Below, in pieces: positions 1 through 64,000 of a stretch of 64,000 bases of DNA. This DNA is from Vallitalea guaymasensis (GTDB lineage Bacteria; Bacillota; Clostridia; Lachnospirales; Vallitaleaceae), in the NCBI RefSeq assembly GCF_018141425.1, contig NZ_CP058561.1, positions 2,480,001 to 2,544,000 of the forward strand. Reading direction: 5' to 3'. Below the pieces are notes generated by a model. It was not told the origin of the DNA. It saw only the letters and a list, made by a program, of their open reading frames with translations, and did no database searches. A program made the position numbers and the translations under genes. How positions within the stretch are numbered: position 1 is the first letter of the stretch; each line of letters begins with the position of its first letter.

Positions 1-204
1 AAACTTCCTATTGATATTGATAAGTTAGATGATATAAAAAAGGATTATTTAGTTGTTTCAACTGTATTAGAAGAAGATAGGGCGAGCCTGAAAATTATCT
101 CCGAGATTAAACCAAAAGGTGCTGAACCTGTTAATCCTACTTTAGAAGATGCTTACATGAGTTTGATGCAGGAGGTAGATGAAAATGTTCTGGAAATTGG
201 TTAA
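1..204 (+). CDS. ABC transporter ATP-binding protein, C-terminal end (partial)
   Basis: A frame open from base 1 gives 67 residues and stops at 202-204. It ends in an acidic stretch LEDAYMSLMQEVDE. A closing 'LEDAFM'-like motif is typical of the C-terminus of ABC-2-type exporter ATPases. The Walker and signature motifs lie before the window, so the family call rests on this tail and on the two membrane genes that follow. The stop overlaps the start of the next gene by 26 bases, as in a translationally coupled operon. The protein would energise export or bacteriocin/antibiotic-type resistance with its partners; the substrate is unknown. Confidence 0.6.
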   Translation, partial: KLPIDIDKLDDIKKDYLVVSTVLEEDRASLKIISEIKPKGAEPVNPTLEDAYMSLMQEVDENVLEIG

Positions 205-1315
205 TAAAGAAATTAAATATCAATTGAAAAGTATTACCTTTGGTATTTTCTGTGTTTTCGTAGTTTTATTTTACATAACACAATTTGTTGGAGATATCAA
301 TATGGAAGAAGTATATTCTAATTCTCCAGGAGATTTATTAGTAGAAGGTAGTGTCTATTATAAAAGCAATCTAGAAGATGAGTCTAATATAGGTTTTAAT
401 CAAAGATTGGATAGGTTACATAACCTATTAGAGAATGATACGAAAAATAAAAGCTTTGTGGTTTTATCAGAACTGTCTGTAGTTGAGATAGAAGAATTGA
501 ATGATGAACAGTTAGAGTTAGTATCAATAATAAAAAAACAAATAGAAGAGGAAGATATATCAGAGCAAGAATATCACAATATATTACAACAGGTTCATAA
601 TGAGCTTGGACATATAAACATGTATGAAGATGATAAGATCAAAAATCTAGCAGCAAAGAAAGTATTATATGAAGAAACTCTTAAGAGGAAAGAAGAGATA
701 AGGAAATCAGAAAAAGTTACAGGTTCTTATGCAAGGTTATTTGCTGATTACATAGGAATTGCTGTAGGATTCTTTTCTGTTTTTATAGCAGCTTTCTCCT
801 TGATTAGAGATAGAAAATATAAAGCTTATGAGATTATTTATACAAAAAAAATATCTTCAATCAAATATGTTGTAAGTAAATATATAGGAAATGTTTTATT
901 GATGATGATTGTGGTATTGATATTAGCAGGTTATTCAACTATAGATTTCGCAAATCATTATGATAAGATTGATTATTTTGCTTTCATTAAGATATCAATA
1001 ACCTGGATTTTGCCAACAATAATGATTGTAACCTCATTGGCATATATATTACAGGTTGCTTTTGGAAATGGTATATTACCTATAATAGTTCAATTTATTT
1101 ATTGGAATTACAGTGTACCATTTAGCAGCAGCCAATATAATGTTAGTAAATATATGATTCGATATAATTCTGTATCTACATTATCTGAATATCAAAAGGT
1201 GGCTAATGATATCATCTTTAATAGAATAGTTATAACATTTATTTCTATAGTATTGTTGGTTGGAGCCATATGGCTATTTGAGAAGAAAAGAGGTAATATC
1301 TGTGGGAAAAATTAA
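179..1315 (+). CDS. ABC-2 type membrane subunit
   Basis: 378 residues. One membrane segment lies at about residues 20-38, followed by a long hydrophilic, charged, probably extracellular region (about 40-185). A cluster of about five segments follows from 190 to the C-terminus. This one-plus-five layout with a big first loop is usual for ABC-2 exporter permeases of Firmicutes. The ATG lies inside the end of the upstream ATPase gene behind GGAGG, and the 3' end overlaps the next gene by 14 bases, so all three genes form one operon. I recognise no substrate-defining motif. It probably pairs with the following protein as a heterodimeric membrane channel. Confidence 0.65.
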   Translation: MKMFWKLVNKEIKYQLKSITFGIFCVFVVLFYITQFVGDINMEEVYSNSPGDLLVEGSVYYKSNLEDESNIGFNQRLDRLHNLLENDTKNKSFVVLSELSVVEIEELNDEQLELVSIIKKQIEEEDISEQEYHNILQQVHNELGHINMYEDDKIKNLAAKKVLYEETLKRKEEIRKSEKVTGSYARLFADYIGIAVGFFSVFIAAFSLIRDRKYKAYEIIYTKKISSIKYVVSKYIGNVLLMMIVVLILAGYSTIDFANHYDKIDYFAFIKISITWILPTIMIVTSLAYILQVAFGNGILPIIVQFIYWNYSVPFSSSQYNVSKYMIRYNSVSTLSEYQKVANDIIFNRIVITFISIVLLVGAIWLFEKKRGNICGKN

Positions 1316-1931
1316 ACATACAGCAGGGATATTAAGCTTTAATTTAAAGACTCTTCCCAAAGGGATATTATTATTCTGTGTTTCATATACTATCATAATT
1401 ATCTTTGCATTAAATGTGTCACAAACTCTTAATTTCTCATCAATTCATCTTGGAGAATATTTATTGACACCATTAGGAGTATTATTATTCACTCATTTGG
1501 CTGGATTTGAAAAAGAGATTAGAGTGTATGAATTAACCTATATAAGAAAAGTACCACATTGTATAATTGTTATATCACGGGTTATTTCCTATATGATTAG
1601 TATGTATTTGGTTATACTGATTGTATTTGGCATTGAGATAGCTTTTGGTGCTAAGGTTGATATTAATTGTTGTGTCAATGGCAGTTTTATAACGGCACTT
1701 TATCTAGGGGTTATAGGTATGACTTCAGCTTATCTTACAGGTCAGAGATCAGTAGGGTATATTATACCTTTTGTCTATTATATGCTTGATATGTTTACAT
1801 TTGGTAGATATACAGGGGGTTTATATCTATTTAGCATGTTAAATAATGATTTTGGCATTAAGATTAATTTGTTAATCGCCTCGGTAGTTATGTTAATCTT
1901 ATTCTTTATATATCTGTACAAAAAACTATAA
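1302..1931 (+). CDS. Polytopic membrane protein, partner of the upstream ABC permease
   Basis: 209 residues from a GTG at 1302, chosen because AGAGG lies just upstream; a TTG at 1260 in the same frame has no ribosome site. About six hydrophobic segments fill the protein. It has no ATPase motif and only short loops. It overlaps the previous gene by 14 bases and has no large soluble domain. I read it as the second membrane subunit of the exporter. The family is not recognised beyond ABC-2-like. A gap of about 90 bases separates it from spmA. Confidence 0.55.
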   Translation: MGKIKHTAGILSFNLKTLPKGILLFCVSYTIIIIFALNVSQTLNFSSIHLGEYLLTPLGVLLFTHLAGFEKEIRVYELTYIRKVPHCIIVISRVISYMISMYLVILIVFGIEIAFGAKVDINCCVNGSFITALYLGVIGMTSAYLTGQRSVGYIIPFVYYMLDMFTFGRYTGGLYLFSMLNNDFGIKINLLIASVVMLILFFIYLYKKL

Positions 1932-2020
1932 AATAATAAGAAATTAATTTAGGTGTATATTGAAATAAAGCATACTTTTATTGCATATAAATAGGTAAAA
2001 GATTGTATATGGAGTAAGGT

Positions 2021-2602
2021 ATGCTTAATTATTTATGGGCATTTATGATATTGATAGGAGTAATATTCGGTGCATTCAATGGGAAAATGGGTGAAGTAAC
2101 AGAAGCAGCTATAGAATCATCAAAAGAAGCTGTTAGCTTATGTATTATGTTGGTTGGAGTAGTAGCTATGTGGACTGGACTTATGAAAATTGCCGAAAAG
2201 GCGGGACTAATAAAAGGCTTAACAAAAAAGATGAGACCTATACTCAGATTTCTATTTCCAAAGGTACCTGATAATCATCCAGCACAGAGATATATAGCTA
2301 CTAATATTATAGCTAATATGCTTGGACTAGGTTGGGGAGCTACACCTCCAGGCTTGAAAGCGATGGAAGAATTGCAGAAGTTAAATAAGGATAAGAGTAC
2401 AGCTAGTACAGCAATGTGTACATTTTTAATTATAAATATATCTTCTGTTCAATTGATATCAGTTAACATATTGGCTTATCGTGCCCAATATGGTTCAGAG
2501 AATCCAGCAGAAATCATTGGACCTTCCATATTAGCAACCATTGTATCTACATTGGTAGGAGTTATATTTGCAAAAATAATGATGAAGGTGAGTAGAAAAT
2601 GA
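2021..2602 (+). CDS. spmA: Spore maturation protein A
   Basis: 193 residues, multi-pass membrane protein of the nucleoside-recognition/SpmA family. The family pattern is clear: N-terminal NYLWAFMILIGVIFG, then GKMGEVTEAAIESSKEAV, then a GLGWGATPPGLKAMEEL segment. In Bacillus, SpmA and SpmB act together in dehydration of the spore core and hence spore heat resistance; the transport activity is not settled. The gene overlaps spmB by four bases (ATGA), the usual arrangement for this pair. It is one of the markers that the organism makes spores. The upstream 90 bases contain no clear vegetative promoter; a sporulation sigma promoter is likely but I could not assign one. Confidence 0.93.
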   Translation: MLNYLWAFMILIGVIFGAFNGKMGEVTEAAIESSKEAVSLCIMLVGVVAMWTGLMKIAEKAGLIKGLTKKMRPILRFLFPKVPDNHPAQRYIATNIIANMLGLGWGATPPGLKAMEELQKLNKDKSTASTAMCTFLIINISSVQLISVNILAYRAQYGSENPAEIIGPSILATIVSTLVGVIFAKIMMKVSRK

Positions 2603-3132
2603 AATTTGTCCTTATGATCTCGGATTTTATGATTCCACTTGTATTTGTTCTTATTATAGGTTATGGGTTATTGAATAATGTCAAAGTATATGATACGTTT
2701 ATAATTGGAGCCAAGGAAGGTTTTAAGATTGTTCTGCAAATTATGCCTACATTGATTGGACTTATGGTGGCTGTAGGTATACTTAGAGCATCAGGGTTTC
2801 TGGATGTGCTTACCAGTGTTTTGACTCCAATAACAAGTAAGGTACATTTTCCTTCTGAATTGGTACCAATAGCATTGATGCGAACAGTATCATCTTCAGC
2901 TACTACAGGTTTAATTCTTGACCTATTCAAGACATATGGTCCTGATTCTCTTATTGGTAGAATGACATCTGTTATGATGGGTTGTACAGAAACTGTTTTT
3001 TATACTTTATCAATATATTTTATGACAGTTAAAATCAAGAAGACTAGATATACATTGACAGGGGCTTTACTGGTTAGTCTAGCTGGTATAATTGCATCAG
3101 TAATAATAACTTATAGTGTTTTTGGTAGTTAA
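2599..3132 (+). CDS. spmB: Spore maturation protein B
   Basis: 177 residues, second half of the SpmA/SpmB pair. It carries the family segments VYDTFIIGAKEGFKIVLQIMP near residues 30-50 and a polar-in-membrane SSSATTGLILDLF stretch near 100, followed by a GCTETVFYTLSIYF signature. Its ATG overlaps the spmA stop by four bases, so translation is coupled. Only eight bases separate its stop from the stop of the convergent L,D-transpeptidase gene. No terminator hairpin fits between them, so the two transcripts may overlap. Confidence 0.93.
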   Translation: MKFVLMISDFMIPLVFVLIIGYGLLNNVKVYDTFIIGAKEGFKIVLQIMPTLIGLMVAVGILRASGFLDVLTSVLTPITSKVHFPSELVPIALMRTVSSSATTGLILDLFKTYGPDSLIGRMTSVMMGCTETVFYTLSIYFMTVKIKKTRYTLTGALLVSLAGIIASVIITYSVFGS

Positions 3133-3140
3133 GTTGTATC

Positions 3141-3626
3141 TTAATATATTAAAACAGGGGTATTTAGAGGAATAATTGAATAAAGTTCTGCTGCCTGATT
3201 AGAGTACATACGTATACAACCATTACTAGCTCTTGTACCAACAGACCAGGGTTTATTAGTTCCATGAATTCCATAAATACCCCAAGGAACACTTAGTTGC
3301 ATGAAATAGCCGCCGAATTGGTCGCCCCATAATCCCTTTTTTATTATTGTCCAAGAACCTTTTGGAGTTGGGGTAGATGGTTTACCAATTGCTACTGGAT
3401 AGTGTTTGATAACTTTATCATTACTTAATAATTTTAGTATTCTATTTTTTAATACAATCTCAATGGAAAATGGATTATCCTTTTCATCTGGAATAATTAT
3501 GATATCTCCAACGTTTAGAGTATCGGGATTAGTTATGTTATTAGCATAAATAATACTTTTTAAAGGAGTTTTATATTGATAACTTATCTTTGCTAATGTA
3601 TCACCTGATTTAATAGTATATTTCAT
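3141..3626 (-). CDS. LysM-YkuD L,D-transpeptidase
   Basis: 161 residues. An N-terminal LysM domain (about 2-46, with YTIKSGDTLAKIS and NVGDIIIIP) is followed by a YkuD catalytic domain (about 52-161). The active-site region has the histidine in GIYGIHGT and the cysteine in ASNGCIRM, the family pattern H...S(H/N)GC.RM. YkuD enzymes make 3-3 cross-links or anchor proteins in peptidoglycan, and in sporeformers many act on the spore envelope. There is no signal peptide, as in Bacillus subtilis YkuD. It starts with ATG behind AAGGTGAT. It lies 56 bases downstream of the radical SAM gene and may share its transcript. Confidence 0.9.
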   Translation of the reverse strand: MKYTIKSGDTLAKISYQYKTPLKSIIYANNITNPDTLNVGDIIIIPDEKDNPFSIEIVLKNRILKLLSNDKVIKHYPVAIGKPSTPTPKGSWTIIKKGLWGDQFGGYFMQLSVPWGIYGIHGTNKPWSVGTRASNGCIRMYSNQAAELYSIIPLNTPVLIY

Positions 3627-3682
3627 TGAATCACCTTATAAATAATTATAATAAATATTATGTTATAAGTAGTGAGATTGTG

Positions 3683-4681
3683 TTATGTGTGTAAGCGTTT
3701 ATTTTTAGGGGCGGTATTTTTGTTTGCCAGCATCTTAAAGATATTTTTTATATGGAAAGTTGAGCCAGAAGCAAATTTTGGTGTTACTACATCACAATTT
3801 TTACACATTTGATGAAGACTTCTATCCTTTAACATCATTTTTCTGAGGTTTTGATATTTTTCACCTCTCCAAATATCTATAAGTCTTTCTTTTGTTAGAT
3901 CTCCCATAGTAATTTTACCAGTTGCATCATTACAACATAGACTTAATTTGCCATCAGGGCGTACAACTACTTGTTCAAAAGGATACATACAGGATGATTT
4001 CAGCTTGAACTTATTACTTGTACGATTATTTGCTTGTCCACCTCTATTGGTCAATACTTCATTTTCTTTTCTAAGATAGATGAAGATTTTACAGTCAGAT
4101 GGGTTCTTCTCATTGTAGTCATCAATTATTTTAACTTTCTCATTGGCTTCTAATTGGTCATTGTAATTATCTATTATCAATTTATCTAGATATTTCCTGA
4201 TCTCTATAAATTTTTCGATAGTCAGTAATGAACCATTAGTGAATAGAAATAGCTCTGCATTAGGTAAAGCTTCTCTTGAGCGTTTTAATAAATCAATCAA
4301 CCGTTTATCTAATAATGGTTCGTTATTAGAATATAATCCAAAACTACCAGAATAATTGATTTCCTGTAACTGTGTAAGAATAGAAGTTAAAAGTGATTCA
4401 TCCATTATTTTAAATGGTCTAGGGTCATTGTTCTTATTGACAGGGCAAAAAGCACAGCTGCCATTACATCTATTGATTGTTTCAACCTCAATAGTTTGAA
4501 AGACAGGAAATTCCTTCATAGAAAGATATTTTCTTGCTAATTTTTTACTTTTATGGGTAAAGAGGCGATCAAAAACAAATACACTTCTTGGTAGTATATG
4601 TTTCTCCAAAGCCTTAGGACATTTTTTTTCTAAGTAAGATTTAATCTTACCGACACCATTTTTATATGGATTTATTATCAT
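3683..4681 (-). CDS. Radical SAM protein with C-terminal SPASM domain
   Basis: 332 residues. The radical SAM cluster motif CNGSCAFC (C-x3-C-x2-C) lies near residue 72-79, following an INRCNG lead-in. A C-terminal SPASM region (about 230-300) has cysteines in SCMYPF, LCCND and MCKNCD that would bind auxiliary iron-sulfur clusters. Such enzymes modify peptides or carry out anaerobic maturation. Here no small precursor peptide gene is visible within 300 bases on either side, so the substrate is unknown. ATG behind AGGGAG. It lies 89 bases after the ABC exporter operon on the same strand and may be functionally linked to it, but this is inference. Confidence 0.82.
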   Translation of the reverse strand: MIINPYKNGVGKIKSYLEKKCPKALEKHILPRSVFVFDRLFTHKSKKLARKYLSMKEFPVFQTIEVETINRCNGSCAFCPVNKNNDPRPFKIMDESLLTSILTQLQEINYSGSFGLYSNNEPLLDKRLIDLLKRSREALPNAELFLFTNGSLLTIEKFIEIRKYLDKLIIDNYNDQLEANEKVKIIDDYNEKNPSDCKIFIYLRKENEVLTNRGGQANNRTSNKFKLKSSCMYPFEQVVVRPDGKLSLCCNDATGKITMGDLTKERLIDIWRGEKYQNLRKMMLKDRSLHQMCKNCDVVTPKFASGSTFHIKNIFKMLANKNTAPKNKRLHT

Positions 4682-4770
4682 GATATTTCTCCCTTCATCA
4701 AAAAAATCTAGTGGATTATAAGTTTATTATTATCAGTCATTATATGAAAAATACTCCCCTATTTTTCTAG

Positions 4771-5886
4771 TCACTGTACATGTTTGTTTTTAAAGAAATA
4801 ATAAACTAAGTATAAAATTACTGGTACAAGTATAATATAAATACCTATTAACAAATAAGGATATAAAACAGGATAACCTAAAATATTATAGGTCTTATAA
4901 GTTCTGAACAAAGGTGCAGCTTTAATTATATTAGTAAGAGAAAAGTCAATTATACCTGGAGTTTTATCCTCTACATATGTATACTGTTCAATGACTAATG
5001 GTAAAGCCCATATGGAACTTGATAAGAATATGGATGTAAGCATTGACCTACATAATGCGGATACAAGTAATACAATCAATGAAAATATTATTGCGCCTGC
5101 TAGATGTACTAAAAATTGAACTAATAGATATTGACCAATAGTTAATAAATAAGGTGAATGTATAAAATCGTATATATTTTGTATTGGTACATTATAACCA
5201 TAGTTATCTAGAGACATTAAATATGGAATGCTGTTGAATGCCGCAAATATAAGTGAAATAATCACTGTATATATGATGGAAGCATATATTTTAGCGGTTA
5301 TAAACTGTTTTTTCCCCTTTTTACTGCTTTTGATTATAGAGTCCATGTAAGTGCTATATTCTGAGGTAATAGCTGTAGAGATCCCTAAAATTATTAAAAT
5401 ACACACATAGAGCATTCCATTTTGATTAATATAATTTACTACCTCATACCAGCCTTGTTCATTAAAAATATAAGGTCTAGGGATCTTGTTGAACATTTCA
5501 TATTGTAACTTGGTATTTCTGTAATTGAATGTAGATTTATTTGTTATAGTATTCAATTGTTCCAATATAGAATTTTTCTCAATAATTAATGAATCATAAT
5601 TATTTTTAGCATCACTTATAGCAGTGTACAGGTTTACCGATTTTTTCTCTGAATCAGTTAACTCTCCATATATATATCCTTCATTTATATTTTTGATTTT
5701 ATTCTCAAATATATTTTCAGTTATAGGTTTCTGTAAATCTTTTGGAATTAAATATAGATCATAATCATATATCTGAAAAGAGTTATATATATTTATACTG
5801 CTTAAGATAAGAAATAAAAATAAAGCCACATAAATAATTTTTTTCTGAAAAATTTTGCCTAGTTCATATTTAGTTAGTATAAACAA
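4771..5886 (-). CDS. ABC-2 type exporter permease
   Basis: 371 residues. One N-terminal membrane segment (about 15-35), a long polar loop (about 36-150), and then about five segments. The start is a TTG directly after the TAA stop of the ATPase gene; the TTG is supported by GGAAAGGAG about nine bases upstream, inside the end of the ATPase gene. It is the last gene of a four-gene operon (ECF sigma, membrane protein, ATPase, permease). Such sigma-controlled exporters usually answer envelope stress or antimicrobial peptides. The substrate cannot be read from the sequence. Confidence 0.72.
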   Translation of the reverse strand: MFILTKYELGKIFQKKIIYVALFLFLILSSINIYNSFQIYDYDLYLIPKDLQKPITENIFENKIKNINEGYIYGELTDSEKKSVNLYTAISDAKNNYDSLIIEKNSILEQLNTITNKSTFNYRNTKLQYEMFNKIPRPYIFNEQGWYEVVNYINQNGMLYVCILIILGISTAITSEYSTYMDSIIKSSKKGKKQFITAKIYASIIYTVIISLIFAAFNSIPYLMSLDNYGYNVPIQNIYDFIHSPYLLTIGQYLLVQFLVHLAGAIIFSLIVLLVSALCRSMLTSIFLSSSIWALPLVIEQYTYVEDKTPGIIDFSLTNIIKAAPLFRTYKTYNILGYPVLYPYLLIGIYIILVPVILYLVYYFFKNKHVQ

Positions 5887-6756
5887 TTAATCATTCTCCT
5901 TTCCAAAATAATACATATATAAATCATCTAGTACTGGATTTGTTAAATAAAAGTCTACATCAGGTTTTGTGTCTGATATAATCCGTATCCTAATATCAGT
6001 ACCATTATTCTTAATATCAGTCACTAGATAATTATTTTGTAACTCTAGTAAAGATTTTTCATCAATGGTTGCTTCCCATACTTTATTTTCAATAGGTTTT
6101 AGTATTTCTATAGGTGTATCTTGTATTATCTTTTCACCTTTTTTTATTAATATTATTTCTTTTGATAAACATTCAATATCAGAAATTATATGTGTTGATA
6201 TAATAATTATCTTATCTGATGAGAGCCTGGATATTAGATTTTTGAAATTAATTCTTTCTTTTGGGTCAAGATTCAAAGTTGGTTCATCAAATATAAGTAT
6301 TCTAGGGTTGTTCAGTAAAGCTTGCGCAATACCTATTCTCTGTTTTATTCCTTCTGATAAAGTTTTAATTTTTTTGTCTTTGTATTCACTAAGGTTCAAG
6401 AGTCTTAGAAGATTATTGATTTTATCCCTTGATAGATTTTTATCAACACCTTTTAAATTACTTATATAGGTGAGAAATCTAGTGACGGTATAATCTCTGT
6501 AAAAACCCAATTTTTGAGGAAGGTATCCTATTATAGATCTATAATCTTCTTCGTTGAGTGTGATGTCCTGACCATCAATCAGTATTCGTCCCTTAGTAGG
6601 TTTTATTATTGTTGCTAGAATTCTTAGCAGTGTAGTTTTTCCAGCACCATTAGGACCGACTAATCCATATATACCTGACCTAAGCTGACAATGGAAATTA
6701 TCTAATGCTGTATTGTTTTTATAATCTTTAGTTATACCTTCGATTTTAAGCTCCAA
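5887..6756 (-). CDS. ABC transporter ATP-binding protein
   Basis: 289 residues from a TTG at 6756, which gives the usual beginning MELKIEGITKDY and sits eight bases after GAGGAG; an in-frame GTG nine bases further up would overlap the ribosome site. Walker A is GPNGAGKTT. The Q-loop follows in GYLPQKLGFYRDYT, the signature is the degenerate LSEGIKQR, Walker B is ILIFDEPTLNLDP, and the switch histidine is in STHIISD. It overlaps the upstream gene by 11 bases and directly abuts the permease gene. Together with that permease it should form an exporter of the BcrA/CcmA-like class. Confidence 0.9.
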   Translation of the reverse strand: MELKIEGITKDYKNNTALDNFHCQLRSGIYGLVGPNGAGKTTLLRILATIIKPTKGRILIDGQDITLNEEDYRSIIGYLPQKLGFYRDYTVTRFLTYISNLKGVDKNLSRDKINNLLRLLNLSEYKDKKIKTLSEGIKQRIGIAQALLNNPRILIFDEPTLNLDPKERINFKNLISRLSSDKIIIISTHIISDIECLSKEIILIKKGEKIIQDTPIEILKPIENKVWEATIDEKSLLELQNNYLVTDIKNNGTDIRIRIISDTKPDVDFYLTNPVLDDLYMYYFGKEND

Positions 6757-7525
6757 AAAGTACACTCCTCTCTGAATTCTCTTTTATATAGTCTCTTAGC
6801 TGTATTATAAGAAGTACTGTAGTTATTATAATGATCCCAATGTAAATAAAAGTATTTAATGTATAGAGTTTATCAACTACAGTAGGTGTATTTATAATCC
6901 ACATGATGAATGCCAGCCAAATTAGTAAGATAGCTGATAATGCAAAACTGGTTCTGATTTTTTTTATCATATATAGGGTAATATTGCTTACAACCAACAT
7001 AGGTGTCAACCATGTTATCAATAGGTTGAAAAATGTTGTATCCGGTATTACATTATATATAATTAAAGAAATGCTTGACATAACTAAAAGGTTATAAAAT
7101 ATAATTGTAATTATTTTATTTAGAATAATTACTTGTGGAGAATATTTACAGGCAAGTTCCATCTCCAATACATTATTCTCTCTACTTTTGATATCTTCAA
7201 AAAACATAATGATAAATGGTATGGGTGAGAAAAAACTAATGGTTATATAAGGAGTTTTAGATATCAATGTCAATGACATCCCTATAATATAAATGGTAAA
7301 GCTTAGCAGCCAATAAAATGGACTTACTAGGGATATATCTTTTCTTAACTTTTGTAATAAAGGAATCTTTTCTTTATTTTTCTGTTTCTCTAATTTATTT
7401 GGCATATATTGTTTTAGAGTATTTATTGTGTCATCTATCCTTATATCATCTGGGTAATTGATTACTGATTCTTCTATAGATTCTAGAATCAGATTTTCTA
7501 ATTTATCAGTAGATTTATCATTCAA
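6746..7525 (-). CDS. Membrane protein encoded between ECF sigma factor and ABC exporter (possible anti-sigma factor)
   Basis: 259 residues. The N-terminal 80 residues are charged and cytoplasmic (many E, D, K; ILESIEESVINYPDD), followed by about five or six hydrophobic segments to the C-terminus. TTG start at 7525 behind AAGGAGG with nine-base spacing. The start lies inside the end of the sigma factor gene (eight-base overlap) and the end overlaps the ATPase gene by 11 bases. A membrane protein with a cytoplasmic head directly after an ECF sigma gene is often its anti-sigma factor. No zinc-finger HxxxCxxC motif is present, so a classical ZAS domain is absent. It could equally be a further exporter subunit. 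Confidence 0.5.
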   Translation of the reverse strand: MNDKSTDKLENLILESIEESVINYPDDIRIDDTINTLKQYMPNKLEKQKNKEKIPLLQKLRKDISLVSPFYWLLSFTIYIIGMSLTLISKTPYITISFFSPIPFIIMFFEDIKSRENNVLEMELACKYSPQVIILNKIITIIFYNLLVMSSISLIIYNVIPDTTFFNLLITWLTPMLVVSNITLYMIKKIRTSFALSAILLIWLAFIMWIINTPTVVDKLYTLNTFIYIGIIIITTVLLIIQLRDYIKENSERSVLFGA

Positions 7526-8063
7526 AATGTTTATCCTCCTTTATTAATAATTTTAATCTGGCAAGTCCCTGCCGATATCTTGATTTAGCAGTTGATTCAC
7601 TGCATTTAGTAATATCTGCTATTTCCTTGAATTTCAATTGGTTGTAAAAGCGGAGTATAATTACATCTCTTTGGTAGTCAGGTAAGGTTAATACGAGTTT
7701 TCTTATGACTTCACCATCTATTTTTTGAAGCCATTCCTTGTGGGGATTACTATCCGATTCTAAGCTGTAGAAATTATCTATAGGTACATGCTCCTTATTC
7801 TTATTGCTTCTATAGAAATCATTGCAATGATTAACAGCTATTTTTAATAACCAATTGATAAAATTATTTTTGTGTTTGTATTTTTTTATGGATTTAATCA
7901 TTTTTATAAAAATTTCCTGAGTGATATCATAAGACATATGGTAATTGCCTATTTTTCTGTATACGAATCCATAAACTAGTTCATAATATTTTTTTACTAG
8001 TAGATTCAATGCTTCTTCATCACCAGATATAATTTTTTTTATCAGTATTTCATCAGTATTCAT
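7518..8063 (-). CDS. ECF-type RNA polymerase sigma factor
   Basis: 181 residues from an ATG at 8063; a GTG nine bases upstream leaves no room for a ribosome site. Sigma region 2 covers about 10-85 (VKKYYELVYGFVYRKIG, then ITQEIFIKMIKSI and FINWLLKIAVNHCND). Region 4 covers about 118-175 (LPDYQRDVIILRFYNQLKFKEIADI followed by STAKSRYRQGLARLK, the recognition helix). Region 3 is absent, as expected for group IV sigma factors. It heads an operon with a membrane protein and an ABC exporter, so it most likely switches that exporter on in response to a surface signal. The overlap with the next gene supports coupled expression with a possible anti-sigma protein. Confidence 0.9.
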   Translation of the reverse strand: MNTDEILIKKIISGDEEALNLLVKKYYELVYGFVYRKIGNYHMSYDITQEIFIKMIKSIKKYKHKNNFINWLLKIAVNHCNDFYRSNKNKEHVPIDNFYSLESDSNPHKEWLQKIDGEVIRKLVLTLPDYQRDVIILRFYNQLKFKEIADITKCSESTAKSRYRQGLARLKLLIKEDKHFE

Positions 8064-8338
8064 TTTTCTCACCCTTATAATAAACGTAGATGTAAGTAAA
8101 AAAGATTTAAAAAAAATATATTTTTTTAATGTTAATTATTACCAATATAATCACATTAATAATAATATATATACCACTGAGTTTTAAACATTAATTTTTA
8201 TTTGTTATAAAAGTCTTTAACCACTAGGGTTAAATGGTATATTTTAGGGCAGTATAATAAAAAGGTAAAACATATAAAGTTATTATATGTAAAAAAAAGA
8301 TAAAAAATAGTTTTTAATGAAGTTCTTTAAATACAGGT
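8064..8338. other. Intergenic region between divergent ECF sigma and fabT genes
   Basis: About 275 very AT-rich bases. A short stem TTAACC/GGTTAA lies near 8218-8233. I found no convincing ECF-type promoter (AAC near -35, CGT near -10) for the sigma operon and no small gene. The fabT promoter follows at 8339. Confidence 0.4.
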
Positions 8339-8367
8339 TTGACAATACTTGGTATTTATTATATACT
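8339..8367 (+). promoter_or_regulatory. fabT promoter
   Basis: TTGACA at 8339-8344, 17 bases, TATACT at 8362-8367. The hexamers and spacing are near consensus for the housekeeping sigma factor. The start would be about 30 bases before the ATG of the MarR-family gene. The last three bases of the -10 box are also the first three of a FabT-like half-site (see next entry). The arrangement is base-for-base parallel to the fab operon promoter. Confidence 0.75.
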
Positions 8368-8381
8368 TCGATTATATTATG
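8365..8381. promoter_or_regulatory. Degenerate FabT-type operator on the fabT promoter
   Basis: ACTTCGATTATATTATG matches the perfect palindrome at the fab operon (ACTTTGATTATCAAAGT) at 11 of 17 positions. Ten of the first eleven bases match and the right half is poor. It begins three bases inside the -10 box, exactly as at the fab promoter. This is expected for a weaker, autoregulatory site. Known FabT proteins of Streptococcus and Lactococcus bind such TTTGATTATCAAA sequences; binding here is inferred. Confidence 0.55.
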
Positions 8382-8400
8382 GTACAAGGTTAGGTGAGAT

Positions 8401-8883
8401 ATGGAAAATACTTATGAAACTTTAAATGATTTGCTAGTGAATTTGTTTAATGAAATTATGACAATTGAAGAGAAAGCACTTATAACTGATGAGTTTAGTA
8501 ATATTTCCATTACAGATATGCATATTATTGAAGCCATAGGACTTGGAAATGGTAGAAATATGTCATCTGTTGCCAAAGATTTAGAAATTACTGTAGGGAC
8601 ATTAACCATCGCAATCAATAATCTTGTAAAAAAAGGTTATGTCAATAGAAACAGAAGTACAAAGGACAGAAGAGTCGTTCTTATCTCATTATCCGATTTG
8701 GGATTGAAAGTATATAATCACCATGCATTGTTCCACAAAAATATGATAGAAGATATTATAGCACTACTTGATGAAAAGGAAATGGAAGTTTTCTTAAAGG
8801 GTGTAGGTGGGATAAATGATTATTTCCAGAGAATGAAGTCCAAGAAAGTTAAATATAAAAAAACTAAAAAGAATAGTAAATAA
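8401..8883 (+). CDS. fabT: MarR-family repressor of fatty acid synthesis, FabT-like
   Basis: 160 residues. A winged-helix MarR fold covers about 30-140. The protein has the FabT-like pattern ISITDMHIIEAIG, then VGTLTIAINNLVKKGYVNR, then STKDRRVVLISLSDLG and YNHHALFHKNM, close to the pattern I recall for streptococcal FabT. FabT represses fab genes when long-chain acyl-ACP is available. Here the gene stands alone between the ECF sigma operon and pckA, 49 kb from the fab operon, whereas in streptococci it sits inside the fab cluster. A FabT-type palindrome on the fab promoter in this same window supports the assignment. A lysine-rich tail (about 148-160) is unusual. Confidence 0.85.
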   Translation: MENTYETLNDLLVNLFNEIMTIEEKALITDEFSNISITDMHIIEAIGLGNGRNMSSVAKDLEITVGTLTIAINNLVKKGYVNRNRSTKDRRVVLISLSDLGLKVYNHHALFHKNMIEDIIALLDEKEMEVFLKGVGGINDYFQRMKSKKVKYKKTKKNSK

Positions 8884-8887
8884 TTTA

Positions 8888-8913
8888 AAAGGCTACCTGT
8901 TAGGGTAGCCTTT
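8888..8913 (+). terminator. fabT terminator
   Basis: AAAGGCTACC, six-base loop, GGTAGCCTTT; a perfect 10-base-pair stem a few bases after the fabT stop. The T tract is short, and the A-rich side could let it work also for the convergent pckA transcript, whose stop is at 8970. Confidence 0.8.
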
Positions 8914-8969
8914 ATTGGTGAATTGCATTGTTTTATGATCGGTGAAAATCATTTTATTATTAATAGTTA

Positions 8970-10625
8970 TTATTTTAATTCGTTAACGATTTTTTGTAAA
9001 GCTTCTAGAGCTTCAGCTGGTAACTTATTAAATCCGCCTTTATCAGTTTCAGTAGATTTAACGAAGTTAACTCTGTCAATCATTCTAGCTTTTAATTGGT
9101 CAACATATTCAGAATCTTTCATATCTGGAATAAATCCTTCAATTTCCATGATTTCAATGTCACTGAATGGAGCCCATGGTACAAATTTAGCAGTACCTTC
9201 AATAATAGCTTCTAATGAACCTAAAGTAATTGCAGGTGTAACTTTTTTGCCCATGAAGAATCCAGTATTCAAGATGTAACAATCTACATCGTTATCACTG
9301 AATAATTGCTTGAATTTGTTGTAGTCATCAGCAAGAGGATAAGTTCTGAATGGGTTAGCATATGGTTCTACTACTAACGCATTAGGGTCTACACCTTCAG
9401 CTAATCTTTCAGCTGATGTTCTCTTAGTTGCTAATGTTGCACCCATTACAGAAGCTAATGAAGCTCCGTCTAATTTCATGATTGGTGGAAGTGTAGGGTC
9501 TTTCATTAACCAGAAGATAGCATTAACTGGTTCAGCAAATTTATTTTCACGGTTAGGTGACCATAATTTTGATTTAACAGCACGTCCGTTTCCGTTTCTT
9601 ATATCTTCTGTTACAAGAACGATCTTTCCATCATTATCAATTGTTACACCATTGTTTTGAACAGTGATTAAGAATTTGTTGTCGTCGTTATCCATTGGAT
9701 AATCTTGAGTCTTGTCGAAATATGATGGTTCAAGTGCTACTGATGAACTGTTTTCAGTTGAAATAATGAATGCATCATCATGAAGTACTGTGATATCATA
9801 TTTGTCATTATGTTTTGCATGTGTAATAGTAGATTTTCCTGAACCTGATAATCCAAATACACCTGCAACGAATTTATCTCCGTTAGATAAGTTATAACGT
9901 TTTTGTCCACCGTGGCAAGCAGCGTATCCATGTCTGTTAGCTGTTCCCCATCCAAGTGTTAGAGTACCTTTTTTGTGTTCTCCGAAGTATCTCATACCAA
10001 GTAAAGCAGCACAGTTATGTGTTGGATCAAAGAAAGTAAGCCCAAGTGGATGATCTTCATGTGCCCAATCTGGATCAGAGAAAATATAGATATCTCCTTC
10101 ATTTTCAATTACTTTTGATTTTTCATAAAGATTATTGTACTCTTCATTTAAGTATTGGAAATTTAGTAACCAAGAATACATTATGTTTTCGAAACCTTCT
10201 GGAATTAATAAGTGAGCCTTTACCATAAAGTCTGCATCTAAGCCAACATAAGCTTGAGCATGGTACATTTTACGGTATCTAGTATTGTATACTGCTTCTC
10301 TTATTTTTGTAGCGTATTCTTCTTGATCTACATTTGGTTCACCAATGATTCTTCTTGCAGCTGCACAACGTCCTTTTACAGCACCATCATTGAATAATAA
10401 TACTTTTGCATCTTCGTCAAGACCAAGTTTTCCTGGTTTGTATACAGGAATATCAGTTACAATTGTTCCTGGAGAATTTTTCGCTAATTTGTAAGCTTCC
10501 TTAAGAGAATTAACGTCAACTACGTTGTTTCCATAAAAAGGTGTCTCGATTGTAGTACGAATTTGTGAAAAGATAGGATTATCTTTTTTAATTTGATCCC
10601 AACTATAAGTTCTTTTTGTTGCCAT
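8970..10625 (-). CDS. pckA: Phosphoenolpyruvate carboxykinase (ATP)
   Basis: 551 residues. The ATG at 10625 follows AAGGAGG by eight bases; the open frame extends further upstream without a ribosome site. The kinase-1 (P-loop) motif GLSGSGKST is at 258-266, followed by the metal-binding VLHDDAFII. The ATP-type signature region GTANRHGYAACHGGQKRYN precedes the P-loop. It interconverts oxaloacetate plus ATP with PEP, CO2 and ADP in the cytoplasm. In fermenting Clostridia it can run either towards gluconeogenesis or towards oxaloacetate formation. It is a single-gene unit with its own consensus promoter about 180 bases upstream. The product resembles the bacterial ATP-dependent family, not the GTP-dependent one. 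Confidence 0.95.
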   Translation of the reverse strand: MATKRTYSWDQIKKDNPIFSQIRTTIETPFYGNNVVDVNSLKEAYKLAKNSPGTIVTDIPVYKPGKLGLDEDAKVLLFNDGAVKGRCAAARRIIGEPNVDQEEYATKIREAVYNTRYRKMYHAQAYVGLDADFMVKAHLLIPEGFENIMYSWLLNFQYLNEEYNNLYEKSKVIENEGDIYIFSDPDWAHEDHPLGLTFFDPTHNCAALLGMRYFGEHKKGTLTLGWGTANRHGYAACHGGQKRYNLSNGDKFVAGVFGLSGSGKSTITHAKHNDKYDITVLHDDAFIISTENSSSVALEPSYFDKTQDYPMDNDDNKFLITVQNNGVTIDNDGKIVLVTEDIRNGNGRAVKSKLWSPNRENKFAEPVNAIFWLMKDPTLPPIMKLDGASLASVMGATLATKRTSAERLAEGVDPNALVVEPYANPFRTYPLADDYNKFKQLFSDNDVDCYILNTGFFMGKKVTPAITLGSLEAIIEGTAKFVPWAPFSDIEIMEIEGFIPDMKDSEYVDQLKARMIDRVNFVKSTETDKGGFNKLPAEALEALQKIVNELK

Positions 10626-10803
10626 TAGGTATTCCTCCTTCATGTATATTAATTTGTAATAGTATATATATAAATTTATCACACAGTGATTAATTTATTA
10701 TCGGTGATTATAGTAAAAAGTTATACTTTATATTAATTTAAAATTTTTATATAAAGAAGTTAATTTCTTTATCCTATAATACTTTCAAATCTTCCCCATG
10801 TTA

Positions 10804-10832
10804 ATTATAATATTACGTTTTGCAAATGTCAA
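10804..10832 (-). promoter_or_regulatory. pckA promoter
   Basis: On the minus strand TTGACA (10832-10827), 17 bases, TATAAT (10809-10804): a perfect consensus. Transcription would start near 10797, leaving a leader of about 170 bases before the pckA ATG. The -35 box is covered by an inverted repeat TGCAAAT (10821-10827) / ATTTGCA (10838-10844), a possible operator for an unknown regulator. Confidence 0.85.
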
Positions 10833-10844
10833 CCAAGATTTGCA

Positions 10845-11072
10845 TAATTAATTATTGAGTTTTTGTTAGGATTTTTAAAGGATTTCATTTTTTTAAGTGT
10901 TTTCTAGTAATTTTGTCAATCTTGAAAATAAAAAATAAAAAAATGTCATAAAAAACTTCTAGATATATATAAAAGTTTGTATCTATTTTAAGTTTGTGTA
11001 TTAATTAAAAATATATTACTTTTTATTATAAGAAGCATAAAATCATTTTGATAATATACAACTCCAAAATAA
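10845..11072. other. AT-rich spacer between pckA promoter and typA terminator
   Basis: No gene, hairpin or repeat was seen in this stretch beyond runs of A and T. The 170-base leader of pckA (10626-10797) also holds no recognised riboswitch. Confidence 0.4.
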
Positions 11073-11100
11073 AAAAGCTACTATTAGATTAGTAGCTTTT
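11073..11100 (-). terminator. typA terminator
   Basis: Perfect 11-base-pair stem AAAAGCTACTA / TAGTAGCTTTT with a six-base loop. On the minus strand it is followed by a T-rich run. It lies 47 bases after the typA stop. Confidence 0.88.
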
Positions 11101-11147
11101 AGTATTACAATGTTATATCAGTTTTAGTATACGTAATTTTTTGTAAG

Positions 11148-12962
11148 TTATTTATTTCTATTTATGAATTTAGTTCTTTCGCTTTCTGTTAGATATTTCT
11201 TTCTTAATCTAATACTATCTGGTGTTATTTCTACTAACTCATCATTATCAATGAATTCTAATGCTTCTTCTAAGCTGAATATTTTTGGTGGTGATAATTT
11301 AACTGCATCATCTGCACCTGATGAACGAGTATTAGTTAATTTTTTGTTTTTACATGGATTAACTGTCATATCTTCTTTTCTAGAGTTAATACCTATAATC
11401 ATACCTTCATATACTTCTGTAGTTGCATGTATAATCATTGTTCCTCTTTGAGTTAGGTTATTAAGGGAATAAGGCATAGCTACACCTCTTTCTCCAGAAA
11501 TCAATACACCATTACTTCTACAAGGTATTTCACCTTTGTGAGGTTCATATGCTTCAAATGAACGTATTATTGTAGCTTCTCCTCTAGAATCAGTGATTAG
11601 TTCACTCCTGAATCCAAGTAATCCTCTTGTTGGAACAATAAATTCCATACGTGTATAACCATTTTCTGAAAGCATAGTTTCCATTCTACCTTTTCTAAGG
11701 TTAAGTTTGCTTATGGCTGTTCCAGAATATTCATCTGGGATATTAACTATAACTCTTTCTACTGGTTCTAGTAATTTACCCTCTTCTCTATGCATAAGAA
11801 CTTCAGGTTTTGAAACACTTAATTCGTAACCTTCTCTTCTCATATTTTCAATTAGAATAGAAAGATGAAGTTCTCCTCTACCAGATACTTTATATCCATC
11901 AATACCACCTAATTCATCTACTTTTAGACCAACGTTAATTTCTAATTCTTTATCTAATCTGTCTTTAATATGTCTAGTTGTAACATATTTACCGGATTGT
12001 CCTGCAAATGGTGAATTGTTAACTAGGAAATTCATTGACAATGTAGGTTCTTCTATTTTTATAAGTTCCATAGGTTCAACATTTTCTGGATCACAGAATG
12101 TTTCACCGATAGATAGATTAGAAATACCTGCTATAACAGCTATATCACCACTTTTTAATTCTTTCTTAGATACTTGATTAAGTCCTTCATAGGTAAATAG
12201 TTTGGAAATCTTACCTTTTTCAGTTGTTCCATCTCTTTTACATATAGCTACCTGCTGACCTTCTTTTATTACACCTCTTGAAACTCTACCAATACCTAAT
12301 CTACCAATATAATCATCATATGCTAGAGCAGATATTTGTAATTGTAATGATTCATTGTTTTTGTCTGGATAAGGTTTTGTATGTTTAACAATCGTTTCAA
12401 ATAGTGGAGTAAGATCTGTATAGTCATCATCCATAGAATATTTAGCTATACCTTCTCTTGCTGTACCGTATATTATTGGAAAATCAAGTTGTTCGTCGTT
12501 AGCATCAAGTTCTGCGAATAAGTCAAAAGTCATGTCTACAACTTCTTCAGCTCTTTGATCTTTTTTATCAATTTTATTAATGAATAGTATTGGGTTTAAG
12601 TTGTGTTCAAGTGATTTTTGAAGAACAAATCTAGTTTGAGGCATAGGACCTTCACTTGAGTCAACTAATAGTATTACTGTGTCAACTGTTTTAATGATTC
12701 TTTCTACTTCTGATGAGAAGTCGGAGTGTCCTGGTGTATCTACAATATTGATTTTATAGTCTTTATAGTTTATTGAACAGTTTTTGGAATATATTGTTAT
12801 TCCACGTTCTCTTTCAAGGTCGTTGCTATCCATTACTTGGTCAACAATCTCTTGGTTTTCACGAAAGATACCACTTTGAGTTAAGAACGCATCTACCAAA
12901 GTTGATTTACCTGCATCTACGTGGGCTATTACTGCTATATTTATAATTTTTTGTTCTGACAT
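11148..12962 (-). CDS. typA: Translational GTPase TypA/BipA
   Basis: 604 residues, full family length. G domain 1-200: G1 AHVDAGKST (13-21), G2 in ERERGITI, G3 DTPGHSDF, G4 NKIDK. EF-G-like domains II, III and V follow. The TypA-specific C-terminal region has LLGFRSELITDSRG and the motif RKEDMTVNPCKNKKLTN. TypA binds the ribosome and aids 50S assembly and growth under stress such as cold. The G1 loop has Ala and Ser where many TypA proteins have His and Thr (DHGKT); from memory this is common in Clostridia. A stand-alone gene with its own terminator. It starts with ATG behind AGCAGGGTAT. Confidence 0.95.
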   Translation of the reverse strand: MSEQKIINIAVIAHVDAGKSTLVDAFLTQSGIFRENQEIVDQVMDSNDLERERGITIYSKNCSINYKDYKINIVDTPGHSDFSSEVERIIKTVDTVILLVDSSEGPMPQTRFVLQKSLEHNLNPILFINKIDKKDQRAEEVVDMTFDLFAELDANDEQLDFPIIYGTAREGIAKYSMDDDYTDLTPLFETIVKHTKPYPDKNNESLQLQISALAYDDYIGRLGIGRVSRGVIKEGQQVAICKRDGTTEKGKISKLFTYEGLNQVSKKELKSGDIAVIAGISNLSIGETFCDPENVEPMELIKIEEPTLSMNFLVNNSPFAGQSGKYVTTRHIKDRLDKELEINVGLKVDELGGIDGYKVSGRGELHLSILIENMRREGYELSVSKPEVLMHREEGKLLEPVERVIVNIPDEYSGTAISKLNLRKGRMETMLSENGYTRMEFIVPTRGLLGFRSELITDSRGEATIIRSFEAYEPHKGEIPCRSNGVLISGERGVAMPYSLNNLTQRGTMIIHATTEVYEGMIIGINSRKEDMTVNPCKNKKLTNTRSSGADDAVKLSPPKIFSLEEALEFIDNDELVEITPDSIRLRKKYLTESERTKFINRNK

Positions 12963-13294
12963 ATTTATACCCTGCTTTCTAATTTTAATGTCTTCTGGTA
13001 TGTTAAATATTTCTAGCTATATATAATAAATTAAATGATATTTCATTTAAGGTTTTTTAAGAATCATTTAATGCACCAACTATATAGTTTATACGTTATT
13101 GGGGAAATAATCAAGTAGAGATTGAGGAACATTTTGGAAAGATGGTAGATAATTAGAGGTAATATGTCCAGAAATTTCAAAATATATGTTTTTAAAGAGG
13201 GGGAAAGTTAATAAATATGGGGGAGTATGTTGGAGTTAAGGTAGTTGGTAATAGGGGGGATTTATTATGAGGGAGGGTATATTGATGGCTGCGT
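12963..13294. other. Upstream region of typA
   Basis: No gene. It holds a palindrome TTAAATGA-tatt-TCATTTAA (13031-13050) and a third TCATTTAA-type half-site at 13064-13071, about 70-110 bases before typA on its coding strand. The rest, to 13294, is G-rich on the plus strand (several GGGG runs, 13197-13276) without recognisable structure. Confidence 0.35.
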
Positions 13295-13365
13295 TGGTAT
13301 ATATAGTTAGTTTTACTTCGCCTTACTCCAAGGAACGGTCTTCGTAAAACTAACTATATATACCA
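13295..13365. repeat. Long hairpin with conserved loop, copy A
   Basis: Two perfect 22-base arms (13295-13316 and 13344-13365) enclose a 27-base loop (13317-13343). The loop is the same as in copy B at 47858-47884 (reverse strand) except one base. The six stem pairs next to the loop (TTTTAC/GTAAAA) are also shared. The outer 16 base pairs of the stem are unrelated to copy B. No T run follows, so it is not an ordinary terminator. Confidence 0.85.
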
Positions 13366-13523
13366 TTCAGTTCCTAGTATTCAATAGAAAGAAATATGAG
13401 ATAGAGAATTTTTAGATAGGATTTTATAGGGGATGATACTATAGAATATCGTAAATATGCAAGAAAAGGTAGAAGCAAGTTCAATTGATTGAATTGTTAT
13501 TAAAATAAATTTGTAAAATAATA
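13366..13523. other. Spacer before the amt promoter
   Basis: AT-rich, no gene or structure seen. It may hold the binding site of a nitrogen regulator, but no palindrome stands out. Confidence 0.3.
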
Positions 13524-13552
13524 TTGACAGAAATTCAAGTATAGTGTATAAT
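13524..13552 (+). promoter_or_regulatory. Promoter of the amt leader
   Basis: TTGACA (13524-13529), 17 bases, TATAAT (13547-13552): perfect consensus. It would produce a transcript starting near 13559 that runs directly into the paired hairpins and terminator described next. Confidence 0.88.
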
Positions 13553-13561
13553 TTTCAACAT

Positions 13562-13631
13562 GAATTCAAGGGTGGATTCTACATAGAAACTCTAATAGAT
13601 ATTAGATAAATGAGTGGACAATGAAGTCCAT
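13562..13631 (+). promoter_or_regulatory. ANTAR-type dual-hairpin antiterminator in the amt leader
   Basis: Hairpin P1: GAATTC (13562-13567), loop AAGGGT, GGATTC (13574-13579). Hairpin P2: GTGGAC (13614-13619), loop AATGAA, GTCCAT (13626-13631). Both loops are six bases with A at position 1 and G at position 4, which is the recognition pattern of ANTAR-domain antiterminators (EutV, NasR type). P2's 3' arm shares bases with the 5' arm of the terminator at 13626-13653, so P2 and the terminator exclude each other. ANTAR control of ammonium transport genes is known in Clostridia. The cognate ANTAR protein is not in this window. Confidence 0.75.
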
Positions 13632-13660
13632 ACGTCAAAAATGACGTATGGGCTTTTTTT
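13626..13660 (+). terminator. Attenuator terminator in the amt leader
   Basis: CCATACGTCA, AAAA loop, TGACGTATGG (13628-13651), extended by two wobble or G-C pairs, followed by GC and seven T. A strong intrinsic terminator located about 70 bases after the promoter start and 370 bases before amt. It must be bypassed for amt-PII expression from this promoter. Confidence 0.85.
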
Positions 13661-13768
13661 ATTTATTTTTTATAGGAACTACGTTCTTGTTTAAATTTAT
13701 TACGTTAGATAAATCATATCGTTATACTGTGTAAGGCAAATGTAGATATGATAGAAATAACGAGTGTA

Positions 13769-13930
13769 GATAGTATAGGGGAATATGGAGCAGTGAGCCA
13801 TGGACGGCGAACTCAGCCTTTAATCTGACAGCCCTACTGGACTGTCAGAAATAAGAATGGACTCAATGTACATTCTTATTTAATTAACACGGACGTTTAA
13901 TTGGCTGACGGAATATTCTCCTATACTATC
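13769..13930. repeat. Large branched structured repeat, copy G (amt leader)
   Basis: Outer stem of 18 pairs (13769-13786 with 13913-13930, one G-U). Inside, CAGCC (13814-13818) pairs with GGCTG (13903-13907) and closes three hairpins. These are CTGACAG/CTGTCAG (13825-13848), AATAAGAATG/CATTCTTATT (13850-13880) and a stem with loop ACGGAC (13882-13902). The same architecture occurs on the other strand at 57261-57431, with compensating changes in the second hairpin. A conserved GGAGCGACCGT follows the outer stem. It lies between the attenuator and the amt start, so it is part of the amt leader RNA. Confidence 0.85.
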
Positions 13931-14026
13931 GGAGCGACCGTAGCCTAAATTATAAAGAAGTATAATTTGCTAATTTTGAAAATCTTTTGGAGGAACAAGC
14001 TGTTAAATATATACTAGAAGGGATGG

Positions 14027-15250
14027 ATGAGTAAAATGAATACAGCATTTATAATCAATTCGATGTGGGTACTGATAGCCAGCGTTTTTGTTTTTTTGAT
14101 GCACGCAGGTTTTGCAATGGTAGAGGTTGGATTCACTCAATCAAAAAATGCAGTAAATATTATTATGAAGAATTTTGTAACGGTTTCAATAGGAGTTATG
14201 TGCTATTTTTTTGTGGGTTATTCAATTATGTATGGTACAGATTTTGGGGGAGTTATTGGTACGGATATGCTTATGTTGATTGGAAAACCTGAAGAATTAA
14301 ATGGAATATCCTTTGATGTATTCTTTTTCTTTCAAGCTATATTTGCAGCTACATGTGCAACTATTGTATCAGGAGCTATGGCAGAAAGAACAAAATTTAC
14401 TTCTTATATAATTTTCTGTTTGGTGGCTACTACTTTTATATATCCATTGATAGGTCATTGGATATGGGGAGGAGGATTTTTGGCTGAACAATTTGGGTTC
14501 AGAGATTTTGCAGGTGGAACAGCGGTTCATGCGGTAGGAGGTTTTTGTGCATTGATTGGTGCCTATATGGTTGGACCTAGAACAGGGAAGTATAGAAAGA
14601 ATAAGCCTGTTGCTATACCGGGTCATAACATACCTCTAGGGGCATTGGGAGTTTTGATTCTTTGGTTTGGATGGTTTGGATTTAATCCAGGGAGTACGTT
14701 AGATATTACCTCGTCAGTTACGATACATAGTGCAGTAACTACTTTACTTAGTGGAGCTGCGGCAACTTTATCAAGTTTGGTATTTTGTTGTTTGAAGTAT
14801 AAGAATCCTGATGCGCCTCTTACTCTGAATGGTGCTTTGGCAGGATTGGTTGGTATAACGGCAGGAGCTAATGAAATATCTTATGTTGGTGCTGTAGTAG
14901 TAGGTTTATTGAGTGGTATTATAATGATTTTATCTGTGGAGTTTGTGGATTCAAAGTTAAAAATTGATGATCCTGTAGGAGCTATATCAGTTCATGGGGT
15001 CTGTGGAACATTTGGGACTTTAGCTATAGGTATTTTTTCAACTAATGGAGGTTTATTATATGGAGGAGGGCTTAAGGTACTTAGCTCTCAATTAATTGGG
15101 GTAATGGTATGCGGAATAACTGCAATAACTTTGGCTTTTGTGACTTTTTGGTTTATTAGGTTTTTTGTTGGTTTACGTGTTAGGGAGCAAACAGAAATCA
15201 ATGGTCTAGATAATATAGAACATGGGATTTCAGCTTATATAAATTTATAA
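14027..15250 (+). CDS. amt: Ammonium transporter
   Basis: 407 residues, about eleven membrane segments. Amt family signatures are present: MHAGFAMVEVGFTQSKNAVN near the N-terminus, GGTAVHAVGGFCALIGAYMVGPR with the first pore histidine, and VSVHGV-like AISVHGVCGTFGTLAIG with the second. It conducts ammonium or ammonia across the membrane and is gated by a PII protein. The PII gene follows after 48 bases, the usual amtB-glnK pairing. The ATG at 14027 is behind GAAGGG; a second in-frame ATG three codons later is possible. Expression is probably set by the ANTAR-type attenuator at 13562-13660. Confidence 0.95.
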   Translation: MSKMNTAFIINSMWVLIASVFVFLMHAGFAMVEVGFTQSKNAVNIIMKNFVTVSIGVMCYFFVGYSIMYGTDFGGVIGTDMLMLIGKPEELNGISFDVFFFFQAIFAATCATIVSGAMAERTKFTSYIIFCLVATTFIYPLIGHWIWGGGFLAEQFGFRDFAGGTAVHAVGGFCALIGAYMVGPRTGKYRKNKPVAIPGHNIPLGALGVLILWFGWFGFNPGSTLDITSSVTIHSAVTTLLSGAAATLSSLVFCCLKYKNPDAPLTLNGALAGLVGITAGANEISYVGAVVVGLLSGIIMILSVEFVDSKLKIDDPVGAISVHGVCGTFGTLAIGIFSTNGGLLYGGGLKVLSSQLIGVMVCGITAITLAFVTFWFIRFFVGLRVREQTEINGLDNIEHGISAYINL

Positions 15251-15298
15251 TCATATAGATAAATATTTATAGGTTTATATTAAAAGGGAGGATTATAT

Positions 15299-15646
15299 AT
15301 GGATAAGATGACTAAGATCGATATTATAACTAGAAGTTCTAAGTTTGAAGAATTAAAAGAAGCTCTTCATGATATTGGTATTACAGGTATGACTGTAACA
15401 CAAGTTTTAGGCTGTGGTATGCAAAAGGGAATTACCGAGACATATAGAGGTATACCCCTTACTATAAATCTTCTTCCAAAGGTAAAGGTGGAGATGGTAG
15501 TATGTGAAGTGCCTGTTGATATGGTTATTGCAACGGCAAAAAAGGTTTTGAAAACAGGACAGATCGGGGACGGAAAGATATTTTTATATCCTGTTGAGAA
15601 CGTGATAAAGATTAGAACGGGTGAAGAGGGTGTTAGGGCACTCTAG
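15299..15646 (+). CDS. glnB: PII nitrogen regulatory protein (GlnB/GlnK family)
   Basis: 115 residues, standard PII length. The N-terminal KIDIITRSSKFEELKEAL, the T-loop with Tyr49 in ETYRG (position equivalent to the uridylylated Tyr51) and the C-terminal B-loop TGQIGDGKIFLYPVE are all present. The Tyr is in TYRGI, so the protein also resembles the NifI/GlnK branches; which modification it receives cannot be judged. Trimers bind ATP/ADP and 2-oxoglutarate and block the Amt channel in nitrogen excess. ATG seven bases after AGGGAGG. Same operon as amt. Confidence 0.92.
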   Translation: MDKMTKIDIITRSSKFEELKEALHDIGITGMTVTQVLGCGMQKGITETYRGIPLTINLLPKVKVEMVVCEVPVDMVIATAKKVLKTGQIGDGKIFLYPVENVIKIRTGEEGVRAL

Positions 15647-15687
15647 GTAATAAAAAGTAAATTTAAATTAGGTGGGTTTATTTTAAG

Positions 15688-15720
15688 AGCTTAAGTCTTT
15701 GTAATTATAAGGCTTAAGCT
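15688..15720. terminator. Hairpin between convergent PII and yesN-like genes
   Basis: AGCTTAAGTCTT / AAGGCTTAAGCT (12 pairs with one mismatch), loop of nine bases. It lies between two convergent stops and may terminate both transcripts, though T tracts are short. Confidence 0.6.
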
Positions 15721-15744
15721 TAATATATTTATTATGTATGATAA

Positions 15745-17346
15745 TTATGAAGTTTGCTGATTAGAGCCATTAACTCTATACTGGCTAGGGGTATACCCAG
15801 TGAATTTCCTGAATATCTGACTAAAATATCTAGGATTCTCATAGCCTACCATAATGGATATATCGTTTATTTTCAAATTAGTGGATATTAAGTATTTACA
15901 AGCATTCTCAATTCTTTTGGATATTAAATATTCTGTGAAGCCAACTTTCATGGAGGATTTGAATAGTTTGCTGAAATATGTAGGTTCAAAGTGATATTGG
16001 AATGCTATATCCACTAGACTTATATCCTCGTTGTAATGTTCATTTATATAGGTTTCTATATTTTCCTTCATCTCTGTTATATCTGTGGATTTATCATTGG
16101 TTATAGCTTCTACAATCTTATTACAAATATTTATATTGCACTCTTGGAATTGTGTGAAACTAATTATTTTATATGTATTTTCTATATTAAGGTATGGAGT
16201 TATCTTGTCTAGGCTTAGTATTTGTATCTTGATAAGAGCTTCTTTTATGGATACAATTAGATTTAGGTGTAATTTGTGTAAATCCCGTAGGGTAATATTG
16301 TTATTTCTTGAAACCATATTAATGATTTTGGAGAAGTTATTTTTAATCTCAGATATATTTTTACTTATTATGGCTCTAGACAATATTTTAATTTCTTCAT
16401 TACATATATTTATATCTTTTTTGGTCTTGTCTATATTGTTGAATAAGCAATATAATACTGGTAAGTTGACTGTATTATGATATAGTGCTTCTGTAGCTTG
16501 GTTATAAGCAGTATTGAGATTAGTTAATTGGGTAAAAGGTAGACTTATTCCAGCTATTAACTTTATGTCCATATTATTATTTATATATGAGCTAAATGTA
16601 TTTAAGGCATCTTTTATTGAAGTATAATCGGATGAATGAAATAGTATACATATTCTCGTTCTATCATCAGTTTTAAATACATATCCAGAGACATTATTGT
16701 TAAGGTATTTTTGTAACATTATTTCAACATCGTGTATTAGCAGTTCTATATTTCCATAATAATTATCTTTAGCAGCTTTGTATAGATTTTTGAAGGCGCA
16801 TAGGATTAAGCTGTAAGAATTAAAAGTCATAGGTATATCTAATCTTTTGGATTCTAATTCAATATCTTTTATATTTACTATTCTAGAAGATACTAGATTC
16901 TGAAAGAACATTTCTCTATTTATTCTATTATTGGATTGAATAAGTTCTTTATTGGTTGTTATTTGTTTTTCTTCTTCAATCAGTGAAATCACTTTTTTTA
17001 ATGTAAAACTTAGATCTTCAATGGTTATAGGTTTTAATAGGTAATCAACAGCATTGATTGATATTGCTTTTTTCATGTAATCATATTCGGAATAACCACT
17101 TACAACTATTATTTTGATATATTTATAATTGGAATATATTTTATCCATTAACAGGATGCCATCTGATTCAGGCATTTTCATGTCAGTAATGATTATTTCT
17201 GGATTATAAGTGTCTATAAGGGATAATGCTTCTTTTGCGTTTTTAGCTTCGCATACTACGTTTAGAGGTAATAAAGTATCTTTTATCATCTTTGTCAAAG
17301 ACTTTCTAATCCATATTTCATCGTCTACCAGCATTATTCTATACAT
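15745..17346 (-). CDS. YesN-type response regulator with AraC DNA-binding domain
   Basis: 533 residues. The receiver domain (1-120) has acidic pocket D8/D9, phospho-acceptor D55 in IITDMKMP and the LLKPI lysine. A long middle region (about 130-420) is poorly conserved, as in other YesN proteins. A C-terminal AraC double helix-turn-helix (about 430-527) has DISLVDIAFQYHFEPTYFSKLF and INDISIMVGYENPRYFSQIFRKF with the closing GYTPSQYR. It starts with ATG behind AAGGAGG and overlaps the kinase gene by eight bases. It most likely activates the divergent binding-protein, permease and GH30 operon at 19386-24825 in response to an extracellular sugar. Confidence 0.9.
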   Translation of the reverse strand: MYRIMLVDDEIWIRKSLTKMIKDTLLPLNVVCEAKNAKEALSLIDTYNPEIIITDMKMPESDGILLMDKIYSNYKYIKIIVVSGYSEYDYMKKAISINAVDYLLKPITIEDLSFTLKKVISLIEEEKQITTNKELIQSNNRINREMFFQNLVSSRIVNIKDIELESKRLDIPMTFNSYSLILCAFKNLYKAAKDNYYGNIELLIHDVEIMLQKYLNNNVSGYVFKTDDRTRICILFHSSDYTSIKDALNTFSSYINNNMDIKLIAGISLPFTQLTNLNTAYNQATEALYHNTVNLPVLYCLFNNIDKTKKDINICNEEIKILSRAIISKNISEIKNNFSKIINMVSRNNNITLRDLHKLHLNLIVSIKEALIKIQILSLDKITPYLNIENTYKIISFTQFQECNINICNKIVEAITNDKSTDITEMKENIETYINEHYNEDISLVDIAFQYHFEPTYFSKLFKSSMKVGFTEYLISKRIENACKYLISTNLKINDISIMVGYENPRYFSQIFRKFTGYTPSQYRVNGSNQQTS

Positions 17347-19111
17347 GAGTAACCTCCTTATTGTATGGCATAGTCATAATAATCTTAAGTCCTGTATTTT
17401 TGTTATGTATATTTATGCCATATTGTTTACCATAAAAGATTTTAAGTCTGGTGTTTACATTTCTAAGCCCAATACTTGATCTTCCAGTAAGACCTGAGCT
17501 GGTTTCCATGGGTTCTCTATCAATGGATCTTTTGATTCTACATAATTTGGTGTCTTCTATACCAGGACCGTTGTCTTCAATTATTATTGAAAGTGTATTA
17601 TTATGTTGTTCAATATTGATGGAGATGATTTCTTTATCTATTGGATGTTTCTCTATTCCATGTACTATGGCATTTTCAACAATAGGTTGTAATATAAAAC
17701 GGGGTACTAAACAGCTTTTGAATTCTTCGTCTATATCTATATTTATTTCTATAGTGTTATCAAATCTTATTTGTTGAATATAAAGATAGTTGCTTATGTG
17801 AAAAAGTTCATCTTTGATAGTTGTTTCTTTGGGTTCGCTCTGGATGCTGTATCTAAATATATCACTTAATGCTTTACACATGGTACTTATTTCATAATCA
17901 TTATTAAGAATTGCTTTTCCGCTGATTGTCTGTAATGTATTATATAAGAAATGAGGATTTATCTGGGATTGTAAAACCATTAGCTGGGCTTCCCTGTTTT
18001 TGACTTCAAGTTGGTACTGAAACTGAATCATTTCTTTTATTTTCAGAGTCATATAGTTGAAACTTTTATTTAATATAGCTATTTCATCTTCTCTTTGGGT
18101 TTCTGGGATTTTAATATTAAAGTTACCTTTTTCAACCTTTTTCATAGTATTACATAAGTTTTTAATTGGCTTGGTAATTTTTAGAGCAAAGAATGATGAA
18201 GCAACTGAACTGAGAATAATAGCTGTTATGACTACAAGTATAGTGGTTAACATAGCCATGGTTTTGTTCTTTTTTAACTCATTCATTATTGTAATATTTA
18301 TAAGTTTCAAATCTGATTGTTCTAAAAGATTATTATAATTGATAAGCTGATTATCATTGTGTTGAAGAGAGTAGCCTTTTTCGTTAATGGAATATAAGCT
18401 TATTATATTGTCATCAACATTTTTACCAAGCTGTTCCCTGTTGGGATGATAAATTATCTCATTATATTTATTAACTACGAAAAAAGTATTATCCTGAAGA
18501 TTATACCTTTCCCAATCAAATTTATTATAGTCTATAAAATAAAGTATTGTACCCAATTTTTCATGGGTGAATAGATCGTATATATTTTTTTTGTACACCA
18601 TTAATTGTTTATCTATTTCTGTAGCGCTATAGGAAGAAAATAATGAATCATCATTATTATTATAAACGTATTTCTCTATAATAGGGTCCAGGTGAATTTT
18701 TGTATATATATTATTTCGATTCCATGTTTCAACAATGGTTTTATTCTCTGATAGGATTACTGTTTTAACTATACTTTTCCTTTGGTTCTGTATAAATGTG
18801 AAGTAGTTCATTAGAGATTGTCTTTGATTATATTTTTGATTAATATTATCCGAATAGCCATCTTTGATAATCTTAAGTTTTACAGATTCTGTTTCATTAT
18901 AGAGTTCTACGGCAGTATATTGAAGTTTCTTGAAATAAATATTAAGATAGTCAGATATATATTTGGTGAATTGGCTATTGGAATCAACTGTAGACTTTAT
19001 TAGGGAATTCTTATATGAGGTATAGAATAAAACACTTATAGCAAGTATGGATACTACTGAAATTGTTAGAGTGACTATTGCAATTTTTGTCTTAATGTTG
19101 AGTTTGAACAT
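17339..19111 (-). CDS. YesM-type sensor histidine kinase
   Basis: 590 residues from an ATG at 19111 (AGGGGAAGTGA upstream); the frame continues to an ATG at 19144 that lacks a ribosome site. A membrane segment at about 8-30, an extracellular sensor region to about 285, a second membrane segment (about 288-310), a HAMP linker, and a His_kinase domain with the phosphorylated histidine in QINPHFLYNTL. A C-terminal HATPase has N in VENAIVHG and G boxes EDNGPGIED and GIGLRNVNTRL. YesM kinases sense oligosaccharides or their binding proteins. It is co-transcribed with the regulator and divergent from the sugar operon. Confidence 0.9.
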   Translation of the reverse strand: MFKLNIKTKIAIVTLTISVVSILAISVLFYTSYKNSLIKSTVDSNSQFTKYISDYLNIYFKKLQYTAVELYNETESVKLKIIKDGYSDNINQKYNQRQSLMNYFTFIQNQRKSIVKTVILSENKTIVETWNRNNIYTKIHLDPIIEKYVYNNNDDSLFSSYSATEIDKQLMVYKKNIYDLFTHEKLGTILYFIDYNKFDWERYNLQDNTFFVVNKYNEIIYHPNREQLGKNVDDNIISLYSINEKGYSLQHNDNQLINYNNLLEQSDLKLINITIMNELKKNKTMAMLTTILVVITAIILSSVASSFFALKITKPIKNLCNTMKKVEKGNFNIKIPETQREDEIAILNKSFNYMTLKIKEMIQFQYQLEVKNREAQLMVLQSQINPHFLYNTLQTISGKAILNNDYEISTMCKALSDIFRYSIQSEPKETTIKDELFHISNYLYIQQIRFDNTIEINIDIDEEFKSCLVPRFILQPIVENAIVHGIEKHPIDKEIISINIEQHNNTLSIIIEDNGPGIEDTKLCRIKRSIDREPMETSSGLTGRSSIGLRNVNTRLKIFYGKQYGINIHNKNTGLKIIMTMPYNKEVTHV

Positions 19112-19385
19112 TAAATCACTTCCCCTAATGATTTCTGGATTCATATTAGTTATTATAGGTTATAGAAGTTTGTTTGTAAATATAGAAATAAGTACAAGAA
19201 AATCTCCACAAAAAACTGAACATTTCTAACACAATATATTTTATTATTAAAATTATGGTTTTGTATTATAATATAATTGTCTTGCAAGGCAGAATTCTAT
19301 AGTGAAGTATTAATATATAAAAAATATGATATATGTATCTTAATAGAATAATCTAAGCATGTAAAAATAGGAGGGTGTTAGTATT
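19112..19385. promoter_or_regulatory. Divergent regulatory region of the YesM/YesN and GH30 sugar operons
   Basis: 274 bases without a gene, containing both promoters. TATTATAATATAAT at about 19265-19278 gives -10-like sequences for the plus strand. I could not pick a single -35 partner or a clear AraC-type direct repeat. Confidence 0.4.
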
Positions 19386-20699
19386 ATGAAAAAGAAGATT
19401 TTAGTTCTAATATTAATTATTATGGTTATGGTTACATCTTGTATCGGGTGTGGTAAAAAAAATGATGAATCAGTTACATCCCAAAAAGGTGATACAACTT
19501 CTAATAAAGAAGAACAACCAAAAGTAACTTTGAAAATGACTCATTTCAAAGCAGAAGCAACAGAAGGGATTAATAAAATAATAGAAGTTTTTAACGAAGA
19601 GTACCCTAATATTGAAATAAATGTAGACTTATTGGAATGGGGTAATTACGATACTATATTAAAAACAAAATTCGCAAGTAATGAAATAATCGATATCATT
19701 TGTCTAAAAGAAGGAGACCTTCTTAATAAATATGGAAAAGCAGGTTATCTGGCAGATCTTACAGATAAAACTTTTATGGATAATATTCAAGATGTGGCTG
19801 TAAAAGCTAGTGCCACTGATGGTAAGAATTATGCTGTACCTGTTGACAATAGTCCTATAGCTGTATTTTATAATAAAAAGATTTTTAAAGATAAAGGATT
19901 TGAGATTCCAAAAACATACAGTGAGTTAATGAGTATAGCAAAACAGTTGAAAGAAGAAGGAACTGCTGGTTTTGCTCTTGGATATAAGGATGAATGGCCT
20001 CTATCAATGTTCCAATCAAGAGCAGCTGTTGACGTGTTATATCTACAAGGACAGCCAGAATGGGGTAAAAATTATTTAGATGGTAAAACAACATTTGCAG
20101 ATACTCCTGAGTGGAAAACAGTTATTGCACAGTGTAAAGATTTCTATACATATGGAAATGATGATCCATTGGGAGTTGATTATAATAAAGCTCTTGATAT
20201 GTTTGCAGCAGGAGATGCAGCAATGATATTCCAAGGATTATGGATATTACCTGAAATAGAAAAAAGGAATCCTGAATTCTTTAATAATGATTTAGGTATC
20301 TTCCCTTATCCAGCAACAGAAGATCCTAGTGATGTTAAACTTGAGGCGACAGGTGATTTTGTCATAGCTGCTGGAGCTGAATCAACTCATCTTGATGAAG
20401 CAATGAAATTCCTTGAGTTCATGACAACTAAGGAAGCTGCTAAGATATGGACAGATAATATCAAGACCATTAGTGCTGTAAAAGATTCAAGTCTAAGTTT
20501 TGCACCATGTCTTGCTGATATAGAACCTTATTTCAATAATGGTCAAATATATGATGCACAGCCTTATCTTTCTCAACTATCAGGAAATTGGGATGGACAG
20601 ATTACCAAGTATATAATCGAATATCTTATAGATCGTAAAACTGTTGATGAAGTATTAGAGGCTCAAGACAAATTTATGCAGAGAACATTAAATAATTAG
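19386..20699 (+). CDS. Sugar ABC transporter substrate-binding lipoprotein
   Basis: 437 residues, family-1 extracellular solute-binding protein. Lipoprotein signal peptide: KKK, hydrophobic core, then a lipobox with the cysteine in VTSCIGCG. A serine/threonine/lysine linker follows. The mature part has the usual pattern AVPVDNSPIAVFYNKKIF and IFQGLWILPEIEKRNPEF. It captures a mono- or oligosaccharide outside the cell. It is first in an operon with two permeases and a secreted GH30 glycosidase, so its ligand is probably a product of that enzyme. Divergent from the YesM/YesN genes that likely control it. No ATPase gene is in the operon. Confidence 0.9.
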   Translation: MKKKILVLILIIMVMVTSCIGCGKKNDESVTSQKGDTTSNKEEQPKVTLKMTHFKAEATEGINKIIEVFNEEYPNIEINVDLLEWGNYDTILKTKFASNEIIDIICLKEGDLLNKYGKAGYLADLTDKTFMDNIQDVAVKASATDGKNYAVPVDNSPIAVFYNKKIFKDKGFEIPKTYSELMSIAKQLKEEGTAGFALGYKDEWPLSMFQSRAAVDVLYLQGQPEWGKNYLDGKTTFADTPEWKTVIAQCKDFYTYGNDDPLGVDYNKALDMFAAGDAAMIFQGLWILPEIEKRNPEFFNNDLGIFPYPATEDPSDVKLEATGDFVIAAGAESTHLDEAMKFLEFMTTKEAAKIWTDNIKTISAVKDSSLSFAPCLADIEPYFNNGQIYDAQPYLSQLSGNWDGQITKYIIEYLIDRKTVDEVLEAQDKFMQRTLNN

Positions 20700-20722
20700 A
20701 AAAATAATTAGTTGAACATAAA

Positions 20723-20767
20723 AGAAGGGGGTACACAAGATATATTATAATTGAGGTAGCCCCTTCT
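20723..20767 (+). other. Intra-operon hairpin after the binding-protein gene
   Basis: AGAAGGGG (20723-20730) pairs with CCCCTTCT (20760-20767). There is no T run. Such hairpins often stabilise the binding-protein mRNA or lower expression of the downstream permeases. Confidence 0.6.
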
Positions 20768-20788
20768 ATTCATACAGGTGGTGATATA

Positions 20789-21667
20789 ATGGGAACATCC
20801 AAAAAAAGTAGCAGACAACGTTGGTTTTTCATATTTATTCTTCCTTCACTATTTCTATTTACAATATCTATTATAATACCTGTGATTCAAGGTTTTATAC
20901 TTACATTAACGAATTGGGATGGTATTCAGAAGAGTTATGATTTTGTAGGGTTCAAAAATTATATAACTCTTTTTCAGGATGAATTGTTTTATAATGCGTT
21001 ACTCAATACTTTGAAATTCACTCTTGGAGTAGCGATATTTCAAAATGTATTTGGACTTTTGTTGGCTGTGTTATTGAACAAAAGTTCTAGGGTAAATAAT
21101 TTTTTCAGAACCATTTTTTTTATGCCAGCAGTGCTAAGTGTTGTATTGGCTGGATTCATATGGACATATGTGTATAGTGATGGGATACCTGCATTATATG
21201 ATATGCTTAACCTGAAGTTCACTTCTAGTCCACTAGGAAATCCTGACATGGCAATGATTGCATTAATAATTATACAATTGTGGTTATGTACCGGGACTAC
21301 AATGGTTATTTATATAGCAGGACTCCAGAGTATACCTGAAGATATATATGAGAGTGCAAAAGTTGATGGAGCTAATCATCTACAATCATTTTTCAAGATT
21401 ACTCTTCCTATGCTGGGACCAGCTATTACAATAAATTTTGTCCTTGTAGTAAAACAGGCTATGATGGTATTTGATCTGGTTTTTGTTACAACATCGGGAG
21501 GACCAGGACATTGTACAGATGTTCTTAGTACATATCTTTGGGAAACTACATTTACCAATAATCAAGCTGGCTATGGTTCTTCTATGTCTTTTATATTCTT
21601 ATTGATATTGATTATTATGGCTATGCTACAACTGAAATTCTTTAGGAAAAGAGAGGTGGAGATGTAA
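20789..21667 (+). CDS. Sugar ABC transporter permease (MalF/UgpA type)
   Basis: 292 residues, six membrane segments. The permease-ATPase coupling motif (EAA loop) is at about 190-215: EDIYESAKVDGANHLQSFFKITLPML. An N-terminal SLFLFTISIIIPVIQGF start and GPGHCTDVLSTYLW near the end are typical of this family. It forms the channel with the next gene product. ATG behind GGTGGTGA. The energising ATPase is not nearby, so a shared MsmX/UgpC-like subunit encoded elsewhere is expected. Confidence 0.92.
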   Translation: MGTSKKSSRQRWFFIFILPSLFLFTISIIIPVIQGFILTLTNWDGIQKSYDFVGFKNYITLFQDELFYNALLNTLKFTLGVAIFQNVFGLLLAVLLNKSSRVNNFFRTIFFMPAVLSVVLAGFIWTYVYSDGIPALYDMLNLKFTSSPLGNPDMAMIALIIIQLWLCTGTTMVIYIAGLQSIPEDIYESAKVDGANHLQSFFKITLPMLGPAITINFVLVVKQAMMVFDLVFVTTSGGPGHCTDVLSTYLWETTFTNNQAGYGSSMSFIFLLILIIMAMLQLKFFRKREVEM

Positions 21668-21668
21668 T

Positions 21669-22502
21669 ATGGAAGGAAAAAGAATCCATCTATCTAAGAT
21701 ATTACCACGTATTATAACTATAATATTGGCGATAGTTACTATCTGGCCTTTTTATATAACTGTATTGATGGCTTTTAAGACGCCTAGGGAAACATTTCAG
21801 TCATTTTATGGCTTACCTAAAGTATTTAGATTAGATAATTTTATTAATGCATGGAAAATCACTAATTTCTCTTTAGCTTTCAAGAATAGTTTTATTGTTA
21901 CTTCTGTTTCTCTTGTTTTTATTGTATTGGCTACTTCTATGGCAGGATATGCTATAGCAAGAAGTAACAAGAAATTCTATAATTTCATTTATGTATTGTT
22001 TGTATCAGGTATGATGGTGCCTTTTCAAGTTATTATGATACCTTTGTATAAGATGGGGAGAAAATTTGGATTGGTAAACAACAGATGGGGTATTATTCTT
22101 ATATACATATGTTTAGGTGTACATTTAGCTGTATTTCTCTATACAGGATTTGTAAAAGGTATTCCAAAAGAGTTGGAAGAAGCGGCTACTATAGATGGTG
22201 CTTCTACACCTCAAATATTTTTTAAAGTTGTCTTTCCATTATTGAAACCTATTACCATGACTATTTTGGTACTTGATACTATGTGGATCTGGAATGATTT
22301 TTTCCTTCCATTATTATTCCTTCAGGATACTAAGATAAGAACATTACCATTAACGCAATTCTATTTCTATGGCAAATACAATACCCAGATGAATCTGGCA
22401 TTTGCAGCGTTTATACTTGCTATGATTCCTATATTGATATTTTATTTTGCTATGCAGAAGTATATAGTGAAAGGCATTGTAGCTGGAGCTGTTAAAGGTT
22501 AA
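21669..22502 (+). CDS. Sugar ABC transporter permease (MalG/UgpE type)
   Basis: 277 residues, six membrane segments. The EAA loop is at about 170-190: ELEEAATIDGASTPQIFFKVVFPLL. The C-terminus ends in YIVKGIVAGAVKG, the common MalG-family tail. It starts one base after the stop of the preceding permease gene, behind GAGGTGGAG. It pairs with that permease to import the sugar bound by the upstream lipoprotein. Confidence 0.92.
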   Translation: MEGKRIHLSKILPRIITIILAIVTIWPFYITVLMAFKTPRETFQSFYGLPKVFRLDNFINAWKITNFSLAFKNSFIVTSVSLVFIVLATSMAGYAIARSNKKFYNFIYVLFVSGMMVPFQVIMIPLYKMGRKFGLVNNRWGIILIYICLGVHLAVFLYTGFVKGIPKELEEAATIDGASTPQIFFKVVFPLLKPITMTILVLDTMWIWNDFFLPLLFLQDTKIRTLPLTQFYFYGKYNTQMNLAFAAFILAMIPILIFYFAMQKYIVKGIVAGAVKG

Positions 22503-22566
22503 AATTGAATCGATGTTTTTAAAAAGTGATATCATTTTTATTAATATAATAAGGAGAAGGTATATT

Positions 22567-24825
22567 ATGAAAAAGATTAGGAAGATAACATCAATAATTT
22601 GTGTTTTAACTGTAGTCTTAACATTAAGTGGGATAGTAATACCAGTGGAAGAGGTTCATGCTCAGGATGTATCAGTAGTAAAAATAGATCCTAACATACA
22701 ATTTCAAACACTGGAAGGTTGGGGGATTAATCTTGCATGGTGGGGCAATACTATTGGAAATTGGCCAGAGGATAAGCGTGATGAGATAGGAGAGCTTCTT
22801 TTTGGTGATAATGGTTTGGATATGAATATTGTCCGTTTCAATATAGGAGCAGGAGATAATCCTACTCACGATCATATGAATTCAGGTTGTTTTCTTAATG
22901 CAGAGATGGAGGGTTATGAACCAGAAGAAGGGGTATGGAACTGGAATGGTGATGAAGGGCAGAGGGATATGCTTCAAATAGCTAAGAATAAAGGTGTCAA
23001 TATATTTGAAGCTTTTGCTAATTCAGCACCATACTGGATGACAAAATCTGGTTGTACAGCAGGTAATGTCTTATCCCTACCTAATTTCAAACCAGAGTAT
23101 ACAGACGCATTTGCTGAGTATCTAGTTCAAGTAGTTAAACATGCCAGAGATTACTGGGGTATAGATTTTCGCTCATTGGAACCTTTTAATGAACCAGATG
23201 GGTTTTGGATGAAAGGACGTCCTCAAGAAGGTATGATAATATGGGATACACAAAATGATATATTGAAATCATTGCATGACAAGATTGAAGAAAATGGATT
23301 GGATACTCAATTAACAGCTATGGACGTATGGAGTATAGACAAATTAGATGACCATTATGATTATTATGAAGATATTACAAAAAGTTATCTTTCCCAATTG
23401 AATGTTCATTCATATAGTGGAGATAATAGAAGAGGCGTCAATGCTTTTGTGGAACAGGAAGGCAAACGACTATGGATGTCTGAGTTTGGCTGTGGTGACG
23501 GTAATGATCATAATAATATTGAGAATGGTACTAAACTTGCTGAAATAATCATTAATGATTTGAGAGAGATGAAACCAGATGCTTGGCTTTATTGGCAGCC
23601 AGTAGAAAATGAAGAAGATAGAGATGATGCATGGGGATTCATTCATGCTAATTATAAAGATACATCATATAAATATTGGATCAAAAAACAATATTATACA
23701 TATGGTCAATTTTCCAAATTCATCAGAGCAGGCTATAAATTAATAGATATAGGCAGCAAGGATGCTATTGGAGCATATGATGAAGATAGTAAGAAGCTTG
23801 TTATATTGATGCTGAATAATACTGATAGTGATATTAATTATAATTATGATCTATCAAAATTCAATGAGATGGATGAGTATGCAGTTGTACATCGAACATC
23901 TTCACAGGAAAATCTAGCTCATATTGAAGATGCATTCATATCAAACAAACAATTGACAGCTATTGCAAAAGCTAAATCAATAACTACATATGTTGTATCA
24001 AATATAGATTACATACCATTGGGGCAAGTAAAAGAAGTAGATAATAATATTGTTGGAATAGATATCAATGAGTTCAATTATGTAGGAAACTGGAATAATG
24101 AAAACGGTAATCATATAAGTGATGTAAGAGATAGTTATGCAGAGTTTACTTTTGAAGGAACTGGAGTCAAGTTATATGGAAACAAGGGCAGAGATTATGG
24201 TATGGTAGGTGTTTCAGTAGATGATGGAGCAGAAATATGGATTGATCTATTCTCAGAAGTCAGCAAAGAGGATACTTATATATTCAGCAGTAAAAGGTTA
24301 GCGCCTGGGACACATAAGATTAAGGTTAGAGTAACAGGAGATAAAAACCCATTTTCACAGGGTTGTGGTGTAGGGATAAATTGTGCTAGGGGAATTGATT
24401 ATAGAGGGGAACAAATAAATATCTCTAAAACAGATGATAGGGAGATAACAGATGTAAAACTTGGAATTGATTTCTATATTGATGGAAAGAAACATTATGA
24501 TTATGAATATCTAGATACTTTTGATAATACAAAACAAACTTATCTAAAGGCTAATGGAGGAAATAATGCATTAACTCATTGGGCTGGAGATTTCTTGAAA
24601 TTGAATTCAAGTAAAAACGGACCAGCTGTTATAGAAATAACCAATCTGGATGATAGAGACATTGAAAACGTAACTGTACATATTGATTTCAAGATTGATG
24701 GAACTTGGCATTATGATTATGAAGATATTAGTAATCTAGATGGTATCATCAATCTTACATTAGATGCTCATAATGGCAATTTCAATATTATAAAGAATAG
24801 ATACGAAGGAGATTACTTAAAGTAA
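22567..24825 (+). CDS. Secreted glycoside hydrolase family 30 enzyme with C-terminal binding domains
   Basis: 752 residues from the ATG at 22567 (GGAGAAGG upstream); the frame reaches further up without a ribosome site. Signal peptide about 1-31 (cleavage after VHA). GH30 catalytic barrel about 45-400: LEGWGINLAWW near the start, acid/base Glu209 in EPFNEPDG and nucleophile Glu306 in WMSEFGCGD. The GWG(I/T)(N/S)LAWW opening is like endo-beta-1,6-galactanases rather than glucosylceramidases. A jelly-roll, galactose-binding-like domain follows (about 500-625). Then come two copies of a 70-residue repeat (D.DFYIDG..HYDYE and HIDFKIDGTWHYDYE). No sortase or SLH anchor. It would cut a plant or microbial glycan into sugars taken up by the neighbouring transporter. 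Confidence 0.87.
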   Translation: MKKIRKITSIICVLTVVLTLSGIVIPVEEVHAQDVSVVKIDPNIQFQTLEGWGINLAWWGNTIGNWPEDKRDEIGELLFGDNGLDMNIVRFNIGAGDNPTHDHMNSGCFLNAEMEGYEPEEGVWNWNGDEGQRDMLQIAKNKGVNIFEAFANSAPYWMTKSGCTAGNVLSLPNFKPEYTDAFAEYLVQVVKHARDYWGIDFRSLEPFNEPDGFWMKGRPQEGMIIWDTQNDILKSLHDKIEENGLDTQLTAMDVWSIDKLDDHYDYYEDITKSYLSQLNVHSYSGDNRRGVNAFVEQEGKRLWMSEFGCGDGNDHNNIENGTKLAEIIINDLREMKPDAWLYWQPVENEEDRDDAWGFIHANYKDTSYKYWIKKQYYTYGQFSKFIRAGYKLIDIGSKDAIGAYDEDSKKLVILMLNNTDSDINYNYDLSKFNEMDEYAVVHRTSSQENLAHIEDAFISNKQLTAIAKAKSITTYVVSNIDYIPLGQVKEVDNNIVGIDINEFNYVGNWNNENGNHISDVRDSYAEFTFEGTGVKLYGNKGRDYGMVGVSVDDGAEIWIDLFSEVSKEDTYIFSSKRLAPGTHKIKVRVTGDKNPFSQGCGVGINCARGIDYRGEQINISKTDDREITDVKLGIDFYIDGKKHYDYEYLDTFDNTKQTYLKANGGNNALTHWAGDFLKLNSSKNGPAVIEITNLDDRDIENVTVHIDFKIDGTWHYDYEDISNLDGIINLTLDAHNGNFNIIKNRYEGDYLK

Positions 24826-24853
24826 ATAGTATTATGTAAACCAAAACAGGAAT

Positions 24854-24909
24854 AAGGTTAGTTCCATAACATTTTATTGATTAAAGTGTTGATGAGCTAA
24901 CCTTTTTTT
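24854..24909 (+). terminator. Terminator of the GH30 operon
   Basis: AAGGTTAG (24854-24861) pairs with CTAACCTT (24897-24904), with a short inner ACA/TGT pairing, and is followed by a T run to 24909. It lies 30 bases after the GH30 stop. Confidence 0.8.
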
Positions 24910-25138
24910 ACAATGGTTTTAATGCTTAAGCATATAAGGTTGAATCATTTTTAGTTGAATCAATGATACTTTAATTATAATTAGTTTCATTATGAGCCAA
25001 ATACCTTGACAAGTATATTGTATTATGATATTTTGATTATATAAAGTTAAATATCTGACTATGAAATAAGTAGCTTATAGTTATAATTGATATATTCATA
25101 AATAATAGTTTCGTAGTGAAATAAAGGAGGGTGATATA
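24910..25138 (+). promoter_or_regulatory. Promoter region of the ROK gene
   Basis: TTGACA at 25006-25011, 17 bases, TATTTT at 25029-25034. A small palindrome TTTCGTAGTGAAA (25109-25121) directly before the ribosome site could be a ROK operator, but this is weak. No gene in the region. Confidence 0.45.
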
Positions 25139-26338
25139 TTGAAGATAAATAATAAATCTATTGATGGAAATAGAAAGGTTCTCCTTAATTATATTAGAGA
25201 AAATGAACCTGTATCAAGAACTGATGTATGGAATAATACAGCATTATCTAAGCCAACAGTGACTAGGATAGTAGATGAACTGATTAAAAGTGACATTCTA
25301 CTTGAAACAGGTGAAGCTGGAACTGATAATACGACAGTAGGTAGAAAACCCATTCTCTTGAAGGTGAATCCAAAAGCTTTTTACTGTATAGGTTTGGATA
25401 TCACTAGAACCCTCATAAAAGGATCGCTTCTTGATATTAATAGAAATATAATTGCTAGAAAAGAAGAAAGCGTAAGATACATAAAAGAAGAAAAAGAACT
25501 CCTTGATAATGTAAAAACAGTAATAGAAAAATTGATTTCCCAATCTGGACTTGATGAAGATAAAATATTAGGAATTGGAATTGGTGTTCCATGTACTGTT
25601 GATTACAAGACAGGGATACTAATGGATTTCAACATAAATAAAGAACCAAGACAGATTAATCTTAAGGAGTACCTTGAGGAAATTTTCAAGTTGCCTGTTT
25701 ATATTGATAATAACGCTAATATCTCTGTTCTAGGTGAATATTGGTATGGTTATGGCAAAGGATATAGAAACATCATTTACATCATGTGCAATCAAGGTGT
25801 AGGAAGTGGGATCATTGTTGAAGAAAACATACTAAGGGGTAAAAATAGTGTTGCAGGTGAGATAGGGCATCAAAAAATAGAACAAGATGGCAGACTCTGT
25901 ACATGCGGTAAAAAAGGCTGTTTGGAGGCATATTGTGGTACAGAAGCCATAGAAACAGAAGTGGAAGATGAATTGGTTAGAGGTACGAAGAGTATAATAA
26001 CAGATTATATCGGAGAAGATTATGACCAAATTACATTTGAATTAATAAACAAGTGTGCTTCTAATAATGATAAATTATGTAGCAATGTTTTGGATAAGGC
26101 TGAAAAAACACTAGGTCTTGGTGTATCTAATATAATCAATATACTTAATCCTGATATGGTTATTCTTTCAGGCGAGTTTTTTAGATACAGAGACAATATA
26201 ACAGATAGAATTGAATTATATGCAAAAGATCAGCTGTTCAATTTGGTAGGTGAAGATACATTATTTGTACATAGACAAGATGCTGACATAGTAGATGGAG
26301 TTTCAGCTGGTACATTAGTTTATAAAGACATATTTTAA
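25139..26338 (+). CDS. ROK family transcriptional regulator (NagC/XylR type)
   Basis: 399 residues, TTG start eight bases after AAGGAGG. An N-terminal winged helix (about 8-70: VSRTDVWNNTALSKPTVTRIVDELI) is followed by a ROK sugar-kinase-like domain. This has the catalytic-type Asp in YIDNNANISVLGE and the zinc motif LCTCGKKGCLEAYCG. NagC-type ROK repressors bind DNA until an amino-sugar phosphate releases them. It is directly followed by a NagB-like gene and stands between two sugar transport operons, so it probably responds to a hexosamine phosphate. Whether it still has kinase activity is not certain; with a DNA-binding head, repression is more likely. Confidence 0.88.
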   Translation: MKINNKSIDGNRKVLLNYIRENEPVSRTDVWNNTALSKPTVTRIVDELIKSDILLETGEAGTDNTTVGRKPILLKVNPKAFYCIGLDITRTLIKGSLLDINRNIIARKEESVRYIKEEKELLDNVKTVIEKLISQSGLDEDKILGIGIGVPCTVDYKTGILMDFNINKEPRQINLKEYLEEIFKLPVYIDNNANISVLGEYWYGYGKGYRNIIYIMCNQGVGSGIIVEENILRGKNSVAGEIGHQKIEQDGRLCTCGKKGCLEAYCGTEAIETEVEDELVRGTKSIITDYIGEDYDQITFELINKCASNNDKLCSNVLDKAEKTLGLGVSNIINILNPDMVILSGEFFRYRDNITDRIELYAKDQLFNLVGEDTLFVHRQDADIVDGVSAGTLVYKDIF

Positions 26339-26366
26339 AGTAAAAAAATCACAAGGAGGCTTTACA

Positions 26367-27194
26367 ATGAAGGATTATTACACAATTGGAGAAGACAAAT
26401 TAGGGGAAAACAGTAAGATTCCATTGGAGATAATGGATACAGAGGACGATATGTATCATGATATGGCTTGGGCTATGTTTGATGCTATAAAAGAAAATAA
26501 TGAAAAAGGTAAAAATACTGTATTTATATGTCCAGTAGGACCAGTAGGTCAGTATAAAAGGTTTGTTAGGATTGTAAATAAATATCGTCTGAATCTTAAT
26601 AACCTATACATATTCAATATGGATGAATATCTTAATGATGACATGACCATGATTGATATGGACAATCCTCTTAGCTTTAAAGGTTTCATGTACAGAGAAT
26701 TATATGGTAAGATTGATGAAGAGTTGAATGTACCTGAGGACCATAGATTCTTCCCTGAACCAGGAAAAGAAAAGGAAATCTATGAGAAGATTCAGGAGCT
26801 TGGTGGAGTTGATATATGTTTTGGTGGAGTAGGTATCAATGGACATGTTGCTTTTAATGAGCCACCAGAAGAAAGTGAAAATATAATAGATCAGGAATTT
26901 CGTAATATAGGTACTAGAATTCTTAAGATATCAAGGGAAACTAGAACCATTAATGCTGCCGGTGCATTAGGTGGAGCTATACAGTCATTGCCAAAATGGT
27001 GTATAACTATTGGTATGAAAGAGATTCTTAGTGCAAAAAAGATACGTTTGTATATGTTTAGAGATTGGCATAGAGCAGTTGTAAGACGAGCTATCTATGG
27101 TGATGTAACAGCTAAGTTCCCAGTTAGTTTCTTGCAGGAACATGATGATGCCAAGATAACTATTTCTAGATATGTAGCAAGGAAACCATATTAG
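26367..27194 (+). CDS. Glucosamine-6-phosphate deaminase-like protein (NagB family)
   Basis: 275 residues. Key NagB motifs are kept: FNMDEY with the general-base Asp, and GVGINGHVAFNEP with the catalytic His and Glu. The N-terminal phosphate loop, usually (A/P)TGSTP, reads CPVGPVGQYKRF, so the serine/threonine of the loop is missing. The protein is also slightly longer than usual. It may therefore act on a different sugar phosphate than GlcN-6-P. ATG seven bases after AAGGAGG, 28 bases behind the ROK gene, with a terminator after it. A second candidate deaminase/isomerase (SIS type) is at 31932. Confidence 0.78.
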   Translation: MKDYYTIGEDKLGENSKIPLEIMDTEDDMYHDMAWAMFDAIKENNEKGKNTVFICPVGPVGQYKRFVRIVNKYRLNLNNLYIFNMDEYLNDDMTMIDMDNPLSFKGFMYRELYGKIDEELNVPEDHRFFPEPGKEKEIYEKIQELGGVDICFGGVGINGHVAFNEPPEESENIIDQEFRNIGTRILKISRETRTINAAGALGGAIQSLPKWCITIGMKEILSAKKIRLYMFRDWHRAVVRRAIYGDVTAKFPVSFLQEHDDAKITISRYVARKPY

Positions 27195-27208
27195 TAATTG
27201 ATAGATAG

Positions 27209-27279
27209 ACCATATATGATAGAGGGTTATACAAATTCTTATAAAGGATTTATAACTTTAATATTATATATGGTTTTTT
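27209..27279 (+). terminator. Terminator after the NagB-like gene
   Basis: ACCATATAT (27209-27217) pairs with ATATATGGT (27266-27274), with an inner GTTATA/TATAAC stem, followed by five T. Confidence 0.78.
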
Positions 27280-27342
27280 ATATGACTACTAAAATGGCTT
27301 ATTATAAGGATTTATTAAAAAACAATAGAAGATGTTAAAAAA

Positions 27343-27386
27343 ATATATACATTCGTGTGTACAAACTATAAAATTTGTGATATAAT
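27343..27386 (+). promoter_or_regulatory. Promoter and operator of the first LacI-family gene
   Basis: TATAAT at 27381-27386 has its -35 position (27358-27363, TGTACA) inside a palindrome-like site TACATTCGTGTGTA (27348-27361) with a central CG, the hallmark of LacI-family operators. A near-identical site lies at 28540-28553 on the other strand, in front of the next transporter operon. Spacing is 17 bases. The remaining bases of this 300-base gap show nothing else. Confidence 0.68.
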
Positions 27387-27495
27387 CATTTTAACATAAG
27401 CAAAACCTTAGAATTTTATAAAAAATATACAAAAAATACATATGTAAAAATAAAAAATAGGATATATTGATGTATTGGTAAGTGGGGCGATTTAT

Positions 27496-28515
27496 ATGAG
27501 TGGTAAAAGAGTTACGAGAAAAGATGTAGCAGATAGAGCAGGAGTAACACCAACTATTGTTTCTTATGTTACTAATAATAATAGATATGTTAGTAAAGAT
27601 AAAAGAGAAAGAGTTCTACAAGCAATAAAAGAGTTAGGTTATCACCCTAATACCGTTGCATTAGGATTGAAATGCAAAAAAAGCTATCATATAGCATTTA
27701 TTTGTGATGATATAAGTAATGAACACTTTGCTAAGATTGTTATGGATATGGAAGACATAGCCAATGAAAGAGGCTATATAATCTCTTTTTGTAACACTAG
27801 AAGAGACGAACAATATATTAATAAGTTAATCAGCAGACAGTTTGATGGGGCTATAATAAGTACTGATATATTAGAAGGAGAATTAATCAATAAGTTTCCT
27901 GATATTGGTATTCCTACTATTTTGTTTGGAAATAGGATACACGAGAATATTTCAAAAGATATCACATTTGTTAATATAGATATTTATGGTGGAACTCTAA
28001 AAGCGATGGAGCATCTAGTTAAGGAAGGTCATACAAAAATTGCTTTTGTTGATTCAAGTCTGAAAGAGCAGGATACCATAGATTATAATGACCTAAGAGT
28101 AAAAGGTTATGCTGAGATTCATGAGAAGTATAACATGGTGCTTAACAAAGATTATATTATTCAAGGTGCAAATGGTTACAAGGATGTTTTTGAAAAAAGT
28201 TATAAGTTATTTCAATCTAAGGATAGACCTACTGCGATTTTGGTGAATGACGATATGCATGCTTATATTGTAATGAGTGCAGTCAAATCCCTTAATCTGC
28301 AAGTACCAGAAGATGTATCGATTATAGGATATAACGATACGACTATAGCAAAATATATGGTTCCTAGATTAACTACTGTTGAAATTCCAAGAAAAAAAAT
28401 AAGCAGGGCAGCATTGGAATTATTAATTGATAAGATAGAAGGAAAAGTAGTAAAAGACATAGATATAGATACTGATCTAATTATAGGTAATACCACAAAA
28501 TCTATGACACAGTAG
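27496..28515 (+). CDS. LacI family transcriptional regulator
   Basis: 339 residues from the ATG at 27496; a TTG seven codons upstream is possible. The LacI helix-turn-helix is at about 5-50 (TRKDVADRAGVTPTIVSYVTNN, hinge ending HPNTVALGLK). The periplasmic-binding-protein-like sensor domain follows (about 60-335) with AILVNDDMHAY and VSIIGYNDT. It precedes an ABC sugar transporter with SIS isomerase and NagA. Matching operator-like sites before itself (27348) and before that operon (28540) suggest it represses both until an amino sugar or its phosphate is present. Confidence 0.92.
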   Translation: MSGKRVTRKDVADRAGVTPTIVSYVTNNNRYVSKDKRERVLQAIKELGYHPNTVALGLKCKKSYHIAFICDDISNEHFAKIVMDMEDIANERGYIISFCNTRRDEQYINKLISRQFDGAIISTDILEGELINKFPDIGIPTILFGNRIHENISKDITFVNIDIYGGTLKAMEHLVKEGHTKIAFVDSSLKEQDTIDYNDLRVKGYAEIHEKYNMVLNKDYIIQGANGYKDVFEKSYKLFQSKDRPTAILVNDDMHAYIVMSAVKSLNLQVPEDVSIIGYNDTTIAKYMVPRLTTVEIPRKKISRAALELLIDKIEGKVVKDIDIDTDLIIGNTTKSMTQ

Positions 28516-28534
28516 AATTATATATTTTTTTGGG

Positions 28535-28558
28535 GTGTGTACATACGAGTGTATATAT
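28535..28558. promoter_or_regulatory. LacI-type operator before the amino-sugar transporter operon
   Basis: The reverse complement of 28540-28553 is TACACTCGTATGTA, matching the site at 27348-27361 (TACATTCGTGTGTA) at 12 of 14 positions, and the flanking TATA bases also match. It lies 20-43 bases after the lacI stop and about 130 bases before the binding-protein start. I could not place the promoter hexamers with confidence. Confidence 0.65.
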
Positions 28559-28686
28559 TATTTTACATAACAGATTCATTAGAAACAAAATAAATATTTT
28601 TACGCTTTCTTTGAAGTGGTGAGATATATTCAAGTAATATGTCTATCATTATAAATTTTAAAATTATAACTAAAAGGAGTGTTAAT

Positions 28687-30009
28687 ATGTCTAAAAAGTT
28701 TTTTAAAACAATGACTATGGGTATTTTGATTTTTGTTATGGTGTTTTCTTTAGCTGCATGTGGAAATAAAGATAATGATAAAGCTAAAGAGAGTGATAAT
28801 GGGGGAAATGATTCAAGTTCTAATGAACAAGTAACTATTCAATTTGCAACATATGGCCTTTTAGAAAAAGCAACGGAGAAATTTTATACTAAAATGGCAC
28901 AGGATTTTGAAGCAAAAACAGATGTAAAAGTAGAGTTTGTCAGTTATCCTTATGGGGATCTTAAGCAACAAATATTAATCAAAGCTAATTCAGGTGATGC
29001 TCCTGATGTTGTACACGGGGAGTCTTCTGCTTTCAGTTCATATCTTAATTCTGGATTCATTGAGCCTCTTGATGATTTATTAGGAGCAGAATATGTTAAT
29101 GATATCTATGATGGTGTTAGAAAAGCAATGTCAGATGGTGGTAAATTATATGGGGCACCTTGGATATGTAGTACTTTTCTTTTAGTCTACAATAAAGATT
29201 TATTTGAACAAGCAGGGTTAGATCCTAATGCACCACCAAAAACATATGCAGAAATGATAAAATATGCTGAAAAAATATCAGAGCTTAAAGATAAAGATGG
29301 AAATAAGGTATTTGGTCTAGGTTCTTCAACGGCTTCTGTACCTGTCAGTGGTGAAAACGTATTAAGTACAATGTTGACTTTTGGAGGAAACATATATAAC
29401 GATAAAGGTGAAGTGGAAGTTGATACAAAAGGTAATCTGGATGCTCTAAAATTCTATAAAGAAGTACAAGAAAAAGGTCTTAATCCTGAAGCTGCTAAAT
29501 TAAAGGATCTAAGAAACTTAATGGCTATCGGTAGATTAGGAATGTATTTTGACCAAGTATGGGGAACAAGTGGTGTCGTAGGAATCAATCCAGAGATAAA
29601 AGACAGTCTTGCAGTAGCCATGATACCAGCAACAGATGCAACAGATGGAGCAAGTCTACTAGCTGCACATGAATTACATATAATGAAAGACTCAAAACAT
29701 AAAAAAGAGGCTGCTGAATTTGTTAAGTATATCACTTCAAAAGAAGTTCTAGAAGAGTATTATAATACAACATTACCTTTTATAGTTGCTAGAAAATCAG
29801 TTAATGAATCACTTAACCTTAATGATAATTTCATTGATCCAGTCAAGGATAGTATGACACAAGTAATAGCACTTGCAAAACAACATTCTGACATGGAGAA
29901 TGCATTACTTGAAATAACTTCCGCAGCACAAAGGGTTACTATTGGAAATGAAAGCCCTGAAGATGTTGTCAAGAAATTGGATGACAAGTTGAAGCAAGTT
30001 CTAAAATAG
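28687..30009 (+). CDS. Sugar ABC transporter substrate-binding lipoprotein
   Basis: 440 residues from the ATG at 28687 (AAAAGGAG upstream). Signal peptide with lipobox cysteine in SLAACGNK, then a Ser/Asn/Asp-rich linker to about 45. The mature family-1 solute-binding fold has GDAPDVVHGESSAF, YGAPWICSTFLLVYNKDLFEQAGL and MAIGRLGMYFDQVWG. Genes downstream for two permeases, a SIS isomerase and NagA point to an N-acetylated amino sugar or short chitin/glycan oligomer as ligand. This is inference from context. Confidence 0.9.
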   Translation: MSKKFFKTMTMGILIFVMVFSLAACGNKDNDKAKESDNGGNDSSSNEQVTIQFATYGLLEKATEKFYTKMAQDFEAKTDVKVEFVSYPYGDLKQQILIKANSGDAPDVVHGESSAFSSYLNSGFIEPLDDLLGAEYVNDIYDGVRKAMSDGGKLYGAPWICSTFLLVYNKDLFEQAGLDPNAPPKTYAEMIKYAEKISELKDKDGNKVFGLGSSTASVPVSGENVLSTMLTFGGNIYNDKGEVEVDTKGNLDALKFYKEVQEKGLNPEAAKLKDLRNLMAIGRLGMYFDQVWGTSGVVGINPEIKDSLAVAMIPATDATDGASLLAAHELHIMKDSKHKKEAAEFVKYITSKEVLEEYYNTTLPFIVARKSVNESLNLNDNFIDPVKDSMTQVIALAKQHSDMENALLEITSAAQRVTIGNESPEDVVKKLDDKLKQVLK

Positions 30010-30021
30010 GAGAAGTGATGA

Positions 30022-30045
30022 TTATGGGGCTATACAGCCCCATAA
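30022..30045 (+). other. Intra-operon hairpin after the second binding-protein gene
   Basis: Perfect 10-base-pair stem TTATGGGGCT / AGCCCCATAA with a four-base ATAC loop, twelve bases after the stop. No T run follows. Likely an mRNA-stabilising or expression-setting hairpin between the abundant binding protein and the permeases. Confidence 0.75.
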
Positions 30046-30090
30046 ATTAACAGGTTATAAATATTCTAGCAAAGGAAGTGACTAATTGAT

Positions 30091-31026
30091 ATGAAAGCAG
30101 CAAGTGAGGGCAATAAAAAATCTACTCGTAGATTTTTTAAGAAATTGGGTAGGGAAAAACACGATCGTATATTCGCCATTATGTTATTGTTGCCTGCAAT
30201 AATAGTAGTAGGCTTCACAACGTTTTTTCCTATAGCCAAATCAGTCATTATGAGTTTCTTTAATTATAAACTAAAAGCTAATGCAGATTATTATTGGAAT
30301 GATTTTCTTAATTACAAGGAGTTATTCCAAGAAGGAGAAATATTCACTGCCATAGGAACAACTTTCAAATTCATGATAATTACAGTAGCTTTGATATTTG
30401 TTATAGGTTTAATATTATCCAATATACTTAATAAAGACGTTAAAGGTAGAGCAGTTCTGAGAAGTGTTGTGCTTTTACCTTGGATTATACCAACCATTGT
30501 TACAGGTCTATTATGGATGTGGATATTCCAGCCACAATATGGTGTACTTAATTATCTTTTGATGAAACTAAATATAATCTCTGACCCGATTAATTGGGTT
30601 GCTAGTATGAAATACGCTCTCTACAGTGTAGTCACTGCATCAGTATGGAGACAAATACCATTCATCACTATTATGTTATTGGCTGGTATGCAGGGAATAC
30701 CTAGCGATTTATATGAAGCGGCTACTATAGATGGAGCTAATTCCAGACAATGTTTTTTCAAGGTGACTTTACCAATGTTAAGTAATGTAATTAAATCCAC
30801 ACTACTAATTTCTATAATCACCAACTTCAAGCAATTCCCATTGTTCTGGATAATGACAGGGGGAGGACCAGTTAATAAGACAACTACCCTTGCAATAATG
30901 ACATACAAGAATTCCTTTGTAAATCTGAACTTCGGTAAAGGGGCAGCTGTTTCAACTATATGGTTGATAATTTTAATAGTTTTCTCGGCTGTTTATAACA
31001 AAGCCTTCAAAACAGCAAGAGATTAA
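30091..31026 (+). CDS. Sugar ABC transporter permease (UgpA/MalF type)
   Basis: 311 residues with a basic N-terminal 30 residues and six membrane segments. EAA loop about 206-235: SDLYEAATIDGANSRQCFFKVTLPML. Other family segments are LPWIIPTIVTGLLWMWIF and MTGGGPVNKTTTLAIMTY. It works with the next protein to import the sugar. It is co-transcribed with the binding protein, with no ATPase gene in the operon. Confidence 0.92.
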   Translation: MKAASEGNKKSTRRFFKKLGREKHDRIFAIMLLLPAIIVVGFTTFFPIAKSVIMSFFNYKLKANADYYWNDFLNYKELFQEGEIFTAIGTTFKFMIITVALIFVIGLILSNILNKDVKGRAVLRSVVLLPWIIPTIVTGLLWMWIFQPQYGVLNYLLMKLNIISDPINWVASMKYALYSVVTASVWRQIPFITIMLLAGMQGIPSDLYEAATIDGANSRQCFFKVTLPMLSNVIKSTLLISIITNFKQFPLFWIMTGGGPVNKTTTLAIMTYKNSFVNLNFGKGAAVSTIWLIILIVFSAVYNKAFKTARD

Positions 31027-31037
31027 GGAGTGAAAAT

Positions 31038-31865
31038 ATGAATAGTAAGCCGAAAGCGAGATCTTATACAATTTTAGTGATATTATTAGTATTTTTGGTT
31101 GGTCCCATATTATGGATGTTTGTAACTTCATTCAAGGATAATATTGCAATATATAAAATACCACCAGAGTGGATACCTCATAAGCCAACTATAAGTAATT
31201 ATTTAAATATATTTAAAGATAAGTTATTCATGACTTATTATTTTAACAACTTCATAACTGCTGGATTGACAACATTATTTACGATTATTATATCTATTCT
31301 AGCAGGATATTCTTTTTCAAGATTCAAATTCAAAGGAAGTCAGATTCTGATAATGGCATTTTTATCAGTTTCAATATTCCCTGTAGTAGGTATTATCACT
31401 GCTCTTTATTCTACATTCAAGAATGTTGGATTACTTAATACAAGAACTGCGGTAATACTCACATTAACAGCTGCCAATGTACCATTTTGCATGTGGCTGA
31501 TGAAAGGATTTTTTGATGACATTCCTAGAGCATTGGAAGAGGCGGCATATATAGATGGTTGTGGAAGATTATCAACATTATTCAAGGTTATTCTACCATT
31601 ATGCAGCCCAGGAATTCTAGCAATAGGTTTATATACATTTCTTATAGCTTGGGATGATTATCTATATTGTTTAACACTTATTACAGATGACAAAATCCGT
31701 ACTTTATCAAATGGTATATCAATGAGATATCTTGGTGAGCTTTCTTATGACTGGGGCAATGTTATGACTGTTTCTGTTATGGCAAGTATACCATTACTTA
31801 TTTTATTTATATTCCTGCAAAAATATATGATACAAGGATTGACTGCTGGTTCTGTCAAGGGCTAA
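31038..31865 (+). CDS. Sugar ABC transporter permease (UgpE/MalG type)
   Basis: 275 residues, six membrane segments. EAA loop about 168-190: RALEEAAYIDGCGRLSTLFKVILPL. The C-terminus YMIQGLTAGSVKG is the family tail. ATG behind AAGGAG, eleven bases after the preceding stop. Second half of the membrane channel. Confidence 0.92.
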   Translation: MNSKPKARSYTILVILLVFLVGPILWMFVTSFKDNIAIYKIPPEWIPHKPTISNYLNIFKDKLFMTYYFNNFITAGLTTLFTIIISILAGYSFSRFKFKGSQILIMAFLSVSIFPVVGIITALYSTFKNVGLLNTRTAVILTLTAANVPFCMWLMKGFFDDIPRALEEAAYIDGCGRLSTLFKVILPLCSPGILAIGLYTFLIAWDDYLYCLTLITDDKIRTLSNGISMRYLGELSYDWGNVMTVSVMASIPLLILFIFLQKYMIQGLTAGSVKG

Positions 31866-31931
31866 GCCACATGTTAAGTTCAATATATATAGTTATGTAC
31901 ATATAATATTTAATTTTCAAGGAGGAAAAAC

Positions 31932-32990
31932 ATGGAAAAACAATTAGGGCAACACACAATCAAGGAAATATTCCAACAAGGAGAAGCGTTCAGGGGAGTT
32001 GTTGAGACTCTAGATACTATAACAGCAACAATCAAGAAAGCATTTTGTGAAGTTAATCCAGATGAAGTCATTTTTACTGGTTGTGGTACTTCCTTATATT
32101 TAGCACAGACTTCAGCTACTATATTTTCTAAATACAATGATATAACAGCAAAAGCTGTACCTTGTTCAGAGTTATATCTAACACCAGAATTATATGTAAA
32201 AGGTAAAAGAAGCCTTGTTATACCTATTACAAGAAGAAGTGATACAACAGAAGTGAAGATGGCAATAAATAAAGTAAGACTATTAGATAATGTTAAGACT
32301 TTAGCAGTAACTTGTGACGAGAACAGTAAAGAGTATAATGATTATTATATCCTATCACCAAAGGCAAAAGAAAAAAGTATCGTAATGACAAAATCTTTCA
32401 CAAGTATGGTATTCATGAATCAGATCCTTGCTTTGACAGTTGCAGGAAAAGAAGAGTTGGTGAACAAGTTAGTCAGTATGCCAGAAAATTGTAGTAAGGT
32501 TATGGATAATATCAATGACATATGTAAACAAATAATTAAAGAGAATAATGATATCAATCTATACATAACTCTTGGTCAAGGCAGCTTATATGGTATAGCC
32601 AACGAGTCAATGAATAAAATAAAAGAAATGGCTATATCTAATTCAGAAGCTTACTACAGCTTAGAATATAGACATGGACCAATGGCTCTAGTAGATGATA
32701 AAACATTAATAACTCAATATATTACAGAAGAGTGTGAAGAATTAGAAGTTGCATTAATGGAAGAAATGAAAGAGTATGGCGGTAGAATATTTATTATTGG
32801 AGATAAACTAACTAATAAAACCAAGAAATGTGCCGATTACTATATTGAGTTAGATTGTGGATATAATGCTGATCTGATTACACCATTAGTTGCAATATCT
32901 GGACAGCTTCTAGGATATTATTGTGCTATTAGTAAAGGATTAGATCTGGATAGTCCAAGGAATTTATCTCAAGCAATCATATTAAAATAA
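31932..32990 (+). CDS. SIS-domain amino-sugar isomerase/deaminase (GlmS C-terminal or AgaS-like)
   Basis: 352 residues, two SIS domains as in the isomerase half of GlmS and no glutaminase domain. Motifs: IFTGCGTSLYLAQTSA (first SIS), VIPITRRSDTTEV, and near the C-terminus SLEYRHGPMALVDDKT, which holds the conserved Glu-His pair of this family. Such stand-alone proteins deaminate glucosamine-6-phosphate or galactosamine-6-phosphate, or isomerise fructosamine-type substrates. Located between transporter genes and nagA, it should convert the deacetylated sugar phosphate to a ketose phosphate. ATG behind AAGGAGG. Confidence 0.85.
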   Translation: MEKQLGQHTIKEIFQQGEAFRGVVETLDTITATIKKAFCEVNPDEVIFTGCGTSLYLAQTSATIFSKYNDITAKAVPCSELYLTPELYVKGKRSLVIPITRRSDTTEVKMAINKVRLLDNVKTLAVTCDENSKEYNDYYILSPKAKEKSIVMTKSFTSMVFMNQILALTVAGKEELVNKLVSMPENCSKVMDNINDICKQIIKENNDINLYITLGQGSLYGIANESMNKIKEMAISNSEAYYSLEYRHGPMALVDDKTLITQYITEECEELEVALMEEMKEYGGRIFIIGDKLTNKTKKCADYYIELDCGYNADLITPLVAISGQLLGYYCAISKGLDLDSPRNLSQAIILK

Positions 32991-33009
32991 AAAGTGGAGA
33001 CGATTCCAA

Positions 33010-34155
33010 ATGATTATTAAAAATGGAAATGTTTTAGTAAAAGGAAAAATCATAACAAAAAATATATTCATTAAAGATGGTAAAATAAAAGATTTCAATG
33101 TAGAAGGTGTCCATGATAATCAAATAATTGATGCAGAGGAAATGTATGTATTACCAGGATTCATTGATGTTCACACCCATGGAGGAAATGGTATAGACAC
33201 TAACCTTGCTGATGAAAAAGAACTAAAAGAGCTTTCTGGATTTTTTGCTTCAAAAGGAGTCACAGGGTATCTTCCCACACTTCTTACTGATACCCATGAG
33301 AAGACATGTGAAGTAGTTGAAATCATAGGAAATGTCATGGAAGAACAAAGTGGTTCCAAAATATTAGGTATACATCTTGAAGGACCATTTTTATCCCATG
33401 AATTCAAGGGTGCAATGCCTGATGATCTGATTGTTGATTCTTCCATAGAAAAGTTTATGGAGTATGAAAAGAAGTCTAATGATAATATTAAAACAATTAC
33501 TGTAGCAGCAGAAAATCCAGGAGTTCTTGGTTTGATAAGATATGCTGTATCCAAAGAGGTAGTAGTTTCTCTAGGACATACTGGAGCTACCTATGAGGAT
33601 TGTATGATGTGTATAGAAGAAGGAGCTAATCGTATTACACATACATTCAATGGTATGAGACAGTTACATCAGCATTATCCATCAATTCTTGGTGCCTCAT
33701 TGGAAAGTGATGCTTATTGTGAAGCTATAGTTGATGGACTTCATTTGCATCCTGCAATAGTAAGATTGATGATCAAAACAAAAGGTATAGACAAAGTAAT
33801 AGGAATAACAGATAGTGTTATGGCTGCTGGATTGCCAGATGGTAAATACAAATTGGGAGTTAATGATATTATTGTTGTAGATGGAGATGCTAGATTAGTA
33901 CATGGAGATTCGCGGGCAGGCAGTACATTGACAATGAATAAAGCATTAAAAAATCTAATGGAGTTCACTAGATTACCTATAGAAGAATGTATAAAAATGA
34001 TAACAATCAATCCTGCCAAGATGCTTAATATAGATAATGATAAAGGTTCTTTGGATATAGATAAAGATGCTGATATTGTAATTATGGATAAGAATTATGA
34101 TGTCATTTATACTATTGTTGAAGGTAGAGTAGTATACAATAATAGTGGAAAATAA
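33010..34155 (+). CDS. nagA: N-acetylglucosamine-6-phosphate deacetylase
   Basis: 381 residues, amidohydrolase fold. Metal and substrate motifs: PGFIDVHTHGGNG, LEGPFLSHEFKGAM, SLGHTGATYEDC, ITHTFNGMRQLHQ, and the catalytic Asp in GITDSVMAAGLPDG. It removes acetate from GlcNAc-6-phosphate. Last gene of the operon of transporter, SIS isomerase and nagA, with a terminator-like hairpin about 50 bases on. It fits a pathway of import, phosphorylation, deacetylation and isomerisation. The sugar kinase is not evident in the window apart from the ROK-fold regulator. Confidence 0.94.
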   Translation: MIIKNGNVLVKGKIITKNIFIKDGKIKDFNVEGVHDNQIIDAEEMYVLPGFIDVHTHGGNGIDTNLADEKELKELSGFFASKGVTGYLPTLLTDTHEKTCEVVEIIGNVMEEQSGSKILGIHLEGPFLSHEFKGAMPDDLIVDSSIEKFMEYEKKSNDNIKTITVAAENPGVLGLIRYAVSKEVVVSLGHTGATYEDCMMCIEEGANRITHTFNGMRQLHQHYPSILGASLESDAYCEAIVDGLHLHPAIVRLMIKTKGIDKVIGITDSVMAAGLPDGKYKLGVNDIIVVDGDARLVHGDSRAGSTLTMNKALKNLMEFTRLPIEECIKMITINPAKMLNIDNDKGSLDIDKDADIVIMDKNYDVIYTIVEGRVVYNNSGK

Positions 34156-34203
34156 ATAATATAGAGTAATATGAATACAGTTATGATTGTAACTTGTATA
34201 TAA

Positions 34204-34247
34204 ACAGTTTGATTTCTTGCTTTGTGGAAATGAAGCTGTTTTTAATT
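34204..34247 (+). terminator. Terminator of the nagA operon
   Basis: AAACAG ... ATTTC / GAAAT ... CTGTTT with small mismatches, followed by TTTT. It lies about 50 bases after nagA. Confidence 0.6.
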
Positions 34248-34481
34248 GCCCAATTAATTTTTTATAATATTTATATTAAAATCTATTATTTTATTTATTT
34301 GTTTTATTTGGTACAATTCAAATATAAAACCTGACACTCTAGGAGAATCAAGAATCTGCTCCATAAAGATTCCATAGATGTAGATAAGCGAAAATAACAT
34401 CAGAGCCTTGGAACAACTTAATGAACAGATGTTAGATAGAATGGATTAATTGGAGTGTCTATTTGAATAAGGAGGAAACCT
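34248..34481. other. Spacer before manA
   Basis: AT-rich, then an inverted repeat GACACTC (34333-34339) / GAGTGTC (34452-34458). Between the two arms an in-frame stretch without start codon reads ISENNIRALEQLNEQMLDRMD and stops at 34447-34449. This may be a remnant of a longer gene. No intact gene. Confidence 0.35.
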
Positions 34482-35579
34482 ATGGATTATAAAAAATTAT
34501 CAAAAATACCCCTCAAGTTAATGAGCAACCGAGTATACAGACCCTTTATAGGCGGAAAATCCATTGATGAATGGGAAGGGAATGATAACCCCAAAGATAA
34601 TCATTATGGAGAAAGATGGATAGCTTCATTGATTAATATAAGAAGCCAAGAAATCAATGATAAAGAAGGTCTGAGTAAATTAATGATAGAAGGCAATACT
34701 GTTACCTTAAAAGAAGTAATAGAGTCATCACCACAAGATTTCCTTGGCGCAAACCATTACAAAAAATATGGTACAAGCTTAGCTATACTAGTAAAAGCAC
34801 TAGATGCCTATTCTAGACTAATAATCCAAATACATCCAAATAAAGAAACTGCAAAAAAATTATTCAACTCACCCTTCGGCAAAACAGAAGCATGGTATAT
34901 CATAGGTGGACGAAATATTGATGGTGAAGACCCTTATATACTTATTGGCTTCAAAGAAGGTATCAAAAAAGAAGAATATATAAAACTGTTTGAGACTCAG
35001 GACATAAAAGCCCTAGAAAACTCTATGCACAAATTCCCAGCAAAAGAAGGAGACGTATTTCTAATAGAAGGAGGAGTTCCTCATGCTATCGGTTCTGGTT
35101 GCTTCCTTATAGAAATACAAGAGCCCACAGATTATACAATAAGAGTAGAAAAAACTGCCCCAGATGGTCGTGAAATAGATGCCTTTTCCTGCCATCAAGG
35201 ATTAGGCTTCCATAAAATGTTTGATTGCTTTAATTTCCAAGGATTAAGCCATGAAAAGACAGCACAAAAATATAAACTAGAACCTAGTATCCTATTAGAC
35301 AATGATGACGCTACCGTTATAAGCCTTATATCTGAAAAAGATACTCCACTATTTACTATGGAAAAAATAGTGGTCAAAAAAACTCTATCATTCAATAAAG
35401 CCAATAACTTTGCTGTTGTAACAGTCCTAAAAGGTAAAGGAAAGCTATTATGTAATGGGGAAGAAGTAGAATTAAATCAAGGAGATGAATTGTTCTTGCC
35501 TTACGAGGCTAAAGTCCTCACATGGGTCAATGAGTTAGATGAGCCTTTGGAATTAGTGGTTTGTTTACCTCCCTCGTAG
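34482..35579 (+). CDS. manA: Mannose-6-phosphate isomerase, class I
   Basis: 365 residues, zinc cupin fold. Zinc-ligand motifs: Gln and His in IIQIHPNKETA, Glu in GKTEAWYI, and a His in GGVPHAIGSGCFLIEIQE. The C-terminal small cupin domain (about 290-365) follows. It interconverts mannose-6-phosphate and fructose-6-phosphate. It stands alone behind AAGGAGG between the nag operon and a LacI gene, next to glycolytic genes. An alternative use on allulose- or glucosamine-type substrates cannot be excluded. Confidence 0.9.
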   Translation: MDYKKLSKIPLKLMSNRVYRPFIGGKSIDEWEGNDNPKDNHYGERWIASLINIRSQEINDKEGLSKLMIEGNTVTLKEVIESSPQDFLGANHYKKYGTSLAILVKALDAYSRLIIQIHPNKETAKKLFNSPFGKTEAWYIIGGRNIDGEDPYILIGFKEGIKKEEYIKLFETQDIKALENSMHKFPAKEGDVFLIEGGVPHAIGSGCFLIEIQEPTDYTIRVEKTAPDGREIDAFSCHQGLGFHKMFDCFNFQGLSHEKTAQKYKLEPSILLDNDDATVISLISEKDTPLFTMEKIVVKKTLSFNKANNFAVVTVLKGKGKLLCNGEEVELNQGDELFLPYEAKVLTWVNELDEPLELVVCLPPS

Positions 35580-35594
35580 ACGGTCAGGAAGTAA

Positions 35595-35625
35595 AGGGGT
35601 ATGTTACGCGACTTCACATACCCCT
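35595..35625. repeat. Hairpin directly after manA
   Basis: AGGGGTATGT (35595-35604) pairs with ACATACCCCT (35616-35625), with an 11-base loop. The pairing continues outward, imperfectly (GACG...GGAAGTA against TACTCCCTTCGTC). No T run. It may end the manA transcript or belong to the hairpin family described at 38371 and 47837. Confidence 0.6.
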
Positions 35626-35693
35626 ATACTCCCTTCGTCAGTGAGTAGCTCATAATCGCCTATTTGTGTTAGCCAAAAATCATGTACGTAAGA

Positions 35694-35869
35694 AGAAAAA
35701 ATGTTTTGTAACCTATACCACAAGACTACAAGCAATATAGTATATGTATATGTGGAGTAGTGAGGCATGGACGCCGAACCCAGCTATTTACTCAGGACGA
35801 GTAATTTGCTGGCGGAACATATACATATACTATATTGCAAATATCTCGTCAGAACAAAACAATTTTTCT
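35694..35869. repeat. Large branched structured repeat, copy E
   Basis: An outermost imperfect stem (35694-35709 with 35854-35869, 15 of 16 pairs) flanks a perfect 22-pair stem (35732-35753 with 35817-35838). The 63-base interior has CCAGC/GCTGG (35780-35784, 35808-35812) closing a hairpin TTACTC-aggac-GAGTAA (35788-35804). On the reverse strand the whole unit aligns with copy F at 57231-57468, which has two extra hairpins. No open frame. Not a terminator. Confidence 0.85.
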
Positions 35870-35928
35870 GACTTACCACCATGATTATATCCAAACTTAC
35901 TACCAACATAAAATATTAATCAACCTAT

Positions 35929-35947
35929 TTAAATGACTATCATTTAA
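35929..35947. promoter_or_regulatory. Palindrome upstream of the second lacI promoter
   Basis: TTAAATGACTATCATTTAA, perfect 8+3+8 palindrome ending five bases before the -35 box. A similar palindrome with a four-base centre is at 13031-13050 upstream of typA. The binding protein is unknown. Confidence 0.5.
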
Positions 35948-35952
35948 TTTAA

Positions 35953-36005
35953 TTGACAACAAAAAACTCCAATGATATAATAAACTTAATCCAAACGATT
36001 GGATT
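35953..36005 (+). promoter_or_regulatory. Promoter and autoregulatory operator of the second LacI-family gene
   Basis: TTGACA (35953-35958), 17 bases, TATAAT (35976-35981): perfect consensus. Seven bases later AATCCAAACGATTGGATT (35988-36005) is an 18-base palindrome with a central CG and one mismatched pair, placed over the start of transcription. Its core CCAAACG recurs in CCAAACGTTTGG before the phosphofructokinase gene. Confidence 0.82.
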
Positions 36006-36036
36006 AGTTTTTACAAAAAGAATTGGGGAATTACAA

Positions 36037-37092
36037 ATGTCCGTAACATTGAAAGAGATTGCTAAAAAAGCACAAGTTTCAATATCTACTGTATCCAGAG
36101 TTATCAATAACGATACTAATAAACCAGCAAGTAAAGAAACTCAGGATAAAGTTTGGAAAATAGTAAGAGAACTAGGCTATGTACCTAATCAAAACGCAAG
36201 AAATTTGATTAAAGGACAAGAAAGCATAATAGAAAACACTAATACACGAGCTATCGGTTGTATCTTTACATCAACCAAAGACACATATAACGATCCTTTC
36301 TTCTCACAAATAGCCAGAGGTATACAGGACGAAGTATCAAAAAGGGGATATATACTCGGATACTCATTTTCATCCTGTGACATGTCATTTTCATCATTAT
36401 ACAATAACTTGACATCCAATCCAGTTGATGGAGCCGTTATACTTGGAAGATTCAGCGAAGATGTTCTTAACTTCTTGAAACAGAATATCAAGAATATCGT
36501 TTATACAGGAGTCAACTATGTTGATGCAGGGTTTGATGAAGTTATATGTGACGGTTATAAAGGAGCAATGGCAGCAGTAGAATATTTAATTAGTTTGAAT
36601 CATAGAGAGATTGGTTTTATCGGTTCAACAAAAGAATTAGAAAATGTAGTAAATGAGCATAGATACGAAGGTTATCTGGATACAATGAATAAACAAGAAA
36701 TACCTGTAAAAAAAGAGTATATCCAAGATGTAGAACTATCTACAGCTGATGGATTTACTGGAATGGACAACATGATTAAAAGGTTAGGAAAAGATAAGCT
36801 TCCAACAGCAATTTTCTGTGCTAATGACCTAGTTGCTATTGGAGCAATGAAAGCACTTCATAAGAACAATATAAAAGTACCAGAAGATATCTCAATAATA
36901 GGACTTGACGATATTGAACTATCAGAATATGTAACACCAGGATTAACAACCATAAAGGTACCAAAAGTTGAATTAGGAAAATTTGCAGTCAAAATGCTTA
37001 TAGATAAGATTGAGAATGGTCATACTTTACCTGTACGTGTCAACGTACCTTTTACAATTATTGAAAGAGAAAGTTGTAGAGCTATAAATTAA
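36037..37092 (+). CDS. LacI family regulator of the adjacent glycolytic-type genes
   Basis: 351 residues from the ATG at 36037, which gives the canonical start MSVTLKEIAKKAQVS; the frame continues 28 codons upstream but overlaps the operator and promoter. Helix-turn-helix about 4-50, sensor domain about 70-345 with SIIGLDDIELSEYVTPGLTTI. Operator-like palindromes sit on its own start region and in front of the following gene. It is therefore probably an autoregulated repressor, or dual regulator like CcpA/CggR-type proteins, of a sugar phosphate pathway. An unusually long helix-turn-helix-to-sensor linker (about 55-72) contains IENTNTRA. Confidence 0.92.
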   Translation: MSVTLKEIAKKAQVSISTVSRVINNDTNKPASKETQDKVWKIVRELGYVPNQNARNLIKGQESIIENTNTRAIGCIFTSTKDTYNDPFFSQIARGIQDEVSKRGYILGYSFSSCDMSFSSLYNNLTSNPVDGAVILGRFSEDVLNFLKQNIKNIVYTGVNYVDAGFDEVICDGYKGAMAAVEYLISLNHREIGFIGSTKELENVVNEHRYEGYLDTMNKQEIPVKKEYIQDVELSTADGFTGMDNMIKRLGKDKLPTAIFCANDLVAIGAMKALHKNNIKVPEDISIIGLDDIELSEYVTPGLTTIKVPKVELGKFAVKMLIDKIENGHTLPVRVNVPFTIIERESCRAIN

Positions 37093-37109
37093 TGATACCA
37101 TATAGCTCT
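37078..37109 (+). terminator. Hairpin at the end of the second lacI gene
   Basis: AGAGCTATA (37078-37086, inside the last codons) pairs with TATAGCTCT (37101-37109) and is followed by an AT-rich run with five T. A modest terminator or attenuator between lacI and the phosphofructokinase gene. Confidence 0.5.
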
Positions 37110-37128
37110 CATAATTTTTATCATATAT

Positions 37129-37140
37129 CCAAACGTTTGG
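37129..37140. promoter_or_regulatory. LacI-type operator before the phosphofructokinase gene
   Basis: CCAAACGTTTGG, a perfect 12-base palindrome with central CG, ending five bases before the AAAGGAGG ribosome site (37144-37151). Its half-site CCAAACG equals that of the operator on the lacI gene at 35988. At this position it could act as a roadblock or sit just after a promoter near 37100-37125. Confidence 0.78.
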
Positions 37141-37161
37141 TACAAAAGGAGGAAACATCAA

Positions 37162-38343
37162 ATGAGCAATATGCTAATCGTCCATGGCGGCGGACCTACA
37201 GTAGTAATAAACGCTTCTTTATATGGTGCTATTATGGAAGCCAAGAAAAATGAAGAAATAGAAGCTATATACGGAGCACTAGGTGGTACAGCAGGATTCT
37301 TAAACGAAGATTTTGTTGATTTCAATAAAGAACCACAAGAAAAAATTGAATTGCTGAAAACAACACCTGCTACAGCCATTGGTACATCAAGAACACCATT
37401 ATATGAAAATGAATATAACCAGATGGTTGAAATTCTTAAAAAACATGATATTAAATATGTATTGTTTAATGGTGGTAATGGAACTATGGATGCTTGTGGT
37501 AATCTAGCCAAAGCAGCCAAAGAACATGATATATGTGTAATGGGCATACCTAAGACTATTGACAATGATTTAGCAGTTACAGATCACAGCCCTGGATTCG
37601 GAAGTATGGCAAAATACATTGCTACAGCTGTGTCAGAAGTAGCACAAGATGTTAGAGCTATGCCGATACATGTTTCCATTGTGGAAGCTATGGGAAGAAA
37701 TGTTGGATGGATAACTGCGGCTTCAGCACTTGCTAGAAAAAATAAAGATGATGCACCTCATATGATTTTGTTACCGGAAGTTCCTTTCAAAGAGGATGAA
37801 TTCTTAGCTAAAGTTGAGGAATTATATAATAGATTAGGTGGCGTAGTTGTAGTAGCTAGTGAAGGATTGAAAGATGAACAGGGTAAACCTATTGTTCCAC
37901 CTATTTTCAAAACAGAAAGAGCAACATATTTTGGAGATGTAGGTTCTTATCTTGCTGAATTGGTTATTAAAAAGTTAGGTATAAAAGCAAGAAGTGAAAA
38001 ACCTGGTATTGTAGGACGTGCCAGTGCTACTTTACAGTCTTCAGTTGATAGAGTTGAAGCTATAGAAGCAGGTAGAGAAGCTGTAAGGGCGGCTTTAGCT
38101 GGTAATACAGGTATGATGGTTGGTATTGATAGAGTTAGTAATGAGCCATATGAATGTGAATATACTTTAATACCTATTGAAAAGGTAATGATGGATGAAA
38201 AAGTGATGCCAAAAGAGTTTATTCATGAGAGTGGAATTGATGTTACAGATTCTTTTATTAAGTATTGTAAGCCTTTGATTGGTGGAGATATTCCTGATTA
38301 TGCTTATTTTGAGAGGAATAAGGAAGTTAGTAAGAAGATATGA
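37162..38343 (+). CDS. 6-phosphofructokinase (ATP- or diphosphate-dependent)
   Basis: 393 residues, longer than the roughly 320-residue bacterial ATP-PFK. N-terminal VHGGGPTVVINA, GGNGTMDAC (104-112), and catalytic PKTIDNDLAVTDHSPGFGS with Lys131 and Asp134/Asp136. In the usual rule Gly in GGxG indicates ATP while Lys before TIDND indicates diphosphate. This protein has one residue of each type, so its phosphoryl donor is uncertain. It phosphorylates fructose-6-phosphate, and context makes a related sugar phosphate possible too. First gene of the putative LacI-controlled set. The IS element at 38542 now separates it from the TIM-like gene. Confidence 0.88.
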   Translation: MSNMLIVHGGGPTVVINASLYGAIMEAKKNEEIEAIYGALGGTAGFLNEDFVDFNKEPQEKIELLKTTPATAIGTSRTPLYENEYNQMVEILKKHDIKYVLFNGGNGTMDACGNLAKAAKEHDICVMGIPKTIDNDLAVTDHSPGFGSMAKYIATAVSEVAQDVRAMPIHVSIVEAMGRNVGWITAASALARKNKDDAPHMILLPEVPFKEDEFLAKVEELYNRLGGVVVVASEGLKDEQGKPIVPPIFKTERATYFGDVGSYLAELVIKKLGIKARSEKPGIVGRASATLQSSVDRVEAIEAGREAVRAALAGNTGMMVGIDRVSNEPYECEYTLIPIEKVMMDEKVMPKEFIHESGIDVTDSFIKYCKPLIGGDIPDYAYFERNKEVSKKI

Positions 38344-38370
38344 AGGTGTATTAATGAGGTGTTAGGGTCA

Positions 38371-38440
38371 GGGTAAAGTGTTACAATCACTTGCCTTACC
38401 CTGAGAAGCGGTCGGTCTGCGTGATTGTAACACTTTACCC
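38371..38440. repeat. Long hairpin with related loop, copy C
   Basis: Two perfect 20-base arms (38371-38390, 38421-38440) around a 30-base loop. The loop contains GCCTTAC and CGGTC in the same order as copies A and B (GCCTTACTCC ... CGGTC), but the stem sequence is different again. It lies 27 bases after the phosphofructokinase stop, without a T run. Confidence 0.75.
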
Positions 38441-38639
38441 TTCGACCGATTAGTACGTAAGTATTTTAAGTTTTATTTAGATTAGTAGTAAATAGATGGA
38501 GAATACGTTTAATACTTGATTTTAGAAGTCAATAAAAAAGGGGTAGTGTAAAGTAGCCTATGAAAACTCAGTGTTGAGAACACAATGAGAAAAGAACCTT
38601 GAAAATTTCAAAATATGTATTTTTGGCAGACAGACGTCG

Positions 38640-38757
38640 CCCTTGACAGCATAAAAAAGCAATGCAAATAGACCATGCCGACGGAGAAAACTCAAGAACA
38701 GTTAGACTTATCACGTCGAATGAGTGCATTGTAGCATTGCTTTTTTATGCCATCAAG
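38640..38757. repeat. Large hairpin inside the insertion sequence, copy L
   Basis: Perfect 17-pair stem (38649-38665 with 38734-38750), extended by CCCTTGA/TCAAGGG after a two-base mismatch. The 68-base loop contains AAGAACAGTTAGA, which is repeated at 38812-38824 over the transposase stop codon. It sits between the left end and the transposase gene and may protect against read-through or be part of the transposition signal. Confidence 0.75.
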
Positions 38758-38809
38758 GGTAAATCAAAATCAAGATTTTGACGACTGTGAAGTTGCCTCT
38801 GGATCGAAT

Positions 38810-40264
38810 CTAAGAACAGTTAGAATAGGCGTCTTCTTGAAGTTTTAGAATGGTTTGTTGACCAAGATGAAGTAAGATTTGCCACTTACCGGGCATGTTT
38901 TCAGCGTTCTGAATCATGTCTACTGAGTTTAAAACATTAAAATTCTTGGACGAATGAGGTCTGAGAAAATTGTAGTAAGCAACCCAAAGTGAAACGGCAT
39001 AGTTGGCACCTTCGAAATTATCATAGCCACAGGAACATCGATAGGTAGCCTTAAAGGTTCGATTCAACCGCTCTACCATCTGCTTAAATGGTCGGAATTT
39101 AGTGGAAACGGCATCATCATTGGTTAAACCAATAACTTGAGTGATATCAAAGGATAAAGGATTCTCATCTTTAAGGGCGAATTGCTGAGCGGCTAAAGGA
39201 TAAGCACTGTAGCCATCAGCTATAAATTTAAAGTTTTTGGAGATAGATAAGATATTCTTAAAAGCCATTCGCATGGCAAGAATACATGGACCAACAGAAC
39301 GATTATCCGAGACCTGATAACCGATAACCGACCTAGAAACAGCATCCATGATAAACCAAATATAGCCTTTGATACCTTTAACTTTGATATAAGTTTCATC
39401 AGCAATAAAAGTATCAGATTTCTTATAATCAAAGTTATCGACAAAGGGTTTGATAGTAACGGCAGCGGTTTTACAATAGTTGGCAATCATGGTATGAGAG
39501 ACTTTGATGCCATAGAGATTATAAAGTGCCTGAGATGTTTTTCGCAAAGAAAGACCAAGGTTAACATGAAATGTTAAGCAAAGAGACATGATGTGAGCAT
39601 TGTTTTTGCGAAACCTAAGAGTTGAAGCATATTTGTCAATAGCGTTCATATCAACTTTGAAGAAATCCATGTTAAATTCACGGTAAAGGTAATGAAGTTT
39701 ATGCTTAAACTTTTCATTGTTGGAAATCGTTTCTTTGTCGACAGAATTTAAGTTGTGAAGATAGTAAGAGCACTTTTGGTTAATACACTTGTGGATGGTG
39801 AAAAACTTGCGATTTTTTACAGGTGAAAGTGAATGACCGCAGTAAGGACATTTAAGTTTGAGTTTCTTAGCCGCACGTTCACCAGTAAGAAAAGTTTTAC
39901 CGCAAACTTTGCATTGGTATTGGCCGTTACCACCATTGTTGTCGTAAAGATAATGATGAGGAGCACCACAAACAGGGCAAGTAACATCTACAGAGACGGT
40001 CTTGCCGTTACGACGTTGAACAGGTTTAAACTTTTTATCATCTTTCCATTCGTAATAAGCAATAAGGAACTGCCAGTCTTGTTTGATAAAAGGGACGATG
40101 GTAGGAAGGATATCCGTTTTGAATTTTTGATACTTAGGTGAGTGGATATCATCATGAGCCCATTGACCAAGAGGAATATATTTTGAGATGAAAAGTATCA
40201 ACCAGTAAATTTGTTGATTTTGGTATTGAATTATATTAAGTAAATAAGTTATAATTGAAGGCAT
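38810..40264 (-). CDS. DDE transposase with N-terminal zinc ribbons
   Basis: 484 residues. N-terminal part with two zinc-ribbon-like clusters: CPVCG...CKVCG and CPYCG...CINQKC (about 75-165). A helix-turn-helix region (LSLRKTSQALYNLYGIKVSHTMIANY) and an IS240/rve-type catalytic domain follow. D289 in FIADETYIKVKG, D350 in FIADGYSAYP and E398 in VERLNRTFK form the DDE triad. The D-to-E gap is longer than the 34 residues usual for IS6, so this is a divergent branch. The frame is intact and ends exactly match a full element, so it may be active. The start codon is flanked by an inverted repeat (40249-40260 with 40305-40316) that puts the ribosome site in a loop. Confidence 0.9.
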   Translation of the reverse strand: MPSIITYLLNIIQYQNQQIYWLILFISKYIPLGQWAHDDIHSPKYQKFKTDILPTIVPFIKQDWQFLIAYYEWKDDKKFKPVQRRNGKTVSVDVTCPVCGAPHHYLYDNNGGNGQYQCKVCGKTFLTGERAAKKLKLKCPYCGHSLSPVKNRKFFTIHKCINQKCSYYLHNLNSVDKETISNNEKFKHKLHYLYREFNMDFFKVDMNAIDKYASTLRFRKNNAHIMSLCLTFHVNLGLSLRKTSQALYNLYGIKVSHTMIANYCKTAAVTIKPFVDNFDYKKSDTFIADETYIKVKGIKGYIWFIMDAVSRSVIGYQVSDNRSVGPCILAMRMAFKNILSISKNFKFIADGYSAYPLAAQQFALKDENPLSFDITQVIGLTNDDAVSTKFRPFKQMVERLNRTFKATYRCSCGYDNFEGANYAVSLWVAYYNFLRPHSSKNFNVLNSVDMIQNAENMPGKWQILLHLGQQTILKLQEDAYSNCS

Positions 40265-40439
40265 AGCAATGACATCCTTTCAGGAATTTTTGGTGTGTTG
40301 GAACTTCAATTATAACTGAAAATAGGGGGTCATTGTTATTTTATTGCAAAAAACTGTGAAACCCTTGATAAATAAAGAATTTAAACAAATAGTGTAGTGT
40401 TAAACTTTACACTACCAAAAAAGGAAAAGAGGGAAATTT

Positions 40440-41351
40440 ATGAAAGAAATATTTGTGAATCTTAAGAGGTTTGATGTTCCTGTTTCTAAGGGTGGTATTT
40501 GTCCTAAGGAAAGTTCCAAGGAATGGATTGAGTGGGTTATTGCTGAGAGTATTAGGAATAATCTTGGTACATTAGATGATATTACAGTTACTTATTTATT
40601 GCCAGAATCTCTTTTGATTCCTGCGATAGAGAAGTTGAATAGTTATGATGAAGAGGTTAGAGCTAATATCTCTTTGGGAAGTGAGGGTGTTTATAGAGAG
40701 GATGTTGCTAAAGGTGGTAATTTTGGTGCTTTTACTACTAATTTGCCAGCAGCTGCAGCTAAGAGTATGGGACTTAGCTGGTCTATAATTGGACACTCTG
40801 AGGAAAGAAAAGATAAGCTTGGTATTATTGAGAGATTTGATAAGGATTATGATAGTAAGAAAGCTTCTTTTGCGGTTAATTCAATGATAAATGATGAAGT
40901 TATGTGTGCGTTAAAGCAAGATATCAATGTTTTATTATGTATTGGAGAAACAGCAGAGGAAAGAGGAGAAGGGTCTTTTGAAGAGCAGAAACCTCGTATC
41001 AAAGAAGTCTTAGAAGAGCAATTACAGTTATGTCTTGATAATACAACTGATGTAATGAAGGATAATAAAATTGTTATTGGTTATGAACCTATATGGGCGA
41101 TTGGACCAGGTAAGACACCACCAGGAAAAGAGTATATAGCATTTGTTTCAGAGTGTATCAAGGATTATGTTAAGAAAGAATTTGGATATGATATACCTGT
41201 AGTATATGGTGGAGGATTGAAGGAAGAGAATGCAGCTATGATTGCAAGTATCGATACAATCAATGGTGGTCTAGTTGCACTTACAAAATTCGTTCAGCCT
41301 GTTGCATTTGAGCCAGAAGGATTAAAAAATATAATTATGAAATATTGTTAA
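40440..41351 (+). CDS. Triosephosphate isomerase-family protein, extended form
   Basis: 303 residues against about 250 for standard TpiA. The three catalytic residues are placed as expected: Lys9 in VNLKRFD, His119 in IGHSEER and Glu216 in GYEPIWAIG. The phosphate-binding ends GGGLKEEN and NGGLVALTKF are kept but differ from the usual GGSVKxxN. An extra stretch around 130-150 and a changed N-terminus suggest a paralogue, for example a tetrose- or other ketose-phosphate isomerase. Standard TpiA would normally sit with gapA/pgk, which are not in this window. The insertion sequence lies 23 bases upstream, so expression may now depend on promoters within it. Confidence 0.8.
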   Translation: MKEIFVNLKRFDVPVSKGGICPKESSKEWIEWVIAESIRNNLGTLDDITVTYLLPESLLIPAIEKLNSYDEEVRANISLGSEGVYREDVAKGGNFGAFTTNLPAAAAKSMGLSWSIIGHSEERKDKLGIIERFDKDYDSKKASFAVNSMINDEVMCALKQDINVLLCIGETAEERGEGSFEEQKPRIKEVLEEQLQLCLDNTTDVMKDNKIVIGYEPIWAIGPGKTPPGKEYIAFVSECIKDYVKKEFGYDIPVVYGGGLKEENAAMIASIDTINGGLVALTKFVQPVAFEPEGLKNIIMKYC

Positions 41352-41420
41352 TAAGTTTACATAATTTTAGTAATAATAATGAGTAAAAGCTATAAATATC
41401 AATAAATCTTTCTGTTTAAT

Positions 41421-41449
41421 TTGACAGTAAGTTTATATTAGGATAAATA
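41421..41449 (+). promoter_or_regulatory. Promoter before the LarA-family gene
   Basis: TTGACA (41421-41426), 17 bases, TAAATA (41444-41449). The -10 box is weak. Start would be just before the GGAGG at 41460-41464, giving a very short leader, so this is uncertain. Confidence 0.4.
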
Positions 41450-41471
41450 ATAAAAAGACGGAGGTAACCAA

Positions 41472-42914
41472 ATGAAATTACAATTTGAATATGGACAAGG
41501 ATTAATGGAAGCGAATTTACCAGATAATACTGATGTTTTTATTCCAGGAGAAACAGTAGCAGACCCTGAGATTATACCAGCTGAAAAATTGGAAGAGGTA
41601 ACACGACAATCTATTCTTAATCCAATAGATCTTGAGCCTATTTCTAAACAAGTTAAAAAAGGTTCAAAAGTAACAATTATTTTCCCAGATAGAGTAAAAG
41701 GTGGATTCCAAGATAATTCACATAGAAAAGTTTCTATTCCAATCATCATTGAAGAGTGTTTAAAAGCTGGAGTAGAGAAGAAAGACATCAAATTAATCTG
41801 TAGTAATGGACTTCATAGAAAGAATAGAAAAGAAGAAATTAAAAATATTTTAGGTGAAAAAGTATTCAACGATTTTTATTATACTCATCAAATAGTTAAC
41901 CATGATAGTGAAGATTGGGATAATCTTGTAGACCTAGGTTACAATGAATATGGTGATAGAGTAATCATGAACAAAGATGTTTATGAGTCAGATTTAGCAG
42001 TTCTTATCGGACATACACTTGGTAATCCTTATGGAGGATATTCAGGAGGATATAAGCATAGTGCTACAGGAATAACTCACTGGAAATGTATAGGTGCCCA
42101 TCATATTCCAAGAGTTATGCATAGAGATGACTTCACACCTGTTACAAAAACAAGTTTAATGAGACAAAAATTTGACCAGATCAGCCAATACATGGAAGAT
42201 AAAATGGGTAAAAAATTCTTCTGTTGTGATGCAGTACTAGATACTTATCAAAGACAAATAGCTGTTTTCTCAGGATATGGAGAATCAATTCAGCCATTAT
42301 CTTGGGACGAGGCTGATAAACGTACATTTATCCCTTGGGCTGAGAAAAAATATGATGTAGTAGTTTTTGGTATGCCTCAAAACTTCCACTATGGTAATGG
42401 TCATGGAACCAACCCAATATTAATAATGCAAGCTATCGCTGCTAACATCATTCGTCATAAGCGAATATTAAGTGATAACTGTGTAGTCATATGTTCAACA
42501 ATCTGTAATGGTTATTTCCATGATGAAGAGTTCCCTTCATATAGAGAAGTATATGAACTATTCCAAAAAGATTATAATAACACTTTACCAGACGTAGAAA
42601 AATATGGAGAGTACTTATCTAACAACAAAGAATATATTGATAAATATAGATTTAACTATGGTTATCATCCATATCATGCATTCTCAATGATATCATGTGG
42701 ACATATTGCTGAGAAAAACTGTTCAGCTGTATATGCAGTAGGAGCTTATGAACCAGGTTTTGCAAGAGGTATGGGTATGAAGACACGTGCTACTTTTGAA
42801 GATGCATTAAAAGATGCTAAGAAATATGTTGGAGATAACCCTAATATCTTAGCTTTACCTAAGACTTTCAGAACAGCTGGTGTTCACTTAATGATGAAAG
42901 ACGAAGTTTTATAG
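41472..42914 (+). CDS. LarA-family (lactate racemase-like) nickel-dependent racemase or epimerase
   Basis: 480 residues. LarA-type signatures: IIFPDRVKGG (binding of the pincer cofactor, cf. DxTR), SNGLHRKNRKEEI with a catalytic-type His, and GYSGGYKHSATGITHW. The last holds the lysine that in LarA carries the nickel pincer nucleotide, with GAHHIPRV nearby. LarA homologues racemise or epimerise 2-hydroxy acids, including sugar acids. In a cluster with phosphofructokinase, aldolase and isomerases, a role on a sugar acid is likely, not on lactate. The cofactor genes larB, larC and larE are not in this window. ATG behind ACGGAGGT. Confidence 0.8.
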   Translation: MKLQFEYGQGLMEANLPDNTDVFIPGETVADPEIIPAEKLEEVTRQSILNPIDLEPISKQVKKGSKVTIIFPDRVKGGFQDNSHRKVSIPIIIEECLKAGVEKKDIKLICSNGLHRKNRKEEIKNILGEKVFNDFYYTHQIVNHDSEDWDNLVDLGYNEYGDRVIMNKDVYESDLAVLIGHTLGNPYGGYSGGYKHSATGITHWKCIGAHHIPRVMHRDDFTPVTKTSLMRQKFDQISQYMEDKMGKKFFCCDAVLDTYQRQIAVFSGYGESIQPLSWDEADKRTFIPWAEKKYDVVVFGMPQNFHYGNGHGTNPILIMQAIAANIIRHKRILSDNCVVICSTICNGYFHDEEFPSYREVYELFQKDYNNTLPDVEKYGEYLSNNKEYIDKYRFNYGYHPYHAFSMISCGHIAEKNCSAVYAVGAYEPGFARGMGMKTRATFEDALKDAKKYVGDNPNILALPKTFRTAGVHLMMKDEVL

Positions 42915-42933
42915 AATAGATAATTAAAATGAT

Positions 42934-42980
42934 AAGGAGCTGTTTATTACCAAGAAGAGTTATATCTTGGTCAGCTCCTT
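42934..42980 (+). other. Hairpin between larA-like gene and aldolase gene
   Basis: AAGGAGCTG / CAGCTCCTT outer and ACCAAGA / TCTTGGT inner stems with a nine-base loop. No T run follows directly; it may be a weak terminator or processing site. Confidence 0.6.
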
Positions 42981-43054
42981 AAAATAAATATTAAGAGTGT
43001 AGAATATAACATTATAATTTCATATAGAAAAAATATAATTAGGAGGACATAATT

Positions 43055-44203
43055 ATGCCAATAGTACCTTTGAGACCTTTGTTGGAAGCTTCAAATAAAT
43101 ATAAATTTGCTCATGGAGCGTTTAACGTCAATGCTGTAGCTCAAGCAGAAGCAGTTATAGAAGTTCATGAAATGTTTCGTTCAGGAGCAATTCTACAAGC
43201 AGCAGATTTAGCTAACGGATTTATGGGCGGAAGAAAAGACTTTATGAATGCAACATTAGAAGATAAAAAAATAGGTGCAAAAAGAATAGCAGATGCAGTC
43301 AGAAAAATCGGAGAGCATTCTAAAATACCTATCGTCATCCATCTTGACCATGGTAAAGATTTTGATTCTGTAAAAGCAGCTATTGATAATGGATTTACTT
43401 CAGTTATGATTGATGGTTCACATTTACCTTATGATAAGAATGTAGAACTTACTAGAGAAGTTGTTAAATATGCTCATCCAAAAGGAGTTTCTGTTGAAGG
43501 TGAATTAGGAGTACTTGCAGGAGTTGAAGACCATGTATTCTCTGAAACATCAACTTATACTAATCCAATGAAAGTGTGCGATTTCTTTAGAAAAACAGGT
43601 GTTGACTGTCTAGCTATTTCCTATGGAACTATGCACGGAGCTTCAAAAGGAAAGAATGCAAAACTTAGAAAAGAAATAGCTATAGCTTCTATGGAGAACT
43701 TAAGACATGAAGGAATCTTCGGAGCTCTAGTATCACACGGTTCATCAACAGTTCCTAGATACATAGTAGAAGAGATCAATAACTTAGATGGAGATATTCA
43801 AAATGCATATGGTATCTCTGTAAAGGAATTAATGTCAGTAATACCTTTGGGTATTGGTAAAATAAACGTTGATACAGATATAAGACTAGCAGTTACTCGT
43901 AATATAAGAGAATATTTCTTAAATAATCCAAGTAAACAAAAGAGCGATTCCATAGGTGGTATCTGGACTATTATGGATAATAATAAGAGTGCATTCGATC
44001 CTAGAGTTTACTTAACACCTATTATGGATACGGTATTAACTGGAAATGAACCAGATAGTGATGTTTCTGATATTACAGATTGTATTAGACGTGGTGTAAA
44101 AGAAGTAGTAGGAACATTAATTGTCAATTTTGGTTCAGTAGGATATGCTCCAAAAATCGAAAATGTATCATTAGAAGAAATGATTAAAAGATATAAGAGT
44201 TAA
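43055..44203 (+). CDS. fba: Class II fructose-bisphosphate aldolase family protein
   Basis: 382 residues, longer than FbaA of Bacillus (285) and more like the extended class II forms. Zinc-site motif VIHLDHGKD with the catalytic Asp, MIDGSHLPYDKN, VEGELGVLAGVED, a zinc-ligand His in SYGTMHG and another in LVSHGSS, and GIGKINVDTDIR for phosphate binding. It cleaves fructose-1,6-bisphosphate or a related ketose bisphosphate to two triose or aldehyde products. It is the third enzyme of the local set after phosphofructokinase and the TIM-like isomerase. ATG behind AGGAGG. Confidence 0.9.
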   Translation: MPIVPLRPLLEASNKYKFAHGAFNVNAVAQAEAVIEVHEMFRSGAILQAADLANGFMGGRKDFMNATLEDKKIGAKRIADAVRKIGEHSKIPIVIHLDHGKDFDSVKAAIDNGFTSVMIDGSHLPYDKNVELTREVVKYAHPKGVSVEGELGVLAGVEDHVFSETSTYTNPMKVCDFFRKTGVDCLAISYGTMHGASKGKNAKLRKEIAIASMENLRHEGIFGALVSHGSSTVPRYIVEEINNLDGDIQNAYGISVKELMSVIPLGIGKINVDTDIRLAVTRNIREYFLNNPSKQKSDSIGGIWTIMDNNKSAFDPRVYLTPIMDTVLTGNEPDSDVSDITDCIRRGVKEVVGTLIVNFGSVGYAPKIENVSLEEMIKRYKS

Positions 44204-44248
44204 TAAGTCAATAGAATATATTATAAGGGCATTGATTTAATACAATAG

Positions 44249-44297
44249 ATAGAGCTGCCTATCAACCGTATATGGTTAACTTAGACAGCTCTATTTT
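44249..44297. terminator. Bidirectional terminator between aldolase and DUF885 genes
   Basis: ATAGAGCTG (44249-44257) / CAGCTCTAT (44286-44294) with a structured loop, then TTT. It lies between two convergent stops. Confidence 0.7.
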
Positions 44298-44309
44298 AAT
44301 AACGACATG

Positions 44310-46136
44310 TTAGCTTTTAGATTTTTTATTGATATATTCGGACACATTTTCCTCTAAAAGATAAAGTGGAATTTCACCATTTATTAATATGACATCATGG
44401 AATTCTTTTATGTCAAAATCATCACCAAGGGCTTCTAGAGCTTTTTCTTTTAGATTATTAATAAAATACCTACCATATGCATAATGTAAGGTTTCACCAG
44501 GATTAGCAATGGCTCTATCTACTATGGATTCCATTTGTTCGCCAAAATACAAAGAGTAAGTGTTGATAACCTCTTCTCTAGAAGCTCCATAGTAATGTAT
44601 ATATAGATCCACCAAGGTTAAAAGTGCATATGACGCATCAAGATTATATATCATCAACTGATTTATCTGAGGGTTACCATAATCAATAAAACCAAAAGCC
44701 AAACCTTCAATATAAGAAGCCCACCCTTCAGAAAAACAAGTGAAATCAATAGCTTTTCTTATGTTAGGTATATTTTCTTGTTGATATGCGATAGAAAACT
44801 GAAAATGATGTCCAGGGATTCCCTCATGGCAAACAACAAGAAAATCATTGATGTTAAGGTTGTTATAAGCAGAAGTCTGTAAAAACATGTTTCCGTATTT
44901 TTTAAGATCAATACTAACAGGTAGATAGAATGCACTTGGTAAGTCTTTTTCTAAGTAGTTAGGGATAGTTTTACTATTGATTTTTGGAATATGATAATCA
45001 TAAAAATTCTTATTGGTTAGTTCCTTGCATTTTTGGTATAACTCTTCAAAGTTATTAAAGGGCTTAGGCTGTAAATCATCTATTTCAGTAAGGTCAGGGT
45101 ATTTTTCAAGTATGGATTGTATTCCTTTTGATGATTCAATAAATGAGTCATTAGCCCACTCAAATAGGTCTTCAGGTGTAATATTAGTTCCTGTATTAGA
45201 TTTTATTAGATGTGCATAATACTCTCTACCCTTTGGAAAAGTATAAACACCAGAAGTAATTATTGTCTGGGACTTAATCTTTTCTAGTTCCTCGATTAGA
45301 TTGGTATATGCAGGATAAACATAATCATTTATTGTTTTTAAACATTCAGCTTTGAGAGATTCTTTATCAGAATCTGATATTTCAGTTGACTGGTTAACAT
45401 AATCACAAAAAGCCAAATATAAAAAATTTTCTTCGGGTGGTGTCATAAAAGCTTTGCATTGGTCAATAACTTTATTAGAAATGTATTCGGGCTGTATATA
45501 ACCTTTTTGTGCTTTAGCCTGTTCACCTTTCATAAGCTCAGCTATTGAGGTTGGAAATTGTTTCAGACGTGCTATAAAATTATCAGCGTCAGCTTTGTTC
45601 TTAATAGGAATCTGGGACAAAGTAAGTGGTATACCAATATGAAAACCTAATGTATGCTTAATATTATAGGAATAATCAACATATTCCTCACCTTCAATAT
45701 TAAGTTCCAAATAATATTTAATTATCTTATAAGAAAGCTGTTGGTCCTTAGTTAATCCAGCGATATTGAAGGTGTTCAAGGTTTTTAGATTATCACGAAG
45801 ATTATCATATTGTGCTTTTAATGCTTCATCACTGAAATCATCCAATTTATCAGAAGTATCTTGTAATCCAAATTCCTGTGGAGAAGATATAAGCATAGAC
45901 ATTTCCAGTGGTGAAGATGTAATATACTCTTTAAACATATTATCAAGAAATGTATCAAACCTGCTGCTATCATCTATTTTAATATTTTTTGTAATCTGTT
46001 TTTCAGATGGTAAGTCAGGTATATATGTTATATCATCATTAGGTTTTTTAGTACAACCTTGAAGAATTAGTGAAATCAATAAAAAAGTACTCAAGATACT
46101 GACTATAGTCTTCTTTTTGAAATTAATTTTGCCCAT
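44310..46136 (-). CDS. DUF885 family lipoprotein, putative metallopeptidase
   Basis: 608 residues. Lipoprotein signal with the lipobox cysteine in ILQGCTKKP (about residue 28). The DUF885 body carries the zinc-peptidase-like motif HEGIPGHHFQ near residue 440, together with a downstream FSEGWASYIEG segment whose Glu is the likely third ligand. Proteins of this family are M3/M32-like surface peptidases or carboxypeptidases of unknown substrate. Single gene on the minus strand between aldolase and pgi, apparently unrelated to them. ATG behind AAGGGGAGAAA. Confidence 0.85.
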   Translation of the reverse strand: MGKINFKKKTIVSILSTFLLISLILQGCTKKPNDDITYIPDLPSEKQITKNIKIDDSSRFDTFLDNMFKEYITSSPLEMSMLISSPQEFGLQDTSDKLDDFSDEALKAQYDNLRDNLKTLNTFNIAGLTKDQQLSYKIIKYYLELNIEGEEYVDYSYNIKHTLGFHIGIPLTLSQIPIKNKADADNFIARLKQFPTSIAELMKGEQAKAQKGYIQPEYISNKVIDQCKAFMTPPEENFLYLAFCDYVNQSTEISDSDKESLKAECLKTINDYVYPAYTNLIEELEKIKSQTIITSGVYTFPKGREYYAHLIKSNTGTNITPEDLFEWANDSFIESSKGIQSILEKYPDLTEIDDLQPKPFNNFEELYQKCKELTNKNFYDYHIPKINSKTIPNYLEKDLPSAFYLPVSIDLKKYGNMFLQTSAYNNLNINDFLVVCHEGIPGHHFQFSIAYQQENIPNIRKAIDFTCFSEGWASYIEGLAFGFIDYGNPQINQLMIYNLDASYALLTLVDLYIHYYGASREEVINTYSLYFGEQMESIVDRAIANPGETLHYAYGRYFINNLKEKALEALGDDFDIKEFHDVILINGEIPLYLLEENVSEYINKKSKS

Positions 46137-46284
46137 TAGTTTCTCCCCTTTAAGGTGATTGTTAAATTGTTATTAGCTTATTACTATTAAATTATGTTCA
46201 TTATAACTATTATATTCAGTTAAATCATATTAAATAACGTATCAATAGAAAATATCATGCTTCATATTATAAGGAGGTTTTAAA

Positions 46285-47556
46285 ATGAAATCAATATGTT
46301 TAGATTATTCCAATGTAGATAAATATATAAACAATCAAGAACTACAAAGAAAAATTGAAGATAACAAACAATTGCTAGAAACTTGTATGAAATCAAAAGC
46401 AACAGATTCTGACTCCATGGGATGGATTAATACCTATCACTCCAATGACGAAGATATGTTAAAGAAAATAGAAGACAAAGCAGCAGAAATTAGAGAAAAT
46501 GCAGATGTTTTTATACTAATAGGTGTAGGCGGTTCCAATCAAGGAGCTAGAGCAGTCATAAAAGCCATGGGAGACAGCAAAGTAGATATCCTATACGCAG
46601 GCAATAACCTATCACCAGCATACCTTAATAACATGATGGATAAAATAAAAAACAAATCCGTCTACGTTAATGTAATAGCCAAGAATTTTGCTACACTAGA
46701 ACCTGGAATCACATTTAGAGTACTTAGACAATATCTAGAAAAAACATACGGTGAACAAGAAGCCGCCAAAAGAATAATAGCTACAGGCTCATTGAATGGC
46801 AGTTCACTAGAAAAACTAGGAAAGATGAAAGGATATACTCTACTTCCTTTCCCTCTTGACGTGGGAGGAAGATTCTCAGTCCTAACCCCCGTAGGTCTCC
46901 TTCCCATAGCAGTATCAGGTGTAGATATAAGACAACTCCTATTTGGCGCAAGCGAAATGGAAAAATCAATCCACACTGCAAGCCTTAATAACAATGACGT
47001 AATCAACTATGCCCTAATAAGAAATATACTCCTTGAAAAAGGATACAACATTGAGATATTAGGGATATTTGAACCATTAATGGAATACTTCAACAAATGG
47101 TGGGTACAATTATTCGGTGAGAGTGAAGGAAAAATCGGAAAAGGTATCTATCCATCATCATGCTCATTCTCAGAAGACCTCCATTCACTTGGACAATACA
47201 TTCAAGATGGACAAAAAATACTATTTGAAACATTTATAAACATAGAAGATATGGAATCAAGTTATCCTATCCCCCTTGAAAATGAGGACATAGATGAATT
47301 CAATTATCTAAACGGTAAGGACTTCAGCTTCCTCAACAAGAGTGCATATGATGCTACAGTCAAAGCTCACTACGAAGGTGGAGTTCCTGTTTTAGTACTG
47401 AATGTACCTAAGCTAACACCTTACTATATGGGTCAACTATTCTATTTCTTTGAATTCGGGTGTTATTTGTCAGCTACTATATTAGGGGTCAATCCTTTCA
47501 ATCAGCCGGGTGTAGAAGCTTATAAGACTAATATGTTTAAGACTTTGAAGGCTTAA
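46285..47556 (+). CDS. pgi: Glucose-6-phosphate isomerase family protein
   Basis: 423 residues, two SIS domains. Phosphate-binding GVGGSNQGARAVIKA, catalytic DVGGRFSVLTPVGLLPIAVSG with the Arg, IYPSSCSFSEDLHSLGQYIQDG with the Glu-Asp-His region, and NPFNQPGVEAYK near the C-terminus. It is somewhat shorter than the roughly 450-residue bacterial PGI. It interconverts glucose-6-phosphate and fructose-6-phosphate and could feed the phosphofructokinase encoded nearby. ATG behind AAGGAGGT, divergent from the DUF885 gene, so its promoter lies in 46137-46284. Confidence 0.9.
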   Translation: MKSICLDYSNVDKYINNQELQRKIEDNKQLLETCMKSKATDSDSMGWINTYHSNDEDMLKKIEDKAAEIRENADVFILIGVGGSNQGARAVIKAMGDSKVDILYAGNNLSPAYLNNMMDKIKNKSVYVNVIAKNFATLEPGITFRVLRQYLEKTYGEQEAAKRIIATGSLNGSSLEKLGKMKGYTLLPFPLDVGGRFSVLTPVGLLPIAVSGVDIRQLLFGASEMEKSIHTASLNNNDVINYALIRNILLEKGYNIEILGIFEPLMEYFNKWWVQLFGESEGKIGKGIYPSSCSFSEDLHSLGQYIQDGQKILFETFINIEDMESSYPIPLENEDIDEFNYLNGKDFSFLNKSAYDATVKAHYEGGVPVLVLNVPKLTPYYMGQLFYFFEFGCYLSATILGVNPFNQPGVEAYKTNMFKTLKA

Positions 47557-47836
47557 GGAATTTGTAGGATTTTTTGGGGATTAGAGTAAGTTTTTTAATA
47601 ACAACGGTTGTATGTGAAAACCATATATAGTGATAATCACTCTCGTTACATTTGTTGTCCTTATCTGTTTTAAAGGAATAACAACAAGCTGTAAAAATTT
47701 TTCTTATCACTATATATGGTTATTAATATATTTGGCGCTCTTGATAGAGTAAAAAACAGCGGTTTTAATACGTGAAGTTGATAAAATGCTGTTACTTTAA
47801 CGGGGAAGATTGTAATATAACGTACCATCAGCGAAA
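47557..47836. repeat. Structured intergenic region after pgi, including large hairpin J
   Basis: Hairpin J: perfect 18-pair stem (47619-47636 with 47704-47721) around a 67-base loop, with an inner stem TTGTTGT/ACAACAA (47653-47659 and 47681-47687). A further weak pairing AACAGC/GCTGTT follows at 47755-47760 and 47792-47797. There is no gene. J resembles copies E and L in stem length and loop size but shares no obvious sequence with them. Confidence 0.65.
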
Positions 47837-47905
47837 GTAGTATAGGGTTCATTTTACGAAGACCGATCCTTGGAGTAAGGCGAAGTAAAATGAACCCTAT
47901 ACTAC
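47837..47905. repeat. Long hairpin with conserved loop, copy B
   Basis: Two perfect 21-base arms (47837-47857, 47885-47905) and a 27-base loop (47858-47884). The reverse complement of the loop differs from copy A's loop (13317-13343) at one base, and the six adjoining stem pairs are the same, while the remaining 15 stem pairs are unrelated to copy A. Confidence 0.85.
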
Positions 47906-48195
47906 ATCCCCATATAACCGTTAGTCCACTCACATAAAAAACTACCCCCAAACATATTACACCCCTATACATCTGTTAGTCCATCATAATACAATAAAAC
48001 AAATCACCATACACAATAAGCTATACTTCCCAACACAAAAAATACTTTGCATTTTTTTTGTTAAAACTATATAATATATCATAACGATAAAAGCACGATT
48101 ATTACTATATAATAGGTTAAAAACTTATGAATCATAAATAATTACTCTAATTACGTAGATAATAATCATAAGAAAAACGAACGGAGGAAATTCAA
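47906..48195. other. Upstream region of metG
   Basis: AT-rich and without a gene. I looked for a T-box leader (conserved AGGGTGGNACCGCG and specifier loop) and saw none. Promoter hexamers are not clear; a TATAATATAT run at 48069-48078 is a possible -10. Confidence 0.4.
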
Positions 48196-50127
48196 ATGGC
48201 AAAAAAACCATTTTACATTACAACACCAATATACTATCCAAGTGATAAGTTGCATATAGGTCATTCATATACAACTGTGGCTGCCGACACTATGGCTAGG
48301 TACAAGCGAATGCGTGGTTATGATGTCATGTTTTTAACTGGAACAGATGAACATGGACAAAAAATAGAGAAAGTTGCTAACAAACAGGGGATAACTCCTA
48401 AAAAATATGTGGATAACATTGTGGATTGGATAAAAGATCTGTGGAAAACTATGGATATTTCATATGATAAATTCATAAGAACGACAGACAAAGAACACGA
48501 AGAAACTGTACAAAAAATATTCAAGCAATTATACGATAAAGGTGATATATACAAGGGTTCATACGAAGGATGGTACTGTACTCCATGTGAATCGTTTTTC
48601 ACTGAAAGACAATTAGAAGATGGAAAATGCCCAGACTGTGGAAGACCTGTGGATAAAGTTAAAGAAGAAGCATATTTCTTCAAACTTTCAAAATATCAAG
48701 ACAAACTAATTGAATATATAGAATCACACGAAGAATTTATTCAACCAAAAACAAGACAAAATGAAATGCTTAATAACTTTCTAAAACCAGGACTCGAAGA
48801 CTTATGTGTTTCTAGAACATCATTTGAATGGGGTATTCCTGTAGAATTTGACAAGGGACATGTAGTTTATGTATGGTTGGATGCATTATCAAACTATATA
48901 TCAGCACTAGGATACAGCTCAGACAACGATGAAAAATACAAAAAATACTGGCCTGTAGATGTACACTTGGTAGGAAAAGAAATCGTAAGATTCCATACAA
49001 TAATATGGCCAGCTATGTTGATGGCACTTGGTGAGCCTTTACCAAAACAAGTATTTGGTCATGGATGGTTAGTAATAAATGGCGGAAAAATGTCAAAATC
49101 AAAAGGTAATGTAGTAGATCCTAAGATATTAGTAGATAGATATGGTTCAGATTCAATTAGATATTTCTTAATGAGAGAAATAGCTTTTGGACAAGATGGT
49201 AACTTTACTAATGAAACACTTATCCAGAGAATTAATTCAGACCTTGCTAATGATTTAGGTAATTTGGTATCTAGAACAGTAGCGATGATCAAAAAATACT
49301 TTGGTGACGAATTCCTAACTAAGTTTGATGCTACTGAATATGACAAAGAAGTAGAGGAAATGGCACTTAACACTGTGGAAAAAGTAGAAGATGTCATGGA
49401 ACAATTATTCTTTAGCGATGCCCTAGTAGAAATATGGAACTTAGTAAGAAGAACTAATAAATACATTGATGAAACAAGACCATGGGTATTGGCAAAAGAA
49501 GAAGATAAAAAACCAGAACTTGCAAATGTTCTTTATCACCTAGCAGAAAATCTTAGAATAATATCAATACTTATTGAACCTTTTATGCCTAATACACCAA
49601 AGCTGATGAGAGAACAATTAGGAATAACAGATGAAAGTATCATGACTTGGGAAAGTACTAAAAAATGGGGTAAACTATCTAAGGATATAAAAGTTAATCA
49701 AGGTAATATCATATTCCCAAGAATAGATATCACTAAAGAGTTAAAAGATTTAGAAGAAGCTCAAAAAGCTGGTAAAGAAGAGCCAAAAGAAGTAAAAGAA
49801 GAAGATTACATCTCTATTGATGATTTTGCAAAAGTAGAATTAAAAGTAGGAGAAGTAATTGATTGTAATAAAGTAGAAGGTGCTGATAAATTATTAGTAT
49901 CTAAAATAAAAATAGGTAGTGAGGTAAGACAAATCGTATCAGGTATAGCAAAGAGTTACTCACCTGGTGAAATGATAGGTAAAAAGGTTATTGTAGTAAC
50001 TAACCTGAAACCAGTCAAATTAAGAGGTGTCTTATCTGAAGGTATGATATTAGCTGCTTCACTTAAGAAGAACTTAGTTGTAGCAACTGTTGATGGAGAC
50101 ATCAATAGCGGAGCTGTTGTAAGGTAA
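48196..50127 (+). CDS. metG: Methionine-tRNA ligase
   Basis: 643 residues. Class I synthetase: the HIGH motif appears as LHIGHSYT near residue 18, and KMSKSKGN near residue 300. A zinc knuckle CTPCESFF ... CPDCGRP lies at about 125-150. The anticodon-binding helical domain follows and a C-terminal EMAP/Trbp111 tRNA-binding domain (about 540-643, VELKVGEVIDCNKVEGADKLLVSKI) is fused, as is usual for the dimeric MetG1 of Firmicutes. It charges tRNA-Met and tRNA-fMet. It forms the head of the classic metG-tatD-ksgA neighbourhood. ATG behind CGGAGG. Confidence 0.96.
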   Translation: MAKKPFYITTPIYYPSDKLHIGHSYTTVAADTMARYKRMRGYDVMFLTGTDEHGQKIEKVANKQGITPKKYVDNIVDWIKDLWKTMDISYDKFIRTTDKEHEETVQKIFKQLYDKGDIYKGSYEGWYCTPCESFFTERQLEDGKCPDCGRPVDKVKEEAYFFKLSKYQDKLIEYIESHEEFIQPKTRQNEMLNNFLKPGLEDLCVSRTSFEWGIPVEFDKGHVVYVWLDALSNYISALGYSSDNDEKYKKYWPVDVHLVGKEIVRFHTIIWPAMLMALGEPLPKQVFGHGWLVINGGKMSKSKGNVVDPKILVDRYGSDSIRYFLMREIAFGQDGNFTNETLIQRINSDLANDLGNLVSRTVAMIKKYFGDEFLTKFDATEYDKEVEEMALNTVEKVEDVMEQLFFSDALVEIWNLVRRTNKYIDETRPWVLAKEEDKKPELANVLYHLAENLRIISILIEPFMPNTPKLMREQLGITDESIMTWESTKKWGKLSKDIKVNQGNIIFPRIDITKELKDLEEAQKAGKEEPKEVKEEDYISIDDFAKVELKVGEVIDCNKVEGADKLLVSKIKIGSEVRQIVSGIAKSYSPGEMIGKKVIVVTNLKPVKLRGVLSEGMILAASLKKNLVVATVDGDINSGAVVR

Positions 50128-50131
50128 CTAA

Positions 50132-50283
50132 CTCAACTTTCCCACTTCGATATATTATGCAGGTAAGCTAATTAAAAGGCTTTACAGAATAAAAATATAG
50201 GTGTTTCTTCTATGTTTTTATTCTGTAAACCAAACCTATAACCTTTAATTTACCTGAATTAAATTAAAGGTGGGAAAGTTGAG
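50132..50283. repeat. Three-tier nested hairpin after metG, copy K
   Basis: Outer perfect 14-pair stem CTCAACTTTCCCAC / GTGGGAAAGTTGAG (50132-50145, 50270-50283). The middle stem CAGGTAA / TTACCTG is extended by AATTAAAAGG / CCTTTAATT. The inner 20-pair stem (50181-50200 with 50210-50229, one T-G) has a nine-base loop. It starts four bases after the metG stop. No terminal T run, so it is more elaborate than a terminator. Confidence 0.75.
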
Positions 50284-50307
50284 GAATAAATTAGCCGGAT
50301 AATGGCT

Positions 50308-50445
50308 TAGGTTAAGGTTGGGTGTATGTACTATATTATTATGTATATACACCCAATTATCTTGTTTTATAGGAAATACCATTTTAATTAGCTGACGGGA
50401 TATTAACCTACACTAACGGAGCGAACGTTAAGTAGTTTATTAGTA
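50308..50445. repeat. Structured repeat related to copy G, copy I
   Basis: The segment TTAATTAGCTGACGGGATAT, followed by CCTA and GGAGCGAACGTT (about 50384-50430), aligns with the right side of copy G (TTAATTGGCTGACGGAATAT then GGAGCGACCGTAG). A short outer stem TAGGTTAA/TTAACCTA (50308-50315, 50403-50410) encloses a hairpin of 14 pairs, TTGGGTGTATGTAC / GTATATACACCCAA (50318-50331, 50343-50356). Shorter and more degenerate than G; together with K it fills the metG-tatD gap. Confidence 0.65.
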
Positions 50446-50482
50446 CTTTATACTAATAGTAATATAAATTGAGGTGAGAACA

Positions 50483-51250
50483 ATGATATTTGAAAGTCAT
50501 GCACATTATGATGATGAGAAATTTGATATTGATAGAGATGATTTATTGGAGCGTCTGCCAGATGAAGGTGTAGAATATATAATCAATGTTGCAGCCAATA
50601 TTGATTCAGCTTACAAATGTGTTGAATTAGCAAAAAAATATGATTATATATATGCTGCTGTAGGTGTTCATCCAGATGATGTAGAAAATATGAAAAAAGA
50701 AGATCTGAAGACCATAAAAGAGTTATCAGATTATGATAAAGTTGTAGCTGTTGGAGAAATAGGGCTTGATTATTATTATGAAAATTCTTCAAAAGAGCTT
50801 CAGAAGTTGTGGTTCAGTGAGCAGATAGAAACAGCAAAAGAATTACAATTACCTATAATAGTACACAGCAGAGACGCGGCAAAAGATACAATGGATATAA
50901 TTAAATCAACTGATGCAAAACAAATTGGTGGAGTAATACATTGTTACTCAGGAAGTAGCGAATTAGCACGGGAATATGTTAAAATGGGATTTTATATTGG
51001 TGTTGGCGGTGTTGTTACTTTTAAGAACGCTAATAAGTTAAAAGAAGTAGTAAAAGAAATTTCTATTGATAACATTTTAATAGAAACCGATTCACCATAT
51101 CTAGCACCAGTACCTAATAGAGGTAAAAGAAATGATTCCAGCAATCTAAAATATGTTATCCAACAAATTGCAGAGTTAAAAAATATGTCTTACGAGGAAA
51201 TATTAAAAAGTACTTATGAAAATGCAAAAAAACTATTTAGAATAAAATAG
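50483..51250 (+). CDS. tatD: TatD family metal-dependent deoxyribonuclease
   Basis: 255 residues from the ATG at 50483, six bases after GAGGTGAG; a GTG at 50474 overlaps the ribosome site. TIM-barrel amidohydrolase-type metal ligands: FESHAHYDDEKFD, VGEIGLDYYY, IVHSRDAAKDT, HCYSGSSE, and ETDSPYLAP. These 3'-5' DNases act in DNA repair or turnover. The gene order metG-tatD-ksgA is conserved in Firmicutes; here rnmV, often between tatD and ksgA, is absent and a small minus-strand gene takes its place. Confidence 0.94.
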   Translation: MIFESHAHYDDEKFDIDRDDLLERLPDEGVEYIINVAANIDSAYKCVELAKKYDYIYAAVGVHPDDVENMKKEDLKTIKELSDYDKVVAVGEIGLDYYYENSSKELQKLWFSEQIETAKELQLPIIVHSRDAAKDTMDIIKSTDAKQIGGVIHCYSGSSELAREYVKMGFYIGVGGVVTFKNANKLKEVVKEISIDNILIETDSPYLAPVPNRGKRNDSSNLKYVIQQIAELKNMSYEEILKSTYENAKKLFRIK

Positions 51251-51259
51251 ATAGTTTTA

Positions 51260-51294
51260 GGGTTAAGCCATAATCAAGTATTATGACTTAACCT
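51260..51294. terminator. Bidirectional hairpin between tatD and the Spo0E-like gene
   Basis: GGTTAAG-c-CATAAT / ATTATG-a-CTTAACC with a CAAGT loop, 13 pairs with one mismatched bulge. It lies between the convergent stops at 51250 and 51300. Confidence 0.8.
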
Positions 51295-51299
51295 ATCTT

Positions 51300-51461
51300 C
51301 TAATTACTTTTTTCTATCTCTGACATTAATTCCTCTAATAGTAAATCAATTTGTTTAGACATTTCTATTATATCAGTATCAATAGTAAGATTGCTATTAA
51401 TTTGATTGATGATATTAGATAGATTTTCATTTACTTGATAAATTATTTCAGTACTTTGCAT
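51300..51461 (-). CDS. Small Spo0E-like aspartyl-phosphate phosphatase candidate
   Basis: 53 residues, ATG at 51461 behind AGTGAGGTG. The sequence is very hydrophilic and helical (MQSTEIIYQVNENLSNIINQ ...) and contains SKQIDLLLEEL, which fits the S-(Q/K)-(E/Q)-(L/I)-D core of Spo0E-type phosphatases that remove phosphate from Spo0A. Length and two-helix pattern also fit. Codon use is like the neighbours. The motif is short, so the family is probable, not certain. If right, it delays sporulation by lowering Spo0A-P. It is convergent with tatD. Confidence 0.6.
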   Translation of the reverse strand: MQSTEIIYQVNENLSNIINQINSNLTIDTDIIEMSKQIDLLLEELMSEIEKSN

Positions 51462-51959
51462 AGAAGGCACCTCACTTAACTTTTGATCTTATTAATAGGA
51501 ATTTGAATAATTTGATAATTGAATCTAGCCCGTTGATAATTAAGTAATAATAGGTAATAATATGTGCGAATAAGACTATGAAGTAGTACAGGAATAGTGG
51601 TTAATATTTAATTATGTAAAAATAAATTTGTTTATATATATATTCTATCATATAAATCGAATATATAAAGAAAAAAATGTAAATTTTTATAAAAACTCGA
51701 AAAATTAATTATTTTTATATGTTTTGTTTAGGATTTAAACTAAATGACATCATTATACAATATATAGTATAGAATACAAATAATTACCCGTATATATTGT
51801 TTATAAATGTAAAATATTGGAATTTAATATAATGTACAATTATCTATAAAATTAAATTCATAATTAGTAAAATATGACAAATATTTAATATATTAATAAT
51901 TTATTATCGGGTTATACTTAATTTATTACCATAATGATATAAATAAAATAATAAAAGAG
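51462..51959. other. Long AT-rich spacer before ksgA
   Basis: About 500 bases of very AT-rich sequence with no open frame, strong hairpin or repeat. It must contain the promoters of the minus-strand small gene and of ksgA, but no clear hexamer pair was found. Confidence 0.4.
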
Positions 51960-52841
51960 GTGATTTTTATTACAGAACCAATTGCTTCTCCTAAAAAAAC
52001 CATAGAAATAATAAAAAAATATGACTTTGCATTTCAGAAAAAATTTGGACAGAACTTTCTGATAGATTCTCATGTACTTAATAAAATTATTACATCTTCA
52101 AATATAACCAAAGAAGATGTAGTAATAGAAATTGGTCCAGGTATAGGAAGCCTTACTCAACAATTAGCTGAAAATGCAAAACAGGTAATAGCTGTAGAAA
52201 TTGATAAAAAACTTATACCTATACTAGAAGATACTTTAAGTGACTATAATAATATTACAATCATCAATGAAGATATCTTGAAAGTGGATATAGTAAAACT
52301 GGTAGAAGAAAAAAATGATAATAAACCAATAAAAGTCGTTGCCAATCTTCCATATTACATCACAACTCCTATAATAATGGGATTGTTTGAAAGTAATGTT
52401 CCAGTGGATAGTATTACAGTAATGGTACAAAAAGAAGTGGCAGACAGAATGAAAGCAAAACCTGGGACTAAAGATTATGGAGCACTATCTTTAGCTGTAG
52501 GGTATTATAGCGAACCTTATATTGTTGCCAATGTACCACCTAACTGTTTTATGCCAAGACCCAAAATTGGTTCTGCTGTAATCAAGCTAACAAAACATAA
52601 ACAACCTCCAGTAGATGTTGAGGATGCCAAATTGTTGTTCAAGATCATTAGAGCATCTTTTAATCAAAGAAGAAAAACTCTTATTAATGGACTATATAAT
52701 AACTTAGATGGTATGTTTGACAAAGATCAATTAAAACAGGCTATAGAAAATATCGGATTAAAACTTAATGTAAGAGGGGAAACTCTCAGCCTAGAGGAAT
52801 TTTCTAATTTAGCAAACGAATTATACAAGCTAATTAAATAA
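51960..52841 (+). CDS. rsmA: 16S rRNA (adenine1518-N6/adenine1519-N6)-dimethyltransferase
   Basis: 293 residues as drawn from a GTG at 51960. SAM-binding motifs: FGQNFLID, VIEIGPGIGSLTQQLA, AVEIDKKLIP, and the target-base motif NLPYYIT. A C-terminal helical region ends with FNQRRKTLINGL. It dimethylates two adenines in the 3' end of 16S rRNA (KsgA). The GTG itself overlaps the ribosome site AGAGGTGAT. An ATT at 51969, eight bases after GAGG and without other ATG/GTG/TTG nearby, would start the protein with TEPIASPKKT, close to the usual KsgA start. The true start may therefore be ATT. It completes the metG-tatD-ksgA block. Confidence 0.93.
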   Translation: MIFITEPIASPKKTIEIIKKYDFAFQKKFGQNFLIDSHVLNKIITSSNITKEDVVIEIGPGIGSLTQQLAENAKQVIAVEIDKKLIPILEDTLSDYNNITIINEDILKVDIVKLVEEKNDNKPIKVVANLPYYITTPIIMGLFESNVPVDSITVMVQKEVADRMKAKPGTKDYGALSLAVGYYSEPYIVANVPPNCFMPRPKIGSAVIKLTKHKQPPVDVEDAKLLFKIIRASFNQRRKTLINGLYNNLDGMFDKDQLKQAIENIGLKLNVRGETLSLEEFSNLANELYKLIK

Positions 52842-52861
52842 AATGAATTATTAATTATACT

Positions 52862-52904
52862 AAAACCTCCCTAACATAAATATAAATGTATAAAGGGGGG
52901 TTTT
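52862..52904 (+). promoter_or_regulatory. Hairpin covering the ribosome site of the next gene
   Basis: AAAACCTCCC (52862-52871) can pair with GGGGGGTTTT (52895-52904, one T-G pair), leaving about 23 bases of loop. The right arm is the G-rich ribosome site of the gene starting at 52908. It can act as ksgA terminator, as a translation switch, or as both. Confidence 0.6.
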
Positions 52905-52907
52905 AAT

Positions 52908-54056
52908 GTGCAATCAAATAAATATAATCGGCAAGTAACAATGTTTGAACAAGAAGATAAAGGATATGTTTCTGTAGGGAACAAATCTTATGGATATTGT
53001 AAGATAGAAACAAGAGGTAATAAGTGCAGAATAAAATTATCTGTAAATGGACTTATAAAATCAAATCAATACATTTATAAAGCGTGTCTTGTAAAAACTA
53101 CTGAAAACAGTAGCCATATGATACCTATAGGAGTTATAGAATTAGACAATAATAATTGTGCCAGCTTAAATATAAATACTGATACTGATAATATAATGAA
53201 AAAAGATATACCCATCAATGATATTTCGATTATAGCTATAACCTGTAAAGAAAATGACAACAAATTTAAATTTCCTTTAGTAGGATATATAAAAGAAATA
53301 GATTATCCTTGGAAAAAGAATATAAATATAGATAGAAAAATCAATAACCACTCAAGAATAGAAAAATCACAAATTAATAAAGAGATTCTGATTGAAGAAA
53401 ATAAAGTAATTGAAACAGAACCTAACCATATTAACAAAACAGATACTGATAAATCCAAAACGGAGAAAATTATAAAAACAAATATTATAGATGATTCTCA
53501 AACAAAAAAGCAAAGTAATGAGAATAACAATGGTCCTAAGATTGACGATACTAAATTAACCCAAGAAAATACTAACACCAACGTATATAATAAGGAATCA
53601 GAGAATGACAAATCTATAGAAATTGATGATATAGGAAACCAAACTTTTGATATTATAAAAGAGCATTTTGATAAAAATGAACTGACTAAAATATATGATA
53701 ATATATTTAAGGAATATCCAAAAATGAAACCATTTGAGGGGAAGTATTCTAATAAAGAGTGGATTCGTATTGAACCTGCAGACATTATCTATTTTCCTAT
53801 TGAATCCTGGCTGCTTACAAATAATACATTTTTGCTCAATGCATATAGAAAATATAAGCATCTAATACTTGGAAGAGATATGGATTGTGACAGAGGAAAA
53901 CCATACTTCATACTTGGAGTACCTGGCATATACTATCCAAAAGATAAAGTAGCCGCATATTTCTATGGATTCAAAGATTTTGTATGCTGTTCAGGAGCCA
54001 AAACCAAATCAGGAGAATACGGATATTGGGTCAAAGAAATAGATTGTCCAATGTAA
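52908..54056 (+). CDS. Two-domain protein of unknown function with low-complexity linker
   Basis: 382 residues, GTG start behind AAGGGGGG. N-terminal domain about 1-135: beta-rich, with GYGYCKIE-type strands, ending FPLVGYIKEIDYPW. Middle about 136-255: low complexity, rich in N, K, E, D, T, surely disordered. C-terminal domain about 256-382: rich in aromatics (FPIESWLLTNNTFLLNAYRKYKHLILG, then GVPGIYYPKDKVAAYFYGFKDFVCC). I do not recognise the family with certainty. Proteins of similar plan occur in spore-forming Clostridia next to ksgA. No signal peptide or membrane segment, so cytoplasmic; a role in sporulation is only a guess. Confidence 0.75.
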   Translation: MQSNKYNRQVTMFEQEDKGYVSVGNKSYGYCKIETRGNKCRIKLSVNGLIKSNQYIYKACLVKTTENSSHMIPIGVIELDNNNCASLNINTDTDNIMKKDIPINDISIIAITCKENDNKFKFPLVGYIKEIDYPWKKNINIDRKINNHSRIEKSQINKEILIEENKVIETEPNHINKTDTDKSKTEKIIKTNIIDDSQTKKQSNENNNGPKIDDTKLTQENTNTNVYNKESENDKSIEIDDIGNQTFDIIKEHFDKNELTKIYDNIFKEYPKMKPFEGKYSNKEWIRIEPADIIYFPIESWLLTNNTFLLNAYRKYKHLILGRDMDCDRGKPYFILGVPGIYYPKDKVAAYFYGFKDFVCCSGAKTKSGEYGYWVKEIDCPM

Positions 54057-54156
54057 TTAAATTGTAATGCTATTGACATCTAAAATACACATAAAAATGA
54101 TAATATAATTATGAAAACTATCCCCCCTTTTATTTATGATAAATTTACATATTTTT

Positions 54157-54184
54157 ATCCTACCGCCGTGGTAGGATTTTTTTT
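54157..54184 (+). terminator. Terminator
   Basis: ATCCTACC, five-base loop GCCGT, GGTAGGAT, then eight T. An ideal intrinsic terminator about 100 bases after the preceding stop. Confidence 0.9.
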
Positions 54185-54196
54185 ACAAACAAAAAA

Positions 54197-54270
54197 CTCA
54201 GCCCTTTAAACACGGACGTTTAACGGGCTGACGAAATATTCCCAGGTACTACCTATGCGACTGTGAGCTA
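54197..54270. repeat. Half copy of the structured repeat, copy H
   Basis: CAGCCC (54199-54204) / GGGCTG (54225-54230) enclose TTAAAC-acggac-GTTTAA. Then follow a GACGAAATATTC and GCGACTGTGAGC. These align with the right half of copy G (loop ACGGAC, GGCTGACGGAATATTC, GCGACCGTAGCC). The left outer arm is missing, so this looks like a truncated element. Confidence 0.7.
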
Positions 54271-54289
54271 TATTAAATAATTAAATTCC

Positions 54290-54832
54290 TTAATTAGTAG
54301 CAGTCTTAGCTCTAACATTCCTAAAATAATAACTAACATAGCTAGAAAGAGCAATCAACTCCAAAATTATTGCTATGAACATAACTGTAATACTTATAAA
54401 ATGATCCGGTAAAACAATTATTAAAAATATGGCAGCTGCAAATGTTACAGTTGCAAGTTTACCAAATTTGTTAGATGGTATAACGGTCTTTTCTTTTCTA
54501 AAATATAAGATAATACCTGATATAATTAAACAAGTCTCTTTAATTAAAATTATAAGCAATACCCAAATAGGTACATATTTTGAATAATATAAACAACCTA
54601 GTGTAGTTACCAGCATAAGTTTATCAGCTAAAGGGTCCAAGACTATTCCTACAACTGAAACCACATTGTATTTTCTTGCAATATATCCATCAAGAAAATC
54701 AGTAAGACTAGCAACCAAGAATATTATTAAAGCATAGATATGTGCATTCTCCACCGATGAAAAGAAAACTACAGGAAATAGTGGCACAAGGAACATTCTA
54801 ATTATGGTTAGGATATTTGGTACATACTTCAT
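54290..54832 (-). CDS. pgsA: CDP-diacylglycerol--glycerol-3-phosphate 3-phosphatidyltransferase
   Basis: 180 residues, about five membrane segments. The CDP-alcohol phosphotransferase motif D-x2-DG-x2-AR-x8-G-x3-D-x3-D is complete: DFLDGYIAR, then G in SVVGIVLDPLADK. The start MKYVPNILTIIRM is typical of PgsA. It makes phosphatidylglycerol phosphate, the precursor of anionic membrane lipids. Single gene on the minus strand, ATG behind AGGGGGAAT. It stands between an unknown gene and an envelope-stress operon. Confidence 0.93.
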   Translation of the reverse strand: MKYVPNILTIIRMFLVPLFPVVFFSSVENAHIYALIIFLVASLTDFLDGYIARKYNVVSVVGIVLDPLADKLMLVTTLGCLYYSKYVPIWVLLIILIKETCLIISGIILYFRKEKTVIPSNKFGKLATVTFAAAIFLIIVLPDHFISITVMFIAIILELIALSSYVSYYFRNVRAKTATN

Positions 54833-55013
54833 TGTTATTCCCCCTTGTTAATTGCATAATCCATAATTAATACGATATGATTATTATATATAAAAGATAA
54901 ATCCACGTCTATAGTTTTAACTATATTAATTAATTTTTTTGCAACTTAACATTAAAAAAGAATATTATTACTATACAATAAAGATTATTTATTAATATGT
55001 GCCACTTTTAAAT

Positions 55014-56150
55014 CTATTTTTTTCTAATAGTTATATCTCCCATATCACAGTCAACATTATAGTCTCCTTTTTTGGAAGAAGTAGGGAAATCAGATTTTAT
55101 TTTGCCCATAGATACATTTGTGGATATAATTGAATTATCATTATCATATAGATCTACCTTAATACTTCCCATATCAGACGAAATATTAAGAGAATCTAAC
55201 TTTTGTTTGAAAGATGCTGTTATAGCGCCCATATCTGATTCCAGATCACAATTATCTATTTTACCGTTTGAAACGATGTTGATACCGCCCATATCTGCAT
55301 TGACAGTACAATTCTTAATAGTGTTATTGGATTCCATATATATAACACCACTGCTAGAAGACATATTCAATTTATCGACCTTGGCATTATTATAATAATC
55401 TATTTTTCCCATTGAACTAGTAAGGATAACTGATTCTTTGTAATTAGCTAAAGTAATATCTATTTTCCCTAAACTGGAAATTATTTCAATGTTTTTGACA
55501 TCAGAGAAAAAATCGCTATTATTAATTTCTCCAAGATTATTATTGATATATAAGGTGTCTACTTCAAAATCATTAGGAACATAGACTGTAATATCGTTTG
55601 TATAATTACCCTTATTCATGCTCCCAAAGAAATTTTTGGTAACTATTCTTTGAGTGATATCCAAAGTATTATTCTTTACATCTGTATTATAGTTGATAGA
55701 ATAACTATTAGTTTTTGGTTTTGTGTAGATATACTCAACTTTTATATCTTTTCTATCTTCTTTCTTAAAAACAATTATTGCTACATCTGTGTTTATAGAT
55801 ATTTTATCAAGGTCTTCACAAGGGAAATTATCTACGATGGTATCCTCTGTCTTATTATAGATACTATGATCATAATCAGTAATCATAGAATCGTGTATAC
55901 TTTCGTCTATGGAGTCTTGAATTATATCTTTAACTTGGTTTGGTACAAAAGGCAAGTTTTGTAACCAGTCATAATCATTTTTATCACTATCAGTAGTATC
56001 GTCATGATTGTTGTTATTACTATAAAAGGGATTAAATCCAAAATACCCTATAGTATTAATGTTGTTAGTCGAAGCATATGCAATGATACCAAAAAAAGAT
56101 ACTACTAATGTTATTGATAATATTATAGCCATATTTTTAAGCTTTTTCAT
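55014..56150 (-). CDS. DUF4097 beta-solenoid protein (LiaG-like)
   Basis: 378 residues. An N-terminal signal-anchor (about 7-28) is followed by a Asp/Asn-rich segment and then a repetitive beta-helix (about 115-378). About eight imperfect repeats carry 'S.MG.I' or 'SDMG.I' turns (SSLGKIDIT, SSMGKIDYY, SSSGVIYME, ADMGGINIV, SDMGAITAS, SDMGSIKVD, VSMGKIKSD, CDMGDITIR). The fold is that of DUF4097/LiaG-like surface proteins linked with cell envelope stress systems. Last gene of the PadR-DUF1700-DUF4097 operon; its ATG overlaps the DUF1700 gene by 14 bases. Confidence 0.88.
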   Translation of the reverse strand: MKKLKNMAIILSITLVVSFFGIIAYASTNNINTIGYFGFNPFYSNNNNHDDTTDSDKNDYDWLQNLPFVPNQVKDIIQDSIDESIHDSMITDYDHSIYNKTEDTIVDNFPCEDLDKISINTDVAIIVFKKEDRKDIKVEYIYTKPKTNSYSINYNTDVKNNTLDITQRIVTKNFFGSMNKGNYTNDITVYVPNDFEVDTLYINNNLGEINNSDFFSDVKNIEIISSLGKIDITLANYKESVILTSSMGKIDYYNNAKVDKLNMSSSSGVIYMESNNTIKNCTVNADMGGINIVSNGKIDNCDLESDMGAITASFKQKLDSLNISSDMGSIKVDLYDNDNSIISTNVSMGKIKSDFPTSSKKGDYNVDCDMGDITIRKK

Positions 56151-56757
56151 AGCTATCCCTCCTTACAATTCGCTTGTTCCATTCAATATATTTTGTAGTA
56201 AAACTAGCATAGAGTTTCATTAACATGATGGTTCCTATTATGATAAGTCCTCCTGCACTTGCTATAAATATGAATAATAGAAATCCTAAAAATGGATGAG
56301 TTATTATATCATAAGGTATTGAAACATACATCATAGGTGAGTGGAAAACGCTAACAATCAATACAGCTACGCTAGATAGTACTAATGCTATTCCAACAAT
56401 GAAAAATGATGCTAGTACAGCCCAACAAGCTATATAGAGACCTATCATTATTAAGTTGAAAAAAATCATTCCAATCAGTATGCCTATGGAATACTGGCTT
56501 CCATTTCTTGTATTGTCAGTAGTTCTAGTAGTATTTGTAGAATAATTATTCTTTTCTCTTGTATGTAAATTAGGAATGTACCCTGCTGCGATTGTCTCTG
56601 GATTACCAAGTTCTTTAGATATCTCTTCTTCGGTTTTTCCATCAGATAATCCCGATTTGAAGTGTTCTTCATAGTCATACATAATGTCTCTACGTTCATC
56701 ATATGGAAGAGATTCAAGCAGGATATCCAATTTTTTTAAATACTCATTCTTATTCAC
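56137..56757 (-). CDS. DUF1700/HAAS-domain membrane protein
   Basis: 206 residues. An N-terminal HAAS signalling domain (about 1-70: [31 protein letters not shown] ... [18 protein letters not shown] in two parts) is followed by three or four membrane segments. GTG start at 56757 behind GAGGAGG, overlapping the PadR stop by eight bases. Such proteins are regularly encoded between PadR regulators and DUF4097 proteins and act in envelope stress sensing, but the mechanism is not established. Confidence 0.88.
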
Positions 56758-57073
56758 TTATATCTTCCTCCTCAATTAAAGAATTAACTCTTGAAACAAA
56801 ATCATACCACTCATTACTTAGTTCCTCTTTGGCTTCATGGCCTTTTTTGGTAAGTGTATAATATTTTCTGGGTGGTCCCTCTGTAGATTCTTTGAGGTAA
56901 GTTTCAAAATAATTCTCTTTTGTTAATCTTCTAAGTAAAGGATAAATGGTTCCTTCAGATATTCTTACATTATTGGATATCTTTTTGACTAACTCATAAC
57001 CATAATAATCGTCTCTTGAGAGTAGAGATAATACACATAACTCTAATACGCCTTTCTTAAACTGTATATTCAT
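56750..57073 (-). CDS. PadR family transcriptional regulator
   Basis: 107 residues, the short PadR-s2 type. Winged helix: [50 protein letters not shown], then [20 protein letters not shown]. It probably represses its own operon with the DUF1700 and DUF4097 genes, responding to an antimicrobial or phenolic compound. ATG behind GGGAGGTT. Confidence 0.93.
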
Positions 57074-57142
57074 ATATTAACCTCCCATGGCATTAACCTC
57101 TCAAAAAGTAATAACTTCGAGTTTGTATAATGCTGTGATTAT

Positions 57143-57171
57143 AGTATATCACACACTACCTAATAATGCAA
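57143..57171 (-). promoter_or_regulatory. padR operon promoter
   Basis: On the minus strand TTGCAT (57171-57166), 17 bases, TATACT (57148-57143). The start would be about 60 bases before the padR ATG. Typical PadR sites (ATGT-8-ACAT) are not evident. Confidence 0.65.
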
Positions 57172-57230
57172 GGTACTAAATAAAGCTTCCATGTGTGCTA
57201 TGTATTATAGGTGTTTATAGCTGGAAGGTC

Positions 57231-57468
57231 AGAAAAGTGTTTTGTTCTGACGTGGTTTCTGCAAAATAGTATATGTATATGTTTCGCCAGCTACTTGCTC
57301 GTCCTGAGCTCAATAAAATAATAATGCACATCGAGTCCATTATTATTTCTGACAGTCCAGTAGGGCTGTCAGATTAAAAGCTGGGTTCGGCGTCCTGCCT
57401 CACTACTTCACATATACTTATACTATTTTGCTCCTTATACCTTGGTTATTATCACAAAACACTTTTCT
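57231..57468. repeat. Large branched structured repeat, copy F (between padR and fabH)
   Basis: Outer perfect 15-pair stem AGAAAAGTGTTTTGT / ACAAAACACTTTTCT (57231-57245, 57454-57468). The second stem has 22 pairs with one mismatch (57261-57282, 57410-57431). Inside, GCCAGC / GCTGGG close three hairpins: one with loop GTCCT, AATAATAATG / CATTATTATT (57318-57347) and CTGACAG / CTGTCAG (57349-57372). Compared with copy E it has two more hairpins; compared with copy G the same hairpins with changed, still matching, stem bases. It is 170 bases upstream of the fab promoter. Confidence 0.87.
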
Positions 57469-57644
57469 TCTTAGAAGCGCGTTGGATAACTTTTTGTGTT
57501 GGTATATATTAGGAAATAAAAATTTCAGAGTCGGTATGAATGAGACTGTAATATCACAATATGTATAAATTCATAGAAATAAGTCTATCATTTATATGAT
57601 AGGTGTTAGGATAGGTTGGCTCAGTAAATATTTGAAATAAATTC

Positions 57645-57673
57645 TTGACAATTATAGTCAATTCAGATATACT
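57645..57673 (+). promoter_or_regulatory. fab operon promoter
   Basis: TTGACA (57645-57650), 17 bases, TATACT (57668-57673). Transcription would begin near 57680, inside the operator palindrome, about 40 bases before the fabH ATG. Confidence 0.88.
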
Positions 57674-57687
57674 TTGATTATCAAAGT
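57671..57687. promoter_or_regulatory. FabT operator of the fab operon
   Basis: ACTTTGATTATCAAAGT, a perfect palindrome (8+1+8) that begins three bases inside the -10 box and covers the start site. It agrees with the known FabT motif TTTGATTATCAAA of lactic acid bacteria. A FabT-like gene is at 8401-8883. A bound repressor would directly block RNA polymerase. Confidence 0.88.
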
Positions 57688-57720
57688 ATTTGCATCGCAA
57701 AATAAATAGGAGATAATGAT

Positions 57721-58686
57721 ATGAAAAATGTTAGAATCATTGGAACAGGTAGTTATTTACCCGATAATATAGTATCAAATGATGATCTATCCTCCTTTGT
57801 TGAAACAAGTGACGAATGGATTAGTAGCCGTACAGGTATTAAGAATAGAAGAATTACAACTGGAGAAGGAACAACGGATTTAGCTGTTAACGCTGCAAAA
57901 AAAGCCGTTGAATCTTCTAAGATAAACCCTAGTGAGATTGATTTAATATTAGTAGCTACTATTTCAGCCGATAATTTTACTCCATCCACTGCATGTGAAG
58001 TACAAAAAGAAATAGAAGCAGATAATGCAATGTGTTTTGATATTAACGCAGCATGCTCAGGTTTCATTTTTGCACTAAATACAGCTACAGCTTATATTAA
58101 AGCTGGTTTAGCCAAGAATGCTTTAGTAATTGGAGTGGAAGTACTTTCTAGATTGACAGATTGGGAAGATAGAAGAACCTGCGTATTATTCGGTGACGGA
58201 TCTGGAGCAGTTGTGATAAGTGAATCGGAAGAAGAAGGAATTATTGATTTTGAGTGTAAATCTCTAGGTAAATTAAGTGAATACTTAGTATGTGGTGGTA
58301 GTGATCTTAAGAATCCTTATGTCAACAAAGAGTCACATAAGTATATAAAGATGAATGGACAGGAAGTTTTCAAATTTGCATGTAGCTATGTACCTAAGGG
58401 TATAAAAAATGTAATTGAAGAGTCTCCATATAATATAGAGGACATTGACTATTTTGTATTACATCAGGCTAATGAGAGAATCATCAACTCTATAGCAAAA
58501 AGACTGAAAATAGACCAAGAAAAGATTTACAAGAATATTTCTTCATATGGTAACACATCATCCGCTAGTGTACCTATTGCTTTAGATGAAATGTTTAAAA
58601 AGAACATATTGAAAAAAGGCAATAGAATTATTATCGCTGGTTTTGGCGGAGGACTTACTTATGGAGTTGCTATGATAACAATCTAA
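57721..58686 (+). CDS. fabH: Beta-ketoacyl-ACP synthase III
   Basis: 321 residues, thiolase fold. Catalytic Cys112 in NAACSGFIFAL, His in VLHQANERI and Asn in SSYGNTSSASVP. GFGGGLTYG closes the protein. It condenses acetyl- or branched acyl-CoA with malonyl-ACP to begin a fatty acid. First gene of a nine-gene or longer fab operon, ATG behind AGGAGATAA. Transcription from the FabT-controlled promoter. Confidence 0.96.
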   Translation: MKNVRIIGTGSYLPDNIVSNDDLSSFVETSDEWISSRTGIKNRRITTGEGTTDLAVNAAKKAVESSKINPSEIDLILVATISADNFTPSTACEVQKEIEADNAMCFDINAACSGFIFALNTATAYIKAGLAKNALVIGVEVLSRLTDWEDRRTCVLFGDGSGAVVISESEEEGIIDFECKSLGKLSEYLVCGGSDLKNPYVNKESHKYIKMNGQEVFKFACSYVPKGIKNVIEESPYNIEDIDYFVLHQANERIINSIAKRLKIDQEKIYKNISSYGNTSSASVPIALDEMFKKNILKKGNRIIIAGFGGGLTYGVAMITI

Positions 58687-58718
58687 AATAATATAAAATT
58701 AATTAGGAGGAAATTATA

Positions 58719-58946
58719 ATGGATTTTGAAAAATTGAAAGAGGTAGTAATTGATCAACTTGACGTTGAAGAAAGCGAAGTAACATTACAAGCTAAATTCA
58801 TAGATGATCTTGGAGCAGATTCTTTAGACTTATTTGAATTAGTTATGGCTATAGAAGAAGAATCTGGAGTAGAGATTAAGAATGAGGACTTACCTTCAGT
58901 GATTACTGTACAAGATGCATTAGACTACGTAAAAAATAATCAGTAA
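58719..58946 (+). CDS. acpP: Acyl carrier protein
   Basis: 75 residues, acidic. Phosphopantetheine attachment Ser35 in [17 protein letters not shown]. It carries the growing acyl chain between Fab enzymes. ATG behind AGGAGG, 32 bases after fabH. A strong hairpin follows the stop. Confidence 0.95.
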
Positions 58947-58962
58947 TGAATGATTAACTTAT

Positions 58963-58989
58963 AACCAATCTGGGGGCACCCGATTGGTT
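58963..58989 (+). other. Intra-operon hairpin between acpP and fabK
   Basis: AACCAATC-t-GGG / CCC-GATTGGTT with a GGCA loop: 11 pairs and one bulge, 16 bases after acpP. Only three T follow, and it lies 11 bases before the fabK ribosome site. It probably sets a high acpP to fabK ratio by partial termination or mRNA protection. Confidence 0.75.
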
Positions 58990-59011
58990 TAAATTTTAAG
59001 GAGTGAAAATA

Positions 59012-59944
59012 GTGGAATCTGAGATTTGTAAGATGTTGAATATCGAATATCCAATATTTCAAGGTGCTATGGCTTGGATAGCAGAGTATAACCTGGTTGC
59101 TGCAGTATCTAATGCAGGAGGTCTTGGGATTATAGCAGGAGGAAATGCTCCTTGTGATGTTGTTAGGGAACAAATTAGGAAGACAAAAGAATTAACGGAT
59201 AAACCCTTTGGAGTTAATATAATGCTTCTATCACCATTTGCTGATGAAATTGCTCATATGGTATGTGAAGAAAAAGTAGCTGTTGTCACAACGGGAGCAG
59301 GAAATCCTGGTAAATACTTAGAGATGTGGAAAGAACATAACATAAAAGTAATACCTGTAGTTCCTTCTGTTGCATTAGCTAAGAGAATGGAAAGATCAGG
59401 CGTTGACGCAATCATTGCTGAAGGTTGTGAATCAGGAGGACACGTTGGCGAATTGACTACTATGGCTCTTTTACCTCAAGTTGTAGATGCAGTCGAAATC
59501 CCAGTTATAGCTGCCGGAGGAATAGGAGATGGAAGAGGTATAGCTGCCACTAAAATGTTGGGAGCAGATGCTTTTCAAATAGGAACAAGATTCTTAGTTG
59601 CGAAAGAATGCATCGTACATAAGAATTACAAGGAAAAAATACTAAAAGCTAAGGATATTGATACACGTGTAACAGGTAAAGCTACAGGACACCCTGTTAG
59701 AGCATTAAAGAATAAGTTTACGAGAAAGTTCTTACAGCTAGAAAAAGAGGGAGTCAGTGTAGAGGATTTAGAAGAATTCGGCACAGGTAAACTAAGATTA
59801 GCTGTTGTAGATGGAGATGTAGCAAATGGTTCCGTAATGTCTGGTCAAATAGCTGGTATGATCAAGAAAGAGCAGACATGTAGTGAAATCATCAAAGAAC
59901 TTGTTATAGATGCTGATAAGGTTATTGATAATATAAGAAATTAA
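59012..59944 (+). CDS. fabK: Enoyl-ACP reductase II (FMN-dependent)
   Basis: 310 residues from a GTG at 59012 that lies eight bases after AAGGAG; an in-frame GTG at 59003 overlaps the ribosome site. Nitronate monooxygenase-like TIM barrel: GAMAWIAEYNLVAAVSNAGGLGIIAGG, EGCESGGHVG with the catalytic His, VIAAGGIGDGRGIAA and GADAFQIGTRFL for FMN and phosphate binding. It reduces trans-2-enoyl-ACP with NADH. FabK replaces FabI in many Firmicutes and makes them naturally tolerant to triclosan. Confidence 0.95.
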   Translation: MESEICKMLNIEYPIFQGAMAWIAEYNLVAAVSNAGGLGIIAGGNAPCDVVREQIRKTKELTDKPFGVNIMLLSPFADEIAHMVCEEKVAVVTTGAGNPGKYLEMWKEHNIKVIPVVPSVALAKRMERSGVDAIIAEGCESGGHVGELTTMALLPQVVDAVEIPVIAAGGIGDGRGIAATKMLGADAFQIGTRFLVAKECIVHKNYKEKILKAKDIDTRVTGKATGHPVRALKNKFTRKFLQLEKEGVSVEDLEEFGTGKLRLAVVDGDVANGSVMSGQIAGMIKKEQTCSEIIKELVIDADKVIDNIRN

Positions 59945-59980
59945 AACAGTTAGTTTGATATATTGAAAGGAATGAAAACC

Positions 59981-60907
59981 ATGGGAAAGACAGCTTTTTT
60001 ATTTCCAGGTCAAGGAGCTCAATACCTTGGTATGGGAAAAGAAATAGCTAACAATTACGAGAGCAGTAAAAAAATCTTTCAAATTGCTAGTGAAGCATTA
60101 GGATTTGATATAGAAGAAATATGTAATGAAAAAGAAGATGTTCTTAATAATACAGAATATACACAACCTGCAATTCTAACTACTACCATTGCTATTTTAG
60201 AAGCTGTAAAAGAACATGGATTAAAAGCAGATGTAGTTGCTGGATTAAGCTTAGGGGAATACAGTGCGCTTGTTGCCAATGAGGCAATGGATTTTAAAGA
60301 AGCGGTAAGTCTTGTTAGAAAAAGAGGAAAATATATGGAAGAAGCTGTACCAGAGGGTAAAGGCTCTATGGCAGCAGTTCTAGGTTTGGAGCCATGTACA
60401 GTAGAAGAGATATGTGACGGTATAGATGGAATGGTTAGACCTGCCAATTATAATTGCCCAGGGCAGATTGTTATTGCGGGAGAAGTAGAGGCTCTAAATA
60501 TTGCCTGTGAAAAATTAGAAGAAGCAGGGGCAAAACGAGTAATTAAGCTTAATGTAAGTGGACCTTTTCATACCCCTATGCTTAACCCAGCAGCAGAAAA
60601 ACTTGAAAAAGAATTAGAAGACATTAGCATTGTTAAAAATAATATACCTTACATAACCAATGTAACAGCTGATTATGTAGATGATCATAATAATGTTAAA
60701 ACACTTTTAACAAAACAAGTTGTCTCTCCAGTAAGATGGGAAGAGACAATCAATAGAATGATAGATGATGGTGTGGATACATTCGTTGAAATAGGACCAG
60801 GAAAAACACTATCCTCATTTGTAAAGAAAATAGATAGGACCAAGAAAATAGTTAACATACAAGATATGAAGACATTGAGTAAGGCGATTAAATCAATAGA
60901 GGGTTAG
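59981..60907 (+). CDS. fabD: Malonyl-CoA:ACP transacylase
   Basis: 308 residues from the ATG at 59981, nine bases after GAAAGGA; upstream TTG and ATG in the frame are too close to it. FPGQGAQYLGMGKE at the N-terminus, catalytic Ser90 in GLSLGEYSAL and His in SGPFHTPML. EIGPGKTLS lies near the end. It loads malonate on ACP for each elongation round. Confidence 0.95.
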   Translation: MGKTAFLFPGQGAQYLGMGKEIANNYESSKKIFQIASEALGFDIEEICNEKEDVLNNTEYTQPAILTTTIAILEAVKEHGLKADVVAGLSLGEYSALVANEAMDFKEAVSLVRKRGKYMEEAVPEGKGSMAAVLGLEPCTVEEICDGIDGMVRPANYNCPGQIVIAGEVEALNIACEKLEEAGAKRVIKLNVSGPFHTPMLNPAAEKLEKELEDISIVKNNIPYITNVTADYVDDHNNVKTLLTKQVVSPVRWEETINRMIDDGVDTFVEIGPGKTLSSFVKKIDRTKKIVNIQDMKTLSKAIKSIEG

Positions 60908-60938
60908 TATTAGAATCCCAGAGAAAGGATGATAATTG

Positions 60939-61673
60939 ATGGATAAGGTTGCTATAGTGACTGGAGCTTCAAGAGGAATAGGTAAAGCAATAGCCCGTAG
61001 ATTAGCAAGTGATGGAATAATAGTAGCAGTTAATTATAGAAGCAGTGAAGAAGAAGCCAAAAAAGTAGTTGAAGAGATTGTTGCAGATGGTGGTAGAGCA
61101 AAAGCTTATAAAGCTGATGTAAGCAATTTCGAAGATGCTCAGAAATTAATATCAGAGGTTAAAGAGGAACATGGAAGAATAGATATCCTTGTTAATAATG
61201 CTGGAATAACAAAAGATATGTTGATGCTTAAGATGACGGAAGTAGAATTCGATGACGTAATAAGAGTCAATCTAAAGGGAACATTCAACTGCATCAAACA
61301 TGTTAACAGGATTATGTTAAAACAAAAATGCGGTAGGATAATAAATATTTCATCTGTAATAGGTGAAATAGGTAATGTTGGGCAGGCTAATTATGCAGCA
61401 TCAAAGGCAGGAATTATAGGACTTACTAAATCAATGGCTAAAGAATTAGCTACAAGGAGTATAACTGTTAATGCTGTTGCACCAGGTTTTATAGAGAGTG
61501 ATATGACTGATATATTAACAGACAAAATAAAAGACCAGATTCTATTGAATATACCTATGAAACGTATTGGTAGAGCCACTGAAGTAGCAAACGTGGTAGC
61601 TTTTTTAGCTTCTGATAAAGCAAGCTATGTTACGGGTCAGGTAATTAATGTAGACGGTGGAATGGTTGTTTAA
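60939..61673 (+). CDS. fabG: 3-oxoacyl-ACP reductase
   Basis: 244 residues, short-chain dehydrogenase. Cofactor loop TGASRGIGKAIA, NNAG, catalytic Ser in NISSVIG, Tyr152 and Lys in NYAASKAG. It uses NADPH to reduce 3-oxoacyl-ACP. ATG at 60939 behind AAAGGATG; a TTG codon just before is not needed. Confidence 0.95.
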   Translation: MDKVAIVTGASRGIGKAIARRLASDGIIVAVNYRSSEEEAKKVVEEIVADGGRAKAYKADVSNFEDAQKLISEVKEEHGRIDILVNNAGITKDMLMLKMTEVEFDDVIRVNLKGTFNCIKHVNRIMLKQKCGRIINISSVIGEIGNVGQANYAASKAGIIGLTKSMAKELATRSITVNAVAPGFIESDMTDILTDKIKDQILLNIPMKRIGRATEVANVVAFLASDKASYVTGQVINVDGGMVV

Positions 61674-61700
61674 TTACATGAAAGGAAGGTTAGCATTAGC

Positions 61701-62939
61701 ATGAAGAGAAGAGTTGTCATAACTGGATTAGGTGTTATTACACCTGTTGGAAATAATGTAGATGAATATTGGAATAATCTAAAAGCAGGAAAAATTGGAT
61801 TTGGAGAGATTACTTCATTTGATTCAAGTGAATATAGAGCAAAAATAGTAGCTGAAGTAAAAAATTTTGAAGCTAAAGAATATATAGAAAGAAAAAAAGC
61901 TAAGAGAATGGATAGATTTACTCAATTCTCCATAGCAGCAGCTAAAGAAGCAATAGATGACTCAGGTCTTGACTTAGAGAAGGAAGACGTTGAGAGAATT
62001 GGTGTTATCGTTGGAACAGGTGTCGGCGGATTAGGTTCAATTGAAAAAGAAGCACAAAAATTATTAGCTAAAGGGCCTAACAAAGTTTCTCCTATGTTCA
62101 TACCAAAAGTAATTACCAATATGGCAGCAGGTAATATCGCTATTCAATTTGGATTAAAAGGAGTATGTACCAATGTAGTTACAGCATGTGCTACGAGTAC
62201 TAATACTATAGGTGATGCTTTTAGAACAATACAATATGGTGATGCAGATGTTATGGTTGCAGGTGGAACCGAAAGTTGTATAGTACCTCTTGGAGTTTCA
62301 GGATTTACAGCTCTTCAAGCATTAAGCAGCAGTGAAGATCCTGCAAAAGCATCAAGACCATTTGATAAAAACAGAGATGGTTTTGTTATGGGAGAAGGAT
62401 CAGGGATTGTAATTCTAGAAGAATTAGAACGTGCCAAGGCTAGAGGTGCTAAGATATTAGCTGAAGTAAAAGGATATGGAGCTGCTTGTGATGCTTACCA
62501 TATTACTGCACCAGCACCTGGTGGAGAAGGTGCTGCAAGAGCCATGAAATTAGCTATAAAAGATGCAGACATCAAACCAGAGGATGTATCTTATATCAAT
62601 GCCCATGGAACAAGTACTGAATATAATGATAAATTGGAAACAGCTGCTATCAAAACAGTATTTGACGAGTACGCTTATAAAGTTCCTATCAGTTCAACGA
62701 AATCAATGATAGGACATTTACTAGGAGCAGCTGGAGCAGTAGAAGTCGTTGCATGTGTAAAAACCATATTAGATGGTTTTGTACATCCGACAGTAGGATA
62801 TACAACACCGGACGAAGAATGTGACTTGGATTATATTCCAGTAAAGGGAAGAAATCTAGATGTAAAATATGTTCTTTCTAATTCGCTTGGTTTTGGTGGA
62901 CACAATGCATCATTAATCATAAGTAAATATGAGGAATAA
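61701..62939 (+). CDS. fabF: Beta-ketoacyl-ACP synthase II
   Basis: 412 residues. Catalytic Cys163 in TACATSTNTIGDAF, the two histidines in AHGTSTEYND and SMIGHLLGAAGAVE, and the GFGGHNASL ending. It elongates acyl-ACP with malonyl-ACP and is also important for temperature control of unsaturated acids. ATG 27 bases after fabG, behind GAAAGGAAGG. Confidence 0.96.
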   Translation: MKRRVVITGLGVITPVGNNVDEYWNNLKAGKIGFGEITSFDSSEYRAKIVAEVKNFEAKEYIERKKAKRMDRFTQFSIAAAKEAIDDSGLDLEKEDVERIGVIVGTGVGGLGSIEKEAQKLLAKGPNKVSPMFIPKVITNMAAGNIAIQFGLKGVCTNVVTACATSTNTIGDAFRTIQYGDADVMVAGGTESCIVPLGVSGFTALQALSSSEDPAKASRPFDKNRDGFVMGEGSGIVILEELERAKARGAKILAEVKGYGAACDAYHITAPAPGGEGAARAMKLAIKDADIKPEDVSYINAHGTSTEYNDKLETAAIKTVFDEYAYKVPISSTKSMIGHLLGAAGAVEVVACVKTILDGFVHPTVGYTTPDEECDLDYIPVKGRNLDVKYVLSNSLGFGGHNASLIISKYEE

Positions 62940-62984
62940 ACCTAGGTGATGGTTTAAAATAATAGTGTAAGGAAGTGATGATTC

Positions 62985-63455
62985 TTGAAATTTGAAAATA
63001 TAAAAGAGCTTATAAATCTAGTAAGTGATAAAGGGTTAACACGTGTAGATATTGAGAAAGATGGTTGTAAGATATCCATAAGAAAAGAAAAAGAAGTTTT
63101 GATGACATCAAACCCAGAACCTTATGTACAAAAACCGAATACAAGCCAGACTGTTAACGTCAATAAAGAGACTGTACAAGAAAATGACAGCCATAAAGTA
63201 GAAGTAGAAGATGAAAATACAGTAACAATCAAATCACCTATAGTAGGAACATTTTATAGTGCTCCAAGTCCTGATGAAGATGATTACGTTAAAATAGGAG
63301 ATAAAGTATCAAAAGGCAAGACTCTATGTATTATAGAAGCTATGAAGTTAATGAATGACATAGAAGCTGAAGTTTCAGGTGAGATTGTTGATGTATTGGT
63401 AGAAAATGAAGAAATAGTAGAATATAATCAGCCTCTGTTTAAAATTAGACCATAG
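62985..63455 (+). CDS. accB: Biotin carboxyl carrier protein of acetyl-CoA carboxylase
   Basis: 156 residues, TTG start behind AAGGAAGTGATG. N-terminal helical part (1-40), a linker with T, N, E and V, and a C-terminal biotinyl domain (about 80-156) with the biotinylated Lys121 in IEAMKLMND. The thumb-like APSPDEDDY segment is usual for AccB. It carries CO2 between AccC and the carboxyltransferase. The gene order fabF-accB-fabZ-accC is common in Clostridia. Confidence 0.94.
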
Positions 63456-63524
63456 ATAATTTATTATTTGTATCAAAGGCATTTATTACTTTTTAAAACA
63501 TTAAGAGGAAAGGAATAGATTGTT

Positions 63525-63947
63525 ATGTTAGATGCTGTGGAAATTCAAAAGATTATCCCACATAGGTACCCATTTTTACTAGTTGACAGAATAACAGAGA
63601 TGGAACCTGGTAAAAGAGCGATAGGCTATAAAAATGTCACAATGAATGATTATTTTTTTGCTGGACATTTTCCAGAAGAACCAGTAATGCCAGGAGTGCT
63701 TATTGTTGAAGCTCTTGCCCAAGTGGGAGCAGTTACTATGCTTAGTTTAGAAGAATATAAAGGTAAAACAGCATATTTTGGCGGTATAAATAAAACTAAG
63801 ATAAGACGAAAAGTTGTACCTGGAGATAGATTGGATTTGGAAATAGATATCATAAAACAAAAAGGTCCAGTAGGAGTAGGAAAAGTAGTGGCATCTGTTG
63901 ATGGTGAAATAGCTGTTACTGGAGAATTAACTTTTATTGCTAAATAG
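63525..63947 (+). CDS. fabZ: 3-hydroxyacyl-ACP dehydratase
   Basis: 140 residues, hot-dog fold. [12 protein letters not shown], catalytic His48 in [11 protein letters not shown] and Glu in [12 protein letters not shown]. It dehydrates 3-hydroxyacyl-ACP to the trans-2-enoyl form for FabK. No FabA is in the visible part, so unsaturated acids need another route, for example a FabM- or FabN-like enzyme elsewhere. ATG behind AGAGGAAAGG. Confidence 0.95.
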
Positions 63948-63980
63948 TTGATAAAAAGTTAGTAGAAGTAGAGGTGAATT

Positions 63981-64000
63981 ATGTTTAATAAGATTCTGAT
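63981..64000 (+). CDS. accC: Biotin carboxylase subunit AccC, first codons (partial)
   Basis: ATG behind GAGGTGAAT, followed by codons for MFNKILI, which is how AccC proteins start (MFxKILIANRGEI). Position after accB and fabZ makes this the expected gene. Only 20 bases are in the window. Confidence 0.75.

Follow-up and report, generated by a model that had tools for sequence, protein, structure and literature searches.

Three multibranched repeats (E, F, and G), which lie within the 64,000 nucleotides of the Vallitalea guaymasensis genome analyzed here (the window), belong to the TwoAYGGAY RNA family (RF01731) or are closely related to it, and their three-way-junction structure with two A(N)GGA(Y) loops is under selection. 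All three belong to a single dispersed repeat family, of which a covariance model (R1), built from an alignment of short copies, identified at least 89 strong copies (E up to 2e-9) in this genome. We hold with moderate confidence that the dispersed copies are mobile, putative binders of the CsrA dimer that would act as a sponge or as a tie on messages.

The repeat family and its copies

The first-pass annotation had recognized a multibranch repeat family in these three copies and in two partial ones (H and I); R1 matched E (E-value of 8e-24), F (3e-12), and G (2e-18), and the family proved to be far larger than noted. The earlier description of the outer stem, the GCCAGC/GCTGG inner stem, and the hairpins is correct. 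R1 was aligned from 29 of 30 short copies, the one left out (L063) being interrupted by an insertion sequence (IS); E and its short relatives are in or near the seed, and F and G lie outside it. At E ≤ 0.1, R1 gave at least 103 matches in the genome, including the 89 strong copies, with the 14 weaker rows representing partial copies and opposite-strand echoes. The copy count is a lower bound, as R1 scored the best 150 of 2632 first-look candidates; it includes a copy at 367884 that is cut by an IS and does not include an IS-split copy at 1547011. When the genome, a single contig of 5,626,074 bases, was searched with BLAST, F as query returned 81 matches, including self-complementary echoes, G returned 49, and H returned 22. 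By simple sequence rules, the 89 copies fall into at least five subtypes (52 F, 27 G, three type 3, five type 4, and two type 5). The features assigned to the family in the window are as follows:

13760..13945, + strand: copy G, a long-form member of the G subtype carrying the two-hairpin module (BLAST and R1 match 13765-13936)
13800..13805, + strand: copy G, hairpin 1 loop ATGGAC (A-N-GGA-C; sequence, loop tally over copies)
13822..13886 (ends approximate), + strand: two-hairpin module inside hairpin 2 of copy G (variably present in other copies and in two orthologous pairs)
13889..13894, + strand: copy G, hairpin 2 loop ACGGAC (sequence, loop tally over copies)
35581..35637, - strand: core-less mini copy beside E, outer stem only, type 3 subtype (R1 E = 4e-6; sequence)
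35670..35880 (ends approximate), + strand: copy E, a short-form member of the F subtype, its outer arms placed by comparison with F copies (R1 match 35732-35840)
35767..35772, + strand: copy E, hairpin 1 loop ATGGAC (sequence)
35794..35798, + strand: copy E, hairpin 2 loop AGGAC (sequence)
50384..50430, + strand: copy I, decayed right end of a G-subtype copy (69% identity to the right end of G)
54190..54275, + strand: copy H, partial, hairpin 2 and right half kept, left half lost (BLAST; R1 E = 5e-5)
57211..57490, - strand: copy F, F subtype, long form (R1 match 57259-57427; empty site in three relatives)
57301..57305, - strand: copy F, hairpin 2 loop AGGAC (sequence)
57392..57396, - strand: copy F, hairpin 1 loop AGGAC (sequence)

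The sense strand is + for E and G and - for F. The ends at first listed for the copies are not the element ends; F, read by eye against the empty site, spans about 57211-57490. H, noted at 54197-54270, is indeed a partial copy by its R1 match; I resembles the right end of G in a direct-repeat search but is a remnant with no R1 match. The mini copy beside E, found with R1, had been overlooked, and the description of the copies as free of a terminator T run needs qualifying at H, beside which a T run looks like the putative terminator of a neighboring gene. Mini copies with the outer stem only and the junction gone were also observed at L174 (4024058) and L175 (4921710), and a weak R1 match at 47830-47910 on the - strand of the window (24.7 bits, E = 0.0013 in a 115-kb search) is perhaps a fragment of the family.

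The match to TwoAYGGAY emerged from an Rfam scan of short copies. The RF01731 model matched 22 places in the genome at E ≤ 1, two of them over the curated cut-off of 43 bits, and none of 14 control genomes; most copies in the genome are missed by Rfam's own model. At the gathering threshold, Rfam gave no match in the window or at three loci, and sensitive scans of F alone, of L016, and of L082 gave chance-level matches only. A junction with two AYGGAY-loop hairpins is found in the G subtype (loops ATGGAC and ACGGAC); most F-subtype loops are AGGAC, one base short of AYGGAY. Tandem G-A steps, which the accessible text of PMC4333381 names for one stem of TwoAYGGAY, are found in hairpin 1 of the short copies. 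Clear homology to a known Rfam family had been named in the first-pass annotation as a finding that would speak against its claim; such homology was found in part, and RF01731 is itself a structured-RNA candidate, so described since 2010 (PMC2864571, in the part available to us). Among the matches listed in a full-text literature search for the name TwoAYGGAY, the portions available held no work on function beyond the CsrA proposal of PMC4333381.

The covariance-model search, which had been proposed with the first description, was also positive outside V. guaymasensis, with R1 matches at E ≤ 0.001 in 16 of 96 relatives (own genome included; 40 candidates scored per genome, so that copy counts are lower bounds). 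Copy number is high in G000, G001, G002, G004, G005, and G035, the last of another family; G003, of the same genus as V. guaymasensis, has three R1 matches. In a sample of the class, six of 391 genomes had matches at E ≤ 1e-4 (nine candidates scored per genome, copy counts again being lower bounds). In most of the distant copies, the junction and both GGA loops are retained, with different stems. G002 carries tandem arrays of three (L235) and two (L233) copies with spacers of 40-60 bases; the triple array lies antisense to its flanking genes, putatively mutS and mutL. Neither a short G copy nor F had a blastn match among 72,556 plasmid and 50,697 phage records. Viral contigs were scanned by pattern; of the 22 contigs returned, one had a strong copy (L196, E = 1e-23) and one a weak match (L199, E = 0.007). 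The strong copy lies at 11673-11782 of a contig classed as viral (IMGVR_UViG_3300039008_000343; R1 score of 105 bits), and such a contig is a possible vehicle between hosts.

Structure and the selected strand

The copies share a common plan, in which a long outer stem (18-22 pairs in the sense-strand alignment of short copies) leads to a three-way junction and two hairpins with A(N)GGA(Y) loops. The long stem is itself enclosed by another, outermost stem in types 4, 5, and F. Hairpin 1 of the G subtype reads GUGAGCC-AUGGAC-GGCGAAC and contains tandem G-A steps, with G31 A32 and G45 A46 invariant in all 29 aligned short copies; hairpin 2 has a longer stem, made of two parts, that is capped by ACGGAC, ATGGAC, or AGGAC. 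A two-hairpin module of about 67 nt, present in 31 of the 89 copies, is found in F and G; E and the other short copies are without it. In G, this module consists of the CTGACAG hairpin and the AATAAGAATG hairpin, and the compensated change first noted there between G and F (AATAAGAATG/CATTCTTATT versus AATAATAATG/CATTATTATT) is real and has been changed again in other copies.

Pairing is close to strict among the 27 distinct rows of the 29 short copies: 99.9% of 918 pair cells are paired, a value that falls to 31-46% when the pairing is slid by one to three columns, and double changes occupy 128 cells in 19 of 34 pairs; 10 cells of the alignment are G-U on one side and one is unpaired. None of 500 shuffles reached the observed value on four of five measures, and 14 of 500 did on the fifth. 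The selection on structure proposed in the first-pass annotation is supported by this pairing, the double changes, and the shuffles; the contrary outcome that it had named, a search returning only the copies first seen with random stem decay, is contradicted by 89 strong copies with strict pairing. Sense-strand folding z-scores of three short members were -7.3, -10.1, and -7.3; because the antisense strands of two of the three fold as well (-8.1 and -9.9), folding alone cannot name the strand.

A strand test was based on counts of sense G-U versus A-C cells on the pairs that RNAalifold proposes from both strands. In a DNA cruciform, G-T and A-C would be tolerated to the same degree. On these common pairs, sense G-U exceeded A-C by 69 to 14 cells and by 42 to 9 pair columns (p = 3e-6), with 72 cells otherwise unpaired. 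The excess had the same direction in each of the five groups, which together comprise 137 unique copies (47 and 31 unique copies from V. guaymasensis and 59 from relatives; L237, with its core off the expected offset, was omitted); this common direction is the safer statement because cells share ancestry and the strand p-values are too small. When only the sense strand was folded, the counts were 106 versus 15 cells (88 otherwise unpaired), and such a fold favors G-U. Over all pairs of the antisense fold, columns stood at 44 versus 14 and cells at 72 versus 77, the latter count arising because the antisense fold closes A-C positions in the GGA loops. The G-U excess indicates that one strand, most likely acting as RNA, is selected; the choice left between an RNA and a protein-bound DNA hairpin in the first-pass annotation is thus tilted to RNA by the common-pair counts, and a single-stranded DNA hairpin of the top strand, which also fits the excess, is possible.

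Alternatively, the ligand of an RNA element could be a metabolite or a protein different from CsrA, and the element could act on message stability or processing, for which palindromic repeats processed by RNase III provide an analogue. The length of the outer stems (18-22 pairs), of which types 4, 5, and F have two, would suit such a role, as would the placement of the copies relative to genes, which was assessed with mechanical open reading frames (ORFs) rather than annotation (≥60 aa for contexts, 100 aa for strand bias). Downstream of a same-strand ORF lie 55 of the 89 copies; tandem genes flank 59 (38 sharing the orientation of both neighbors and 21 opposed to it), convergent genes 17, and divergent genes 13. 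Because of the 21 that are antisense to both neighbors and the 13 between divergent genes, read-through cannot account for the transcription of every copy. We consider this RNA element without CsrA rather improbable, as it leaves unexplained why A(N)GGA(Y) loops are conserved across Clostridia while stems change. A coding origin was set aside; 23 of the 89 copies overlap a mechanical ORF, 21 of these ORFs being 60-104 aa long, and ORFs of 264 and 231 aa reach into the copies at 164670 and 3367317.

Conservation, turnover, and spread

Orthologous sites show both constraint and turnover. Over six orthologous pairs between V. guaymasensis and G005, cores differed at 7 of 710 positions and flanks (up to 300 bases per side, coding parts included) at 193 of 3342, so that cores change about six times less; L074/L266 was excluded because the V. 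guaymasensis copy is partial. In the two G-subtype pairs, the orthologs match each other better over the full core than they match the best paralog (109/110 versus 102/110 and 109/109 versus 104/109), which argues against homogenization; F-subtype copies are too similar for ortholog and paralog closeness to be told apart.

Copies come and go in this family. G005 lacks 57211-57490 and is 92-94% identical over that part of the window (the junction at the F site was read by eye, the automatic alignment there being poor), and G003 and G001 are likewise without F at the matching site; R1 found no element in the matching-site stretches of these three genomes. Therefore, F was most simply gained in the V. 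guaymasensis lineage. Such a comparison with empty sites had been suggested in the first-pass annotation. At H, G005 lacks the core but has the right tail, so that this is not a clean empty site, and the G005 counterpart of I is different and shorter. The two-hairpin module is present in V. guaymasensis and absent in G005 at L010/L265, and the reverse holds at L179/L294, both within near-identical surroundings; gene conversion between copies is the simplest cause of such gain and loss. Two other candidate empty sites were discarded: at L126/L298, a deletion in G005 removed most of an F copy and left the left arm, and a second orthologous region was too rearranged.

Target duplications were sought in 48 of the 52 F copies, and nothing beyond short 2-mers was found; the best signal was a 2-mer in 18 copies versus 9.9 expected, with about 4000 combinations tried, and a short duplication could be missed where the left anchor is misplaced, as in a few F copies (e.g., 3186395). 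The same 48 copies have no terminal inverted repeat (best end identity of 40% versus a mean of 28%). These results bear on two explanations that take the repeat to be a mobile element in the first place. Under the first, a selfish structured repeat folds its sense strand for its own spread, with the GGA loops as recognition marks for the machinery; a tyrosine transposase would cut the folded strand as single-stranded DNA (REP/RAYT, IS200/IS605), or an RNA intermediate would be copied back. REP/BIME sequences with RAYT transposases are known as many dispersed intergenic hairpin repeats. Besides the ends of the F copies, the gain of F, and a one-strand G-U excess that equally fits a single-stranded DNA hairpin, this explanation can draw on the many copies carried by a patchily distributed group of genomes that each have subfamilies of their own, and on the sense strand being the leading strand in 61 of the 89 copies (p = 6e-4; origin near 2.3 Mb, inferred from the GC skew of sampled genome stretches). 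However, flanking ORFs share the leading-strand bias (136 to 41), so that the orientation of the copies may follow that of the genes, and constraint at orthologous sites would be unexpected for dead copies; we regard a purely selfish repeat as unlikely.

The second explanation, a classical MITE with terminal inverted repeats that is moved by a DDE transposase and folds as a by-product, appears very improbable. In its favor, the family is repetitive, dispersed, and palindromic; long outer inverted arms that start with GGGGCTGT or AGGGCTGT are found in type 5 copies, and F copies contain inverted arms about 30 bases in from the ends. A MITE would, however, account neither for the strand-specific G-U excess, the conserved loops, and the interior tandem G-A steps nor for an F subtype lacking terminal inverted repeats and target duplications (the ends of other subtypes were compared by eye only). 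Moreover, the window does contain a repeat with terminal inverted repeats, at 50131-50285, and it looks different. In the type 5 copies L100 (1168883), L173 (3485731), and L393, the arms vary between copies and stay complementary.

Other repeats occur around these copies. The repeat at 50131-50285, which looks like a classical MITE, has terminal inverted repeats CTCAACTTTCCCAC/GTGGGAAAGTTGAG, is absent at this site in G005, and has dozens of matches in G001, G003, and G005. A third dispersed repeat of about 155 bases lies at 47597-47755 of the window and is found many times in G003, G004, and G005 among the matches listed. Five identical IS copies of about 1.65 kb (L392-L396, at 4746297, 2580432, 2043643, 1547165, and 367947) encode a DDE_Tnp_1 transposase (PF01609) and have 18-bp inverted ends, CAATGTCATTAAGTTAAG. 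Four of the five have inserted into the loop of hairpin 1 in a TwoAYGGAY-type copy, where 10 bp are duplicated (by eye), and the target of the fifth is TTCCATAATC; this IS uses the TwoAYGGAY-type repeat as a landing site.

Proposed CsrA binding and comparison with known systems

The preferred reading, binding of CsrA, starts from the loops. High-affinity Csr/Rsm sites are hexaloops ANGGAX on a stem, with A-GGAX as a weaker form (accessible part of PMC4005645), and the CsrB repeat is CAGGA(U/A/C)G (from the section of PMC7652899 available). Judged by sequence, copies of the family carry at least two A(N)GGAX loops directly on a stem, and two CA(N)GGA sites were found in 88 of the 89 copies; the GGA loops are mostly closed by C-G (loop tally leaving out L237, L233, and L235). 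In a mononucleotide-shuffled control, two or more such loops occurred in 388 of 1780 sequences. TwoAYGGAY had been proposed as a CsrA binder from motif matches in PMC4333381, as far as its text was accessible. That most F loops lack the N of the high-affinity form counts against CsrA binding.

The V. guaymasensis genome has csrA adjoining fliW. Among the 96 relatives (own genome included), CsrA was found in all 16 that are R1-positive and in 60 of the 80 others (76 of 96 overall; p = 0.02), an association not independent of ancestry. In the class sample, CsrA was present in three of six R1-positive genomes and in 126 of 385 others (129 of 391 overall; p = 0.40), which is not a significant association. 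No CsrA was found in the R1-positive drafts G293 (80% complete), G310 (82%), and G344 (95%), which counts against a strict need for CsrA, one of the three being 95% complete; all three are of one genus, whose members G192 and G392 have CsrA.

If CsrA is bound, each transcribed copy would hold one CsrA dimer, with one GGA loop per RNA-binding face, by analogy with the hairpins of RsmZ and CsrB, which serve as the model for two-face binding. Copies sitting in untranslated and intercistronic stretches across the chromosome could then either titrate CsrA jointly, as a distributed sponge, or tie neighboring messages to CsrA, and would spread as non-autonomous repeats. We suggest only tentatively that a mobile repeat scatters double CsrA sites in this way, the approximately 176 GGA loops in 88 copies forming a sponge or a post-transcriptional regulon. 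Should CsrA prove to be the partner, repeats would here have wired up the regulon of a bacterial RNA-binding protein, and CsrA would have an RNA antagonist beyond the Gammaproteobacteria. The natural hexaloop and pentaloop variants, the gained copy, the orthologous losses, and the csrA-fliW pair make function and spread testable in this organism.

The family shares with TwoAYGGAY (RF01731, clan CL00106) the long outer stem, the junction, the two AYGGAY hairpins, the G-A steps, and occurrence in Clostridia; it differs in having at least 89 strong copies in one genome, at least five subtypes, an optional two-hairpin module, and AGGAC pentaloops as most of the F-subtype loops, with only two places passing the Rfam cut-off. 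With REP/BIME, it has in common dispersed intergenic hairpins, a strand-specific fold, and use as a landing site by insertion sequences, whereas the fold here is a three-way junction with GGA loops. Like the MITEs RUP, Correia, and ERIC, it is short, non-coding, dispersed, and foldable, but its F copies lack terminal inverted repeats and target duplications. Finally, CsrB/CsrC and RsmX/Y/Z likewise present GGA in ANGGAX or AGGAX hairpin loops, several per RNA (PMC4005645 and PMC7652899, in their accessible parts), a comparison made by loop letters only; in contrast to those RNAs, which are encoded by few genes with many sites each in Gammaproteobacteria, the family described here has two sites per copy and is scattered in dozens of copies through the genome of a host that has FliW.
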